DNA from: Ignavibacteriota bacterium
GTDB taxonomy: Bacteria > Bacteroidota > Ignavibacteria > UBA10030 > UBA6906
Direction: 5' to 3'
Length of the DNA stretch: 58,775 nt
Assembly: GCA_003158475.1 (NCBI GenBank)
Contig: PMJR01000096.1
Location: 7,358 to 66,132 of the forward strand
Notes under the pieces: model-generated
What the model saw: the letters and a program-made list of their open reading frames with translations, nothing else
Database searches by the model: none
Told to the model about the DNA's origin: nothing
Position numbers and translations under genes: made by a program
Part shown: in pieces, positions 1 to 58,775 of the stretch
Layout of the letters: each line of letters opens with the position of its first letter
How positions within the stretch are numbered: position 1 is the stretch's first letter

Positions 1-1
1 T

Positions 2-1378
2 CAGGGACGGCGGGAGCGCTTTGAGGACGAACTGAAGAAGTACAGGGACTCCCTCAAAGACGGCTCTTCCGGGATCACGAACGCCGAGGCGCTCGAAGAG
101 ATCGTCAACTACTACTTCGACAGTGAAAAGTACGATGACGCCCTCCACTTCGTGAACCAGCTTCTCGCAATCGTTCCGTACAGCGCCGATTTCTGGCACA
201 GGAAGGGTCTGATACTCGCCAACCTGTACAAATACGAAGATGCGCTGGATGCCTATGACAGGGCGCTCAGCCTGAACCCGGTGGACCCGGAGGTGCTTGT
301 CAACAAAGGAATCACGCTCGACGACCTGGGACGCTTCGAGGAGGCGATCGCCAGCTTCAACAGGGCCCTGGAAATTGACCCCGCCCAGGAGGAAGCGCTC
401 TTCAACAAGGGGATTTCGCTCGAGAAAACGGGGCAGTACGAAGAGGGGGCGCAGCTCTTCAAGTTCATACTCGACGGGAACCCGGATCACAAGGATGCCT
501 GGTACGAGATGGGCTACTGCTTCGACTACCTCGAGAAGCCTGCTGAATCCCTCCGCTGCTACGACGAGCATCTGGACCGCGACCCGTATAACTACAACGC
601 CTGGTATAACCGGGGCATCGTGCTGAACCGCATGATGCGTTACAACCTCGCCATCGAGAGTTACGACACCGCCCTGGCGATCCATGAAAAATTCCCTTCA
701 GCGTGGTACAATAAAGGGAACGCCTTTGCCAACCTCGGCAGGCTGCAGGATGCGATCGCCTGCTACCGCCAGACACTCCAGCAGGACGAAAAGGACGTAC
801 CGGCCTGGCACAACCTGGGAAATGCGTACGAGGAGCTGGCCGAATACGAGGATGCGATCAAGTGCTTTACGCAGGCGATCAAAAACGAACCGGCGCATTA
901 TGAGTCGTATTTCGGGCGCGGAAGCTGCCACGACGCGCTGGAACAGTGGCGGAAGGCGCTGGCCGATTACAACAAGGCGCTGGGACTCTGCAAGGATTAC
1001 CCGGAGCTCTGGTATGCGAAGGCGGACCTCCTGTACAACATGGGGAGGCTCCGTGAGTCTCTGCTGAGCTACCGCATGGTGACCAAACTCGAGGCGAAGA
1101 ATTACGAGGCGTGGCTCGACTACGGGGAGACGCTCTTTGAGCTGGGATACCTGAAGCAGGCACTGAAGTCGTTCGACCGTTCCGTCGAGGCCAACCCGTA
1201 TGCCGCAGAAGCCTTCTACTGCCGGGCAAAGGTGCTCCTCGTCATGAACCGCCTTTACGAGGCGGTGGAATCGCTGAAAAATTCGTTCCGGCTCGATCCC
1301 GAAAAGCGAAAGCAGTTCGAGGAGGAGTTCCCGGGTGTCCGGTCGATCAAAGAGTTCAAGAGCCTTCTTCGAAAGTGA
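2..1378 (+). CDS. TPR-repeat protein, 5' end outside the window
   Basis: The reading frame is open from base 2 with no stop upstream, so the gene enters from the left and 458 residues are visible; a GTG at 152 is only an internal codon. The sequence is almost entirely tandem 34-residue tetratricopeptide repeats (about eleven), with the usual W-x-x-x-G-x-x-x-x/A-x-x-x-F/Y pattern and D-P turns (NPVDPEVL, DPAQEEAL, DPYNYNAW). TPR superhelices bind protein partners; no catalytic domain is visible here. A good rho-independent terminator follows the stop. The specific role is unknown, and the missing N-terminus could carry another domain or a signal peptide. Confidence 0.85.
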   Translation, partial: QGRRERFEDELKKYRDSLKDGSSGITNAEALEEIVNYYFDSEKYDDALHFVNQLLAIVPYSADFWHRKGLILANLYKYEDALDAYDRALSLNPVDPEVLVNKGITLDDLGRFEEAIASFNRALEIDPAQEEALFNKGISLEKTGQYEEGAQLFKFILDGNPDHKDAWYEMGYCFDYLEKPAESLRCYDEHLDRDPYNYNAWYNRGIVLNRMMRYNLAIESYDTALAIHEKFPSAWYNKGNAFANLGRLQDAIACYRQTLQQDEKDVPAWHNLGNAYEELAEYEDAIKCFTQAIKNEPAHYESYFGRGSCHDALEQWRKALADYNKALGLCKDYPELWYAKADLLYNMGRLRESLLSYRMVTKLEAKNYEAWLDYGETLFELGYLKQALKSFDRSVEANPYAAEAFYCRAKVLLVMNRLYEAVESLKNSFRLDPEKRKQFEEEFPGVRSIKEFKSLLRK

Positions 1379-1402
1379 CCGCCGGCTTCCGCGCACCATG
1401 CC

Positions 1403-1439
1403 GACCTTGTTCCGATTGATGGACGAGGTCATTTTTTTT
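1403..1439 (+). terminator. Rho-independent terminator after the TPR gene
   Basis: GACCTTGT (1403-1410) pairs with ACGAGGTC (1423-1430), giving an 8-bp stem with one G-U wobble and a 12-nt loop. It is followed by A and eight T residues (1432-1439). It lies 24 bases after the TPR stop and upstream of the larE-like gene, so it should separate the two units. Confidence 0.8.
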
Positions 1440-1473
1440 CTGCCGCCAATGTACAGTCCGATGAGGAGGGGAG

Positions 1474-2376
1474 ATGCTCTCTGAAGCACTTGCTCTGAAA
1501 TACGACCGGCTCGTCGGAATCCTGCGTTCCATGGAAAGCGTGGCCATCGGGTACTCGGGGGGAGTGGACAGCACGCTTCTCCTGAAGGTGGCAGTGGACA
1601 CGCTGGGCGTGCGGGCAGTCGCCATGATCGGCAGGTCGGAGACGTATCCGACCCGCGAGTTCGAGGAGGCGGTGGCGGTCGCCTCTGCGATCGGGGCCCG
1701 CTCCCTCGTCGTGCGGACGGAGGAAACCGATGACCTGAAATTCCGGGAAAATCCCGCCGACCGGTGCTACTACTGCAAGACCGAGCTCTTCGGGAAGCTG
1801 CGTGCGATCGCCGAACGGGAAGGCCTCCGCTGGATCGCTGACGGGACGATCACCGACGACATCGGGGATTTCCGTCCGGGGACGAAGGCGAGGGCTGAAA
1901 AGGAAGTGCGTTCCCCGTTGCTCGAAGCGGAGCTTGGAAAGGCGGAGGTCCGCGAGATCTCAAAACACCTCTCTTTACCGACCTGGGACAAGCCTTCGTT
2001 CGCCTGCCTCTCCTCCCGGTTCCCCTACGGCACGGCGATCACGCGGGAGAATCTCACCAGGGTCGATCGGGCGGAATCGTTTCTCCGTGACAATGGCTTT
2101 CGCGCGTTCCGGGTCCGCTTCCACGATGCCAGCACCGCGCGCATCGAGGTGACACCGTCGGAGTTCCATCGGCTTCTGGACGACGGCCTGCGCGGGGAGA
2201 TCGTCGGCCACATGAAGGGCCTCGGCTTCACGTATGTGACACTCGACCTGCAGGGATACAGGACCGGATCGATGAACGAGGTGCTGAGCGAGGAGACACG
2301 CTCACGGTATTCCGCCGGCCCGCCCCCGCAACACATGAGCACACCAGATGAGCGAAAAGGGAGTGGCGTACCGTAA
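1474..2376 (+). CDS. larE: LarE-like ATP-dependent sulfur transferase (PP-loop)
   Basis: The 300-residue protein has a PP-loop ATP pyrophosphatase motif, SGGVDST, at residues 28-34. LarE proteins adenylate a nicotinic-acid-derived carboxylate and donate sulfur to build the nickel-pincer cofactor. Cysteines are seen at 98 and 101 (RCYYCK) and at 178 (ACLSSR). The last matches the position of the sacrificial cysteine in lactobacillar LarE, and the three-cysteine set resembles LarE forms reported to use a [4Fe-4S] cluster. The start ATG has a strong Shine-Dalgarno (aggagggg). No larA, larB or larC is in the window, so the substrate is inferred from family only. The end overlaps the thioesterase gene by 29 bases. 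Confidence 0.8.
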   Translation: MLSEALALKYDRLVGILRSMESVAIGYSGGVDSTLLLKVAVDTLGVRAVAMIGRSETYPTREFEEAVAVASAIGARSLVVRTEETDDLKFRENPADRCYYCKTELFGKLRAIAEREGLRWIADGTITDDIGDFRPGTKARAEKEVRSPLLEAELGKAEVREISKHLSLPTWDKPSFACLSSRFPYGTAITRENLTRVDRAESFLRDNGFRAFRVRFHDASTARIEVTPSEFHRLLDDGLRGEIVGHMKGLGFTYVTLDLQGYRTGSMNEVLSEETRSRYSAGPPPQHMSTPDERKGSGVP

Positions 2377-2806
2377 ATTCGATTCCGAGGTCGCTGTGCG
2401 GCCCGATGACATTGACATGAACAACCACGTCCACACGTCACGGTACCTGGACTACGTGTTGTACGCCCGGTTCGATCAGATGAATAGGTGCTATGGCATG
2501 CCCATGGAGAAATTCACCGAGAACGGGTGGGGATGGTACGTGAAATCGTGCCAGATCGAGTTCCGCCGCCAGCTCCTGATGGGGGAAAGCGTGATCGTCC
2601 GAACGTGGCTGGACTCCTTCGAAAGAAGCGACGCACTCGTGCGATTCCAGATATTCCGGAAGGCCACGATGAAGATCGCGGCCGAGGGGTCCATCGTCAA
2701 CACCATGATCAGCGCCTCCTCCGGCAGGGCGATCCCGATCCCCGCCTGGGTGATCACACAGTACACGCAGTTCAGAGAACAGGAGTCTCCAGGAGGAAAC
2801 GAATGA
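2348..2806 (+). CDS. Hot-dog fold acyl-CoA thioesterase (4HBT/YbgC-like)
   Basis: This 152-residue protein has the size and N-terminal signature of the 4-hydroxybenzoyl-CoA thioesterase-like family. The segment DDIDMNNHVH near residue 20 is the usual D-x-x-G/M-x-x-N/H active-site region, and RYLDYVLYAR begins the long hot-dog helix. The likely reaction is hydrolysis of an acyl-CoA or acyl-ACP thioester in the cytoplasm; the acyl specificity cannot be read from sequence. The start overlaps the larE-like gene, and its stop overlaps the next start as ATGA (2803-2806), so the three genes look translationally coupled. Confidence 0.8.
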   Translation: MSEKGVAYRKFDSEVAVRPDDIDMNNHVHTSRYLDYVLYARFDQMNRCYGMPMEKFTENGWGWYVKSCQIEFRRQLLMGESVIVRTWLDSFERSDALVRFQIFRKATMKIAAEGSIVNTMISASSGRAIPIPAWVITQYTQFREQESPGGNE

Positions 2807-3666
2807 GCAAACGAATGAGCAGGCTTCCTTTTCACGCCCTGACAATCCCCCTCCTGCTGGCCGTTGCGGGGTGTACGCAGGGACGCGACGGTATGATCGC
2901 CTTCCAGTCGAACCGGGACGGCAATTTCGAGATTTATACGATGAGCGCCAGCGGAGCGGATCAGCGGAGGCTGACGGAAAATCTCTCCAATGACATCGCG
3001 CCCACCTGGTCGCCCGACGGCGCCCGTATCGCGTTCGCTTCGGACAGGGACGGGACGTGGGACATCTACACGATGCGGCCGGACGGAGGCGACCTGAAGC
3101 AATTGACAAAGGGGGCGGGAACCAACACCGCGCCCTCATGGGCGCCGGCAGGGGACAAGATACTCTTCATCTCGACCCGTGAGGCAATCAACGGCGATGT
3201 GTACAGGATGAACGCCGACGGAAGCGGCACGGAACGGCTGACCGCGGACTCGCTTGTTAAGGACTCCCCCTTCCTTACCGCGGACGGGAAGATGCTCATC
3301 GTCACGCTGAACACCAAGGGGCGGTATGCGATCGCCTCCATCGCGCTCTCCGGCAAGATGATGACTCGGCTGACATCGGCGGACCACAATGACTCCGCGC
3401 CGGTGCTTTCCGACGGAGGGGGGGAAATCATGTTCGTGTCCGACCGGGACGGGCACCTGCAGGTGTATTCGATGACTCTCACCGGCGGGAACCAGACGAG
3501 GCTCACGACGGACGGCGTGGATGAGCGGACGCCCTCGTATACCGCCACGCCCGGCGTCATACTCGTCGCGAAAAAGGGGGGAATCTGCCAGATCACGCTC
3601 TCCACCAAGAAGGAATCGGTGCTGTCGTTCAAAGGCGATTATGCCCCTGCATGGCACACCCGCTGA
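2803..3666 (+). CDS. TolB-like PD40 beta-propeller lipoprotein
   Basis: The start at 2803 is chosen because it overlaps the upstream stop by four bases (ATGA), has an aggagg site 6-7 bases away, and gives a clean lipoprotein signal: charged MSKRMSR, a hydrophobic stretch, and a lipobox ending at Cys24 (AVAGC). The rest of the 287-residue protein is about six WD40-like/PD40 blades with the recurrent pattern xIAFxSxRDGxxxIYxM and WSPDG. Such propellers resemble the TolB C-terminal domain and bind proteins or glycans in the periplasm. TolB itself has an extra N-terminal domain, absent here, and no other tol-pal genes are near, so it is a TolB-like protein rather than TolB. Confidence 0.8.
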   Translation: MSKRMSRLPFHALTIPLLLAVAGCTQGRDGMIAFQSNRDGNFEIYTMSASGADQRRLTENLSNDIAPTWSPDGARIAFASDRDGTWDIYTMRPDGGDLKQLTKGAGTNTAPSWAPAGDKILFISTREAINGDVYRMNADGSGTERLTADSLVKDSPFLTADGKMLIVTLNTKGRYAIASIALSGKMMTRLTSADHNDSAPVLSDGGGEIMFVSDRDGHLQVYSMTLTGGNQTRLTTDGVDERTPSYTATPGVILVAKKGGICQITLSTKKESVLSFKGDYAPAWHTR

Positions 3667-3694
3667 CCCGCACCGGAACCGATGAGGAACGCGC

Positions 3695-4519
3695 ATGACT
3701 TTCTACCAGAAGTTGCGCAGGATCCAGAAGAAGAATGACAGCCTCCTGTGCATAGGTCTGGACACCGATATCAACAGGATCCCCGAATTTCTCTTCGAAT
3801 GGGGGGATCCGATTTACGAGTTCAACCGGCGGATCATCGATGCCACGAAGGACCTCGTCTGCGCCTACAAGATTAACCTCGCGTTCTACGAGGTAACGGG
3901 TGAGCACGGCTGGTATACGGTCCACCAGACGCTTGCACGCATACCCGAGGAGATCGTGACCATCGGGGACGGGAAGCGGGGGGATATCGGTAATTCGTCC
4001 GAGCGGTACGCAAAGCTCTTTGTGGACGACTATGAGTTCGCGGCGTCCACGGTCAACCCGTATATGGGAGAAGATTCGGTGGCTCCGTTCCTGAAGAACC
4101 GCTCTCAGGGAGCGTTCGTTCTGGCCCTCACGTCGAATCCGGGCGCGCGCGATTTCCAGTACCTCCCCGTCCGGGGAAAACCTCTCTACGAGCACGTGAT
4201 CGCCAGAGCCAGGAAATGGAATACGCGGAACAACTGCGGCCTTGTCGTTGCTGCAACGAAGCCGAAGGAACTGCGCCGCATCCGCTCCCTCGTGCCCGAT
4301 ATGCCCCTGCTGATTCCCGGCGTGGGCGCACAGGGCGGGGATGTGCGCTCGGCGGTCCGGTACGGATGCACCCCGGACGGAAGGATGGCGATAATCAACG
4401 CGAGCAGAAGCATCATCTACGCCTCGCGCGGAGAGAATTTCGCCCGCGCGGCGCGCCAGGCCGCACTCGCCCTTCGTGACGAGATGAACGTGTACCGCCG
4501 CAGGTATTTCGCCCGGTAG
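3695..4519 (+). CDS. pyrF: Orotidine 5'-phosphate decarboxylase, type 2
   Basis: PyrF converts OMP to UMP in the last step of de novo pyrimidine synthesis. The 274-residue length and the catalytic motif DGKRGDIGNS (Asp92, Lys94, Asp97) identify the longer type 2 subfamily; the N-terminal IGLDTD and later GVGAQGGD phosphate-binding segment also fit. It is 28 bases after the propeller gene on the same strand. No other pyr gene is nearby, so the unit is functionally mixed. Confidence 0.93.
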   Translation: MTFYQKLRRIQKKNDSLLCIGLDTDINRIPEFLFEWGDPIYEFNRRIIDATKDLVCAYKINLAFYEVTGEHGWYTVHQTLARIPEEIVTIGDGKRGDIGNSSERYAKLFVDDYEFAASTVNPYMGEDSVAPFLKNRSQGAFVLALTSNPGARDFQYLPVRGKPLYEHVIARARKWNTRNNCGLVVAATKPKELRRIRSLVPDMPLLIPGVGAQGGDVRSAVRYGCTPDGRMAIINASRSIIYASRGENFARAARQAALALRDEMNVYRRRYFAR

Positions 4520-4575
4520 CCCGCCCGCCTTTTCGATCGATCAACCCATCCCGGGGGATGGCATGAGGAGAGCAC

Positions 4576-6048
4576 ATGGCCGTCCCCCGTATTCCCGAGC
4601 GGGTCCTCCGCTCTATCTGGCAACGCCGGCTTTATTCTCACTCCCTCCTTACATCCGACGGTGACCGGGTGATGGTCCGTTTCCCCGGGGTGATGAACCC
4701 GGACGGCGGGCCTGATTTCACCGGCGCATTGATAAGGATCGGGCAGGTGCTCTACCGGGGGGATGTGGAACTCCACATACGTGCAAGTGCATGGCGGGCC
4801 CACAGACACTGCGCCGACCCGCATTACAACCGCGTGATACTCCACGTCGTGCTTCTCCCGGGGGGGACATCGCCGCCGCCGCGAACTGCTTCGGGGCGCA
4901 TCGTCCCTCTTCTGGTCCTCTCTCCGTTCGTCGATCCGCGGCTTTACGACAGGCGGATGAATGAATTCCGGTGTGACCCGGTGCCTCTGGCTCAGTGCCG
5001 GGGGAAGGACTGTATTCTCCCTTTGCGTCTGCTCAGGCGGAGGCTGCACGTCCTCGGGCGTCGGCGGATCGAGAGGAGGGTACGCGCTCTCGGGAAGAGG
5101 CTCGGTTGGCTTACTGAGGAATTTGGCGCAGGATCAGGTGAGCCGGACAGGCAGGAAGGCACACTTCACTCAGGCGCGTGGGAGCAACTTCTCTACGAGT
5201 GTGTTCTGGAGGGGATGGGATTTGCAAAGAACCGCTCCCCGTTCCTCGCGCTGGCGCGCTCGGTCTCTCTTCCACTGCTGAAGGTGCACGGGCTCGGTGA
5301 CGCACGGACGATGCAGGCACTCCTGTTCGGGGCGGCCGGCCTTCTCCCTTCGATGCACACAGTTTGGGACAAAGAATCCCGTGCGTACGTCCGAACGCTG
5401 CGCCGGAGGTGGCGGGTGCTCCGCCCCGGCCTGAGGGTTCCCCTCCTGCATGAAGGGGACTGGATGTTCTTCCGTATGCGTCCCGTGAATTTCCCGACCG
5501 CCCGGCTGGCCATGTTCTGCTTCCTGCTCCCATCCCTTTTCGCCGGTCACCCCCTGGAGCGCATTCTCGGGATCATCAGGCAATCCGGCACAACGCCGCG
5601 CGCGCGGCGGAGCAGGCTTGTGTCGATGTTCAGGTTTTCACCGGACAGGTTCTGGTCGCGGCATATCCATTTCCGCGGAACGAAGAAGAATGGCGGGGTC
5701 GCGCTGGGCCACGCCCGGGTCCAGGAGCTGATTGTGAACGAGATCGTTCCCCTCCTTCTCCTTTACGCACGTGAGTATCCGGACAGGGGACTGGGGCGGG
5801 AATCGATCGCACTTCTCCGCAGCCTCCCTTCTGCAACGGAGAACAGTGTGACGAGGCTCGTGAGAGGCGCATTACTGGGGGGGAAGGCACGCCCGGGCGG
5901 TTCTCTGGAACATCAGGGGATACTGCATCTGTACAGTTCCTACTGCTCACGCGGAAGATGCGGCCGCTGCCCTGTGCGAACGGGGAGGGCGCTCATGCCG
6001 AACTCCGCAGCGTGCGGAGTCAGAATGTCACGCCGATGCCTCCGGTGA
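4576..6048 (+). CDS. DUF2851 family protein
   Basis: The N-terminus (RxPERxLxxIWQ, GxxNPDGGPDFTGA, GDVELHxxASxW) is the characteristic start of the DUF2851 family, common in Bacteroidota and of unknown function. The C-terminal region holds a cysteine group (YCSRGRCGRCPV), consistent with a small metal or Fe-S site; this last point is inference. The length of 490 residues is slightly above what I would expect, because the final twenty or so residues run past the cysteine cluster. A good gaggag site precedes the ATG. It converges with the next gene across 29 bases with no clear terminator. Confidence 0.8.
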   Translation: MAVPRIPERVLRSIWQRRLYSHSLLTSDGDRVMVRFPGVMNPDGGPDFTGALIRIGQVLYRGDVELHIRASAWRAHRHCADPHYNRVILHVVLLPGGTSPPPRTASGRIVPLLVLSPFVDPRLYDRRMNEFRCDPVPLAQCRGKDCILPLRLLRRRLHVLGRRRIERRVRALGKRLGWLTEEFGAGSGEPDRQEGTLHSGAWEQLLYECVLEGMGFAKNRSPFLALARSVSLPLLKVHGLGDARTMQALLFGAAGLLPSMHTVWDKESRAYVRTLRRRWRVLRPGLRVPLLHEGDWMFFRMRPVNFPTARLAMFCFLLPSLFAGHPLERILGIIRQSGTTPRARRSRLVSMFRFSPDRFWSRHIHFRGTKKNGGVALGHARVQELIVNEIVPLLLLYAREYPDRGLGRESIALLRSLPSATENSVTRLVRGALLGGKARPGGSLEHQGILHLYSSYCSRGRCGRCPVRTGRALMPNSAACGVRMSRRCLR

Positions 6049-6077
6049 GATACGGCGTTAAGACAGGAAGCGTGGGT

Positions 6078-7355
6078 CTATGTTTTCTGCTGTTTCTTCC
6101 GTGCCGCCGGGAAGAGTATGTTGTTGAGTATGAGCCTGTAGCCCGGAGAATTCTTGTGGAGCGAGAGGTCGGTGGGCGGGTTACCCACGGCGTGCTGGTA
6201 GTCCTCCGGGTCGTGGCCGCCGTAATATGTGAACGTGCCGCGCCCGTAGTTGCCGTGGAGGTACTTCACCCCGTCGGTCCCCTGCTTTTCCGCCAGGATC
6301 GTGACGCTCGCCTTGATGAGACTCTTCCTGAAGCCCGTGGTCTGCCCCATGAACCCCTTGATCACGTTGACATGGTTTTGCGTGAGCATGGTGGGGACGG
6401 GATCGAACTTTGCCGAGAACTCAAAGAGGGTGAAGTAATCGGTCTCCGGGTTCTGAATCCCGAGCATGTCGCTCGGGGGTTCGTCGATGTCCGAGTATTC
6501 GTACCGCAGGGGATTCTTTTCGACAGTGAAGCCGGTGAAGGCGAGCGTTTTCGAGTAGTCAAGCTTCTGTTGAAAGTCGGGGTCGGGCGGGTCACCGTCG
6601 TACATCGCGTCGCAGATGTCCGCATGTTCCGCCGCGAGCGCAATATCGAACGTATCGGTGGCCGAACACATGCCAAACATGAACCCTCCTGCACCGATGT
6701 ACCGGGCGATCGTGCGCGCCACCGCCTTTTTAAGCTCGGAGACCTTTTTGAAACCGAGCTTGCGTGCTTCCTGTTCGAGTTGCGCCACCTGGGCCTGGTA
6801 CCAGGCGGCACCGGCAAACGAAGCATAGAATTTTCCGTATTGTCCCGTGAAGTCCTCGTGGTGAAGGTGCAACCAGTCGTAGTCGGCAAGCTTCCCCCCC
6901 AGGACTTCGTCATCCCACAGCTTGTCGTACTTGATCTCTGCGTAGTCGAGTGCCAGCGTGACGGCGTCATCCCACGGTTGAAAACCGGGTGGGACGTAGA
7001 CGGCTACGCGGGGAGCCTTCTCCAGCCGCACGACATCCATGTTGTTGTCTTCCCGCTGCACTTCGGCGTAGACGGATGCCGAGGCGGCGGCGGACTCCCT
7101 GATGAACGCCACCCCCCGCACGAGACATTCGGTCGCGACGAAGTCATGCGCGTCCAGCATGAACGACCCTCCGCGGAAGTTCAGCAACCAGTCGATCTCG
7201 AGCCCTCGGGAGAGCGCCATGTACGCGATCCCGTACGCTTTCAGATGATCGGTCTGCGAGAGATCCATCGGGATCAGGATCTTCTCCTGTGCATGTGCAT
7301 GCGCCCCCTGGAGCAGGAGCAGGAGCGTGATCGCGACACAGCGTGCCCGTTTCAT
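6078..7355 (-). CDS. Secreted amidotransferase-like protein (often mislabelled asparagine synthetase B)
   Basis: Residues 1-22 form a signal peptide (MKRARC, then a Leu run, then AHAHAQ). The mature start ILIPMDLSQTDHLKAYG is typical of a Bacteroidota family that databases usually call asparagine synthetase B. Real AsnB has an N-terminal nucleophile cysteine and a synthetase domain; neither is present. Instead there is a class-I-amidotransferase-like nucleophile elbow, FGMCSATD with Cys230, and a conserved HHEDF at 165-169, suggesting a flavodoxin-like fold. The function is unknown. The gene starts two bases after the upstream TPR fragment, so the two are almost certainly one operon, and both products are exported. 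Confidence 0.75.
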   Translation of the reverse strand: MKRARCVAITLLLLLQGAHAHAQEKILIPMDLSQTDHLKAYGIAYMALSRGLEIDWLLNFRGGSFMLDAHDFVATECLVRGVAFIRESAAASASVYAEVQREDNNMDVVRLEKAPRVAVYVPPGFQPWDDAVTLALDYAEIKYDKLWDDEVLGGKLADYDWLHLHHEDFTGQYGKFYASFAGAAWYQAQVAQLEQEARKLGFKKVSELKKAVARTIARYIGAGGFMFGMCSATDTFDIALAAEHADICDAMYDGDPPDPDFQQKLDYSKTLAFTGFTVEKNPLRYEYSDIDEPPSDMLGIQNPETDYFTLFEFSAKFDPVPTMLTQNHVNVIKGFMGQTTGFRKSLIKASVTILAEKQGTDGVKYLHGNYGRGTFTYYGGHDPEDYQHAVGNPPTDLSLHKNSPGYRLILNNILFPAARKKQQKT

Positions 7356-7357
7356 AT

Positions 7358-8029
7358 TCAGAGTGATTCCCCCCTCAGCTGCCGGATCCTCTGACGCGCA
7401 CGACCTGCCAGGATGGATTTCGGGTGATCGGCCAGGAGTCTCTCGTACGTCGCCTGGGCTTTGGCCGGTTCGTGTGTGCCGTATTGATACACTTCGGCAA
7501 GGTTGAACTCCGCCCTGTCAAGTTCGATGCTGCTCTCCTTGAACTCGGCGAGCAGACGCTCGTAGGAGGCGGCTGCCTCGCGGAAGAGCCCGGCGGAGGC
7601 CTGCAGGGTCCCCACCATCATGAGTGCATCGTCGACGAGCGGGGCCTGTGGATACGACTGGATGACCGAGAGGAGGACGGGAACGGCTTCCGTGTTCTTT
7701 TCCTGCCTTGCGAGAAACTCCGCCGCGCCGAACTGTTTGAGTGCTTCAGGAACGGTTCCCGCATTCTCCTGAAGGAACGCCCCCAGGCGGAGAGCATCGT
7801 TGGCATAGTCCGCCTTCAGGTTGACGGCGATTCCTCCCAGTTTCTGCAACGCGGAATCGAAGCGACCAGCAAAGTAGTCGATCTCCGCGAGCCGGAAGAC
7901 CGCTTCATCGCGTTCATCGGGAAGGGCGTCGGGAGCTGCGACGACCGTCTTGAAGCACCCCTCCGCCTTCGCCGTGTCCCCCCGGGCGACGTGAATTTTC
8001 CCCATCATGAGTGTCGCGTCGTTGCGCAA
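7358..8029 (-). pseudogene. C-terminal part of a frameshifted TPR exoprotein
   Basis: This 223-residue frame continues the TPR protein read from 9207, but in a different frame. It carries several degenerate TPR/TolA-type repeats (YPQAPLVDDALMMVG, EVYQYGTHEPAKAQATYERL) and ends normally two bases before the next gene. The frame change falls in a run of ten G on the + strand (8030-8039), where one extra C or two fewer in the coding strand would restore a single protein of about 620 residues. Because the frame downstream is intact and in an operon, a sequencing or assembly miscount, or recent slippage, is more likely than old decay. Confidence 0.7.
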
Positions 8030-9207
8030 GGGGGGGGGGCGCCGGCTTCCTCGATCACATGGCGCAGTGAAACCACCGCACCCTCACGATCGCCGAACTT
8101 TTCGCTCTGAATGAGCCCGATCTGGTACCAGGACCGCGCGGAGAATTCCGTTTGCGGGTAGTCCTCGATGATTTTCCGGAAGAGCCTGACCGCACCGCCG
8201 TACAGGGGGACCGCCTCCGTGGCAGGTGTGCCCCGGACGGGGGAGGCGAACGTGTCGGCCTCGGCTTGGAGATCTCTGACTGCGGCGGCATATCCGTACT
8301 TGGCATACGGCATCCGGGACGATGGGAGCGGGGCCACGATCGCCTCCTGATATGCGCGCGCAGCAACGTCGTACGCCTTCTCTCCGGCTGCACGCGCGGC
8401 AAACTGGTAGAGCTCGTTGCCGTGTGCGCCCGCCAGCGCGTCGATCTTCCGGTACACGTCAAACGCTTCCTCGTATTTCTTACCCTCCATTGCGAGCCAG
8501 GCGAGAAGCTGGAGGAGGGAGAGATCGCCGCGGTCGCCGAGCGCCGCACGAATGACATCCGTCGCTGCCGTCCGCGCGTCATCTCTGCCGGTCATCTGTG
8601 AGAGCCGGCTCTGGACAAAGGAGAGCTGAGACGGGTTCTTCGCAAGCCAGCGAAGGTACTCCGCGGTCGCCCCGGAGTAGTTCATCGTCGAGCCGAGCAG
8701 CTGGGCAAGTTCGAGTGTGAAGAGGTCGCCGTCGCCGGTTCCCCTGCGGCCGCGGCGGTAGACCTCCGCGGCACGATCGAGGAGCCTGTTCTCTGCGAGC
8801 ACGGCGGCGACAAGCCGGTACGTCCCGGGGTTTGCCGGGTCTGTGGCAATTGCCGCATCCCATTCGGCGGCGGCGTCCTTTTCCCGCCCGGCCCTGTAGA
8901 AGACGCTCCCGAGCATCGCGTGGAGATTGGCATCGGAGGGAGTGCGAACGAGACGACTGCGGAGGAGTTCGATGACCTGATCGTACCGTTTCAGCTGCAT
9001 CCATATCCGCTGCACGGCGTCGAGCAGGATGAAGTTCGCGGGATCTTCCCTGAGCAATCCTTCATACAACCCTGCTGCACGTTCGTATTCCCCCGCCTGC
9101 TCCAGACCCTGTGCCAGCCGAAACTTTACATCGCGGTCGGACGTTTGAGAGTGTACGCTGCGGCGTACCCCCGGGCCCGTCAGAAGTGCCAGAATCACCC
9201 CGCACAC
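8005..9207 (-). CDS. N-terminal part of TPR exoprotein, frame broken at a G10 tract
   Basis: The 400 residues are tandem TPRs (EYERAAGLYEGLLREDPANF, REKDAAAEWDAAIATDPANP), ending after the homopolymer with an aberrant tail PPPCATTRHS and stop. The last true motif, YPQTEFSARSWYQIGLI, runs into the downstream frame. The start is uncertain. The first conventional initiator is GTG at 9207, giving a short hydrophobic leader. A CTG at 9255 would add AIKKRCRALVGRR, a far better charged n-region for a signal peptide, after a weak purine-rich site. It is divergent from dxr. TPR exoproteins of this kind act as envelope scaffolds; the partner may be the secreted protein downstream. Confidence 0.7.
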   Translation of the reverse strand: MCGVILALLTGPGVRRSVHSQTSDRDVKFRLAQGLEQAGEYERAAGLYEGLLREDPANFILLDAVQRIWMQLKRYDQVIELLRSRLVRTPSDANLHAMLGSVFYRAGREKDAAAEWDAAIATDPANPGTYRLVAAVLAENRLLDRAAEVYRRGRRGTGDGDLFTLELAQLLGSTMNYSGATAEYLRWLAKNPSQLSFVQSRLSQMTGRDDARTAATDVIRAALGDRGDLSLLQLLAWLAMEGKKYEEAFDVYRKIDALAGAHGNELYQFAARAAGEKAYDVAARAYQEAIVAPLPSSRMPYAKYGYAAAVRDLQAEADTFASPVRGTPATEAVPLYGGAVRLFRKIIEDYPQTEFSARSWYQIGLIQSEKFGDREGAVVSLRHVIEEAGAPPPCATTRHS

Positions 9208-9279
9208 GAGAAGACGGCGCCCGACGAGCGCACGACATCGTTTCTTGATAGCCAGATCTCTTTTACGTACCTTGGAATA

Positions 9280-10473
9280 TTGTATAGAGGGGCCTCCATC
9301 ACACACGCGACATCTCCGCGCACTATCGCTATCCTCGGGTCGACGGGTTCGATCGGTCGGAGTACTCTGGAAGTGATCGCCAGCTTCCCCGACCGGTTTC
9401 GCGTCGTGTATCTTTCCGCCAACAAGAATATCGATCTTTTGTGTGAGCAAATCAACAAGTTCCGCCCGAAGGGGGTCGTCGTATCCGACACGGAGCGGGC
9501 CGCAAAGCTCCGCTCCGCAGTGGGGACCGACGTCGAGATCCTTTGCGGGACGGGGGGACTCCTCGACGTCGTCAGCAGGGACGATGTGGATATAGTCGTG
9601 AGCTCGCTTGTCGGATTTGCGGGACTGCGACCGACGCTTCGCGCCGTGGAAGCGGGGAAGGACGTCGCGCTGGCGAACAAAGAGACGCTTGTCGTCGGGG
9701 GAGAGCTCATCATGGGACTGGTGCGCGCCGGGGGAGTGCGTCTCCTCCCCGTCGACAGCGAACACAGCGCAATATTTCAATGCTTGCAGGGGGAAGATCC
9801 CCGGACAGTCGAACGCCTTGTCCTGACCGCCTCCGGGGGGCCGTTTCTTCGCGTCGCGCGGGAGAAGTTCCCCGCAGTGACGGTCGCCGAAGCGCTCAAA
9901 CATCCGACCTGGCGGATGGGAGATAAGATCACGATTGATTCCGCAACGCTTATGAACAAGGGTCTGGAGGTGATCGAAGCCTACTGGCTGTTCGGGATCC
10001 CCCCGGAAAAGATAGAGGTCGTGATTCACCCCCAGTCGATGATCCATTCGATGGTGGAGTTTGTCGACGGATCGATGAAAGCCCAGCTCGGTATTCCGGA
10101 CATGAAGCTCCCCATCCTGTATGCGCTGGCCTATCCCGACAGACTGCCGTTCTCTTCCCGGCGCGTTGATTTCGGAACGCTTCGTGAGATGACGTTCCAT
10201 CCACCCGACATGGAGAAGTTTGAATGCCTTCCCCTTGCGTTTCGCGCGCTCCGGATGGGAGGGACCGCTCCGGCGGTGCTGAACGCGGCAAACGAGGTGG
10301 CGGTCCAGATGTTCCTTGACGGGGATCTCCCGTTTTCCGCCATCCCCTCCGTCATCCGTGACGCGCTGAACGCGCATGCGCCGCTTCACCCGTTTACTCT
10401 GGCCGACCTCGAACGGGTCGATGCGGAGACCAGACTGCGGGCGCGCAGGATACCAGCCACGACATTTTCCTGA
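9280..10473 (+). CDS. dxr: 1-deoxy-D-xylulose 5-phosphate reductoisomerase
   Basis: Dxr makes 2-C-methylerythritol 4-phosphate with NADPH in the MEP isoprenoid pathway. Visible motifs are the dinucleotide site ILGSTGSIG (GSTGSIG at residues 20-26), the metal/substrate site VDSEHSAIFQ, the loop TASGGPF, and ATLMNKGLEVIEA. The start is not obvious because no ATG is in frame. TTG at 9280 is the nearest accepted initiator and gives 397 residues. An ATC at 9298 lies six bases after a good agagggg and would give a more typical short leader, but ATC starts are very rare. rseP begins ten bases after the stop, a common pairing. Confidence 0.93.
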   Translation: MYRGASITHATSPRTIAILGSTGSIGRSTLEVIASFPDRFRVVYLSANKNIDLLCEQINKFRPKGVVVSDTERAAKLRSAVGTDVEILCGTGGLLDVVSRDDVDIVVSSLVGFAGLRPTLRAVEAGKDVALANKETLVVGGELIMGLVRAGGVRLLPVDSEHSAIFQCLQGEDPRTVERLVLTASGGPFLRVAREKFPAVTVAEALKHPTWRMGDKITIDSATLMNKGLEVIEAYWLFGIPPEKIEVVIHPQSMIHSMVEFVDGSMKAQLGIPDMKLPILYALAYPDRLPFSSRRVDFGTLREMTFHPPDMEKFECLPLAFRALRMGGTAPAVLNAANEVAVQMFLDGDLPFSAIPSVIRDALNAHAPLHPFTLADLERVDAETRLRARRIPATTFS

Positions 10474-10483
10474 CGGGACTTTC

Positions 10484-11800
10484 ATGCAATTTCTGAAAAC
10501 GGTGCTCGATTTTGTTGTGACGCTCGGTGTTCTTGTTTTCGTTCACGAGCTCGGCCACTTCCTTGCAGCCAAACTGTGCGGGATGAGAGTGGACCGCTTC
10601 TCCATCGGTTTCCCCCCAAGGGCGTTCGGCAGGAAGTTCGGGGAGACGGACTACTGCGTGTCGTGGCTTCCGATCGGCGGCTATGTGAAGATCGCCGGTA
10701 TGGTGGACGAGAGCATGGATGTCGAGTTCCTCAACAAGCCGGCAGAGCCGTGGGAATTCCGCTCCAAACCGATCTGGCAGAGAATGATCGTGCTTTCTGC
10801 CGGCGTGATGATGAACCTCATCCTTGCGCTCGTAATTTTCTGGGCCGTTCACTATTCTACGGGGAAGACGCTGCGCGAGACCACCGAGGTCGGTTATGTC
10901 GCCGAGGAGAGCGCCGCCGCCCGCGCAGGCCTGAAGGAGGGAGACAGGATCCTCTCGGTCAACGACAACCCCGTCTCAGCGTGGGAACCGATGCTCGATG
11001 CTCTGTTTGCGGGCGTGACGCGGGGAGATGTTGCGCTTGCCGTTCGGCGCAGCGGGCGGGACACGGTACTCCTCCTTGCGGGCCGGGACGCTCGCGATCC
11101 CGGCCGCGCCGGGTTCGGCCTGGTCCCTGCCAATACCGAGATCGTCGTCGGTCCCCCCGAGCCAGGGAAGCCTGCGGAACGACTCGGGCTCAAGGTGCAG
11201 GACGTTCTCGTTTCGATCAATGGGGTCCCCATACGGGATCTCCAGAAGGTCCTTCAGCTCGTCAAACAGAACGCGGGAAAACAGATCACTATCGCGTGGA
11301 GGCGGGGGAGCGAGCAGATGAACGGGACCACCGTGCCGACACCGGACGGGCATATCGGCATTCCCATCGGCGAAAACTATACGGGACCCCGGACGCATGT
11401 CGACTATACGCTCCTCGGGGCACTCCCGGCGGGCGCAAGGTACATGGTCTACGTTACCATCAGCTTCGCCGATCAGATGTGGCAGCTGGTGACGGGCAAG
11501 GTGTCGTTCTCACAGTCGGTGGGCGGTCCGATCAAGATCGCACAACTCGCATCCCAGTCATCGGACCTCGGGTTGCTGACCTATCTGAGTTTCATGGCGT
11601 TGCTCAGCATTAACCTGGCGATCATCAACATTCTTCCATTCCCCGCGCTCGACGGCGGACACCTCTCATTTCTGGTGTACGAAGCGGTGTTCCGCAGGGA
11701 GGTGCCGCTGGCGGTCAAGCTCGGCCTGCAGAAAGTGGGGATAGCGGTGCTGCTGGCATTCATGGCCTTTGTCGTCATCAACGACATCATCCATTTCTGA
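10484..11800 (+). CDS. rseP: Site-2 (RIP) zinc metalloprotease RseP
   Basis: RseP is an inner-membrane intramembrane protease that cleaves anti-sigma factors and remnant signal peptides. The 438 residues show HELGH at 21-25 in the first transmembrane helix, two PDZ domains (around VGYVAEESAAARAGLKEGDRI and PAERLGLKVQDVLVSINGVP), and the LDGG motif at 389-392 that completes the zinc site. The ATG at 10484 follows the dxr stop by ten bases. The membrane anti-sigma factor encoded at 17785-18660 is a plausible substrate, but this is inference. It converges with the lipoprotein gene at 11819. Confidence 0.94.
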   Translation: MQFLKTVLDFVVTLGVLVFVHELGHFLAAKLCGMRVDRFSIGFPPRAFGRKFGETDYCVSWLPIGGYVKIAGMVDESMDVEFLNKPAEPWEFRSKPIWQRMIVLSAGVMMNLILALVIFWAVHYSTGKTLRETTEVGYVAEESAAARAGLKEGDRILSVNDNPVSAWEPMLDALFAGVTRGDVALAVRRSGRDTVLLLAGRDARDPGRAGFGLVPANTEIVVGPPEPGKPAERLGLKVQDVLVSINGVPIRDLQKVLQLVKQNAGKQITIAWRRGSEQMNGTTVPTPDGHIGIPIGENYTGPRTHVDYTLLGALPAGARYMVYVTISFADQMWQLVTGKVSFSQSVGGPIKIAQLASQSSDLGLLTYLSFMALLSINLAIINILPFPALDGGHLSFLVYEAVFRREVPLAVKLGLQKVGIAVLLAFMAFVVINDIIHF

Positions 11801-11818
11801 CGGCATTTCTGAACCAGG

Positions 11819-12436
11819 CTACATGCGCAGGGCTGCAATGAAAGACTCAAGATCACCGAAGATCTCTTTCACTGCCCCCGGCGGGGCGGTACCGTTGACA
11901 AGCGCGGTGAGCGCGTACACGCGCCCGTCGGCCGTGAGCAACACCGTCCTCATCCTGTCCCCCGATCCGCTGTACTCGACGTCGTATGAGACCGCTTCCA
12001 CTCCGTTGACGTAGTAACGGTCGGGCTCCCGCACAAGGATGCCGGGTTTGCTCGACGTTTCCAGCGCTGCAGTCAACTTCGCGAGCTGCAGAAGTCCCTC
12101 TCCCCCCAGATCCGCTCTGTCGAAGGCGCGCAAGTGCACCTGCCGCACCGTCAGGCTCCCCGCGTAGTCGTCCCGCACGAGCCACACGGCCCGGTCCGCG
12201 GAGAGCGTGTCAGACGTTACGTCAAACCAGCCCGGGAGAGGCCGGTAGCGAATCGCTCCGTCGCGGGACAGGAGGTAGGAGGGCGCAGGGGCCGACGCGG
12301 CAGCGGGACCCGGGGTCGCGCACCCGCCACAGATGAGCACAACGCACAGGGAGGCACAGAGGGAGGAGCAGACGTCGGAGACGGGAAGAACGATCCGCCG
12401 CACCGGGCGAAGGGAGAAGTTGAGTGTCACGGACAC
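11819..12436 (-). CDS. Putative lipoprotein, possible PsbP/Mog1-like fold
   Basis: A GTG at 12436, 13 bases after the stop of the PorV-like gene and preceded by aggggtg, gives 205 residues; a second GTG lies at 12430. The N-terminus is hydrophobic and cysteine-rich, ending in LICGGC, an imperfect lipobox. The mature part starts with an RYRPLPGWFDV segment and ends with GRVYALTALVNG and IFGDLESFIAALR. That layout resembles PsbP/Mog1/DcrB-type domains (aromatic LPxGW near the start, IFxxIxxSF near the end). The fold call is inference, and no function can be given. Confidence 0.6.
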   Translation of the reverse strand: MSVTLNFSLRPVRRIVLPVSDVCSSLCASLCVVLICGGCATPGPAAASAPAPSYLLSRDGAIRYRPLPGWFDVTSDTLSADRAVWLVRDDYAGSLTVRQVHLRAFDRADLGGEGLLQLAKLTAALETSSKPGILVREPDRYYVNGVEAVSYDVEYSGSGDRMRTVLLTADGRVYALTALVNGTAPPGAVKEIFGDLESFIAALRM

Positions 12437-12449
12437 GCCCCGGTCACCC

Positions 12450-13481
12450 CTACTCGCCGGATCTCTTGAACTGCTCGGCTTCCAGCGTGAACATGATGGA
12501 GATGCGGTGCGTGTTGTCGAGCTGCTCGGCCCCGGCGAATCTGGCAAACGAATAGTCGATGTTCAACTTCGGGAGGTGCACTCCGGCACCCAGTGTGAGC
12601 TGTTTCACGTCGCTGTACCCGGCCCGGAGTGCGATGAGGTTCCTGAATTCGTATTCCAACCCGCCGTGAAAGTCAAAGCTCACCGGACCGATGTGGGCTT
12701 CGGAGGCCGACTTGCGGTTCTCGAACCGGATGTCGAAGTCGGTAGCCGGCGCAATGCGCCCGCCGAGGAGATCAATGAAATACGCCGACCCGATTTTCAC
12801 CGTCGGCGATATCAGATCGTTGCGGCCGGTGTTCCATGCCACCAGAGTCGTTGTGATGTCCTGCAGGTTGGCGCCGAAGGAGAGATTCTCGAACGGGCAG
12901 TACAGGAAACCGATGTCGAACCCGATCCCCATCGCACTGTACTCCGCAAGATCCCGGCGGATGAGCTTGACGTTGGCGCCATAGGAAAATGTCTCGTTCT
13001 GCCTGTGAGAATACGTGAAGTAGAGTGCCCAGTCGGCGGCATTGAAATACGTGACCCGTCCGGGATCGACACGCGTGAACTGAGTCGGGTCGTAGGTGAG
13101 GTTCCCGTTGGCGTCGACCCCTGCGTTCCGCGTGTCCGCGATGTCGTCCACACCGACACGGATGATGCTGAGGCCGAGGCTGGTGCTGGTGCCGACGGGG
13201 ATCGCCACCGCACCGTAGTCGTGGTTGACAAGGCTGCCGAACTCGGAGTCATGCATCAGGATGAATTCCGGGTAGTTGATGCGGGAGAGTCCCGCAGGGT
13301 TCCAGTACCCGGCCGTGACGTCGTTCGCCAGGGCAACGAACGCACCCCCCATGGCAAGGGCACGAGCCCCGACGCCGGTGGAAATGAACTCGCCCGCGTA
13401 CTTCGCTATTCCTGTCTGAGCCTGTCCGCCCGCAACCGGCACCAGAGCCGCCATCACATATGCCCACCTGGGGTGTCTCAT
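12450..13481 (-). CDS. PorV/PorQ-family outer-membrane beta-barrel protein
   Basis: The 343-residue protein has a short signal peptide (cleavage near GGQAQ) and the family start KYAGEFISTGVGARALAMGGAFVALANDVTAGYWNPAGL, a FadL-like pattern typical of the PorV/PorQ family of Bacteroidota and relatives. The remainder shows alternating-polarity strands and ends in a barrel-like strand. PorV and PorQ work with the type IX secretion system, but no other secretion gene is in the window, so a T9SS role is not shown. aaggggac precedes the ATG, and TTGACT upstream (around 13521) could be a -35 box with no convincing -10. Confidence 0.8.
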   Translation of the reverse strand: MRHPRWAYVMAALVPVAGGQAQTGIAKYAGEFISTGVGARALAMGGAFVALANDVTAGYWNPAGLSRINYPEFILMHDSEFGSLVNHDYGAVAIPVGTSTSLGLSIIRVGVDDIADTRNAGVDANGNLTYDPTQFTRVDPGRVTYFNAADWALYFTYSHRQNETFSYGANVKLIRRDLAEYSAMGIGFDIGFLYCPFENLSFGANLQDITTTLVAWNTGRNDLISPTVKIGSAYFIDLLGGRIAPATDFDIRFENRKSASEAHIGPVSFDFHGGLEYEFRNLIALRAGYSDVKQLTLGAGVHLPKLNIDYSFARFAGAEQLDNTHRISIMFTLEAEQFKRSGE

Positions 13482-13545
13482 ATGTCCCCTTCTTTTCCCA
13501 AAATCCGAATATTGGCAACGAGAGTCAACCCGGCGAAGGTCTCCG

Positions 13546-15159
13546 CTAGATTGGCTCCGCCCCCAGTTCCCTTTTCATCGCTGCAATGACCGGGTGATCC
13601 CCCCCCTGCGACTCCGTCTCCGGATCCTTGAAGCGTGTGTCAACCGTCCCTCCCTGTGCGCCGCCGCTGACCTCAGGCCGCACGCCGAGGCGCACATTGA
13701 GTATCTTCTGAAGTACTTCGCCGATGAAATCCTTGTTCTTCAGTATGAGCGATGCCTGGAATTCATCCGACACCCCCAGGCGGACAATTCCCTGTTCGAC
13801 GCCCAGCAGCACCGCGTTCTCGAGCGCAGGCCAGAGCGATATCTTTCTGGTGCGCACTTCGCCCAGGAACTCATTCCACCGGGATGAAAGTTCACCCGCG
13901 TTTATCCCTCCATGGGGGCGGGGAGCGGCCGGAGACTGCGTTACGGGCGCGGCCGGGCGGGGCTGGGCGGCCGGCCGGTCACCTGCGGACGGAGGAGGAG
14001 ACGGCGGATGTCCCCCCTGCCGCCCCGCGAGTTCATCCAGCCGTTCGAGGAGTTCACCGACATCCTTCGCACGGGGGAGCGCGATCATCTGGACGACGTC
14101 TGCCTCGAGTCTGAAGCGCGGCTGCGTTGTCCACCTTAGCGCGGAGTCGGTCCCGGCGACAAGCCGCTGGAGCCTCAGGAGATCGGCAACACTGAGGAAC
14201 TCCGCCTCCGCGGCATAGCGCGCTCGATAGACATCGGCGGCTTCGATCAGGAGCGTCGAGCCCGTCGTTTTTGCCACGAGGAGGTTGCGGAAGTGCTCGG
14301 TCAACCCGGAGAGGAACTCCCGGAGGTCATGCCCGCCGGTCATGATGTCATCGACGAGCGCGAGCCCTCCCCTCGTGTCGCCTGTCCTGATGAGGTCGGT
14401 CATGCGGAAATAGACCTCCTGATCGACGAGGTTCAGTGCTTCGACAATCTTGGCCCGTGTGACGGCGGTGCCGCAAAGCGCGACGACCTGGTCGAAGACG
14501 CTCTGCGCATCCCGGAGCGAACCGTCCCCCCTCCGCGCCATAAGGTGCAGAGCGTCTTCCTCAATGGTTAGTCCCTCTGCGAGCGCGATCGCCCGCAGAT
14601 TCGCCGCAATTTCCTCTGTCCGGATCCGCCGGAAATCAAACCGCTGACACCGGGAGAGGATTGTGGCGGGAACCTTGTTGACTTCGGTGGTCGCAAATAT
14701 GAACAGCACATGAGGGGGAGGCTCTTCCAGCGTCTTGAGGAGTGCGTTGAATGCCTCCTTGGTGAGCATGTGGACTTCGTCTATAATATACACCTTGTAC
14801 GCACCCGTGGCGGGCGCGTAGCGGACTGACTCCCGCAGGTTACGGATCTCCTCCACCCCGCGATTGGAGGCACCGTCGATTTCCAGAACGTCGAAGCTGC
14901 GCCCTTCGGTTATCTCCCGGCAGCTTTCACACGTGTTGTCGGGATTCTGGTCGACCGGCGCACTGCAGTTCACCGCTTTCGCGAGCAGCCTCGCCGTGGT
15001 GGTCTTCCCGACGCCGCGCGGCCCGCCGAAGAGATACGCGTGCGCGACACGCTTTGTCGCCATGGCGTTCCGCAGGGTCGTGGTGACGTGCCCTTGCCCC
15101 GTCACTTCTTCAAACCGCATCGGCCGGTATTTCCGCGCCGTGACAACGTACTCGCTCAT
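13546..15159 (-). CDS. dnaX: DNA polymerase III subunit gamma/tau
   Basis: DnaX is the AAA+ clamp-loader ATPase. The 537 residues show Walker A GPRGVGKT (46-53), Walker B with DEVH (127-130), the sensor region IFATTEVNKVPATILSRCQRFDF, and a proline-rich linker before the tau-like C-terminal domain. The zinc motif has only three cysteines (65, 77, 80); the position of the second cysteine of the usual four is Asn74, so zinc binding may use another ligand or be weakened. I saw no slippery A-run plus structure suggesting a programmed gamma frameshift. It lies 16 bases downstream of lon. Confidence 0.94.
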   Translation of the reverse strand: MSEYVVTARKYRPMRFEEVTGQGHVTTTLRNAMATKRVAHAYLFGGPRGVGKTTTARLLAKAVNCSAPVDQNPDNTCESCREITEGRSFDVLEIDGASNRGVEEIRNLRESVRYAPATGAYKVYIIDEVHMLTKEAFNALLKTLEEPPPHVLFIFATTEVNKVPATILSRCQRFDFRRIRTEEIAANLRAIALAEGLTIEEDALHLMARRGDGSLRDAQSVFDQVVALCGTAVTRAKIVEALNLVDQEVYFRMTDLIRTGDTRGGLALVDDIMTGGHDLREFLSGLTEHFRNLLVAKTTGSTLLIEAADVYRARYAAEAEFLSVADLLRLQRLVAGTDSALRWTTQPRFRLEADVVQMIALPRAKDVGELLERLDELAGRQGGHPPSPPPSAGDRPAAQPRPAAPVTQSPAAPRPHGGINAGELSSRWNEFLGEVRTRKISLWPALENAVLLGVEQGIVRLGVSDEFQASLILKNKDFIGEVLQKILNVRLGVRPEVSGGAQGGTVDTRFKDPETESQGGDHPVIAAMKRELGAEPI

Positions 15160-15175
15160 ACGCCGGTCATGCTCC

Positions 15176-17623
15176 CTATTCTTTGGCCTGCTTTTTCGCC
15201 CGGGCTCTGGAAAGTCCCCGCGCGGGCGCGAAGACGTGACGGAGCCCCTCTTCGATGGTGCTTACCGGGATCAGGGTCAGCCCCTCCTTTACTTTCGCCG
15301 GGATGTCCGCAAGGTCTTTTTCATTCTCCCGGGGGATCAGGACCCTCCCGATGCCGCTCCTCTGTGCCGCGATCAGCTTTTCGTTGAGTCCCCCGATCGC
15401 CAGGACGTCACCCCGGAGTGTGATTTCGCCCGTCATTGCGACATCGCTCCGTGCCGGCTTTCCGCTGACGGCGGAATAGATGGCCATGGCCATGGTGATC
15501 CCCGCCGACGGCCCGTCCTTGGGGATGGCCCCTTCCGGGAGGTGGATATGGATTTCTTTCCCCTTGGAGAACGTCGCGGGGATGCCGAGTGCCCTGGCGT
15601 TCGAGCGGAGAAAGCTCAGCGCCGCCTGGGCGGATTCTTTCATCACTTCGCCGAGCTGACCCGTGAGCGTGAGCTTCTCGGGACCGCTCATCAGCGCGAC
15701 GTCGACATTGAGGAGCTCTCCTCCCACACTGGTCCATGCCAGGCCGGTCACGGATCCCACCCTGTGCCCTTCCGCGCGCGGCCTGTTCCTGAAGCGTGGG
15801 ACCCCTAGGTAGTGCTCGACTTTCTGCGGGTCGACTGTAAACGGGCGGGCAGATTTCTTTTTATTCTTCCCCCCGTTTTTCTGTCGGGCCAGGACGATGT
15901 CTTTTGCGACTTTCCTGCAGACCGAAGCGATCTCCCGTTCCAGGTTGCGAACCCCGGCCTCGCGTGTGTACCCGGTGATGATCGTGTCGATGGCCGCATC
16001 GGTGATCCCGATGGCCATCCCCGCGATGCCGTGCTCGGTGAGCTGCCGTGGGATGATGTGCCGGCGCGCGATCTCCCGCTTGTCATGCTGCATGTACCCG
16101 GCGAGTTCGATGATTTCCATCCTGTCCTGCAGCGGCAGCGGGATGGCGTAACGGACGTTCGCCGTGGTGATAAACATGACGTGCGAGAGGTCGTAGTCAA
16201 TGTCCAGGTAATGATCGTTGAACGCAACGTTTTGTTCGGGATCCAGCACCTCGAGCATCGCGGAGGAGGGATCACCGCGGAAATCCATGCTCATTTTGTC
16301 GACTTCGTCCAGGAGCATCACGGGGTTGATCACGCCCGCCCGCTTCATCGACTGTATGATCTTCCCCGGCATGGAACCGATGTACGTCCTGCGGTGCCCC
16401 CGTATCTCCGCTTCGTCCCGCACACCCCCAAGGGAAATGCGCACCAGCTTTCTGCCGAGCGCGCGGGCGATTGATTTTGCGAGCGAGGTCTTTCCGACCC
16501 CCGGGGGACCGACAAAACAGAGGATCTGCCCTTTCATCTCGGTCACCAGATTGAGGACCGCGATGTGTTCCAGGATCCTCTCCTTCGGCTTTTCGAGGCC
16601 GAAGTGATCCTCGTCCAGGACCTTTTTCACGTGGTCGATGCTGAGGTTGTCTTTGGTCCTTTTGTACCAGGGAACGCTGACCATCCAGTCCAGGTAGCTC
16701 CGGATGACCGTTGATTCCGGGGAGAGGGGGGGGGTCTTTTTCAGCTTTGCGAATTCCTCGAGCGCTTTCTCCTCGGCCGGCTTCGACAGCCTGGCTTTCC
16801 GGATGTCTTCGCGAAGCTTCGTGAGTTCCGGAGATGCCTCTTCGTCGCCGAGTTCATCCTGGAGTATCCTGATCTGTTCCTGGATGAAGAACTTCCTCTG
16901 GGATCTGGCGATATTGTCGTGAACCTTGGTGTCGATCTCCTTTTCGATCTTGAGAACGTCGTTTTCAGAGTTCAAAATCCGTATCAGCTCGTGCAATTGT
17001 TCGCGCATGCCGTGGAGTTCGATGATTTTTTGCTTGACGTCCACGCTCTGCAGAATATTGGAGGCGATGTAGAATACCCTGCGCTGCGCGTCGCGTGTGT
17101 TCTCGAAGGCTACCAGCACCTCGCTCGGCACATTCCTGTTCAGGTGCACATACTCCGCGAAGAGACTGGAGGTGTGCCGCAGAAGGGCATCGAGCTCGGA
17201 GTCCATTTCCCCGGCGGTGGGACCGAGTGTGACCTCGGCCTCCAGGTACTTCGTGTTGGGCACAAACGTCCGCACGGAGGCCTGCACGATCCCGTCAACA
17301 AGGATCTTCATCAGCCCGTTCGGAAGCTTGAGGATCTGGATGATCTTGGCAAGCGTCCCGTCATGGTAGATATCATTCTCCCCGGGTTCTTCCGTCACCG
17401 AGTTACGCTGCGCGGCGAGAAAGATGTACTTCTCCCGCTCCAGCGCCTCGTTCACAGCACGGAGCGAGGATTCTCTCCCCACCAACACGGGGAATATCAT
17501 GTATGGAAAAACGACGACGTCCCGGAGAGGGAGAACGGGGAGGCGTGTGGGGAGGCCGTCGCGACGGTCGCCGGCATGGAGTGTTTCGGCGGATGATTCC
17601 TGGGAGATGTCCACATTCGACAC
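15176..17623 (-). CDS. lon: ATP-dependent protease La (Lon)
   Basis: Lon degrades damaged and regulatory proteins. The 815 residues carry the N-terminal substrate domain ([13 protein letters not shown]), Walker [14 protein letters not shown], Walker [10 protein letters not shown], and the Ser-Lys protease dyad: Ser706 in PKDGPSAG and Lys749 in [10 protein letters not shown], spaced 43 residues as in E. coli. The frame is open to a TTG at 17689, but that codon lies inside the -10 box of a strong promoter, so the first usable initiator is GTG at 17623 (or GTG 17614). No good Shine-Dalgarno is seen. Confidence 0.94.
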
Positions 17624-17641
17624 GGGGTGATGAAGACAGAA

Positions 17642-17664
17642 AAAGGTGTCACGTCGACACCTTT
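17642..17664 (-). promoter_or_regulatory. Inverted repeat in the lon leader (operator or attenuator)
   Basis: AAAGGTGTC and GACACCTTT are perfect 9-bp arms separated by five bases. The repeat lies roughly +9 to +31 relative to the start predicted from the lon promoter and ends 18 bases before the GTG. As DNA it could be a repressor operator; as RNA it would be a stable hairpin ending in a short U run. It is not a CIRCE or HAIR element by sequence. Confidence 0.6.
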
Positions 17665-17679
17665 CACGGTATGTACTGA

Positions 17680-17708
17680 AATATACCAACGGCGGGGACG
17701 TTTGTCAA
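17680..17708 (-). promoter_or_regulatory. Near-consensus sigma-70 promoter of lon
   Basis: Reading the minus strand, TTGACA (17708-17703) is followed by exactly 17 bases and TATATT (17685-17680). This is six of six for -35 and five of six for -10. The predicted start is near 17673, giving a leader of about 50 bases. Confidence 0.8.
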
Positions 17709-17784
17709 GGTGGCGTGCGCACAGGCGGGGTGGGCATGCGTCAGTGTGGATGCAGGGGAGAACGGGAGAATGTGCACACGGAGT

Positions 17785-18660
17785 TCACCACGCGCCCGGG
17801 ACGTCTGCCTCGGCAATGTGCGCCATCAGATGCCCGCCGTCCATGGGAGCGACGGCGGCGCAGAGCGTGCGGCCACTGACCCACAGGACAACGGCCGCAC
17901 CGCCCGGGGCGATGCAGCGATGCCAACCCGTCCGGTCCAGGTCGTTCTTCGCTTCCCTGGAAAGATGCAGTGTGTCCCCCTTCATCACGGATTCACGACA
18001 GGCCTGATACAGATAAATGAACTGCAGCCCGTGTTTGTACACTACGTGCGCGAGGCGCATCCCGTGGTATTCGTTCACGGTGCCTCCGACCAGCGTGCAC
18101 TCTTTCATTGCGGGAATGAAGACCGGAAAACCGGTCTTCCCCTTAAAGTAGGCCCGCACGTACTCCGGCCGGTCTGAGACTACCTGCGGCACGATCTCAC
18201 CCTTCAGCACCGCCTCGTAGTTGGAGGCGGACTGGCGCACGACGTCGCTGCCGGAGAGGGACCCGGCGCTCTCTACACCGTCCGGGGGAGGGGCATGCCG
18301 GGAGAGTATGTAGACGATGGCGGCGAAGGAAAGGACAAATGCAACCACGGGTGTGGCCCGGGGACGACGCAGGAAGTCAGCGAACGCGCGGGCGGGGCTG
18401 GGCCCCCGGTGAACGTCACTCTCCAGCGTGCACGCGAGTATGGAGGCGAGAACGCTGTCGGGAACCCTGGCCGGATGGAGGCGGGCACGGATCAGAGCTG
18501 CAAGGCTTCGTTCTTCCTCATAGTCGTGGCGGCAGGAGGGACAGAGCCTTGCGTGTTCCTGAAATAATGCCTGATCCTTCCCGGAAAGCCGGTCGTCTAC
18601 GGCGGGCGTGATACAATGGCTGAATTCTCTGCAATTCACTGGCGGGCTTTCATCGTGCAC
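17785..18660 (-). CDS. Membrane-anchored zinc-finger anti-sigma factor
   Basis: The N-terminal region has the ZAS-type zinc motif H-A-R-L-C-P-S-C, preceded by an upstream cysteine (NCREF). One transmembrane helix follows (PVVAFVLSFAAIVYIL). The roughly 190-residue outer part contains the FTLVGG-like anti-sigma pattern (ECTLVGGTVNEYHGMRLAHVVY) and four cysteines. It sits 17 bases after the ECF sigma gene on the same strand, the usual arrangement for a cognate inhibitor that holds sigma at the membrane. GTG at 18660 is chosen for its aaggggag site; GTG at 18639 (protein starting MNCREF) is an alternative. RseP encoded at 10484 may act in its release. Confidence 0.85.
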   Translation of the reverse strand: MHDESPPVNCREFSHCITPAVDDRLSGKDQALFQEHARLCPSCRHDYEEERSLAALIRARLHPARVPDSVLASILACTLESDVHRGPSPARAFADFLRRPRATPVVAFVLSFAAIVYILSRHAPPPDGVESAGSLSGSDVVRQSASNYEAVLKGEIVPQVVSDRPEYVRAYFKGKTGFPVFIPAMKECTLVGGTVNEYHGMRLAHVVYKHGLQFIYLYQACRESVMKGDTLHLSREAKNDLDRTGWHRCIAPGGAAVVLWVSGRTLCAAVAPMDGGHLMAHIAEADVPGAW

Positions 18661-18677
18661 GCTCCCCTTCCCCGCGT

Positions 18678-19247
18678 TTACTGTTCCTGAGCAAGGCCAC
18701 GCTGGCGTGCATATTCCCTGAGCCGGCCACGGAGGAGCTTTCTCCCGCGGTGCAGCCGCGATCGGACCGTACCGAGGGGGCATTCCATGAACGTGGCAAC
18801 TTCTTCGTACGTCAATGCCTCAATGTCGCAAAGTATCACGACCGTGCGAAATTCGTCGGGGAGCGATGCGATTGCATCCGTGATCTCATCATCGAGCAGG
18901 TTGCCGAACATCGATTCCTGCAGATCATTCTGATCAGCAGCCCCTTCACCCCTGGTCGAGTACAGACTCTTGACGTCGTCGTATTCGACCTTGTCCGGCT
19001 CTCGTACTTCCTTCCTGTAGCGATTGATATACGAATTCTTCAAAATTCTGAACAACCACGCCCGGATGTTGGTTCCCTGTTCATAGGAGTCCCAGAAGCG
19101 GTAGGCTTTGAGGTAGGTTTCCTGGACAAGGTCGTCGGCATCGGAAGGGTTGTTGGACATGCGGAGAGCATAGTTGTAAAGGAGGTCCGTGTGAGGGAGC
19201 GCCTCCTTCTCAAATGACCGCTGTCTCTCGCTCGCTTGCGTCTTCAT
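18678..19247 (-). CDS. ECF (sigma-70 family group 4) sigma factor, RpoE-like
   Basis: The 189-residue protein has region 2 (DLLYNYALRMSNNPSDADDLVQETYLKAYRFWDSY, then NIRAWLFRILKNSYINRYRK) and region 4 (LPDEFRTVVILCDIEALTYEEVATFMECPLGTVRSRLHRGR, a clear helix-turn-helix). ECF factors redirect RNA polymerase to envelope or oxidative stress genes. It is followed by its anti-sigma gene and then lon. Upstream lies a sigma-70-like promoter rather than an obvious ECF promoter, so autoregulation is not evident. The regulon cannot be read from this window. Confidence 0.92.
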   Translation of the reverse strand: MKTQASERQRSFEKEALPHTDLLYNYALRMSNNPSDADDLVQETYLKAYRFWDSYEQGTNIRAWLFRILKNSYINRYRKEVREPDKVEYDDVKSLYSTRGEGAADQNDLQESMFGNLLDDEITDAIASLPDEFRTVVILCDIEALTYEEVATFMECPLGTVRSRLHRGRKLLRGRLREYARQRGLAQEQ

Positions 19248-19296
19248 CGGATTTCGCCGGTCGACCTTGGATGGGGTAAGAACAGTCCACGGGAGT

Positions 19297-19325
19297 AAAA
19301 TACGACGCTTTCAGTCCAGGTTCAA
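19297..19325 (-). promoter_or_regulatory. Candidate sigma-70 promoter of the ECF sigma gene
   Basis: On the minus strand TTGAAC (19325-19320), a 17-base spacer and TATTTT (19302-19297) match the housekeeping consensus at four of six in each box. It lies 50 bases before the ATG in the only sizeable gap of this gene row. Confidence 0.5.
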
Positions 19326-19350
19326 CTTTCAGCCGGTCGTTCCGCCTCCT

Positions 19351-20553
19351 CTAGTGAAAGGTCGGTGCAAAATGAATCTGCAGCGCATCAGTGATCCGGG
19401 CCAGGGGAAGCACGGCATCGACGACGACGTATGCGGCGCTCAATCGCCTCCCGCTGCCGTCTAGTTCCTCCAGTGCCCCGTGGAGACTGAGATCGCCGAT
19501 TTCGCTACACCGTACAGAGAGAGCCGCCGCTTTGTCACCCCTCTTGTGCGGGGGGGGGTCGTACATCAATCCGATGTCCGCACGGGCCGACCAGCCACCC
19601 GATCCATTGTGCAGTTCGACGCCGCGAATGATGATGTCATACATCATCCTGCCGTTGGGGAGAAGCTGCCGGTACCAGTCCATCTCGGTGTCCTGGTACG
19701 ACCCGTCACCGATCGCCCGGATTGCGGTGAGAAGCGCAATGTAATTCAGTTTCCGGATGAAGAGCTTGTCGGGGTCACCCGGCCAGTGCCCCGACTCGAT
19801 CAGAACCGTGCTGGTTCCCCACGACTGCATATTGTCGCCGAACGCGCGCGGCTCGTAGGCGTCGTCGTACGTTGCGATGTGGCCGCCGACGAACTGGCTG
19901 AGCGCGCGCGTGATAAGCGCGCCGATTCTCATGGCACGAAGCCTGACGGGAGGCGTGGAACGCTTCTCATCCAGCGCGGGTGCAAGGAGAGAAAGCGCGG
20001 CCACTTTCGGGGTGACTCCGACGGAGGAGAGACCCTGGTCGTGGAGATTGAAGCCGTAGGCGGGCTTCAGCCGTCGTTGTGCTTCACGCAACAGCCGCGC
20101 CTCCGGAGTGACGAGCATTCGCGCATCCCTGTTCATGTCGATCTGAACCGATGTCTGACGTTGGATGCGTTCAGCGCCGTCGGGGTTTACCATCGGGATC
20201 ACGAACACAGATGTCTGTTCGAGCATTTCCGAGACCCAGCTTTCCTTCCCCTTGTCTTCGACCAGCATGTTGAACAAATCCATCAGCGCGAGCGTCGCCG
20301 TGGATTCGTCCCCGTGCATCTGTGACCAGAGGAGAATCTTCTTTTCTCCGTGACCGAACGAAATCTGGTAAATGCTCCGTCCCTCGACGGATTTTCCCAG
20401 CTCACTCATGGAAAAGAGACTGTTGCCCCGGCTCACCAGTTCCCTCATCTCCGCGACAATTTCCCGATGGCAACAATTGGCCGGTCGCAGGTAGAAGAGC
20501 CTGTACTGCTCATACGTCGAAAAGAGATATGTTGCCAGCGCGTTGGGCGTCAT
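19351..20553 (-). CDS. M14-family zinc carboxypeptidase
   Basis: The start ATG at 20553 overlaps the context of the upstream stop (20558) and follows tgaaagc; the longer frame upstream is antisense-like sequence inside the DUF4175 gene. The 400 residues show the M14 zinc ligands H80-x-x-E83 (SQMHGDES), NPDGxE and the substrate-binding N141-R142, the third ligand His171 (FNLHDQG), and the catalytic glutamate Glu253 (STVLIESGHW). M14 enzymes remove C-terminal residues from peptides or act on peptidoglycan stems. No signal peptide is visible, so a cytoplasmic location is possible. The C-terminal 100 residues are an extra domain that I do not recognise. Confidence 0.85.
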   Translation of the reverse strand: MTPNALATYLFSTYEQYRLFYLRPANCCHREIVAEMRELVSRGNSLFSMSELGKSVEGRSIYQISFGHGEKKILLWSQMHGDESTATLALMDLFNMLVEDKGKESWVSEMLEQTSVFVIPMVNPDGAERIQRQTSVQIDMNRDARMLVTPEARLLREAQRRLKPAYGFNLHDQGLSSVGVTPKVAALSLLAPALDEKRSTPPVRLRAMRIGALITRALSQFVGGHIATYDDAYEPRAFGDNMQSWGTSTVLIESGHWPGDPDKLFIRKLNYIALLTAIRAIGDGSYQDTEMDWYRQLLPNGRMMYDIIIRGVELHNGSGGWSARADIGLMYDPPPHKRGDKAAALSVRCSEIGDLSLHGALEELDGSGRRLSAAYVVVDAVLPLARITDALQIHFAPTFH

Positions 20554-20557
20554 GCTT

Positions 20558-23500
20558 TCATCGGGCGTGAGGTTCGGACTGCTCGAGGATTTCAAAATAT
20601 CGCTTGATGAGATCCTCGTATTCCCGGGCGTACCCCTCTTCCAGCGCCTTCTGCATATCCCTGCGCAGCCTGCTCCTTCCCTGGATCGTCGTGAGATCGA
20701 TGGAGGCGGGACTTTCCCGCAGCATGTCCTGCCCCGCCGTGGATGTTCGCTTTTTCTCGTAGTCGCGTTCCCGCGTGGATCGCTGCGCGTCAAGGAGCCG
20801 GGAGAGAATACGGTCTTCTTTCCTGGCGGTTTCCGGATTGAAGTTCCCCGTCGTCAGGTCCGTTTGCACTTCCACCATCTCGCGCGCGGCCTGGTTCAGG
20901 TCCCCCATGAGTTTTTTCAGGTCGCCGGCCGCCGCCGCTTCACGCGCAAGCTGCTCCAGCGATTTCCTCACCATCCCCTGCTCTCCTGCCAGCCTCGACA
21001 TTTCGGCCGCCTGCGCCGGGGTCATCGCCCCGAGATTCCTCGAGGCATTGTTGATCCCCCCCTGCTGCGATGAGAGCCGCTGGAGCCGCTGCATCAATCC
21101 CGCCATACCCATCCCCTGCCCCCCTCCCTGCTGCATCGCATTCATCGAATCCTCGACCCTCTGCGCCGCCTCATTCAGCGAACCCATGGCATCGGTCTGC
21201 TGCGCTGATGCCGCCGACCGGTTCCGCTGCGCGAGAGAGCGCATGGCGTCATTCATGTCGCGCAACGCGTCCCCGATGGACTTTCCCATTTCGGGGGTCA
21301 CCCCGAATGTTTTCTCGGAAAGCGCCGCGAGCTGGTCCGCCACCATGCCGAGATCGCGCATCACGTCCATCTGTCCTTCTTCATTGTCCCGGAACCGCCG
21401 GCTGTTCGGCTCCAGGCTTTCTGACTCGTTTTTGAGCGCCTCTTCCCTCCGGGAGAGGTCCAGGAGATCGCGCATCGACCGGCGCATGGCGTTGAGAATC
21501 TGGCGTTGCTGGTTCTGTCGCATCTCCTGCTGCATTTTCTGCAGGTGGTCGCCGAGCTTCGCCATCGACGAGAGCGCCTGCTTCTGACCGCGGGACGCCT
21601 GCCGCGGCTGCATGTGCTCCATGTCCCGGGAGATCTGTTCCATGCGCTCGTCCAGGCTGTCCCGGCTCATTTCCTGCTGCGCGTTTTCGAGTTCACCCAA
21701 TGGCATCTCGGCGGGGAATTCCTCCATCTTCTTCTGGAGATCTTTCATCTGCGTTTTGAGAGCATCAAGATGCTCTTGTACTTCTTTCTGTTCCCGCTGC
21801 AGTTGTTCCATCCTGGCCTGATCGCCGGCGCGGGCATTCTCGGTGTTCTCCCTCAGGGCATCCTGCTGCTTGACCATCTGTTCCGTCCGCCGCACGGCCT
21901 CGTCGACCTTCTGTTCGATCTGAATTCTCCTGAGCAGGCTGAGCGTCCGCTCGATGCTTTTGCGGAAGGTCTCTTCGGAAAGACTGAATTGCTGCATCGC
22001 CTGCCGGAGTGCTTCGGGACTCATCTGCTGCATGGCCTGCTGGAGCTGTTTCATTGCCTCGGCAAACTCAGGCGACGACATCTGGGCCATCAGCTGCTGA
22101 AGCTCCTGATACTTGTCGAGCGTCTCTTTGGAGAGCACACGGTTCCTGGAGAGATCCTCGGCCATCCTGTCGACAGCCGTCTTGACCGAGTCCATCTTTG
22201 TCCGGACTTCGTCGTATTTCTTGAGAAGCTCACCTGCTTTCTGGCGGTCCTGCCATTCCATCTTGTCGGCGGAAGTCCGCAGGGACTGTGTCAGCTCCTC
22301 CATCTCCCTTCGCGCTTCTTTTGCCTGCTTCAGGGCGTCCTGCATCCCTTCGATGCTGGCTTCATGCCCCTTGTCGGCCTGCGCGAACACTTCGTCCATC
22401 GACGGGAGGCGAAGAGAGTAGATTTCGCTGATGGCTGATTTCGGGCCGGAGATTATGTCGTTGTCGAATACTTCGACGAAATAGCTGACGACATCCTCGG
22501 GCACCAGATGAAGGCCTGCGACGGACCACCGGTAGGCCACAAGGGCCCCTAAGGTCGCCCCCGGGGGGAGTGGGAGCGGAACATATGTGAACGTCTGTGC
22601 GGGTTCCTCGTATTTTGATTGCACGAGTTTGTAGCCGAGGCGCACGCTGCTGAACCCGTAGTCGTCGGCGATCTTCGCCAGGAGATTGACGGGAGTTGTG
22701 TCGGTGAGGTCGAGGTTCTCTCCCGGCGCGAGAAGGGTGACCGTGGGAAAAGCGTCGGGAATGATTTTCAGAGAGTATTCCACCGGGTCGATGCTCCCGG
22801 TCCCGGTGCTGTCCCGCAGGTCGATGTGATAAGATCGTTCCTTCATCAGGACGAGCGTGCCGTGCGCTTTCTTCGCCGTGATTTCGAGCGGGAGCACCGC
22901 GCTGTCGCTCAGGGAGATCTGTCCCGTTTTCAGAACCTTGTTTGCCTCGATGTCGAACCGGATCCTCGCCCCCCGCAGGGCGGCAACTTCCCCCACGTTA
23001 TCATCCTGCTGACGCTCCGGAAGCCTGCTATAGGCCGGCGGTGTCACAGCGACGCGCAGCACTCTGACGAGCGGCCGGTCCATCACCGTGAGTGTATAGT
23101 CATCCCCGCGGACCCCCCGGGCATGGACGTAGTACTCCGTTGTTTCGGTAAGCGATGCGAACTGGTGGCGGAACTGGCCGGCGGCGTCCGCCCGGAGGAC
23201 CCTCTCTTCGTAGTAGAGGTCCCCCCGCCTGCGGTATGCGATCGTGATCTCGCCGGGGGTTTCCCCGATGACGCGCACGCGGACCGGAATGGTCTCTCCC
23301 TTGACGAGTTCGCGCGACCCGGGCTCGACGACAAACCGGAACTGGGGCGGCAAAGCGTACGCTTCGCTCCAATGGAGGAGACGGTCCGCGGCACCGAAGA
23401 AGGCGGTTGGGAAGAGGGCGAACACGAGAACGCCGGAGAGAGTGCAGACAAGGAGGAACCGGCCCATGCGCCGCGAGCCTGCACGGTCGACCGTCGATGT

Positions 23501-23944
23501 GAAGTCGATCCCTTCGCAGTCATCGCGGAGGTCTGCAAGCGAGGCTTCGATGAGGTCGCCGGAGTACAGGCGCCGGGTGTCCCCGTCCGCGACGAGCTGC
23601 AGCGCGTTCACGAGGCGGTCGTTCACACGGGGAATGGCACGGCCCACTTCGCGGGCGGTCTCCAGGTCGTCTTTCCCGGAAAGCACACCCGCAAGCCGCC
23701 CGAGTGGCCGGCCGATCCGCATCAGAAAGAGGATGACGGCAATGAGGAGAAGCAGCCAGAAAAGAATCGTCCGGCCCGCCACCCCGAAGTTGAACAGTTC
23801 CTCACCGATGAGCGCGAGGAGGAGAGCACCCAGAAAGACGGAACCGGAGAAGGCGGCGCCATGGATGATGCCGGCAATGTCCTGTTTCTTGCGCACGGCT
23901 CCCAGGCGCTCTTGAAACTCCGTATGAATGCCGGTCGTGTCCAC
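20558..23944 (-). CDS. DUF4175 family large membrane protein
   Basis: The 1128-residue protein has two transmembrane helices near residues 26-50 and 54-77, a third near 158-180, then a beta-rich periplasmic part and from about residue 530 a very long glutamine-, methionine- and charge-rich coiled coil (repeats such as QMSPEALRQAMQQF, EQLQREQKEVQEHL). This architecture is DUF4175, of unknown function. In several phyla related proteins sit with DUF4159 proteins and sometimes MoxR/VWA genes. Here DUF4159 is nine bases upstream and the M14 peptidase directly downstream; no MoxR or VWA gene is in the window. A membrane-tethered scaffold is a reasonable inference. Confidence 0.8.
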   Translation of the reverse strand: MDTTGIHTEFQERLGAVRKKQDIAGIIHGAAFSGSVFLGALLLALIGEELFNFGVAGRTILFWLLLLIAVILFLMRIGRPLGRLAGVLSGKDDLETAREVGRAIPRVNDRLVNALQLVADGDTRRLYSGDLIEASLADLRDDCEGIDFTSTVDRAGSRRMGRFLLVCTLSGVLVFALFPTAFFGAADRLLHWSEAYALPPQFRFVVEPGSRELVKGETIPVRVRVIGETPGEITIAYRRRGDLYYEERVLRADAAGQFRHQFASLTETTEYYVHARGVRGDDYTLTVMDRPLVRVLRVAVTPPAYSRLPERQQDDNVGEVAALRGARIRFDIEANKVLKTGQISLSDSAVLPLEITAKKAHGTLVLMKERSYHIDLRDSTGTGSIDPVEYSLKIIPDAFPTVTLLAPGENLDLTDTTPVNLLAKIADDYGFSSVRLGYKLVQSKYEEPAQTFTYVPLPLPPGATLGALVAYRWSVAGLHLVPEDVVSYFVEVFDNDIISGPKSAISEIYSLRLPSMDEVFAQADKGHEASIEGMQDALKQAKEARREMEELTQSLRTSADKMEWQDRQKAGELLKKYDEVRTKMDSVKTAVDRMAEDLSRNRVLSKETLDKYQELQQLMAQMSSPEFAEAMKQLQQAMQQMSPEALRQAMQQFSLSEETFRKSIERTLSLLRRIQIEQKVDEAVRRTEQMVKQQDALRENTENARAGDQARMEQLQREQKEVQEHLDALKTQMKDLQKKMEEFPAEMPLGELENAQQEMSRDSLDERMEQISRDMEHMQPRQASRGQKQALSSMAKLGDHLQKMQQEMRQNQQRQILNAMRRSMRDLLDLSRREEALKNESESLEPNSRRFRDNEEGQMDVMRDLGMVADQLAALSEKTFGVTPEMGKSIGDALRDMNDAMRSLAQRNRSAASAQQTDAMGSLNEAAQRVEDSMNAMQQGGGQGMGMAGLMQRLQRLSSQQGGINNASRNLGAMTPAQAAEMSRLAGEQGMVRKSLEQLAREAAAAGDLKKLMGDLNQAAREMVEVQTDLTTGNFNPETARKEDRILSRLLDAQRSTRERDYEKKRTSTAGQDMLRESPASIDLTTIQGRSRLRRDMQKALEEGYAREYEDLIKRYFEILEQSEPHAR

Positions 23945-23953
23945 ACCGTCCCC

Positions 23954-24625
23954 CTAGTGGGTCAACACCCAGACGACAAGATTGGTCCCGAAACGGAGGG
24001 CCTCCTGGCGCTTTTCCTCCGGATCGCCGTGCACCTCGGCATCCGCCCAGCCGTCGCTGGGATTGGATTCATAGGTGTAGTAGAGAACAAGCCGTCCGTG
24101 CAGGAATATCCCGAATCCCTGCGGTGCTTTTCCGTCGTGCTCGTGCGTTTTCGGGAGGCCGGCGGGGAACTCAAACTGGCAGTGGTAGAGCCCGTAGGAG
24201 AACGGGATCTCAACGAGGTCCTCCCCGGGGAATACCTTTTTTATCTCGCGACGGAACGGTTTGTTCATCCCGTAATCGTCGTCGGCGTACAGAAATCCTC
24301 CGTTTTCCAGGTATGCCCTGAGCCGCCGCGCTTCCGATTCCGAGAACGCGATGTTGCCGTGCCCGGTCATGAAGAGGAACGGGTGTGAGAAGAGAGCGTC
24401 GTCTGCGATATCGACGAACTGGTAACGAGGATCCGTATCGATCCCTGTGACACGGTGGACGAACGTCAGGAGGTTGACTTCAGAGGAGGGATCATTGTAC
24501 CAATCGCCGCCTCCGGCGTATTTCAGCCGCGTGATGGCGAAGGCACTCGTGGGAATTCCGGACTGGGCAAAGGCCGCCCCCGTCCCAAGGAGCAGGGCAA
24601 GCAACAGGTGCTGCACATTTTTCAT
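23954..24625 (-). CDS. Secreted DUF4159 protein
   Basis: Residues 1-20 are a signal peptide (MKNVQHLLLALLLGTGAAFAQ). The mature 200 residues match the DUF4159 pattern: TRLKYAGGGDWYNDPSS, PFLFMTGHGN, RLRAYLENGGFLYADD, and FHCQ/YHC near the end of the core. The fold is thought to be amidotransferase-like (flavodoxin-type), though no catalytic cysteine is evident. It is the first gene of a run with DUF4175 and the M14 peptidase. A candidate promoter lies so close to the ATG that the mRNA might be leaderless. Confidence 0.82.
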   Translation of the reverse strand: MKNVQHLLLALLLGTGAAFAQSGIPTSAFAITRLKYAGGGDWYNDPSSEVNLLTFVHRVTGIDTDPRYQFVDIADDALFSHPFLFMTGHGNIAFSESEARRLRAYLENGGFLYADDDYGMNKPFRREIKKVFPGEDLVEIPFSYGLYHCQFEFPAGLPKTHEHDGKAPQGFGIFLHGRLVLYYTYESNPSDGWADAEVHGDPEEKRQEALRFGTNLVVWVLTH

Positions 24626-24631
24626 GCAGCC

Positions 24632-24660
24632 AATCTATCAAAAGAGGGGAGAAGAATCAA
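24632..24660 (-). promoter_or_regulatory. Candidate promoter of the DUF4159-DUF4175 unit
   Basis: On the minus strand TTGATT (24660-24655), 17 bases, TAGATT (24637-24632), each four to five of six to consensus. Only six bases separate the -10 box from the ATG, implying a leaderless or nearly leaderless transcript if real. Confidence 0.4.
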
Positions 24661-24706
24661 CCGCGCCCCCGCCCGTCGGATGCGCCCGCCGCTTCCGGGA
24701 TAGTTA

Positions 24707-25885
24707 TCAATCCATGATCTTGCGCAGGAACGCGGGTTTTTCCGGATCCGACTTGTCGATTTTTTCCCTGTTACCTTCCTGCTCCGTGCGGTAGTGCGTC
24801 ATGGGAATGTCAACACCCCGGCGGACATATGCCGGCTCGTCGTATTTCTGGAGCTCGGAGACGCCCGACGGAATCTTTTCGACAGTCTTTGCCACCCTGG
24901 GCATCCGGGCGACCGATGGCGAACTGCCGCGACGATTGAATCCTGTGGCAATGACGGTCACCATCACTTCGTTCTCTACGTTCCCGTCGATGACGGCACC
25001 GAGTATGACGTTCGCATCTTCCCCCGCGGCTTCGCGAATGATTTCCGTCGCCTCATCGACCTCCACCAGCGTCATGTTCGAACCGCCGGTGATGTTCACG
25101 AGTACTCCCTGGGCCCCGGAGATGGAGACATCTTCGAGCAAGGGACTCGAGATGGCGAGGTGTGCCGCCTCGACAGCGCGGTTCTCCCCCGTGGCGATCC
25201 CCGAACCCATGACCGCGTCTCCCATCTCCCGCATCACGGTGCGCACGTCGGCAAAGTCGACGTTGATCAGCCCCGGGACCGTGATGAGCTCCGAGATCCC
25301 TCTGGTGGCACCGTACAGGACCTGGTTGGCGATGTCGAAGGCTTCCTTCAGGGGGGTGTTCCTGTCCACGATCGAGAGGAGCTTCTGGTTGGGAATCACA
25401 ATCAGCGTGTCCACCTGCTTTTTCAGCTCCTCCAGCCCGGTCTCCGCCTGCGCGGCACGCTTCTTCCCCTCGCAGTTGAACGGCCGCGTGACAATCCCGA
25501 CGACGAGCGCGCCGAGGCTCTTGGCGATGTTGGCAACCATGGGGGCTCCGCCCGTCCCCGTCCCTCCGCCCATACCGGCGGTGATGAATACCATGTCGCT
25601 TCCCTGGAGGGCACGCGTTATCTCGTCCCGGTCTTCTTCGGCCGCCCTGTGGCCGATCGAGGGATCCGCTCCCGCCCCCAGTCCCCGGGTCAGGTTCTTC
25701 CCGATCTGGATCTTGTTCGAGGCGAGGTTACGCTCCAGCGCCTGGAGGTCAGTATTGATTGCAAAGAAGTCGACTCCGTGGAGTCCTTTGTCGATCATGC
25801 TGTTGATCGCATTTCCCCCACCGCCTCCGACTCCCACAACGCGAATTTTTGCGCCACGATCGAGACCATTGTCGAGTTCGATCAC
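24707..25885 (-). CDS. ftsZ: Cell division protein FtsZ
   Basis: FtsZ is the tubulin-like GTPase of the division ring. The nucleotide sites GVGGGGGNA and GMGGGTGTG and the T7 loop region ([10 protein letters not shown]) are present. The C-terminal peptide that binds FtsA ends PAFLRKIMD, after a linker rich in charged residues. The start is GTG at 25885, seven to eight bases after aaaggagga; the longer frame to 25954 overlaps that site. It is the last gene of the dcw cluster, 55 bases after ftsA. Confidence 0.97.
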
Positions 25886-25940
25886 CGGATGTTCCTCCTT
25901 TGTTGAATGAGACAAACCTTGTGCGTTCCGCTCCGGACGT

Positions 25941-27176
25941 TCAGAGCTGGTCAAACCATTCTTTCATCTTGTGCGCCATGCGCGTCATCGACTTGTCCTT
26001 TTTTCCGGCCTGCGCGGGCGCCGGCACCCTGTCGCGAAACTTGATCCCGTGGTAGACGAGCCCGACGGCGGTGGAATACGCCGGGTTCTCGATTTCACGG
26101 ACGAGCCCGCCGGAGAACCCCGTCGGGATGCCGATTTTCACCGGCATGCCGAGTACCTCCTTCGCGAGCTCGGCCGTCCCCTTGATGAGGGCCCCGCCGC
26201 CTGTGAGCACCACACCCCCGGAAAGGTGTTTTGAGTATCCCGAGCGCTTGATCTCGAGCGCGGCGATCTCCAGGATCTCCTCCATGCGCGGCTGGATTAT
26301 CTGCGCGAGGAGCTTCTTGTCGATCTCGATCGGGGCGCGGCCTCCCACCCCGGGGAGGACGATCGGTTCGTTGTCGACGACCGCCGGGACATAGGCAAAC
26401 CCGTGCTCTTTTTTCAGTTTCTCGGCCTGTTCGTTCAGTATGCCGAGCGCCTTCCTGATATCGTCTGTGACTTTCTTGCCGGCGATGCCGATGACCGCGG
26501 TGTGGCGGATTGTCCGTTCTTCAAAGACCGCCAGGTCGGTCGTGCCCCCGCCGATGTCGAGGAGGGCGATCCCCACTTCCTTCTCCTCGTCGTCGAGCAC
26601 GGCGTAACTCGAAGCAAGGGGTTCGAGTACCATGTCGCTCACCTCGAGGCCCGCCCGCTGGACACATTTATATATGTTCTGGGCGGCGCTGACGAGGCCG
26701 GTGATGATGTGCACGTTGGCCTCCATACGGACCCCCGCCATCCCCAGAGGATCGTAGACACCGTCCTGGCCGTCGACGATGAACTCCTGCGGGATGACGT
26801 GAATGATTTTTCTGTCGGAGGGGAGAGCCACGCGCTTGGTGTCCTCTATCAGCCTGTCGATGTCCGCCTGAGTCACTTCGTGGTCGGCGCCGCTTATGCC
26901 GATCACGCCGCGACTCTGGAAGCTCTGGATGTGGTCTCCGGCGATGCCGACAATCACCGACTTGATCATGACCCCCGAGGAGGCCTGCGCTTCCTGCACG
27001 GCCGTGACGATCGAGTTTGTCGTGCGGTCGATGTGGGTCACGACCCCCCGCGTCATCCCGTCCGAAACTGCACGGCCGACACCCAGAATGTTCATGCGAC
27101 CGTGCTCATCGGTGCCTGCGACGACAGCACAGACTTTGGTCGTTCCGATGTCGAGACCCACAATGATATTGTCCAT
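25941..27176 (-). CDS. ftsA: Cell division protein FtsA
   Basis: FtsA is the actin-like ATPase that ties FtsZ to the membrane. The 411 residues show the phosphate-1 motif [14 protein letters not shown], phosphate-2 [15 protein letters not shown] and the adenosine motif [12 protein letters not shown]. The C-terminal amphipathic helix ([15 protein letters not shown]) is the membrane-targeting sequence. It follows ftsQ by 30 bases. Confidence 0.97.
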
Positions 27177-27206
27177 GACTGTTTCCTGTGTGGAAGTGAA
27201 ATGCGT

Positions 27207-27989
27207 TTACTGCGCCGGGCGGTCGCGTCCCTCGTCCCAGCGGACGACGACCTGATCGGCAAAGCGGAGGTCGACGGTTTTCAGCTGCGTCGCCCCGCGT
27301 TGCATCACAATCTGTTTCCAAAACCCGTCGAGTTTTACAAGCTTCACGGCGATGTCCCCCCGGCCGAGCACGACGGGAACTCCGGTCTCGGCCGTGAACA
27401 GCACATAGGTGCTGTCCCCCGCACAATGGACTTCGGAGATCATGTGGTATAGGTCGACCCCTATGCGCTCCGCGGTTGTGAGGATCTCGAGCGCCTCACG
27501 GAGGCGTCGTGTCCTGATCTGCTGCCCCGGAAGGCAGTCGGCGAGCGGCACGTCGCCCGTGATGACCGGCAGATCAAACATGTGCCCGGACCGGACCGGC
27601 GGAAGCACGTATCCCTCGGCATCGAGATAGAGAATCCGGTCGAGGATCAGGGCGGCGATCGGTGTCCGCTCCGTCACAGTGATGGCAATCCCGTCCGGGA
27701 TCTCACGTGCAACCGCGACACTCTTCATGAACGGGTTCTGCTGCACTCTCAATCGCGCTCCGTTCAGGTCCACGTCGAAGAGTTTTCCGTTTTTGAGAAT
27801 GGCCGCCATCCTGACGATGTCGCTGTCCGCGACGATGCTGTTCCCCTCCGTCCGGACCCGGAGAACCCGGAAGTCTCGCTTCCAGGAGTTCGCCGTCACG
27901 GCCATCATGACGACCCCGGAGAGGAGGAGGGCCGTAAGGACGAGTCCCCAGCCTGTGCGCCCCCGTGCAGAATTGGACGGTCTGTCCAT
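27207..27989 (-). CDS. ftsQ: Cell division protein FtsQ
   Basis: This bitopic division protein links early and late divisome proteins. It has a short cytoplasmic tail, one transmembrane helix (residues 14-32), a POTRA-type domain starting VLRVRTEGNSIVADSDIVRMA, and the FtsQ domain with VTERTPIAALI. At 260 residues it is of normal length. The position between murC and ftsA supports the call despite the low conservation usual for FtsQ. Confidence 0.88.
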   Translation of the reverse strand: MDRPSNSARGRTGWGLVLTALLLSGVVMMAVTANSWKRDFRVLRVRTEGNSIVADSDIVRMAAILKNGKLFDVDLNGARLRVQQNPFMKSVAVAREIPDGIAITVTERTPIAALILDRILYLDAEGYVLPPVRSGHMFDLPVITGDVPLADCLPGQQIRTRRLREALEILTTAERIGVDLYHMISEVHCAGDSTYVLFTAETGVPVVLGRGDIAVKLVKLDGFWKQIVMQRGATQLKTVDLRFADQVVVRWDEGRDRPAQ

Positions 27990-28041
27990 TGCTCAGGCAC
28001 CCTCACGCACGACGCCGCTTTTGAAACCGGTGGAGAGCATC

Positions 28042-29424
28042 TCAGTGCGATCCTTTCCGGAGTGAAATGAATTGCTCGCCGAATTTCCAGATATCTCCCG
28101 CTCCCATCGTGATGACCATGTCCCCCGGTCGCGTGATCGTCATCAGATACCCCGGCACGTCTTTTTTCTCCGCCACGTAGTGCACCTGTTTGTGACCGTA
28201 CTCCTTTGCCGCGTTCGCAATCAGTTCGCCGGTCACTCCCTGAATCGGTTCCTCCCGTGCAGGGTAGACGTCGGTCACGATGAGCACGTCGGCGTTGAAG
28301 AATGCCCGCCCGAATTCATCGTAGAAATCACGCGTGCGGGAATACAGGTGCGGCTGAAAGACGCACACGGTACGCCGGCGCCATCCTGCCTTGGCTCCCG
28401 CAAGGGTGGCCTTGATCTCCGTGGGATGGTGTGCGTAGTCGTCGATCACGGTGATCCCGTCAAGCTCCGCCTTCACCTCCCACCGGCGGAAGACCCCGGT
28501 AAACTTCTCGATCCCCGCCTTGACTTTCGAAAACGGGACATGCAGTTCGAGTCCGACGGCGGTGGCCGCCAGCGCGTTCTGGACGTTATGGACCCCGGGA
28601 ATCTGGAGTTCGATCCCTCCCAGCTCCTTCCCGTTGCTGAGAACGGTGAACTTCATCATGTTCTGGCGGTGCACGATGTCAACGGCCTGCAGATCGGCCT
28701 GGCCGTTGAGCCCGTACGTCACGATCTTCTTCTTGATCTTCGGCATGATGTCCTGCAGTGCCGGTTCGTCCAGGCAGAGAACGACGAAGCCGTAAAAAGG
28801 GACTTTCCCGGCGAACTGGATGAACGCGGACTTGATGTCGTCGAGGTCCCTGTAACAGTCAAGGTGGTCGGTTTCCAGCGACGTCAACACCGCGATCGTC
28901 GGCGTGATGGAGAGAAACGATCTGTCGAATTCATCCGCTTCAACGACGATAAATTCCCCCTTGCCGAGGCGGGCGTTGGAACCCGCAAGCCCGCGGAGCC
29001 GCCCCCCCACGATCACCGTGGGATCAATCCCCCCCTCCATCAGAACGAGGCTTACCATAGAGGTTGTGGTGGTTTTGCCGTGCGTCCCGGCGATACCGAT
29101 CCCGTATTTCAGGCGCATGACCTCCGCGAGCATTTCGGCACGCCGGATCACCGGGATTTTCCGCCGGTGTGCTTCCACCACTTCCGGGTTGTCGCTCCCG
29201 ACCGCCGAGGAGTATACGAGCGCGTCGACGTCGGGCCCCAGGTTGCGCGGATCGTGCCCAATCATCACGCTGACGCCGAGCACCTGGAGCCGTTCGGTGT
29301 TCTCGCTGGCGGCACGATCGGACCCTGTAACGGCGAACCCCTCGTCGTTGAGGATCTCGGCGATACCGCTCATGCCGATCCCCCCGATACCGACAAAATG
29401 AAGTTTTCTGATCGATGAGAACAT
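28042..29424 (-). CDS. murC: UDP-N-acetylmuramate-L-alanine ligase
   Basis: MurC adds L-alanine to UDP-MurNAc. The 460 residues begin with the Rossmann-like GIGGIGMSGIAE, contain the ATP loop GTHGKTTTTSM, the HLDCY metal/ATP segment, and the family sequence YAHHPTEIKATL. murB, often fused or adjacent to murC, is not in this cluster. The gene starts seven bases after the unidentified membrane-protein gene. Confidence 0.96.
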   Translation of the reverse strand: MFSSIRKLHFVGIGGIGMSGIAEILNDEGFAVTGSDRAASENTERLQVLGVSVMIGHDPRNLGPDVDALVYSSAVGSDNPEVVEAHRRKIPVIRRAEMLAEVMRLKYGIGIAGTHGKTTTTSMVSLVLMEGGIDPTVIVGGRLRGLAGSNARLGKGEFIVVEADEFDRSFLSITPTIAVLTSLETDHLDCYRDLDDIKSAFIQFAGKVPFYGFVVLCLDEPALQDIMPKIKKKIVTYGLNGQADLQAVDIVHRQNMMKFTVLSNGKELGGIELQIPGVHNVQNALAATAVGLELHVPFSKVKAGIEKFTGVFRRWEVKAELDGITVIDDYAHHPTEIKATLAGAKAGWRRRTVCVFQPHLYSRTRDFYDEFGRAFFNADVLIVTDVYPAREEPIQGVTGELIANAAKEYGHKQVHYVAEKKDVPGYLMTITRPGDMVITMGAGDIWKFGEQFISLRKGSH

Positions 29425-29431
29425 GATCGTG

Positions 29432-29944
29432 CTACCTGTCAGTCAATCCCGGTTTTCGCCATCTGGTCTGTTTCCTTTTCGGCAGATCTCCGGCGATGCG
29501 CGTCATTTCCGCCACCAGATCCCGTTCACGTTCATAACGCCCGACCCGGATTCGGAAGACACGCCGCCGCTCTTTCAGCTTGAACACGATGACCTGGAAT
29601 CGACCCCCGGTCTGCACGCGCGGTTCGCGCCCGATGTGCATCCATTCGATTTCCGCGAAGGGGACGCGACGTTCCTGCCATCGGTGTTTGAACACAAAGG
29701 CATTGTGCGTGATAATCAGCCGGCGGTTTCGGATAAAATTGAGGCCGAGCGTGACGAACGACATCAGGACGAAAAAGACGATGACATACATGATCGGATC
29801 GTTCAGCACATAGAGGAACTCCCGTTCGATGAAGTTCCCCCGGATCCCGCCGTAGAGCACGAGCGTCACCAGGTAGATGAGCGCCTGGAGATAGTAGAAA
29901 TCGAGCTTGTATCTGAATGTCTTATCCTGTTCCATTGGCATCAT
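29432..29944 (-). CDS. Unidentified two-helix membrane protein inside the dcw cluster
   Basis: The 170-residue protein has two transmembrane helices (about residues 17-35 and 50-70), then a basic cytoplasmic region starting RNRRLIITHNAFVFKHRW. Its short strands and final helix (RERDLVAEMTRIAG) resemble the bacterial PH-like/YcxB type of domain; that is inference only. Its ATG overlaps the murG stop as ATGA (29944-29941) and murC follows by seven bases, so it is co-translated with peptidoglycan genes. I know no standard dcw gene at this place. The tail is strongly basic (KRKQTRWRK). Confidence 0.8.
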   Translation of the reverse strand: MMPMEQDKTFRYKLDFYYLQALIYLVTLVLYGGIRGNFIEREFLYVLNDPIMYVIVFFVLMSFVTLGLNFIRNRRLIITHNAFVFKHRWQERRVPFAEIEWMHIGREPRVQTGGRFQVIVFKLKERRRVFRIRVGRYERERDLVAEMTRIAGDLPKRKQTRWRKPGLTDR

Positions 29945-31047
29945 CGCGCTCGCGCAAGTCGTTCGATTGCATCGGCCAGCACACCGGCCGCTCCGGGTTT
30001 GCCCAGAAGACGGGCAGCCTTTCCCATCGTTTGCAGCCGTTCCCCGTCGTTCAGAAGTCCTCTGACAGCCGCGGGGAGGAGCGTTACCGCCTCGGCATCA
30101 GGTACGAGGATCCCCGCTCCGGCTTCTGCCATGGCTTTTGCATTTTCAGTCTGGTGATCCGCTGCGGCATAGGGATACGGGATGAGTATCGACGGTACCC
30201 CGGTCCTTGTTAGTTCCGCCAGCGATGTAGCCCCTGAACGGCAGACCGCAAGATCGCATGCCGCGTACGCACACTCCATCCTCTCGATGAACGGATACAA
30301 CTTCACTTCCTCCCGGTACTCCCCGAACGCCCGCCGGAGGGTCTCAAAATCCACGTCGCCGGTCTGCCAGATGACCTGTATCCCTCCACCGGCAAGACTC
30401 CCTGCCAGGGGGGCCATCGCCGCGTTGATGGTGGCGGCGCCCCGGCTTCCTCCAAAGACGAGAAGCGTTTTTTTCCTTGCGTCGAGCCCGAAGAACCGCG
30501 CCCCTTCCTCCCTGGTGACCCCGCCGAGAATGTCCCGCGTCGGATTTCCGCTCAGGCGGATATTGTCCCTGCGACGCAGGTAACTCCCCGAGTGTTCGAA
30601 CGCAATGTGGACCTCGTCTGCGCGCGGGGCGAGCATCCGTGTCGTCGCCCCCGGAACGCTGTTTTGCTCCTGGATCAGCGTCCGCCGCCCGAGTATCTGC
30701 GCCGCGGCCACGACCGGCCCGCACACATACCCCCCGGTCCCTATCACAACGTCGGGCTTCTTCCTCCACAGTATCAGGGCTGACTGGAGAAGCGCAACAA
30801 ACACCTTGACTGGGAACAGCAGAGTCCCAGCGGAGAGCCGCCGCCGGAACCCACTGATCCATATCGTGAGCAGCGGATATCCGCGCCCCGGCACAACCCG
30901 CGATTCAATCTTTCCTTCAGTCCCCACGAACACGATAACGGCATCGGGATGCCGGCGCATGATCTCGTCGGCGATCGCCAGGGCCGGGTAGAGATGACCG
31001 CCTGTTCCCCCGCCGGCAAATACCAGTGTCAGGGGCCGCTCGCCCAT
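29941..31047 (-). CDS. murG: Undecaprenyl-PP-MurNAc-pentapeptide GlcNAc transferase
   Basis: MurG makes lipid II on the inner face of the membrane. The 368 residues begin MGERPLTLVFAGGGTGGHLYPALA, the donor/acceptor G-loop, and contain the second G-rich loop (GGSRGAATINAAM) and the UDP-GlcNAc site CRSGATSLAELT. The ATG at 31047 overlaps the ftsW stop by one base (TGATG), giving tight coupling; the longer frame upstream is within ftsW. Confidence 0.96.
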   Translation of the reverse strand: MGERPLTLVFAGGGTGGHLYPALAIADEIMRRHPDAVIVFVGTEGKIESRVVPGRGYPLLTIWISGFRRRLSAGTLLFPVKVFVALLQSALILWRKKPDVVIGTGGYVCGPVVAAAQILGRRTLIQEQNSVPGATTRMLAPRADEVHIAFEHSGSYLRRRDNIRLSGNPTRDILGGVTREEGARFFGLDARKKTLLVFGGSRGAATINAAMAPLAGSLAGGGIQVIWQTGDVDFETLRRAFGEYREEVKLYPFIERMECAYAACDLAVCRSGATSLAELTRTGVPSILIPYPYAAADHQTENAKAMAEAGAGILVPDAEAVTLLPAAVRGLLNDGERLQTMGKAARLLGKPGAAGVLADAIERLARAR

Positions 31048-32225
31048 CACGCCCTGCTGCCGGCGGCGCCACTCCGCAAGGGCTCCAGAGGACGTATGCC
31101 CGCGGAGACGGCGCTCAAACGGGGATGGAGGTCGGTTTGCGTGGAAATGTTCAACAGCACACCGACGGCCGCGCACGTGATGAGCATCGCCGTCCCCCCA
31201 TAGCTGACGAACGGCATGGGAAGCCCCGTGGTCGGCAGTATCCCGAGGGTCACCCCGGCGTTGATCAACGCGTACAGCGTGATGGTGGCAGTGATCCCCA
31301 TGGCGAGCAACCTGCCGAGTTCGTCCCGCGCATGCATCGCGATTTTCATGCCGCGCAGGAATATTAACAGGAACAAAAGAATGAAAAACAGCGTGCCGAT
31401 CAAACCGTATTCTTCCCCGACGATCGAAAAAACAAAATCACCGTATGACTCCGGCAGGAAATGATCGCGCTGGTGGCTCCCGCCGGGACCGAGGCCGAAT
31501 ATCCCTCCGTTGCCGAACCCGATTATCGCCTGTGTCAGCTGGTGCCTGGCCTTCTGCATCCCTTCACCTTCACCCATCCCCATGTAGCTCATGATCCGCT
31601 GCATCCGGTATTCCGCACTGACCATGTAGAGAACGAGCAACGGCACGAGCGCGCCGAGCGTAAGCGCAATGTGGGAGACGCGGGCACGACCGATGAAGAG
31701 CATTGCAAGGCTTATCGCAAAGATCATCGCTCCCATGCTGAAATTGGGCTGGGCCAGGACAAGCACCGTCACCGCGCCGATCCAGATCAGCATCGGCAGG
31801 AATCCTTTTCTGAAATCCTTCACCATCTCTCCCTTTGCGGCCATGAGGACGCTCAGGTGGAACACGAGGGCAAATTTCGCAAAATCGGACGGCTGAAGTC
31901 CGAACCCGCCGATAAAGAGCCACCGGGTTGCCCCCTTGAATCTTCCGCCCAGAACGAGCGTGACAAGGAGCAGGACGATAGAGACGATAAGCGCCGGCTT
32001 CGTGAGCTTTTTGTACCTGTGATAGTCGATTTGCATGAAGACGAAAATCGCGCCAAAGCCGAGCAGGACTTTTATCGCGTGACTTCCCAGGACTTTTCCG
32101 CTTTCCCCCAGCCGGTCAAGTGCCCACGTGGAGCTGGCGCTGTAGACCACGCCGAGGCTCAGGACCATCAACGTGAGGACCGAGAGAAAACATGCCAGAT
32201 CTATGTGGTTCCTCTCCTGCCGCAT
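31047..32225 (-). CDS. ftsW: SEDS peptidoglycan polymerase FtsW
   Basis: The polytopic 392-residue protein has about ten hydrophobic segments and the SEDS motifs: QPSDFAKFALV, the long extracellular loop with QAIIGFGNGGIFGLGPGGS, and TTGLPMPFVSYGGTAML near the end. FtsW polymerises lipid II at the septum together with FtsI encoded in the same cluster. It starts seven bases after murD. Confidence 0.95.
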   Translation of the reverse strand: MRQERNHIDLACFLSVLTLMVLSLGVVYSASSTWALDRLGESGKVLGSHAIKVLLGFGAIFVFMQIDYHRYKKLTKPALIVSIVLLLVTLVLGGRFKGATRWLFIGGFGLQPSDFAKFALVFHLSVLMAAKGEMVKDFRKGFLPMLIWIGAVTVLVLAQPNFSMGAMIFAISLAMLFIGRARVSHIALTLGALVPLLVLYMVSAEYRMQRIMSYMGMGEGEGMQKARHQLTQAIIGFGNGGIFGLGPGGSHQRDHFLPESYGDFVFSIVGEEYGLIGTLFFILLFLLIFLRGMKIAMHARDELGRLLAMGITATITLYALINAGVTLGILPTTGLPMPFVSYGGTAMLITCAAVGVLLNISTQTDLHPRLSAVSAGIRPLEPLRSGAAGSRA

Positions 32226-32232
32226 GGGAGGC

Positions 32233-33609
32233 TCAGGTTCGGGACTTCAGGGACATCACCACCTCCTTGAACACTTTGCCGCGGTGCTCATAGTTCTCAA
32301 ACCAGTCAAACGACGCGCATGCGGGGGAGAGAAGCACGATATCGCCGGGACGAGCGAGACGCCGTGCCGCCGACACCGCCTCGCTCATCGTTGCTGCCGG
32401 TTCAACAGGCACCACCGGCGCGAATGCCGCGCGGACCTTGTCAGCCGATTCCCCGATGGCGACGACGGCCCTGACGTTTTCCTGTACAGGTTCCCGCAGG
32501 CGCCCGTAGTCGTTCCCCTTGTCCCTCCCCCCCATCAGGACGACCAGGGGCCTGTCGAAGGCCCGGAGGGCGTACCATACCGAATCCACATTTGTCGCTT
32601 TTGAATCATTCACGTATGCGATCCCATCGAGCTCACGCACAAATTCAAGACGATGCTCCACCCCCTTGAAATTCTTGAGCGTCGCCCTGATTGACGCCGG
32701 GGGGACCCCCATGACTATCGCCGCGAGGGACGCTGCCATGGCATTCGCCAGGTTGTGTTCCCCCGGGATGCTGATCGCGTCGGACCGGATAATGTCGTGT
32801 CTTTTTCCCCCCGTAGCGACCGTGAGCACCCCTCCCGAGAGGAAAGCACCCCGTTCGAGGGGCTGCCGGATGCTGAAGGGGAGGAGCTTCACGGCCGCGA
32901 CAACGTCTCTTGTCACGGCCATGCGCGTCACCTCGTCATCGGCATTGTAGATAAGCACATCGCCCGTACCCTGATTCATGAAGACCCGCTCTTTCGCCGC
33001 AATGTAGTTTCCGAAGCTGTGCTGATACCTGTCCAGATGATCCGGCGTGATGTTCAGAATCGCCGCGACCTTCGGCCTGAAGGAGCGGATGTAGTCGAGC
33101 TGGAAACTACTCACCTCCAGTACCACCACCGCATCGCCGCTCAGGGTGCCGACGACCTCGGAGAACGCCGTGCCGATATTCCCCGCCACTGCTGATGACA
33201 TCCGCGCGTCGCTGAACATTCTCCCTGTGAGGGCCGTTGTCGTGGTCTTACCGTTGGTGCCGGTGATAGCCACAACCGGCGCCGGACAAAACCAGCCCGC
33301 GACCTCAAGTTCGCTTACGACTCCGATGCCCATCGCGAGTGCTTCTTGTACGAGCGGGACGTCGGATGGAACTCCAGGGCTCACGACGACAGTGTCCGCA
33401 TCAAGGACCCGGTGTGAGTTTACCCCGAACTCATACGCCACGCCGATGGCTTCGAGCGCAGCGGCGGCCGGCGCCATTTTCTCCGGAGGCGCGCTGTCGC
33501 TCAAAAACACCGTTGCTCCCCGCTCGACGAGCAGTCGCGCCACGGCAAGTCCGCTGCGGGCGCCGCCGAGAATGCTGTACCGAACACCGCCCGGCAGTAA
33601 TTCGCTCAC
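32233..33609 (-). CDS. murD: UDP-N-acetylmuramoylalanine-D-glutamate ligase
   Basis: MurD adds D-glutamate. The 458 residues show the N-terminal GGARSGLAVARLL, the ATP loop ITGTNGKTTTTAL, NITPDHLDRY, and the C-terminal domain motif YVNDSKATNVDS. It begins three bases after the mraY stop. Confidence 0.96.
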   Translation of the reverse strand: MSELLPGGVRYSILGGARSGLAVARLLVERGATVFLSDSAPPEKMAPAAAALEAIGVAYEFGVNSHRVLDADTVVVSPGVPSDVPLVQEALAMGIGVVSELEVAGWFCPAPVVAITGTNGKTTTTALTGRMFSDARMSSAVAGNIGTAFSEVVGTLSGDAVVVLEVSSFQLDYIRSFRPKVAAILNITPDHLDRYQHSFGNYIAAKERVFMNQGTGDVLIYNADDEVTRMAVTRDVVAAVKLLPFSIRQPLERGAFLSGGVLTVATGGKRHDIIRSDAISIPGEHNLANAMAASLAAIVMGVPPASIRATLKNFKGVEHRLEFVRELDGIAYVNDSKATNVDSVWYALRAFDRPLVVLMGGRDKGNDYGRLREPVQENVRAVVAIGESADKVRAAFAPVVPVEPAATMSEAVSAARRLARPGDIVLLSPACASFDWFENYEHRGKVFKEVVMSLKSRT

Positions 33610-33612
33610 CGT

Positions 33613-34737
33613 TCATCTCACTTTGAACGTTGCAAGGCTCAGGATCATGAGCAATATCGCAACGATGTAGAACCGCGTGACTATTTTGGGTTCCGGCCAT
33701 CCGAGCATTTCAAAATGATGGTGGAGCGGCGCCATCCTGAAGATGCGACGTCCCTGGCCGAATTTTCTTTTCGTGTACTTGAAATACAGCCTCTGCAGTA
33801 TCACGGAAACGGTTTCCGCAAGGAAGACTCCCCCCAGGGTAGGGAGCAGGAGCTCCTTTTTGATAAGGACACAGAGCGCCCCGATCGCACCGCCAAGCGC
33901 GAGTGAGCCGGTGTCCCCCATGAACACCTGTGCCGGGTAGGCATTGAACCAGAGGAATCCCAGTGCCCCCCCTGCCAGGGCCGCGCAGAAGACGGCCAGT
34001 TCGCCGTTCCCCCGCAGGAACGGTATGGTCAGGTAATCGCTCAGGACCGCGTTTCCCGATATGTAGCTTATCACCGCCAGCGTCAGACCGACGATCCCCA
34101 CGATGCCGATGGCCAGCCCGTCGAGGCCGTCGGTGAGATTCACCGCGTTCGATGTGGCCACGATGATGAATATGACCATCGGTATGTACAAGCGGCCAAA
34201 GTCGACCTCCTGGCTCTTAAAGAACGGCACCGTCGTGGAGGTGTTGTATTTCCACAGGTCGGCATCGATCCATTGCGGAAAAAAGTATATGATGCTCCCC
34301 ACCACGATACCGACAAACACCTGCCCGACTATCTTGTACCGCCCGATCAGCCCCCGGGGCTTTTTCTTCACCACCTTCAGATAATCATCCAGGAATCCGA
34401 CCGCCCCAAGCGTGCCCGTGACGAACAGGATCAGCAGGATATACACGTTGCCAATGTTCGCCCAGAGGGCCGTGGGAATGATGACCGACGCCAGGACGAT
34501 CAACCCGCCCATCGTCGGTGTCCCCGCCTTTGCGAGGTGGGTCTTTGGTGCTTCGATCTTCGCAGCCTCGCCGATCTGGTGTTCTTTCAATCTCCTGATG
34601 ATCCTCGGCCCGAGCCAGAACGCAATAATAAGGGCGGTCACCGCCGCCGCCGCCGCCCGGAACGTGATATACCGTATGAGCCCCGCTCCCGGGATGTGAT
34701 ACAGACGGTCGATATGGTCGATGAGGTAGTAAAGCAT
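33613..34737 (-). CDS. mraY: Phospho-MurNAc-pentapeptide transferase MraY
   Basis: MraY makes lipid I at the membrane. The 374 residues have ten hydrophobic helices and the signatures KAGTPTMGG, GFLDDYLKVVKKKPRGL (Asp-Asp catalytic/metal region), NLTDGLDGLA and the final APLHHHFE. The protein lies 26 bases after murF. Confidence 0.96.
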   Translation of the reverse strand: MLYYLIDHIDRLYHIPGAGLIRYITFRAAAAAVTALIIAFWLGPRIIRRLKEHQIGEAAKIEAPKTHLAKAGTPTMGGLIVLASVIIPTALWANIGNVYILLILFVTGTLGAVGFLDDYLKVVKKKPRGLIGRYKIVGQVFVGIVVGSIIYFFPQWIDADLWKYNTSTTVPFFKSQEVDFGRLYIPMVIFIIVATSNAVNLTDGLDGLAIGIVGIVGLTLAVISYISGNAVLSDYLTIPFLRGNGELAVFCAALAGGALGFLWFNAYPAQVFMGDTGSLALGGAIGALCVLIKKELLLPTLGGVFLAETVSVILQRLYFKYTKRKFGQGRRIFRMAPLHHHFEMLGWPEPKIVTRFYIVAILLMILSLATFKVR

Positions 34738-34763
34738 CGGAACCCGCTATGCTGCTCCCCTGG

Positions 34764-36167
34764 TCATTCTGTCCGGACCGGGCGCAGCCGTTCTTTCAGA
34801 AATGCGATGATGTCTTCCATATGCATCCCGCGCGAACCCTTCACGAGGACGGCGTCACCCGGCGTAAGGAGCTCCGCGAGGTATTCGGCAAGCATGTTTT
34901 TCTGATCGTAGTGAAGTGCCCCGGGAACCCCCGCCGCGGTATGAATGTGCTTTGCGAGGTCTCCGTGTGTCAGGATGTAGTCAATGCCGAGCGCCGCCGC
35001 TTCCTTTCCAACCTCGGCGTGCCCTTCGGCCGCGTGGAGCCCCAGTTCCTTCATGTCCGCAAGAACGGCAATCTTCTTCCCCGGGACACGCAGCGACGCC
35101 AGCGTTTCGAGCGCCGCGAGGGCGGAGTCGGGGTTGGCGTTGTACGTGTCGTTCAGGATCGTCACGCCGCAAATGGAGAGCGTTTCCATTCTTCTGCTGA
35201 CCGTGCGGCACGATTCCAGCGCGCCTGAGATCTGCGCCGGGGGGACGTGGAAGACCACCCCCGTGGCTGCGGCCGAAAGTGCGTTCATCGCGTTGTGCTT
35301 TCCCGGGATCACCAGATGAACCCCGTGCCATCGCTTCATGGCGGTGGACCGGAATTCAAATGAGGCGCGCCCTTCTCCGTCAAGCACCACTCTGCGCCCC
35401 CGCACCGAGACGCTCCGCGCCTGAAAACCGTACGTCAACTTCCGTTTCACGGGCCGTGCCGCAAGGCTGATGCGAGGGTCATCGGCGCTGACGATCGCCA
35501 TTCCTCCGGCAGGTGAGGAGAGGAACTTGAAGAGCTCCCCTTCTTCTTCGGCGACCCCGTCCAGCGATCCGAAAAACTCGAGATGTTCGCGGCCGATGCT
35601 GGTGATGACGCCGTGCGTCGGGGCCAGGGTCCGGCAGAGGCCCGCAATCTCCCCGGGATGGTTCGTCCCGATTTCAATTACCGCCACCTCATGTTTGCGG
35701 TTGAGCCGGAAGAGCGTCATCGGCACGCCGATGTTGTTGTTGAGATTTCCCTCGGTGCTCAGGACGTTGTATTTTTCCCCGAGGACTTTCGCAATCATCT
35801 CCTTCGCCGTTGTTTTGCCGTTGCTCCCTCCGACCGCCAGGAACGGGATGCGAAACCTGTCACGGTAAATGCGCGCGAGCGCACCGAGTGCCAGGGACGT
35901 ATTTCTGACAACGATAAGGGGTTTCCCCCCTAACTGCGCGGGGTCAAAGTTCTCCTCCACCAGGGCGGCGACAGCTCCCGCCGCAAAGGCCGCCTCGACA
36001 AACCTGTGCCCGTCGAATGATTCGCCCCGGAGAGCGATGAAGAGTTCGCCCGGTTGCGTTGTCCGCGAATCCGTAGAGACGCCCTTCACGGTGCTGCGGG
36101 CAAGGATTTCCCGGTCCCGGAACTCCCGGTGTGGGATCTTCTCGAGGTCTCTCAGGGTCAGCTTCAT
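34764..36167 (-). CDS. murF: UDP-MurNAc-tripeptide-D-alanyl-D-alanine ligase
   Basis: MurF adds D-Ala-D-Ala. The 467 residues show VDSRTTQPGELFIALRGE at the N-terminus, the ATP loop VGGSNGKTTAKEM, TNHPGEI, and NDTYNANPDS in the C-terminal domain. Its start overlaps the murE stop by four bases (ATGA). The D-Ala-D-Ala ligase gene is not in the cluster. Confidence 0.96.
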   Translation of the reverse strand: MKLTLRDLEKIPHREFRDREILARSTVKGVSTDSRTTQPGELFIALRGESFDGHRFVEAAFAAGAVAALVEENFDPAQLGGKPLIVVRNTSLALGALARIYRDRFRIPFLAVGGSNGKTTAKEMIAKVLGEKYNVLSTEGNLNNNIGVPMTLFRLNRKHEVAVIEIGTNHPGEIAGLCRTLAPTHGVITSIGREHLEFFGSLDGVAEEEGELFKFLSSPAGGMAIVSADDPRISLAARPVKRKLTYGFQARSVSVRGRRVVLDGEGRASFEFRSTAMKRWHGVHLVIPGKHNAMNALSAAATGVVFHVPPAQISGALESCRTVSRRMETLSICGVTILNDTYNANPDSALAALETLASLRVPGKKIAVLADMKELGLHAAEGHAEVGKEAAALGIDYILTHGDLAKHIHTAAGVPGALHYDQKNMLAEYLAELLTPGDAVLVKGSRGMHMEDIIAFLKERLRPVRTE

Positions 36168-37672
36168 CCGTTCCCCCGGATGAATGCTTCCACCTCTTCA
36201 CGATCGTCAAAATGTTGACGAGTTGCGCCGATAACCTGGTACGTCTCATGACCTTTGCCCGCAAGCAGGACGACATCACCGCCGCGGGCTTTTGTGAGCG
36301 CGCTGCGGATTGCGCTGCGACGGTTCACGTCCGTGTACGTTTCTCTTCCCCTGATCATCCCCGCGACGATTGCGTCGATGATCGACGCCGGATCTTCGTT
36401 GCGCGGGTTGTCCGATGTCACGATCGCGATGTCGCTCCACTGTGATGCGATGCGCCCCATGATCGGACGTTTCCCCCTGTCCCTGTCTCCCCCGCAACCG
36501 AAGACGGTGATCAACCGGTGCCCGCCCTCCGCCGGCACAAGCTCCCGTATCGTCCGGAGACAGTTCTCGAGCGCATCCGGGGTGTGCGCGTAGTCTATGA
36601 TGGCTGTCCAGCCCGCGGGGGAGACTACTCTCTCGAAGCGCCCGCGCACCGTTTCAACACTCCGTATGCCCGCCGCTATAGCAGAGGATCTAATGCCGAG
36701 GCCGAGGCCGGTGGCGCACGACGCCAGAATGTTCTGAATGTTGAAACGCCCGGTGAGCGGCGAGCGGATTTCTATCTCCCCCCCGGCATGCGTCACCGTA
36801 CACCGGCTTCCGTCGATTCCGAGTTCGACGCCGGAGGCGCGGACGTCGCAGCCCGTCCCGAATCCGTACGTGATTCGCGCTGCGGGTGTTTCCCCGAGCA
36901 TCCGCATGCCGTACGGATCGTCGGCGTTCACGACGGCAACATCGCGGGGCCCGAGAGAGTCGAACAGAATTTTCTTTGCACGGAAGTATTCTTCCATCGA
37001 TCCGTGGAAATCCAAATGGTCCTGTGTCAAATTCGTGAACACCGCCGCCCGGAACTCGAGGCCCTTCACCCGGGACATCGACAACGCGTGTGAAGAGACT
37101 TCCATTACCGCCGCAACGCACCCCGAGCGCACCATTTCCGCCAGGAGTGCATTGAGCTCAAGCGATTCGGGCGTCGTGTGGGTTGCCGGCATCAGCCGGT
37201 CCCCTATCCGGTAGTCGATCGTTCCGATGAGCCCCGCCGGCTTTCCACCGGCCTCCAGGATCGCTTTGATCAGGTGACTGGTGGTGGTTTTCCCGTTTGT
37301 CCCTGTGATCCCCACCAACTCCAACCGGTCCGCCGGCCGGCCGTAAAAATTGGCCGAGAGCACGGCAAGTGCCGCCCGCGCGTCCGGGACGAAAACCTTC
37401 AGGACCCCGGTGTGCATGAAGAACGAATCGGGACGCGCACCATCATCATCAACCACGACAACTGACGCGCCCCCGGCGATCGCGTCGTCAATGAACCGGT
37501 GGCCGTTCTGTATCGTCCCGCGCAGCGCGACGAACAGATCCCCGCGTTCGACCCGGCGGGAGTCATACCGTATGTTCGGCACGGATACATCCTGCGTCAG
37601 CACCATCTTCCCATACATCCCCGAGTACAATTTCGTGACCCGGACCCCCTCGAGCAGCTCATTGAGAGTCAT
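36164..37672 (-). CDS. murE: UDP-MurNAc-tripeptide synthetase, meso-DAP specific
   Basis: MurE adds the third stem residue. The 502 residues include YDSRRVERGDLFVALRG, the ATP loop ITGTNGKTTTSH, and SDNPRNEDP near residue 415. The DNPR sequence is the established mark of meso-diaminopimelate addition, in keeping with a Gram-negative wall. It follows ftsI by 33 bases. Confidence 0.96.
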   Translation of the reverse strand: MTLNELLEGVRVTKLYSGMYGKMVLTQDVSVPNIRYDSRRVERGDLFVALRGTIQNGHRFIDDAIAGGASVVVVDDDGARPDSFFMHTGVLKVFVPDARAALAVLSANFYGRPADRLELVGITGTNGKTTTSHLIKAILEAGGKPAGLIGTIDYRIGDRLMPATHTTPESLELNALLAEMVRSGCVAAVMEVSSHALSMSRVKGLEFRAAVFTNLTQDHLDFHGSMEEYFRAKKILFDSLGPRDVAVVNADDPYGMRMLGETPAARITYGFGTGCDVRASGVELGIDGSRCTVTHAGGEIEIRSPLTGRFNIQNILASCATGLGLGIRSSAIAAGIRSVETVRGRFERVVSPAGWTAIIDYAHTPDALENCLRTIRELVPAEGGHRLITVFGCGGDRDRGKRPIMGRIASQWSDIAIVTSDNPRNEDPASIIDAIVAGMIRGRETYTDVNRRSAIRSALTKARGGDVVLLAGKGHETYQVIGATRQHFDDREEVEAFIRGNG

Positions 37673-37705
37673 AGCCCCGACCAGGATGTGTGGACGCTGA
37701 ACGGT

Positions 37706-39883
37706 TCAATTTGCCGTGATAAACGACAGGTTTCTGGGTTCGCAACGAATCAGGACTCGTGTTCCCCCTCTCACCTGCTCGCGGGGCTGCGGATCCTGGG
37801 CGACGACCACGCCGGACCCCTGGATCACCACATCGAGACGGAGCAGCGCAAGACGGGTAAGCGCCCGACGGATTGTCTCTCCGCGGACGTCGGGCATGGC
37901 GACGGGTCCTCCCCCGTGGGACGATTCACCCGACATCGTCAATTCCACCGCCGCGCGCCGCGAAGCCCTGATCCCCGGCAAGGGGGACTGACGCACGACG
38001 ATGGTCCCGCTCCCGCGCACATTCGGTTCGAATCCGCCCGACAGCAACAGCGACCTGGCCGCTTCGAGCGTGAGCGTCGTGACATCCGGGACCGCCGACA
38101 GACCGTTGTCCGACCTCACGTCCGTCTGGTGAGACCTGAACCGGCCCGAGGTCGCGTAGATCCTTTCCGCGATCGCTTTAAACACCGGCGCGGCCGCAAG
38201 TCCTCCCGTGTACCCCCGGTCACGGGGGTTTTCGATCATCACCAGACACACCACAGCCGGGTCCTCCGCCGGGAAGTACCCTGCAAACGACGCCGTGTAG
38301 TCGTTCCGGGAGTACTTGCCGTCGATAACACGCTTGGCGGTTCCCGTTTTCCCCGCAACCGGTACTCCGGAGAGGTTCGCCGTGAGGCCTGTCCCTCTCT
38401 CGACGACTCCGCGAAACATCTGGGTGAGCAGGGCGGCAGTGTTTCGGGAAATCACGCGACGTACGGGCTGGGGCCGGTGTTCAGCGACAACTGTATTGTC
38501 CGGCGCGACGATGGTCCGGACGACGAAAGGTTTCATGAGAATTCCGTGGTTTGCCACGGCGGCGTACGCACAGAGTATCTGCAGCGGCGTCACACCGACT
38601 TCGTAGCCGTAGGCCATGGAATTGAGCGTCGTGCCCGACCACTGTGTGGGATGTTTGAGTTCGCCCCGCACCTCTCCCGGCAACTCTATCCCCGTTCCTG
38701 TGCCGAAACCGAATGCACGGGCCATCGTGAAGAGTGCATCGGCTCCGATGATATCGGACACTTTTGCCATGACGATGTTGCTCGAAACCTCCATCGCTTC
38801 CCGGAAAGAGATGACCCCGTGTTTGTGAGTGTCGGTGATCGTGTTCCGCTTTTTTCCGTTCGGAAGACGGACGGTATACGATCCCTGCTCCGCATTGAAT
38901 TTCTGCGCGAGGTCGACTTTCTTTCCCTCGAGCGCCGCAGAAGCTGTCACGATCTTGAACACCGATCCCGGCTCGAACATGTCGGTGACGACTCTGTTCC
39001 TCACCGCGAGCGGATCGGTGCCGGATGGATCGGCCGGGTTCATCTGCGGATAGTTCGCCATGGCCAGGACTTCACCCGTCGCCGGATCCATCATCGCAAC
39101 CAGTCCGCTCTCCGCCTTGTTCCGTTCGATCCCTTTCCGCAGCTCCTCTTCCGCGATTGATTGATATTCGACGTCAATCGTGAGATTGACCACGTCACCG
39201 TCCACAGGGTCAACCCGGGGATAATCGACGGACTGGCGCTGCCGGTTCAGACCGTCCCGTTGGAGTATCAGCCGGCCATTTTCTCCGCGCAGAAGGGAAT
39301 CAAGCTCGAGTTCCAGCCCGCTTAACCCGCCGTTGTCCACCCCGGTGAATCCCAGCAGCTGACCGGCCACCCTGCCATACGGATACAGTCTCATGGGCGC
39401 GGGGATCGTGACGACTCCCGGAAATTCGGCACTGTTGATCCGTCCCTCGGTGGAAGGATTGACTCCGCGTTCCAACCAGACGAAGTGCCGCGAGGCACCG
39501 GAGAATTTCTCGAGGTAAAAACCACGCGGCCGGTTGAAGACGGCAGCGAACCGTTCCGCAACATCGTCGGTGCGCTCCCCTACCATCGCAGGGTCAGCTC
39601 CGAACGAGATGAATCGCGCATTGGTCACCAGGGGATGACCTGAGCGGTCAAAGATTGTCCCCCGTTGTGCGGGGATTTCCTGCGGCTTTTCGTACTGCCT
39701 GCGAGCCCGTTCCCTGTACGTTCCAGCATCGATAACTTGAACCTGGACAAGCCGGAGCGCAACAAGCACGAAGAACAGGAGAAGCGTGGCTTTCACGGCG
39801 AGGACGCGGCGATTCCCTTCCTTCGTGGAGGATGATGGTGCATCTTTTGCCGGTCTCTGTGCCGTCCGTCCCGTCCTGATCAT
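37706..39883 (-). CDS. ftsI: Septal transpeptidase FtsI (PBP3) with PASTA domains
   Basis: FtsI is a class B penicillin-binding protein. The 725 residues contain one N-terminal transmembrane helix (TLLLFFVLVALRLVQVQVI), the dimerisation domain, and transpeptidase motifs S-V-F-K (EPGSVFKIVTA), S-S-N (EVSSNIVMAK) and K-T-G (VAGKTGTAK). The last 150 residues form two PASTA-like domains (VPDVTTLTLEAARSLL and MPDVRGETIRRALTRL), a feature more usual in Gram-positive PBPs and also found in some Bacteroidota/Chlorobi. It follows ftsL by 15 bases. Confidence 0.95.
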   Translation of the reverse strand: MIRTGRTAQRPAKDAPSSSTKEGNRRVLAVKATLLLFFVLVALRLVQVQVIDAGTYRERARRQYEKPQEIPAQRGTIFDRSGHPLVTNARFISFGADPAMVGERTDDVAERFAAVFNRPRGFYLEKFSGASRHFVWLERGVNPSTEGRINSAEFPGVVTIPAPMRLYPYGRVAGQLLGFTGVDNGGLSGLELELDSLLRGENGRLILQRDGLNRQRQSVDYPRVDPVDGDVVNLTIDVEYQSIAEEELRKGIERNKAESGLVAMMDPATGEVLAMANYPQMNPADPSGTDPLAVRNRVVTDMFEPGSVFKIVTASAALEGKKVDLAQKFNAEQGSYTVRLPNGKKRNTITDTHKHGVISFREAMEVSSNIVMAKVSDIIGADALFTMARAFGFGTGTGIELPGEVRGELKHPTQWSGTTLNSMAYGYEVGVTPLQILCAYAAVANHGILMKPFVVRTIVAPDNTVVAEHRPQPVRRVISRNTAALLTQMFRGVVERGTGLTANLSGVPVAGKTGTAKRVIDGKYSRNDYTASFAGYFPAEDPAVVCLVMIENPRDRGYTGGLAAAPVFKAIAERIYATSGRFRSHQTDVRSDNGLSAVPDVTTLTLEAARSLLLSGGFEPNVRGSGTIVVRQSPLPGIRASRRAAVELTMSGESSHGGGPVAMPDVRGETIRRALTRLALLRLDVVIQGSGVVVAQDPQPREQVRGGTRVLIRCEPRNLSFITAN

Positions 39884-39898
39884 GACCCGCCGCGAGTG

Positions 39899-40345
39899 CT
39901 ACTGCGATTCGCCCGGTGCGATCCCCAGTTCTTTGAGTTTGTCCCGGTCAATCGTGAACCAGCCCTGTTGCGTCTGGGATGCGCGGAGGCCCAGTTGATT
40001 CTCTGCCTTAGGGCTGATACGCTCCAGGGCCGATTTGGTGCCTACGTCCGCTCGGAGTGCTCCGTTGATCCCTTCGATCTTCTGGTACTCGGCTTCGAGT
40101 TGTCCCACTTCCGAGGCGAGTCGATTGATGCTGAGGATGTTGTTAACGTAGAAGACTATGGCCCCCCCGGCGCCGAACAGCAGAAGAATGATGTTGAATG
40201 TTGATGCCTTCCGGCGGACTCCCCGCTTGTTCGGCCGCAGTGCGCTGGCCGTCCACCCCGAAGGGGTGGTTCCGCCGTAAACGTAACGGTGTTCGCGTTC
40301 CACAGGCGGCGCCGCTTCGACGACCTGACCCGTTGTCCTGGCCAT
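39899..40345 (-). CDS. ftsL: FtsL-like cell division protein
   Basis: The 148-residue bitopic protein has a basic cytoplasmic tail, one transmembrane helix (FNIILLLFGAGGAIVFYV), a short coiled coil (INRLASEVGQLEAEYQKIEGING) and a periplasmic tail with NQLGLR, matching FtsL in layout. The ATG at 40345 is preferred since it has ggggggaag at suitable distance; an ATG at 40378, immediately after the rsmH stop, would add eleven residues. Position between rsmH and ftsI supports the call. Confidence 0.82.
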   Translation of the reverse strand: MARTTGQVVEAAPPVEREHRYVYGGTTPSGWTASALRPNKRGVRRKASTFNIILLLFGAGGAIVFYVNNILSINRLASEVGQLEAEYQKIEGINGALRADVGTKSALERISPKAENQLGLRASQTQQGWFTIDRDKLKELGIAPGESQ

Positions 40346-40378
40346 AGTTTCTTCCCCCCGGTACGTCCGTGACGGCAT

Positions 40379-41296
40379 CTACCGACGTTCCGCCGCCCTG
40401 AGCTTTGCGCTCCGGGCACGCGGGTTGCGCGCAATCTCCTGCCCGGCTGCCGTTACCGGCTTTCTTGTCAGGATCTCCAGCCTCGGCAACCGCGGCAGGT
40501 CTGGTATGTATTTGCTTTGGGATGGAATCCTGTCGGCAGCTTCTCTCCGGAAAAATTCCTTGACGATTCTATCCTCCAGGGAATGGTAGGCGATGACGAC
40601 ACAACGCCCCCCGGGGAGGAGAAGATCCGGAATCGAATCAAGTGCTTCGCGCAGACTCTCAAGCTCTCCGTTGACTTCAATGCGTATCGCCTGGTACACA
40701 CGTGCAAGTGATTTGGTCAGGTACCTCCCCTCCACGCAGCGCTCTACCACCTCGTTCAGCTCCAACGCCGTGGCCACGGGCCGTGCATACACCAGTCCGC
40801 GGGCAATGCGGCGCGCCGCACGCTCTTCTCCATACTCCCTGAGTATCGCCTCAAGCCGCTCCAGCGAATAACCGTTGATGACTTCGTAAGCGCTGACGGA
40901 CCGCCGGCTGTCCATCCGCATGTCGAGTTTCCCGTCCGCACGAAAACTGAATCCCCGGTCCGCCTCATCGATCTGGTGTGATGAGACACCCAGGTCCAGC
41001 ACTATCCCCGCGAGATGCTTCACTCCGCGGGTCCCGAGTTCAGAGGCGATATGACGGAAATTTGTCCTCATGAGGGTCACCCGCGGGCCAAACCGCTCCA
41101 GCCGGGTACGGGATGCTTCGATCGCATCGGCGTCGGCATCGATCCCGATCAGATGCCCCCGGGGGCCGAGGTGCTCGCAGATCTTCTCGGCGTGTCCACC
41201 TCCTCCGACGGTTCCGTCGACATATATCCCGTCCAGGTCGGTTATGAGCAGAGCGAGTGTTTCCTCCGCCAGGACAGGTTCATGATATGTTGACAT
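40379..41296 (-). CDS. rsmH: 16S rRNA (cytosine1402-N4)-methyltransferase
   Basis: RsmH (MraW) methylates C1402 of 16S rRNA using SAM. The 305 residues show HEPVLAEE, DGTVGGGGHAEKI (SAM loop), GIVLDLGVSSHQID, and the C-terminal CVVIAYHSLEDRIVKEFF. It lies nine bases downstream of mraZ and upstream of ftsL, the standard arrangement. Confidence 0.96.
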   Translation of the reverse strand: MSTYHEPVLAEETLALLITDLDGIYVDGTVGGGGHAEKICEHLGPRGHLIGIDADADAIEASRTRLERFGPRVTLMRTNFRHIASELGTRGVKHLAGIVLDLGVSSHQIDEADRGFSFRADGKLDMRMDSRRSVSAYEVINGYSLERLEAILREYGEERAARRIARGLVYARPVATALELNEVVERCVEGRYLTKSLARVYQAIRIEVNGELESLREALDSIPDLLLPGGRCVVIAYHSLEDRIVKEFFRREAADRIPSQSKYIPDLPRLPRLEILTRKPVTAAGQEIARNPRARSAKLRAAERR

Positions 41297-41305
41297 GACG
41301 GGAGC

Positions 41306-41749
41306 CTACTTTTGGAGGACCGTCTGGGCAATATTCTCGTAGCTTTCCGGCTGTTTTTTCTGGTACTCCCTGTATGTTGTCGGGTTCCAGATTTCGATTC
41401 GTTCGAGGACGCCAATGATGAGAGCTTCCTTCTCAATCGCGGCCAGACGTTGAAGTTCCTTGGGAATGGTGATTCGCGACTGGCGGTCGAGCTGTGATTC
41501 TACGGCGTTTTCCAGCAGTGTGCGCGTGAAATATCTGTGTTGCGGGTTTGTCGGCGAAAGCTGTCGGATGGACTCTTCCAGCTTGACCCATTCATCCAGT
41601 GGATAGGCGAACAGACATTGCTCGTATCCGCGCGTAATGACGAATGTATCGTTCGCCTCGGGCGAAACGTATTTCCTCAACCGAGCAGGGATGTTCATCC
41701 TCCCTTTTCTGTCAACGGAGTATGCGTATGAGCCCTTGAACGATGACAT
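41306..41749 (-). CDS. mraZ: Transcriptional regulator MraZ
   Basis: MraZ is a DNA-binding repressor of the dcw operon. The 147 residues hold two AbrB/SpoVT-like half-domains with the paired motifs DRKGRMNIPARLR and DRQSRITIPKELQ. It is the first gene of the cluster, and three MraZ-type boxes lie upstream, so autorepression as in E. coli is likely. Confidence 0.95.
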   Translation of the reverse strand: MSSFKGSYAYSVDRKGRMNIPARLRKYVSPEANDTFVITRGYEQCLFAYPLDEWVKLEESIRQLSPTNPQHRYFTRTLLENAVESQLDRQSRITIPKELQRLAAIEKEALIIGVLERIEIWNPTTYREYQKKQPESYENIAQTVLQK

Positions 41750-41753
41750 GTCT

Positions 41754-41792
41754 TCTGAGAAATACTCAGAAAAAAAATAGCCCTATTCGGGC
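41754..41792 (-). promoter_or_regulatory. Two small inverted repeats in the mraZ leader
   Basis: On the minus strand GCCC-gaata-GGGC (41792-41780) is followed by TA and eight T residues (41777-41770), resembling a weak terminator or attenuator. Next comes TCTGAG-TATTT-CTCAGA (41770-41754), whose end is four bases from the mraZ ATG and could mask the ribosome site. Stems are only four and six base pairs, so activity is uncertain. Confidence 0.4.
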
Positions 41793-41801
41793 AAGATTCT
41801 A

Positions 41802-41826
41802 CCCCCGACAACCCACTTTTACCCAC
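41802..41826 (-). promoter_or_regulatory. MraZ operator: three 10-bp-spaced GGG boxes
   Basis: Minus-strand GTGGG at 41826-41822, GTGGG at 41816-41812 and GGGGG at 41806-41802 lie exactly ten bases apart, all followed by T. MraZ of E. coli is known to bind three TGGG-type direct repeats separated by five bases near its own promoter; this matches in spacing, number and place. Confidence 0.8.
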
Positions 41827-41837
41827 CGGTGGATCGT

Positions 41838-41865
41838 AAGATATTCATTTAGCCAACAAAGTCAA
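41838..41865 (-). promoter_or_regulatory. Candidate mraZ (dcw) promoter
   Basis: On the minus strand TTGACT (41865-41860), a 16-base spacer and TATCTT (41843-41838). The predicted start is near 41831, so the MraZ boxes cover the first transcribed bases. Confidence 0.6.
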
Positions 41866-41932
41866 GTAAATAATGCTGAAAACGGGGTTTTTTCGGCGTG
41901 ATTTCGAGGGATTGATGAGTGGAAGGGGTGGA

Positions 41933-44900
41933 TCAGCCGGTTCTCCCCGCCCCATCGACACGTTCCGTCAGGAGCATCTGTTCGAGGAGGAGGAGGGACT
42001 TCGTCACTTTGTCCTCTGGATTCTGAATTCCCGGGAGCTGTATCCGTAGTCTGAGAGTGTTTCCTTCCTGCCGGAGTGTCGCGCTCTTTTTTTGCATGAG
42101 GGGGACCAATGACATGATGTTCTGAAATGTTCCTCCTTCGTAAAACTCCGTATCGGATTCGGGCGGAAATTCCGCTTCCAGCTGATAACCTTTCACGCTC
42201 AGCTTCCTGAACCCGATTTTTACCGCGGCAAGCCGCAGTCGTACCATGCCGAAGAGATTCTGGATTTCGGGTGGAAACTTTCCGAAGCGATCCTGCATTT
42301 CATTCTGAACCTCCTCCAGCTGTTCGGCGCTCGAGAGTGCATAGAGTCTCCGGTAGACGGCGAGCCGTTCTCCTTCGCTCTGGAGATAGGATTCGGGTAT
42401 GAATGCGCTGAGGTCGGTTTCTACTGCCGCCTCACGTTGTTGCGCGCGGGAACCGCTCTCCCTCTCAAACAACCCCTTGAATTCCTCTTCTTTGAGCTCA
42501 CGGACCGCATCTTCAAGCACCCGGGTGTAGGTCTCGAACCCCATGTTTTCGATGAACCCGCTCTGTTCCGCGCCCAGCAGGTTTCCTGCTCCCCGGATCT
42601 CGAGGTCACGCATGGCCAGATTGAAACCCGACCCGAGCTCTGTGAATTCCTCCACTGCCTGGAGCCGCTGCACCGTGGGCCGGGGAAGAGAGGAAACGGG
42701 AGGGGTAAGTAGATATGCGAATGCCTGCGCGTTGGACCTCCCGACCCGTCCCCGGAGCTGGTAGAGTTCCGCCATGCCGAATCTGTCGGCACGGTTGATG
42801 AAGATGGTGTTGACGTTGGGAATGTCCAATCCCGATTCTATGATTTTTGTCGCGACAAGAAGATCACACTTCTTCTCCATGAAGGCCATCATAACCTCTT
42901 CAAGAGCGTGGGCGGGCATCTGCCCGTGGGCAAACCGGAGCCGCACCCCGGGGAGTATGGCCTGGAGCCTCCCGGCGACCTCGTCCATGGACTGAACCCT
43001 GTCATGGACGAAGTATGCCTGCCCGCCCCTCCGGAGTTCCCGCTGGACGGCATCCCTGATGACGTCATCGCTCCATTGGAGTATTTCCGTTATGACCGGG
43101 AGCCTGTTCCGCGGGGGCGTGGCAATGACGGAAAGATCGCGCGCGCCCATGAGCGAGAAATGAAGCGTGCGCGGGATGGGCGTTGCGGTCAGGGAGAGCG
43201 TGTCCACTTCAGCCTTCATCTGCCGGATTTTTTCTTTCGCGGCGACGCCGAAGCGGTGCTCTTCGTCCACAATGAGGAGTCCGATATTCCTGAAGGCGAC
43301 GTCCCGCGAGAGAATCCTGTGTGTTCCTATCACGATATCGATCCCTCCTTCCCGCAATTTCGCGAGGAGTTCCCCCTGCTCGCTCTTGACCCGGAACCTG
43401 GAGAGAACATCCAGATGGACGCCGTACCGTGCGAGCCGGTCCCTGAACGTGTTGAAGTGCTGCATGGCGAGGATGGTCGTGGGTACGAGCACGGCCACTT
43501 GTTTCCCGTCGAGGACCGCTTTGAACGCGGCTCGCACGGCAACTTCAGTCTTGCCGAAGCCGACGTCTCCGCAGATCAGGCGGTCCATCGGGTGCGGCTC
43601 CTCCATGTCCTTCTTCACATCCATCGTGGCTTTTGCCTGATCGAACGTGTCTTCGTACATGAAGGATGCCTCCAGCTCCTTCTGCCAGGGAGAGTCGGGG
43701 GAAAACGCAAATCCCTCTGACTTCTTCCTCCGCGCATACAGGCCAATCAGTTCCCGCGCGATGTCTTTCACTTTTTTCTTCGCTCGGTTCTTCAGCTTCT
43801 CCCACTCCGCGCTCCCAAGGCGCGAGAGCGCGGGAACATGCCCTTCCCTCGAAGAGTACTTCTGGAGCTTTCCGACATAGTTGAGGTTCACGAACAGCGT
43901 GTCACGCGCGTCGTACAATATCTTGACGACTTCCTGCTCCGCGCCCCCAACGCTGATGCGCTTCATGCCGTCGTAGCGGCCGATCCCGAAGTCCTGGTGA
44001 ACGACAAAGTCCCCCCTGTGGAGCATATGGAGATCCCGCTCGGTCAGCCCTTTAAATTTCGGCGTGCGTTTTCTTCCCCGGCGTTTCAGGCGGTTGAATA
44101 TCTGGTGTTCGGTATACACCGCCAGACGCGCACCGGGAACAATGAAGCCGCCGTGGAGCGATTCGAGGGTGAAGTTGAGACTCCCGGTCCCCCCGGGGAG
44201 TGCCTCGTTGGACCCGCCGGGACTTTTCCCCCCCCCGGGAAAGCTGTTCAGCAGCTCACGCAACCGGGCCAGCTCGGCGTTGGTGTCGGATGTGAAGTAC
44301 ACGGAATATGCCTGAGCCTGCATCGCGTCAATATCATCGCGGAGCACCGCGATGCTGCCGTTGAACGCGGGCTGAACTCTGCTGCCGAAATCGATCACGG
44401 CCGTCCGCGAGAGAGGGAGAGAACGGAATGAGATTCGGGGGAACAACTCGAGAAGTTCCGCGAAAAGCCCGGGCCGGATAGATTCTCTCTCACCTGTTCC
44501 CTTGTCGATCTCCCGCATGATCAGATCCGGTTCATCCATAATCACCAGCGCGTCATCGGTGAGGTACTCCAGAAGCGACGATATGCGAGGTTCTCCTTCC
44601 CCCTCCGGGCGAAACGAAAAGAGGTCTGGCACAATCGTCGTCCCGGACAGATCCCGGATGGACCGTTGCGAGACCGGATCAAATTCACGGATCGATTCTA
44701 TCTCGTCCCCGGAAAACTCTGCACGGATGGGATTCTCACCGGCGAACGTGAACACGTCCAGGATCCCTCCCCTGACGGAGAAGTCGCCGTGAGTCTCCAC
44801 GAAATCCTTCTGTTCGAAACCGGATTCTCCCAGCAGGCGGAGAAGCGACGAAAAGTCGGCATTTCTCCCCCTCACGAGATGGATGACTTTTTCGGAGATG

Positions 44901-45286
44901 GCGGACGGTGATGGGAGCGGAATGGTCATCCCCCGAGGAGGCGTGACCACCACGGCAAGGGGCGCTTCCACGAGCGAACGGAGTGCCTGCACATCCGGCA
45001 CTCCCGCGTCGGGCGGACGCAGGTGTGTCGCAGACGAGGCAGGGGCAAAAAGATGCACCGAGTCCATCCCCAGGAGAAGGGAGAGGTCGTCCCGCATCCG
45101 CTCCGCAGAGGCATCGTCACTTGTTATGCACAGGACCTGGGAGCTACGCCGGTCACGGATGCCCGCGACGACAAACGCGGCCAGCGAACCGGCCACGCCA
45201 GTTACGGTGATGTCCCGCAGGTCGGATTCGCTCAGCGATCTAAAGGCCTCAAGGCCTTCAATGCTATGTCGTACTCTTTCGATCAT
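41933..45286 (-). CDS. mfd: Transcription-repair coupling factor Mfd
   Basis: Mfd removes stalled RNA polymerase and recruits UvrA. The 1117 residues include the degenerate UvrB-like N-terminal part (FSVRGGILDVFTFAGENPIRAEFSGDEIESIREF), the RNA-polymerase-interacting domain (LHRGDFVVHQDFGIGRYDGM), helicase motifs GDVGFGKTEVAVRAA and DEEHRFGV, the RAD motif region QLRGRVGRS, and the C-terminal D7 domain. It is immediately upstream of mraZ but separated by a gap with its own promoter. Confidence 0.96.
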   Translation of the reverse strand: MIERVRHSIEGLEAFRSLSESDLRDITVTGVAGSLAAFVVAGIRDRRSSQVLCITSDDASAERMRDDLSLLLGMDSVHLFAPASSATHLRPPDAGVPDVQALRSLVEAPLAVVVTPPRGMTIPLPSPSAISEKVIHLVRGRNADFSSLLRLLGESGFEQKDFVETHGDFSVRGGILDVFTFAGENPIRAEFSGDEIESIREFDPVSQRSIRDLSGTTIVPDLFSFRPEGEGEPRISSLLEYLTDDALVIMDEPDLIMREIDKGTGERESIRPGLFAELLELFPRISFRSLPLSRTAVIDFGSRVQPAFNGSIAVLRDDIDAMQAQAYSVYFTSDTNAELARLRELLNSFPGGGKSPGGSNEALPGGTGSLNFTLESLHGGFIVPGARLAVYTEHQIFNRLKRRGRKRTPKFKGLTERDLHMLHRGDFVVHQDFGIGRYDGMKRISVGGAEQEVVKILYDARDTLFVNLNYVGKLQKYSSREGHVPALSRLGSAEWEKLKNRAKKKVKDIARELIGLYARRKKSEGFAFSPDSPWQKELEASFMYEDTFDQAKATMDVKKDMEEPHPMDRLICGDVGFGKTEVAVRAAFKAVLDGKQVAVLVPTTILAMQHFNTFRDRLARYGVHLDVLSRFRVKSEQGELLAKLREGGIDIVIGTHRILSRDVAFRNIGLLIVDEEHRFGVAAKEKIRQMKAEVDTLSLTATPIPRTLHFSLMGARDLSVIATPPRNRLPVITEILQWSDDVIRDAVQRELRRGGQAYFVHDRVQSMDEVAGRLQAILPGVRLRFAHGQMPAHALEEVMMAFMEKKCDLLVATKIIESGLDIPNVNTIFINRADRFGMAELYQLRGRVGRSNAQAFAYLLTPPVSSLPRPTVQRLQAVEEFTELGSGFNLAMRDLEIRGAGNLLGAEQSGFIENMGFETYTRVLEDAVRELKEEEFKGLFERESGSRAQQREAAVETDLSAFIPESYLQSEGERLAVYRRLYALSSAEQLEEVQNEMQDRFGKFPPEIQNLFGMVRLRLAAVKIGFRKLSVKGYQLEAEFPPESDTEFYEGGTFQNIMSLVPLMQKKSATLRQEGNTLRLRIQLPGIQNPEDKVTKSLLLLEQMLLTERVDGAGRTG

Positions 45287-45386
45287 AGTTCTTAGAAAAC
45301 ATACTCCACCCCTCCAGGGCCGCGTTACCGCGCAGAGCCGGAAGGGTGTCTCACTCCTGTCGCCGGGGGCCTCGAGCGTCCCTTAC

Positions 45387-46358
45387 TTACCCCGACTTCC
45401 CCGTTGTTTTGCCCGATCTCTCCCCGCCTCCCGCATTCAAGGCGATGGCGCCCCGAACGGTTCCTCCGGCTTCCGTAATCCTCTTCCTGGCTTCTTCGGG
45501 CGGGATGCCGGATGCAGCCATCACGATCCCGGTCTTTACGTGCCCTCCCGACTGTTCGAGGATCTCGGAGGCGCGTTCATACGAAACGCCTGTTGCAAGC
45601 ACGATGATCCGTTTTGCCCGCTCGACGAGTTTCCTGTTCGTCAGCTGGAGATCGACCATCATGTTCTCGTACACCTTCCCCAGTTTCACCATCGCTGTTG
45701 TTGTAAGCATGTTAAGAACGAGCTTCTGGGCTGTGCCCGATTTCATCCGGGTCGATCCCATCAATACCTCCGCCCCGACCTCGGGGCAGATTGCCACATC
45801 GACCTCGAGGTCGAATTCAGACCGGGGATTCGTGGTTATGTATATTGTCTTCGCTCCCAGCTCCCGGGCGCGGTTCACGGCGGAAACAACGAAGGGGGTT
45901 CTCCGGCTCGCTGCGATCCCGCACACAACGTCCCGGGGAGTGACAGCCTGACTTTCCACGTCGAGCCGGGCCTGTTCGACGTCATCTTCAGCTCCTTCCT
46001 GGGACTTGAACATCGCCGGTTGACCGCCTGCAATGATACCGCGGACCATGCCGGGGTCCGTCCCGAACGTCGGGGGACACTCTGAAGCGTCAACGACACC
46101 GAGACGCCCGCTCGTTCCTGCGCCGAAATAGAGGAGGCGCCCGCCGTTCTTCAGGGCGTGCACAATGATTTCGACCGCCTCGGCGATGTAGGGTATCTCG
46201 CGCTCCACCGCGAGCGGGACCAGTTTGTCCTGTGCGCTGATGAGGCGCAGTATTGCTTCCGTGGGAAGCCAGTCAAGATCCATCGAGTCGGGGTTTCGCT
46301 GCTCTGTAAGGAGCATGGCGAGCGAGTCGTGTAATTCCCTTGTCTGTGACATTCGCAA
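45387..46358 (-). CDS. murQ: N-acetylmuramic acid 6-phosphate etherase
   Basis: MurQ cleaves the lactyl ether of MurNAc-6-phosphate to give GlcNAc-6-phosphate during wall recycling. The 323 residues contain the SIS-domain sequence YFGAGTSGRLGVVDASECPPTFG and the signature EVLMGSTRMKSGTAQKLVLNMLTT. The frame allows ATG at 46358 (MRMSQTREL) or at 46352. No anmK, ptsG-type or murP transporter gene is adjacent. Confidence 0.95.
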   Translation of the reverse strand: MRMSQTRELHDSLAMLLTEQRNPDSMDLDWLPTEAILRLISAQDKLVPLAVEREIPYIAEAVEIIVHALKNGGRLLYFGAGTSGRLGVVDASECPPTFGTDPGMVRGIIAGGQPAMFKSQEGAEDDVEQARLDVESQAVTPRDVVCGIAASRRTPFVVSAVNRARELGAKTIYITTNPRSEFDLEVDVAICPEVGAEVLMGSTRMKSGTAQKLVLNMLTTTAMVKLGKVYENMMVDLQLTNRKLVERAKRIIVLATGVSYERASEILEQSGGHVKTGIVMAASGIPPEEARKRITEAGGTVRGAIALNAGGGERSGKTTGKSG

Positions 46359-46375
46359 TAACGGATATAGGATAA

Positions 46376-47095
46376 TTAGAGGGCGACGACAATTGCTTTC
46401 TTGTCTTCCAGCCCGAGTTCGAGGCTCCCTTCAAATGACATCCGGATGACGCGAACGGACCTGACAGATTCCTTTATCCTCGTCTCGGCAATCTCCTTCT
46501 CCAGATCCCCCCCCTTGAGGGCGATCAGCCCGGGCGATATAAACTTCACCCGGTTCCCGTCAGTTGCTTCCCCTGATGTCGTTCGGGAGGGGCTGAGAAA
46601 CGGACGTGACCAATGGACAAGATCCCTGAGGGATGCAACAGCACGAGCGACAACGAGATCAAACGTCCCGGGCGCCGGCGGATTCCGGTGGATCTGTTCG
46701 GCCCGCCCCGTCCAAACAGAAACACCAGTCAGCCCTAGGCGACTCGCAAGATCCTGAACCGCGAGTGTTTTCTTCTTCATTGAATCGAGGAGCACGAGCT
46801 CGAAATCGGGCCTGGCGATCGCCAGGGGGATGCCCGGGAATCCTCCGCCTGTTCCGAGATCGAGAACCCTGAGCCCTCCGGGGAATTCCACATAAAAGAG
46901 GAGCGTAAGACTATGAAGCACATGACTGAACCAGACATTCTCCTGATCACGGCGCGAAATGAGATTGATCCTCGAGTTCCACTCGAGCAATCCCTCTACG
47001 AATCGCGTCAGCAGTTCGAGCTGAGAATCTGAAAGGGTCAGCCCGTTTCGCGTGCATATCCTCTGGAATTCCCGCGGGGGAGCTGTCCCTGCCAT
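46376..47095 (-). CDS. rsmG: 16S rRNA (guanine527-N7)-methyltransferase
   Basis: RsmG (GidB) methylates G527 in the 530 loop. The 239 residues show the family sequence LLEWNSRINLISRRD, the SAM loop VLDLGTGGGFPGIPLA, and VARAVASLRDLV. It sits 33 bases after mnmG with a parS palindrome filling that gap. The parA-parB pair that often follows rsmG is absent; murQ comes next. Confidence 0.95.
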   Translation of the reverse strand: MAGTAPPREFQRICTRNGLTLSDSQLELLTRFVEGLLEWNSRINLISRRDQENVWFSHVLHSLTLLFYVEFPGGLRVLDLGTGGGFPGIPLAIARPDFELVLLDSMKKKTLAVQDLASRLGLTGVSVWTGRAEQIHRNPPAPGTFDLVVARAVASLRDLVHWSRPFLSPSRTTSGEATDGNRVKFISPGLIALKGGDLEKEIAETRIKESVRSVRVIRMSFEGSLELGLEDKKAIVVAL

Positions 47096-47112
47096 GTTCG
47101 AAGGACTAATCT

Positions 47113-47128
47113 TGTTCCACGTGAAACA
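47113..47128. other. parS: parS-type centromere site 1
   Basis: TGTTCCACGTGAAACA fits the ParB-binding consensus TGTTNCACGTGAAACA at every defined position. It fills most of the gap between mnmG and rsmG, about 6.4 kb from the dnaA start. Such sites load ParB, which spreads and recruits condensin and ParA for chromosome segregation. Confidence 0.9.
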
Positions 47129-49003
47129 TCACCTCAAAAGTGAGATCATGAGGATTGAGACGTCCGCTGCGGTCACTCCGCTTATTCGGGCGGCCTGTCC
47201 GATTGAACGAGGTTTGACCCTCTGGAGCTTCTCCTTACCTTCGTTGCTCAGCGATTTGAGCCTCTGAAATTCGAAACCGACCGGAATCTCGAGTCGTTCG
47301 CTTTCCTCAAATTGCCTCACGTGTTCTTCCTGCCTTTTCAAGTATCCCTCATACTTCAATTCGATTTGCACTCTCTCTCTCGCCTGGCTGTCTTCGATCA
47401 GAACAGAGAGATTGCTGTCTGAAGAGACCCCACTCAGTGTGAGGAGCGGATGAAGTTCGACTTCTGATCGCTTCAGAAGCTGGCCGAGAGTCTCCGCCTC
47501 CGTGAGGGGTTCACTGCCGCACGCGCGAAGGTATTCGTTCGCGATGACAGGTGAAATTCGCTTTGAGATCAGGCTCCTCTTCCCCGATTCGATACGGTTC
47601 TCTTTTTCATCAAGTCTGCGGATTTGTTCATGTCCAACAAGTCCTAGCTGATGCCCCTTCCGCATGAGCCGGGAGTCGGCGTTGTCCTGGCGGAGCAACA
47701 GCCTGTATTCTGCACGTGAAGTGAAAATGCGGTATGGTTCGTCGGTCCCTTTGTTTATTAGGTCGTCAATCATCACACCGATGTACGCTTCGTTTCGTCT
47801 GAGTATGAATGGCGGCTTCTCTAGCGTCCTTAGTGCCGCATTTATTCCCGCGATGAGTCCTTGTGCGGCGGCTTCCTCGTATCCGCTGGTTCCATTGATC
47901 TGACCGGCAAAGTAAAGACCTCTGACGAGCTTGGTCTCGAGCGTATGCTCGACCTGGTGGGGGGGCATGTAGTCGTACTCAACTGCGTAGCCGGGCCTGA
48001 GCATTGTACAATTCTGTAGCCCAGGGATAGTTGCAAGCGCCTGAACCTGGACATCTTTCGGAAGGCTTGTGGAAAAACCGTTCATGTAGACAACGTCGGT
48101 GTCATACCCTTCCTGCTCAAGGAATATCTGATGTCTGTCCCTCTCTGCAAACCGATTGATTTTGTCTTCAATGGATGGACAATACCTTGGGCCTATACCC
48201 TTGATCCTTCCGGTAAACATCGGAGACCTGTCGAAACCCGTACGAAGTATGGCATGTGTTTCTCGGTTGGTGTAAGTGATGTACATCGGGATCTGCACGT
48301 TCTCAATTGTCCTGGTCTGGAATGAGAACGGTGTCGGGTGCTCGTCCCCCTTCTGCTCTTCGGTCTCCTCCAGGCAGATTGTCTTCTTGCTAAGTCTTGG
48401 TGGGGTACCTGTTTTCAGACGGCCGGTTTTGAAACCAATATCACTGAGACGTTCGCTCACTCCGGATGATGCCGGTTCGCCAAACCTTCCCCCCCCAGTG
48501 GAATATGTCCCCGTGTGCATGACGGCATTCAGGAATGTCCCGCTGCACAGTACAAGCGAGGTACATGTGAGAACCCTTCCAGTGGAGAGAACTGCCCCCC
48601 TCACCGCGTTCTCTTCTACGAGGATATCCTGAAGAGATCCCTCCACAACCCTCAGGCCGTTCTGTTCGAGAATTCTACGTCTCGCCTCTCTGCTGTACCA
48701 ATCACGATCGTTTTGCGAGCGTGGGGACCAGACGGCGGGTCCCTTGGATTTGTTCAGAAGCCTGAAGTGAATGCCAGTGACGTCGGCGATTTTCCCCATT
48801 TCCCCCCCGAGAGCATCTATCTCACGGACGAGGTGTCCTTTGGCTGTACCGCCTATAGCTGGATTGCATGACATCCTGCCAATTGCGCTCGTGTCCATTG
48901 TCAACAATGTGACGGAGCACCCCATCCTGGCCGCGGCCAGCGAGGCCTCGATCCCGGCATGACCGCCACCGACGACGATTATGTTCCCACCTTCTTGTGC
49001 CAT
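47129..49003 (-). CDS. mnmG: tRNA U34 carboxymethylaminomethyl synthesis enzyme MnmG (GidA)
   Basis: MnmG is the FAD-dependent partner of MnmE in making cmnm5U34 in tRNA. The 624 residues start [21 protein letters not shown] (FAD dinucleotide motif), then [20 protein letters not shown], a typical cysteine-bearing [10 protein letters not shown], and [19 protein letters not shown] at 49003 is chosen because it puts the FAD motif at the usual distance; ATG at 49030 would add nine residues and would overlap the second parS palindrome. Confidence 0.95.
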
Positions 49004-49013
49004 CCAGTCCCGT

Positions 49014-49029
49014 TGTTCCACGTGGAACA
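49014..49029. other. parS: parS-type centromere site 2
   Basis: TGTTCCACGTGGAACA is a perfect 16-bp palindrome, identical to parS variants known from pseudomonads. It lies between the mnmG start and the mnmE stop and is about 1.9 kb from site 1, both on the left flank of the origin. Confidence 0.88.
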
Positions 49030-49034
49030 TGTCT

Positions 49035-50438
49035 CTACTTACCGATGCAAAACTCAGCAAAAATGGAGTTCAGTATCTCCTCGCTGGTTATCTCCCCGGT
49101 AATCTCCCCCAGGGCCGATACGGACTCCCTGATGTCAAAGGCCACGAACTCGTTCGTCATCCCTGAGCTAAGCGATTGAAGGGCCGTTCCAAGGCTTCGA
49201 GCCCCTTTTAGGAGGGATTCGGCATGCCTCTCGCTGATTACACGTACAGTCTCATGAGCGGAGAGTTCGGATTCCCCAACAACGTGGACAAGCTGCTCGG
49301 CGAGAGTGTGGACGCCCATCCCTGTCAGGGCAGAAAGCCATAATTCAGTTCGGATCCCACCCCGCAGTTCGATCCGGTCGACGCGAGGATGCCGATTCGA
49401 CTCCCCGAATATGAGATCTATCTTGTTCCTGACGAGAATCAATTCCTGCTCCCTGGTTATGGGTAGTGATTCGGTCAGCATTTCTCTTTGCCGTGTGTCA
49501 CTCCCCGCCTCGTCAACAAAGATAACGATGTCCGCAGTCTCCACAGATGTCACACTTCTGGCGATTCCCTCGGATTCAATCGGGTCCCCCGACTCTCTCA
49601 GCCCAGCAGTATCGGTGAGCCTGAACAGAATTCCTTCCAGTGTGAGGTTCTCCTCAAGATAGTCACGGGTTGTTCCGGGGATCGGCGTGACAATCGCCCG
49701 GCTATCTTTCAGGAGAGCGTTGAAGAGACTTGATTTGCCTGAGTTGGGGGGTCCCACGATCACGACGGAGACACCGTCCCTGTAAATCTTCCCGGTTCTG
49801 AAAGTTTCTGCCAGATGCTCGAGTCTTTCCTTCGTCTCTGCGATTTTCCGATCGATTTCAGCCTTCCCAATCATACTGATCCCTTCTTCGCTGAAATCCA
49901 GGTCCACTTCCAATAACGCACATAGACGCTTCAGCCCGGTTCTCATCTCTTCCACTGTCCCCGCGAGCCGTCCGAGGAGCTGCTCGAGCGATGCACGGTG
50001 TGCACGGTCGCTCCCGGCAGATATCAGCGAGGCGACCGCTTCGGCGCGTGAGAGATCCATTTTCCCGTTCAAGTACGCCCTGCGCGTGAATTCGCCGGGC
50101 TCGGCCCGTCGCGCACCCGCTGCCAGCACCGCATTCAAGACGGCATTGGTGACAAAGAGACCTCCGTGGCAGCTGATCTCAAGCGTGTCTTCTCCCGTGT
50201 ATGAGCGCGGCGAACGGAAGACTGTCGCCAGAACCTCATCGAGATCCAGTCCTTCTGCACTGAAGATCGTCCCGTGATGGAGAGTGTACCCCGGGGAGGC
50301 CGAAAGGGGTCTGCGTCCCCGGAATATCCGGTCCCCGATTGCCAGCGCATCACTGCCGCTTACACGTATCACGGCTATTGCGCCCTCTCCCGGCGGGGTT
50401 GCCACCGCAGTTATCGTATCGGTTCGTGAGATCTTCAT
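49035..50438 (-). CDS. mnmE: tRNA modification GTPase MnmE (TrmE)
   Basis: MnmE works with MnmG on wobble uridine. The 467 residues start [28 protein letters not shown] (folate-binding domain), with G1 [16 protein letters not shown]2/G3 [10 protein letters not shown] and DTAGLRES, G4 NKID, and the C-terminal CIGK that carries the conserved cysteine. The ATG at 50438 is the family start; a longer frame upstream has no support. Confidence 0.95.
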
Positions 50439-50521
50439 ATCGCACACGATGAGGATTTGTAAGCTACAACTTTCCACGTACAGTATCAACGAACTCTGTG
50501 CGGGAGGGGACAGAATCACAA

Positions 50522-50546
50522 CGCCCCGCGGGACTGCTGCGGGGCG
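50522..50546 (-). terminator. GC-rich hairpin between yidC and mnmE
   Basis: CGCCCCGC (50522-50529) and GCGGGGCG (50539-50546) form an 8-bp stem with a nine-base loop, 25 bases beyond the yidC stop. No U tract follows, so it is either a weak terminator, an mRNA end stabiliser or a pause site. Confidence 0.4.
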
Positions 50547-50571
50547 CTGTGAAATCTCTCCGGATGAAGTC

Positions 50572-52362
50572 TCACTTCATTTTCGGGAGGTCCTTTGTCA
50601 GGCGGGCCAGGATCCCGCCCCCCCCTTTCTTCGGGTCAACCTTCCTGAGCGGTTCATCCCCGGTCCTCTTGTTGAACCAGACCTGCTGGCCGATTGCAAG
50701 GAGATTGAAAACGAAATAATACAGGTTGAGGCCCGAGGGGAGGCTGTTGAACATGAGTGTCATGAGCACGGGCATCATCCACACCATCGCTTTTTGCCGC
50801 GGGTCGGTCACCGTCATCTTCTGCTGCAGGAACATCGTGATACCCATCGCCAGGGCCAGACCGCTGACGTCGGTGATCCCGAAAAGGGGGATCGTGAACG
50901 GAAGCCGGAGTACGGTGTCCGGGATTGAGAGATCGTTGATCCAGAACATGAACGCGGATTGTCGCAGTCCGATGGAAGACCTGAAGACGGCATAGAGGGC
51001 GAAGAGAATCGGCATCTGCAGCAGCATGGGCAAACAGCCCGCGGCCGGATTGACTCCGTACTCTTTGTACAGGTTCATGATCTGCTGGTTTTGCTTGTTC
51101 TGGTCATCCTTGTACTTTTCTCGGATCTCGTTCATCAGCGGCGTGAGCGCCTGCATCCGTTTCATCGACTTCATGCTGGTCCGCGTCAGGGGCTGCAGCG
51201 CGAGCTTGATGATGATGGAGAAGACGATGATGACCCAGCCGTAATTCGGAATGAACATGCGGAGAAACTGGAACAGCGGGATCATGACATATTCGGAAAT
51301 CGGTCTGATGATCCAGGCGGATCCGAGACTCATGATCTGTTCGAGACCGCGTTTGTAGCCCTTCACGATTTCAAAATCAAGCGGCCCGAGATACACCGTC
51401 ACCCGCGTGCGTTCCGAGCCGGTCGTGAGGGGCATTTTCAGCGCGAGGGCAAAATTCTTCTTGACGCCGTTGTTCGGGGTCGTTGCCCTTGCTCCTTCCA
51501 GATATGCTCCCTGGCTCGCGCCGCGGTCGGGCATCATCGCGAGGGCGAAGTATTTATTCCTCGTCGCCACCCAGTCCGTTGCCCCGTTGATGTCGCGCTT
51601 CGCGGTTTCCCCGTTCTTCCCCGCGTCAACTTCAATCAACTCGCCGCCCGAGTATGCGTACGCGAGTGCAAAGTTTGATTCGTCCACGCTGTTGTGTTCC
51701 GCGTACCGCAACCCGTTCTCCCAGACGATTTGATACTCGAAATTCGAAATCGCCTGCCCCATCCCCGCGAAATCAAATTCGGTTTCGAATGAGTACTTTC
51801 CGTTGGTGAACGTCATGCGCTTTGCCAGCCGCCGTCCGTCCCCCACCGGAAGCGAGAGTTCGAGAACCAGGGATTGATCTCCGGAGAGGCGATACGTCGT
51901 CCATGACTTTTCGCGGATATCGAAATAGAGGTTCCTTGTGTTGATCAGCTTGCCGTCCCCTGAAGTGAACAGAAGGCTGAAGTCTCCACCCTTGTCGAAA
52001 TCCACGAGTTGCACCGGATGGCCGTCCCATGATTTGTAGCCGGAGAGCTCCCATTTCCTGATGAGGCCGCCTTTGGATGTGATCTCGGCGGTGTAGAGAT
52101 CCGTCGTAATGACGATGACCTTCTCTTCGCCCGAGCCACGCTGAGCGAAGAAGGAACCCAGAAGGTCCTGGGGGCTGTGCGCAACGGTGTCGCGAGGCAC
52201 GGCAGGATGCTCCACCCTGACCGTGTCCTTCGGAAGGGCCATGGTACTGCGGAGGCTGTCTGCGGCCACGGGACGCGGTGCCGGGGGGGGGGTCTGCACC
52301 CACATCCAGATGAGGAGGACCAAACCGATGAGGACGAATCCGATCGTAGTCTGCTTGTTCAT
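50572..52362 (-). CDS. yidC: Membrane protein insertase YidC
   Basis: YidC inserts and folds inner-membrane proteins. The 596 residues have an N-terminal anchor (TTIGFVLIGLVLLIWMWV), a long periplasmic domain typical of Gram-negative forms (residues about 60-350), and the conserved insertase core (WVIIVFSIIIKLALQPLT, ALTPLMNEIREKYKDD, GCLPMLLQMPILFALYAVF, GLNLYYFVFNLLAI). A G10 tract at 52283-52292 encodes a Pro run in frame. No jag/khpB gene follows, unlike many yidC loci. Confidence 0.96.
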   Translation of the reverse strand: MNKQTTIGFVLIGLVLLIWMWVQTPPPAPRPVAADSLRSTMALPKDTVRVEHPAVPRDTVAHSPQDLLGSFFAQRGSGEEKVIVITTDLYTAEITSKGGLIRKWELSGYKSWDGHPVQLVDFDKGGDFSLLFTSGDGKLINTRNLYFDIREKSWTTYRLSGDQSLVLELSLPVGDGRRLAKRMTFTNGKYSFETEFDFAGMGQAISNFEYQIVWENGLRYAEHNSVDESNFALAYAYSGGELIEVDAGKNGETAKRDINGATDWVATRNKYFALAMMPDRGASQGAYLEGARATTPNNGVKKNFALALKMPLTTGSERTRVTVYLGPLDFEIVKGYKRGLEQIMSLGSAWIIRPISEYVMIPLFQFLRMFIPNYGWVIIVFSIIIKLALQPLTRTSMKSMKRMQALTPLMNEIREKYKDDQNKQNQQIMNLYKEYGVNPAAGCLPMLLQMPILFALYAVFRSSIGLRQSAFMFWINDLSIPDTVLRLPFTIPLFGITDVSGLALAMGITMFLQQKMTVTDPRQKAMVWMMPVLMTLMFNSLPSGLNLYYFVFNLLAIGQQVWFNKRTGDEPLRKVDPKKGGGGILARLTKDLPKMK

Positions 52363-52394
52363 AACCCGTTGATTTACATGGAAGAGAAATTCAC

Positions 52395-52604
52395 TCAGGC
52401 GGGATCAAAGCCGCCCGGATGGAATGGATGACAACGGCCCAGACGTTTCAAAGCGCGCCAGAGACCGCCTGGCACACCATACAGCGAGACCGCATCAATT
52501 GCATACTGGGAACATGAGGGGGAAAACCTGCACGTATTCGGCGGCAGGAGGGGAGAAAGAAGAAGCTGGTAAGCGCGGAGAACCGTAATTACCCCCTTTT
52601 TCAT
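52395..52604 (-). CDS. yidD: Membrane protein insertion efficiency factor YidD
   Basis: The 69-residue protein has the UPF0161 signature: [27 protein letters not shown], and near the end the run [12 protein letters not shown]. The ATG at 52604 overlaps the rnpA stop as ATGA, so it is translationally coupled; longer frames are inside rnpA. YidD assists YidC-dependent insertion. Confidence 0.93.
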
Positions 52605-52990
52605 TGGTGTTCTCTCCCCGCGCCGGCACATATCTTCCGGCAAATCGCGCTCATATCCCTTCTGACGCTTTCAAAGCCGAACCGGGCAGACTTCAGGTCC
52701 TTCCCCCCGTTGTACACGAACAACACACTGAGTACGCTGCCGGCTTTCCCTGATGCTCCAGCCAGGCCTTCCCGCTCCTGTTCATAGGCAGCGCGCATGA
52801 GCCTCCTTGCCCTGTTCCTTTTCACGGCATTGTATTTTTTCGCAGAGATGGAAAAGCCGGCACGCACTGGCGTCCCGGCTCCACTCTCCCACTGGAAGAA
52901 ACATCGCAACACTTCGCCGTCGAATCTCCTCCCGGACCGGTACAACATCTGGAAGGACCCCCGACCCCGAAGCGTTTCCTCTTTCCTCAC
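52601..52990 (-). CDS. rnpA: Ribonuclease P protein component
   Basis: RnpA is the protein subunit that helps the RNase P RNA cut tRNA leaders. The 129 residues include [16 protein letters not shown] and the RNA-binding motif [19 protein letters not shown]. It starts directly after the rpmH stop, the usual pair. The RNase P RNA gene is not in the window. Confidence 0.93.
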
Positions 52991-53137
52991 CTACCGTTCG
53001 TCACTGACGGTGAGTTTCTTCCTGCCCCGTGCCCGCCGCCGGGCGAGCACCTTACGCCCCGTCTTTGTCGCCATGCGAGCGCGGAAACCGTGCGTGTTCT
53101 TCCTCTTGCGATTGTGCGGCTGAAACGTAATGCTCAT
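52991..53137 (-). CDS. rpmH: 50S ribosomal protein L34
   Basis: The 48-residue basic protein has the L34 sequence [19 protein letters not shown] and [17 protein letters not shown]. The ATG at 53137 follows gggagaagaa; longer frames extend into the origin region. It is the left border of the origin gap. Confidence 0.96.
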
Positions 53138-53591
53138 TTCTTCTCCCGCTCGTTGTGTTGGACTCCCGGCGACAAACGACCTGCCCGCAAACGAAGACAT
53201 CACTTGCAGGCACACAAGGTATAAAAAATATGCCACAGACACAAGAAAACCCCTTCGAAAAAGAAATATTCAGCTTGCGTCGGCGGCCCCATTGTGGTAT
53301 AATCATAAAGCATAGAGCGGTTATTTCTGGGTGCATAAGATGTTGACAAGTTCCGGCTCTGTTTGATCCCCACCCTGCTTAAGTGCTCTCGGATTCCTGA
53401 TCTGCTTCCGAATGTTGATAACCTCTAAAACCGGCAGAAAATAACTGTCTTTGGAGCTGATTTTGTTTTCCACAGAACTGTTGATATGTTATTGATAATT
53501 TTTGGCGGATATGTGAACCCGCGTTCTGTTGATAAATATGTGGAGAACTTCCCGCACGTTGTGCATAACCTTCTAAGCCATTGAGCAACAA
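53138..53591. other. oriC: Origin region (oriC) with DnaA boxes, between rpmH and dnaA
   Basis: The 454-base gap carries no gene. DnaA-box-like sequences (TTATNCACA or its complement) are: a perfect TGTGCATAA at 53560-53568; one-mismatch boxes TTTTCCACA 53466-53474, TGTTGATAA 53413-53421 and 53527-53535, TGTGGAGAA 53539-53547, GGTGCATAA 53330-53338; and weaker TGTTGATAT 53479-53487. AT-rich sequence at 53479-53506 could be the unwinding element. The gap also separates divergent transcription. Confidence 0.75.
53275..53303 (+). promoter_or_regulatory. Candidate dnaA promoter (extended -10)
   Basis: TTGCGT (53275-53280), a 17-base spacer and a perfect TATAAT (53298-53303) preceded by TG to form an extended -10. 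Transcription would begin near 53310 and cross all the DnaA boxes, allowing DnaA autoregulation. Confidence 0.6.
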
Positions 53592-55064
53592 ATGAATTCC
53601 AGTCCCCAACTGCTCATCAATCCGTCAGAGGAAGATCAGGCACGCGCAGTCTGGAACGCATGCCTCGATCATATCAAAGACAGCGTTAACACACAGAGCT
53701 TCAAGACCTGGTTTGAGCCGATGATCCCGCTTCACCTGCGAGCGGGTAAATTGACCGTGCAGGTGCCAAGCCAGTTTTTCTATGATTGGCTTGAAGAACA
53801 CTATTACACGGTCATCAGCCAGACGATTGAGACTGTGCTGGGCAAGGAGGCTCACCTGGAGTATTCCGTCCGGACGGATGAACCGCAGATTGACATGGAG
53901 TACCTGATCTCTCCCCCCTCGGTACCGCGCCAGGAGCGCCGGACATTCCCCCCCCAGCCGACATCCTTTACCGTTCCACCCCCTCCGCCGTTCGTCGCGG
54001 GAAGAAGTGAGGGGACCCCGGGCTCTTTTCAGACATTCCTCAACTCCCGGTACACGTTCGAAAACTTTATCAAGGGGGACAGTAACCAGCTCGCGCGCGC
54101 CGCAGCTTCCGCTGTCGCCAATAACCCCGGGGGAACATCGTTCAACCCACTGGTGATTTACGGTCCCACCGGCCTAGGAAAGACTCATCTCATCCAGGCG
54201 ATCGGAAACCACTCCATGGCCCACGGGAAGGCCAAGCGGGTCATCTATGTGTCCAGCGAAAGATTTACCGTTGAGTTCGTGGAGGCCATACAACGCGATA
54301 CGACGAACGAATTTGCAGGGTTCTACCGGAGCATGGACATACTCATTGTCGACGATATACAGTTCTTTGCGGGGAAAGAACGGACGCAGGACCATTTCTT
54401 CCATACGTTCAATGAGCTGCACCAGCTGGGGAAACAGATCGTGCTCTCCTCGGACAGGCCCCCGAAGGAACTTAAGGGCCTCGATGACCGACTGCTTTCG
54501 AGGTTCCAGTGGGGGTTGACGTCGGACATCCAGCCTCCCGATCTTGAGACGCGCATAGCGATTCTTCTGAATAAGAGTGAAAACGAGCGAATAACGCTTC
54601 CCCAGGATGTCGTTGAATGCATCGCTTCCAATGTGACTTCAAACATCCGCGAGCTGGAAGGATGCCTTATCAGTCTCATGGCGAAGGCTTCACTGGAAGG
54701 GAGAGAAATTACCGTTGATTTGGCGAGGGAGGTCCTCAAGGTCGTCGTCGGGGATGTCAAATCCCCCCTGACGATCGAGACCATCCAGCGCACCGTGTGC
54801 GATTACTTCAACATACCCGAGGACCTCATCAGGGCAAAGACGCGGAAACAGGAAATTGTCAACGCCCGTCAGGTTGCAATGTACCTGGCCAAGGAACTCA
54901 CGAACTGCTCTCTGAAGACGATCGGTCTGCACTTCGGCGGACGTGATCACAGCACGGTGATCCATGCCTATCAGTCCGTCGAAGACCAGATGCGCATTGA
55001 TCAGAAATATCAGACCAATGTTCAACAGATCAGACGCCGGCTGCAGATGCTGGGACACGTGTAA
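53592..55064 (+). CDS. dnaA: Chromosomal replication initiator DnaA
   Basis: DnaA opens the origin. The 490 residues show domain I (VWNACLDHIKDSVNTQSFKTWFEPM), a proline-rich domain II linker, the AAA+ domain with Walker A GPTGLGKTHL and Walker B ILIVDDIQF, arginine finger region LSRFQWGL, and domain IV with the box-binding signature FGGRDHSTVIHA. It is the first gene right of the origin. Confidence 0.97.
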   Translation: MNSSPQLLINPSEEDQARAVWNACLDHIKDSVNTQSFKTWFEPMIPLHLRAGKLTVQVPSQFFYDWLEEHYYTVISQTIETVLGKEAHLEYSVRTDEPQIDMEYLISPPSVPRQERRTFPPQPTSFTVPPPPPFVAGRSEGTPGSFQTFLNSRYTFENFIKGDSNQLARAAASAVANNPGGTSFNPLVIYGPTGLGKTHLIQAIGNHSMAHGKAKRVIYVSSERFTVEFVEAIQRDTTNEFAGFYRSMDILIVDDIQFFAGKERTQDHFFHTFNELHQLGKQIVLSSDRPPKELKGLDDRLLSRFQWGLTSDIQPPDLETRIAILLNKSENERITLPQDVVECIASNVTSNIRELEGCLISLMAKASLEGREITVDLAREVLKVVVGDVKSPLTIETIQRTVCDYFNIPEDLIRAKTRKQEIVNARQVAMYLAKELTNCSLKTIGLHFGGRDHSTVIHAYQSVEDQMRIDQKYQTNVQQIRRRLQMLGHV

Positions 55065-55452
55065 TACCTTCGCAGTCGTCCCGCCGGTGTTAATAACTGC
55101 GTGGAGTGTAAGTGATTTGATGTTCCGCCGGTGTGCACATACCGTTCTATTTTTCAAAACATATTTCGAGCGTCTCACTTTGTGCATGGAACTTCAGTCT
55201 GTGCACATCCTGCGAGTTCAAGGACTTCATCAACTGAAATTCCTACCGGTCCCGGCTATCCTTCTTTCGCTCCGTGTAATTTAAATTCTCAACATATCAA
55301 CACGCATTATTATAAGTATTACTTATATATAGAGAGACGTAAGAAGATATTACGAATGATTGTGTCGGTTGTTTCTTCATGGATTTCTGCGTAAATTGTT
55401 GCGGTTTTTCTTCTCAAGGAAATGTTCATCCAGCCCCCCTCAGGAGAATGCA
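55065..55452. other. dnaA-dnaN intergenic region, AT-rich right half
   Basis: No gene is seen in these 388 bases. The part from 55278 to 55360 is markedly AT-rich. TATAAGTATTACTTATA (55311-55327) is a perfect 17-bp palindrome. TGTGCACAT occurs twice (near 55131 and 55200). A dnaN promoter must lie here, but I could not choose a convincing -35/-10 pair. A second, bipartite origin module is possible but no good DnaA box is present. Confidence 0.5.
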
Positions 55453-56565
55453 ATGAAATTCACCGCCAACAGCATTGAACTTCAGCGTACGCTGAACAAA
55501 GTGGGTGGTGTCGTTCCATCAAAATCCACGATGCCTATTCTTGAGAACATTCTGTGTGAACTGTCAAATAATCTGTTGACTATTACGGCGACAGATATGG
55601 CAATTTCACTGACAGTATCGCTTCAGGTACGTGGGACGGAAGACGGAAGAGTGGCAATTCCCGCGAAAAGACTGATGGATACGATGAAATCCCTTCCCGA
55701 TACGAGCACGGTGTTTACGATTGATACGACGACAAATAAGATAAAGATAACAACGGAGAACGGAGAATACGGGTTGACAGGGGAAGCAGCGGGCGACTTT
55801 CCTCCTGTACCGCCGTTCAAGGGAACATCAGAACTTACCATGGACAGTAACATATTCAGAGGGATTATTCACAAGACGGCGTTTGCCGTGAGCACAGATG
55901 AACTGAGGCCGGCAATGATGGGGGTGCTCTTTCAAGCCAAGGATACGGAGTTACGGGCAGTGTCAACGGACGGACACCGGCTCGTGAAGCTGAGTTACAG
56001 ACAGCAAAAGCCGGTATCCATGAAAAAGGACGTGGTCATCCCGGCGAAGGCGCTCCTCATTCTCGGCAAGTCGATTGATGAAGGGGATATAACAATCAGT
56101 ATCAGTGAAACTCATGTAAAGTTTACGTACGGCCCGTCATTTCTGGTTTCCCGACTTATCGATGAACCATATCCTAACTATGAGACAGTTATACCCGCGG
56201 AAAACGACAAGCAAATGACGGTCAAACGAGACGAGATGATTTCATCAATCCGACGGGTTGCACTCTACGCGAGCGCAACCACCCATCAGATCAGGTTTGA
56301 CATCACCAAAGCAGCCCTTCAGATCACGGCACAGGATATTGATTTCGGCGGTGAAGCAAAGGAGAAGATTCCGTGTACGTACACGGGAGATACGCTCGAA
56401 ATCGGATTCAATTCAGTCTATCTGATCGACATTCTCTCGCACCTGGAGAGCGAACAGGTGATGTTCCGGTTCAGCACGCCGACGCGGGCCGGCATCGTCT
56501 CGCCGGTGGGGGGAGAAAGCGACAGCATTTTAATGCTGGTGATGCCGGTACGGCTGAGCACGTAG
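55453..56565 (+). CDS. dnaN: DNA polymerase III beta sliding clamp
   Basis: The 370-residue clamp starts MKFTANSIELQRTLNKVGGVVPSKSTMPILENIL, eight bases after aggag, and has three similar subdomains, ending with the QYLIDILS-like VYLIDILSHLES and a final MLVMPVRL, the clamp C-terminus. It tethers polymerase III and many repair proteins. The longer frame to 55360 has no support. Confidence 0.96.
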   Translation: MKFTANSIELQRTLNKVGGVVPSKSTMPILENILCELSNNLLTITATDMAISLTVSLQVRGTEDGRVAIPAKRLMDTMKSLPDTSTVFTIDTTTNKIKITTENGEYGLTGEAAGDFPPVPPFKGTSELTMDSNIFRGIIHKTAFAVSTDELRPAMMGVLFQAKDTELRAVSTDGHRLVKLSYRQQKPVSMKKDVVIPAKALLILGKSIDEGDITISISETHVKFTYGPSFLVSRLIDEPYPNYETVIPAENDKQMTVKRDEMISSIRRVALYASATTHQIRFDITKAALQITAQDIDFGGEAKEKIPCTYTGDTLEIGFNSVYLIDILSHLESEQVMFRFSTPTRAGIVSPVGGESDSILMLVMPVRLST

Positions 56566-56592
56566 TGGAGGTGGTCACATACTGCGATGCCA

Positions 56593-56615
56593 CGGTCCCG
56601 CCTATGGCGGGACCG
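56593..56615 (+). other. Perfect 10-bp hairpin between dnaN and recF
   Basis: CGGTCCCGCC and GGCGGGACCG pair perfectly around a TAT loop, 27 bases after the dnaN stop and 26 before the recF ATG. There is no U tract, so it is unlikely to be a classical terminator; mRNA processing, stabilisation or translation control is possible. Confidence 0.55.
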
Positions 56616-56641
56616 CTGTATTGGCGGGCACGCCACAGAAC

Positions 56642-57775
56642 ATGATCCTTTCCAGAATCAGGCTGTGCAACTTCCGTAATCACACGGCCACCTCCATCGA
56701 GTTTGGCGATGGCATCAATGCATTCCTGGGGGAGAACGGGCAGGGAAAGACCAATATCCTCGAAGCCGTCTCCTATCTCAGCCTCACCAAAAGTTTTTAT
56801 GCGTCAGGGGACGCTGAAGTCATCGGAATCGGAGGGGAAGCGTTTGATCTTGAAGGAACCCTTGTTTCCGATGCCGGCGTGCATCACCAGGTCCGGGTCG
56901 CCTGTACGCGAATGCCTCAGGAGAAGAAGTTTCTGGTTAACGGCACACCTCCCGGGAGACTTGCCGACGTCATAGGACGATTCCCGGTGGTGGTCCTTTC
57001 CCCGGAGAACGGCTCCATAACATTCGGTGGCCCGGCCGAGCGGAGAAAATTCATGGACCTGACGCTCTCGCAGGTGAGCGGCGCGTATCTTGAGGACATC
57101 CTTGAATACCGGAAGGCGCTCAGGCAACGAAACAGAATCCTTGCTGATAACCGAACGCGGGGAACCTTGCCGCCGGGAGTCATCGAGCCCTGGACGGAAA
57201 GTCTTGTGGCGTACGGGAGCAGGATTGCACACCGCCGGGCGCTGTTCGCCGCTGAGTTCCGGAGCCACATCCTGAACGCATACCGGAGCATCATGCCGGA
57301 AGCGGAAAATCCAGGCATCAACTACCTGTGCGGGTTTGAGACGAAGGAAGGGGACGACGTGCGGGGGTACGCGGCGCGTCTGTCCGCCGATCTTGAAGCG
57401 AGAAATCCCGAGGAACGCCGGCGGGGCCTGACGCTTGCAGGACCTCATCGGGACGATCTGCGGCTTACGATCAACGCGATGGATGTGCAGCGGTTCGCGT
57501 CGCAGGGACAGCACAAGACGCTCCTTGTTGCCCTGAAGATCGCGGAGTACTCGTATATGCGGGAGAGGCACAACGAGACCCCCATGTTTCTGCTTGACGA
57601 CGTATTCAGTGAGCTCGACAAGGCGCGCGTGCATCGGATACTTGCATTCGCAGGAGGGCTGGGGCAGGTCATGATTACGACGACAGAGGGGACGGTCTTC
57701 GGCCGCTCGGTAGCATGGGGAAATCACAACAGGAGGTTTGCCGTTGAGCGCGGCACGTGCAGCCAGGAGGCGTGA
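56642..57775 (+). CDS. recF: DNA replication and repair protein RecF
   Basis: RecF is an SMC-like ATPase that, with RecO and RecR, loads RecA at gaps. The 377 residues begin MILSRIRLCNFRNHTA, with Walker A GENGQGKTN, the signature LAGPHRDDLRL, and Walker B MFLLDDVFSELD. The start ATG at 56642 matches the family; a TTG seven codons upstream is less likely. Confidence 0.95.
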   Translation: MILSRIRLCNFRNHTATSIEFGDGINAFLGENGQGKTNILEAVSYLSLTKSFYASGDAEVIGIGGEAFDLEGTLVSDAGVHHQVRVACTRMPQEKKFLVNGTPPGRLADVIGRFPVVVLSPENGSITFGGPAERRKFMDLTLSQVSGAYLEDILEYRKALRQRNRILADNRTRGTLPPGVIEPWTESLVAYGSRIAHRRALFAAEFRSHILNAYRSIMPEAENPGINYLCGFETKEGDDVRGYAARLSADLEARNPEERRRGLTLAGPHRDDLRLTINAMDVQRFASQGQHKTLLVALKIAEYSYMRERHNETPMFLLDDVFSELDKARVHRILAFAGGLGQVMITTTEGTVFGRSVAWGNHNRRFAVERGTCSQEA

Positions 57776-58076
57776 CCGGCTTTCCGGCAATCGCGGCAGG
57801 CCTGTGTCGATCCACGATGCAATGCTGGGTCTGATGCGGGAGCTCGGGATTGCTCCGAAAATGGCGCAGTACGATGTCATTGCCGCGTGGCCGGATGTCG
57901 TGGGACCCCAGATTGCCCGCGTGACCGCTCCGCAGCGCATGGAGAATGGCGTCCTGTACGTTGCAGTGACGACTGCGCCGTGGCGTGCGGAGCTTTCCAT
58001 GAAACGCCTTGAACTCATTGAAAAAATGAATACACGCGTCGGGACGCGGGTCGTGAACGATATCCGGTTCAGATAG
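57744..58076 (+). CDS. dciA: DciA-like protein (DUF721)
   Basis: The 110-residue protein has the DUF721 core: IAAWPDVVGPQIARVTAPQRMENGVLYVAVTTAPWRAELSM. DciA is known as the ancestral loader of the replicative helicase DnaB. A TTG start at 57744 is chosen because aggagg at 57731-57736 is seven bases away; TTG at 57738 is too close to it. It overlaps the end of recF by 32 bases. Confidence 0.85.
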   Translation: MSAARAARRRDRLSGNRGRPVSIHDAMLGLMRELGIAPKMAQYDVIAAWPDVVGPQIARVTAPQRMENGVLYVAVTTAPWRAELSMKRLELIEKMNTRVGTRVVNDIRFR

Positions 58077-58118
58077 TCCCGCGACCGCCGCGATCATGTG
58101 CCATCATCACAGACTGGT

Positions 58119-58775
58119 ATGAGCAAAGCATCTGCTGAGAAGGACAAGCCGGTTCTCCGGACGCCGGACGAGCATAACTATAACGCCGAGGACATCACCG
58201 TTCTCAAGGGGCTCGAAGCTGTCCGCCGAAGGCCTGCCATGTATATCGGTGACGTGAGTATCCGCGGCCTTCACCACCTTGTGTATGAAGTTGTGGACAA
58301 TTCGATCGACGAGGCGCTTGCCGGTTTTGCCAGGAACATCGACGTGACGATCAACAAAGACGGATCCGCCACCGTGCTGGATGACGGGCGGGGTATTCCG
58401 ACCGATATGCACAAAGGGGAAAAACGGTCCGCGCTCGAAGTGGTGATGACCATGCTCCATGCCGGAGGCAAGTTCGACAAGAATACCTACAAGGTATCCG
58501 GAGGACTCCATGGCGTCGGCGTGTCCGTGGTGAACGCCCTCAGCGAGTGGCTGGAGGTTGAAGTGTACCGCGACGGGAAGACCTGGTACCAGAAATACGA
58601 ACGCGGCGATCCTGTCGCACCGGTAAAGGTGACCGGGAAGGCTGAGAAGGGACAGTCGGGGACAAAGGTGACGTTCCTTCCGGACGGGCAGATCTTCAAG
58701 AACCGGGCGTTCAAGTTCGATACGGTTGCGGAACGGCTCCGCGAGCTCGCTTTCCTCAACGCGCAGGTGAAACTC
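58119..58775 (+). CDS. gyrB: DNA gyrase subunit B, 3' end outside the window
   Basis: 219 codons are visible with no stop. The start [10 protein letters not shown] leads into the GHKL ATPase region: [51 protein letters not shown], and the lid [15 protein letters not shown]. Neighbours (recF, dciA) are those of gyrB rather than parE. No clear Shine-Dalgarno precedes the ATG. Confidence 0.93.

Follow-up and report, generated by a model that had tools for sequence, protein, structure and literature searches.

In Escherichia coli the greA leader (GraL) carries an intrinsic terminator immediately after the promoter, with a region of 19 nt before the hairpin, and short RNAs of 49–59 nt are made from P1; only about one third of the transcripts read through, about two thirds being held back, as described in parts of PMC6829880. 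According to the same parts of that paper, a swap of the hairpin arms in which the pairing is kept abolishes regulation, with termination persisting. In the rimP leader, described in parts of PMC2965389, many species keep a short terminator whose stem is conserved and for which no antiterminator is visible; the same paper states that terminators at the 5' end are weaker, on average, than those at the 3' end. The temperature-responsive terminator of Rossmanith et al. 2018 (cited in part of PMC9611254) is a designed device.

The lon leader considered here resembles the greA leader in that there is a terminator within about 60 nt of the predicted start and before the coding sequence. The gene and the phylum are different, however, and feedback by the gene product has been shown for GreA, none being known for Lon; the likeness is one of architecture. 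With rimP it shares a conserved terminator stem before one gene, without an antiterminator, but the stem there is GGGc..gCCC before rimP-nusA-infB and here it is GGTGTC..GACACC before lon, which sets it apart from the rimP type. The CIRCE element of the HrcA system is likewise an inverted repeat close to where a heat-shock gene begins, with conserved arms and a spacer of free sequence, but it has the form TTAGCACTC-N9-GAGTGCTAA, with the spacer fixed at 9 and no T-tract, which is not the form of the lon repeat. The designed device would match the lon mechanism if heat itself raises read-through.

The features of the lon 5' region are given below by their positions in the window, which is the whole stretch of 58,775 nucleotides that was analysed.

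17703..17708, minus strand: -35 hexamer TTGACA of the lon promoter (sequence)
17680..17685, minus strand: -10 hexamer TATATT, spacer 17, preceded by TG (sequence)
17672..17674, minus strand: predicted lon transcript start, about 7 nt past the -10 hexamer (placed by spacing only)
17656..17664, minus strand: hairpin 5' arm AAAGGTGTC (sequence, fold)
17651..17655, minus strand: hairpin loop GACGT, its sequence not conserved (sequence, family comparison)
17642..17650, minus strand: hairpin 3' arm GACACCTTT (sequence, fold)
17640..17644, minus strand: T-tract TTTTT, the first three T of which also pair within the arm (sequence)
15176..17623, minus strand: lon (start codon uncertain; the candidates are GTG at 17623, GTG at 17614, and a non-ATG codon at 17608)

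The promoter, TTGACA-N17-TATATT (17708–17680, minus strand), scores 11/12 and is the best of six promoter-like sites between 10000 and 27000 (3.2 ± 2.0 in shuffles), in agreement with the earlier note on this DNA, which had called it strong. It is of a housekeeping type: across the genome there are 13 sites of the form TTGAC-N-GGTATNTT, which precede tRNAs, polA, and a microcompartment shell gene, among others (gene names from the translations). That a promoter of this strength on a stress protease calls for repression, as the earlier note supposed, is not established. The Lon product has the domains Lon_C, LON_substr_bdg, AAA and Lon_lid, and its closest named relatives are from Ignavibacteria MAGs (fen_1286, 94% identity). 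All of the neighbouring genes are on the minus strand, with a sigma-70-region-2/4 gene upstream, a zf-HC2 gene further upstream, and dnaX downstream. The start of lon (17606–17623, minus strand) is not ATG, the window having GAC ATC TCC CAG where the congeners L032 and L033 have GAC ATG TCC CAG and L036 has GAA ATA TCC CAG; the GTG at 17614 or 17623 may be the start in the window.

The perfect inverted repeat reported just downstream of this promoter is located exactly where it had been placed, on the minus strand, as AAAGGTGTC-GACGT-GACACCTTT (17664–17642), continuing into TTTTTCTGTCTTC from 17644. The T-tract, which the earlier note does not mention, falls on the lon strand and gives the repeat the form of a terminator-like hairpin; a GC-containing stem-loop with a U-tract directly behind it is what defines an intrinsic terminator. 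Hairpin and T-tract sit about 11–40 nt after the predicted transcript start. Only about 16–35 nt separate the U-tract from the lon start codon, which is too short for a second promoter, and all lon transcription should therefore pass the element. The repeat has the anatomy of an intrinsic terminator lying in the path of every lon transcript. The hairpin has a predicted stability of -12.8 kcal/mol at 37 °C and of -7.9 kcal/mol at 55 °C; this loss by itself shows no switch, since control terminators become less stable too. The fold of the 84-nt lon leader of the window is not unusual (z = -1.10).

The repeat is unique within the window (0.01 expected at three mismatches or fewer), and the 3.75-Mb genome has a single place with at most two mismatches and one extra place with three. 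By arithmetic estimate, about one perfect 9-bp repeat with a short loop is expected by chance in every 58 kb, and terminator-like sites number 20 in 17 kb, compared to 13.3 in shuffles; a chance origin is therefore rejected through the conservation of the repeat before lon, and not through the repeat itself. A terminator belonging to the upstream gene was also rejected, as the lon promoter stands between the stop of that gene (17785) and the hairpin. No known RNA family accounts for the leader: the 20 loci scanned, of which 13 have lon leaders and one of these is that of the window (L112), give no Rfam match at the gathering score. The arrangement is rare in this genome. A simple longest-ORF rule, applied to 733 kb made up of the window and fetched stretches, gives 250 genes whose upstream gap is 60 nt or longer, and three of them have a promoter of 9/12 or better followed by a terminator within 50 nt: lon (11/12), mraZ (9/12), and one other (9/12). 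The leader of mraZ (PF02381; window 41306–41749, minus strand) has its promoter-like site followed by a hairpin with TTTTTTT (-10.5 kcal/mol).

The family was represented by 21 genomes, 19 of which gave the lon 5' region; G009 (g7) and G011 (g9) have no lon 5' end and were left uncounted, and G005 was read from a contig end. GGTGTC..GACACC is present between the promoter and lon in 13 of the 19 genomes and 8 of the 11 genera (G000–G004, G006, G007, G008, G012, G013, G015, G017, and G019, with GGCACC instead in G008). The earlier note would have taken a repeat unique to this genome and not conserved before lon as a refutation of its reading; the repeat is conserved before lon in these relatives. 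The element is absent from G005, G010, G014, G016, G018, and G020, where no more than about 30 nt lie between the -10 and the start. In the carriers the loop varies in sequence; it is 5 nt long in 11 of the 13, 8 in G008 and 4 in G013. From the -10 hexamer to GGTGTC the distance is 18–19 nt in 10 of the 13, with the element of G004 12 nt closer to the promoter, and the predicted RNA 5' of the stem is 8–15 nt in 12 of the 13 and 0 in G004. A tract of at least five T follows the 3' arm in 12 of the 13, the exception being G013, which keeps the hairpin without a T-tract, while the A-run before GGTGTC varies from 1 to 6. That the T-tract is kept while the A-run varies indicates a strand-specific constraint.

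A search for the repeat pattern in the own genome and 60 relatives, at three mismatches or fewer, with flanks inspected at 15 matching loci, found places with no more than one mismatch only before lon, with a single exception in G018. There the coding strand has GGGTGTC-N5-GACACC-TTTTTTT a few dozen nt past a stop codon, and by its position this is the GGTGTC stem acting as a putative ordinary gene-end terminator in a genome in which lon is without the element. By appearance, the other inspected matches that are not before lon are coding sequence, intergenic chance matches, or gene-end terminators of the GGCGTC type. The earlier note had proposed the operator of an unknown heat-shock or stress repressor, and as the operator of a regulon this is not supported, there being one site per genome and none before groES or dnaK. 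A leader shared among heat-shock genes is rejected as well, as no such terminator is found upstream of groES, dnaK and AAA_2 matches that have their start inside the locus; for dnaK (L246) there is no leader terminator within 230 nt upstream. What is left of the proposal is an operator with lon as its single target, or a bifunctional palindrome, and the slow evolution of the arms makes either possible.

The repeat had been described as neither CIRCE nor HAIR, and both descriptions hold: the one CIRCE of the genome, at three mismatches or fewer, is exact and is before groES, and the lon repeat does not match the HAIR/HspR or CtsR box consensus sequences (by eye, against the published consensus sequences). 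CIRCE also provides a benchmark within the same family. At 15 groEL loci its arms have no mismatch in 12 and one in 3, with the spacer fixed at 9 in all 15. A gene-end terminator follows groEL at 10 of these loci (-17.0 to -32.4 kcal/mol); in 4 of the other 5 the end of groEL is broken or off the locus. From genus to genus these terminators mostly have different stems, but g10 and g13 both use GCCCTC. The stem before lon is less stable, in line with what PMC2965389 reports for 5' terminators in general, at -10.1 to -14.5 kcal/mol in nine of the ten family members among 87 non-redundant lon upstream regions, the other being G008, where extra outer pairs bring it to -23.9 kcal/mol. In rate of evolution the lon arms are about level with those of CIRCE and slower than the groEL terminator stems. 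Terminator function alone does not need arms this conserved, and their slow evolution, the strongest evidence on this point, suggests that a factor, either RNA- or DNA-binding, may read the sequence.

At the level of the order, 35 genomes were searched with Lon, of which 34 were positive, and 29 of 30 order loci were read upstream (L205 has no lon 5' end). In the same place behind the promoter, the leaders of f6 mostly have GGGTG..TCC..GGA..CCC-TCTTTTTGTTTT, those of f5 have AAGCGG..CCGCTT with a T-run and a loop length that ranges more widely than in f1, and part of those of f3 have GCCC..GGGC-TTTTTTATC. The stem is thus GGTGTC in f1, AAGCGG in f5, GGGTG..TCC in f6, and GCCC in f3; the leaders of f2 and f4 that were read have no such hairpin, and the element is missing in many members of the order. 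What the families share is architecture and not stem sequence.

An automatic rule finds a terminator-like hairpin in 33 of the 87 lon upstream regions of the non-redundant set, where 60 dinucleotide shuffles of each region lead one to expect 7.3. Inspection by eye removed seven (L127, L192, L051, L064, L050, L081, and L091, with the hairpin upstream of the promoter or with long AT-rich folds) and added three (L039, L186, and L178), giving 29 of 87; L181, L183, and L196, which have hairpins with poor T-tracts, were kept as negatives, and L184, L190, L191, and L195, outside the 87, also show the element. On the Lon tree a single supported clade of 47 rows takes in the 29 hand-labelled positives, and the labels need 9 changes, compared to 24.4 when they are shuffled. 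This clade was chosen after the tree with the hand labels had been seen; automatic calls with a position filter number 26 of 47 inside it (1.8 expected, at most 6 in 100 shuffled sets) and 3 of 40 outside it (0.8 expected, at most 4 in the shuffled sets). The architecture was probably gained near the base of the 47-row clade, with several later losses or replacements. For six f6 leaders 87.5% of cells are paired, compared to 25–56% for slid controls, and of 500 shuffles 32 do at least as well in pairing, 233 in two-sided changes, and 29 in pair types. This covariation is weak against shuffles and is only suggestive.

Other hairpins are present near stress genes and promoters. A second copy of lon in the family (45–48% identical) sits behind an hsp20-like gene, named from its C-terminal end, and the gap before it carries a long hairpin of -23.5 to -43.2 kcal/mol whose stem varies from genome to genome (L138:1395–1440 on contig C108 of G000, L131, L133–L137, and L139–L141). 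Near the tip of this hairpin is GGTGGGA in 9 of 10 sequences, with GGTAGGA in L138. It has no Rfam match in the 7 loci scanned and is possibly a structured RNA between two heat-shock genes. On contig C61 of G000 (L143, promoter at 9808), CGGGTTTCTTCC-loop-GGAAGGGGCCCG-TTATTTTT was seen by eye just past a promoter of the lon type, before a serine-hydrolase-like gene named from its translation, and this is a possible second leader terminator. A clpB-like sequence follows dnaK on its contig (C114 of G000), and in the gap between them (L246) there is a hairpin AAAAGGCGAGG-loop-CCTCGCCTTTT with no longer T-tract after it (by eye).

The reading favoured for the lon repeat, with a probability of roughly 0.6, is that it forms the stem of an intrinsic terminator in the lon 5' leader, a promoter-proximal attenuator without room for an antiterminator that would act in the manner of the greA/GraL or rimP leaders. 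It was one of the possibilities named in the earlier note, as an RNA attenuator, and is supported because at least five T are kept in 12 of 13 carriers while the A-run varies, so that one strand is constrained, because the architecture recurs with unrelated stems in other families, and because G018 appears to use the same stem at a gene end. Unlike attenuators with an antiterminator, the lon leader has neither a sensor nor an alternative helix ahead of the terminator; indeed, with about 11 nt of RNA before the stem, and 0 in G004, no antiterminator helix, aptamer or leader peptide fits. Many of the polymerases that start at the lon promoter would terminate in the U-tract, leaving a free RNA of about 35–45 nt, the others would read through and produce lon mRNA, and read-through would rise under stress. 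The extent of read-through might depend on polymerase and its factors, on the effect of temperature on a stem of moderate stability, or on a protein able to recognise that stem. The most economical account is one in which termination is partial, at about +40. Lon would then probably be controlled by the frequency with which polymerase runs through, and not by a shared DNA-bound repressor. Against a pure terminator are the conservation of the arms, which is like that of CIRCE, the lack of a T-tract in G013, the six of 19 family genomes without the element, the weak f6 covariation, and the leader fold z of only -1.10. A stronger form, which is put forward tentatively and is to be doubted, is that Lon of the clade is wholly governed by regulated read-through about 40 nt past the start, with no antiterminator, through a natural heat-labile terminator or through a protein that reads the GGUGUC stem, whether in the RNA or in the DNA of a bifunctional palindrome. 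If true, a heat-shock protease would be switched here in a way for which no report on lon was found.

That the arms are nearly invariant around a spacer of free sequence, as in CIRCE of the same family, would also be expected if a dedicated repressor bound AAAGGTGTC-N5-GACACCTTT as DNA over the lon start, the RNA hairpin being a by-product or the palindrome serving both functions. The loop of 5 in 11 of 13 carriers, the nearly constant distance from the -10, and the arms retained without a T-tract in G013 are consistent with this, and palindromes that may be both terminator and factor site are discussed in parts of PMC2965389. The examples of greA and rimP mean, however, that conserved arms alone do not prove a DNA operator, though they suggest that the sequence is read. 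A repressor is unlikely given the single site per genome, with no other place at up to two mismatches in that of the window and none before groES or dnaK, and given a T-tract that is conserved on one side only. The loop of 8 and the one-sided change in G008, the loop of 4 in G013, and the element 12 nt nearer the promoter in G004 do not favour it either; other families carry unrelated stems at the same place, and the neighbours (a sigma factor, a zf-HC2 protein, and dnaX) include no adjacent regulator tied to the element.

Should the hairpin instead shield lon mRNA from decay, with the U-rich stretch aiding ribosome binding and no termination taking place, its place near the 5' end and the G013 hairpin without a T-tract would be accommodated, as would the lack of an evident Shine-Dalgarno sequence in the window leader (by eye), in a lineage that uses few such sites. 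This is improbable, as a GC-containing stem with T5–T7 directly behind it is expected to terminate and would not be favoured where stability was all that mattered, the T-tract is conserved, and the leaders that are free of the element are without any 5' hairpin. More improbable still is that the promoter mainly yields a small regulatory RNA that acts in trans and ends at the terminator, lon being the read-through product. GraL of the greA leader does also act in this way (parts of PMC6829880 and PMC2965389), but the loop and the 5' sequence, the possible target-pairing parts, are not conserved across genera here.

Little is known of the regulation of lon outside the well-studied phyla. No report of a lon leader terminator was found in the literature searched, most subscription journals being outside its reach, and the word lon is absent from the main text of PMC2965389. 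Natural variants in which the stem is kept, the stem is swapped, the T-run is lost or the element is lost separate stem sequence from stem structure. A lon leader terminator, read as a promoter-proximal attenuator, would provide a concrete and testable mechanism in a lineage that is known mainly from metagenomes.
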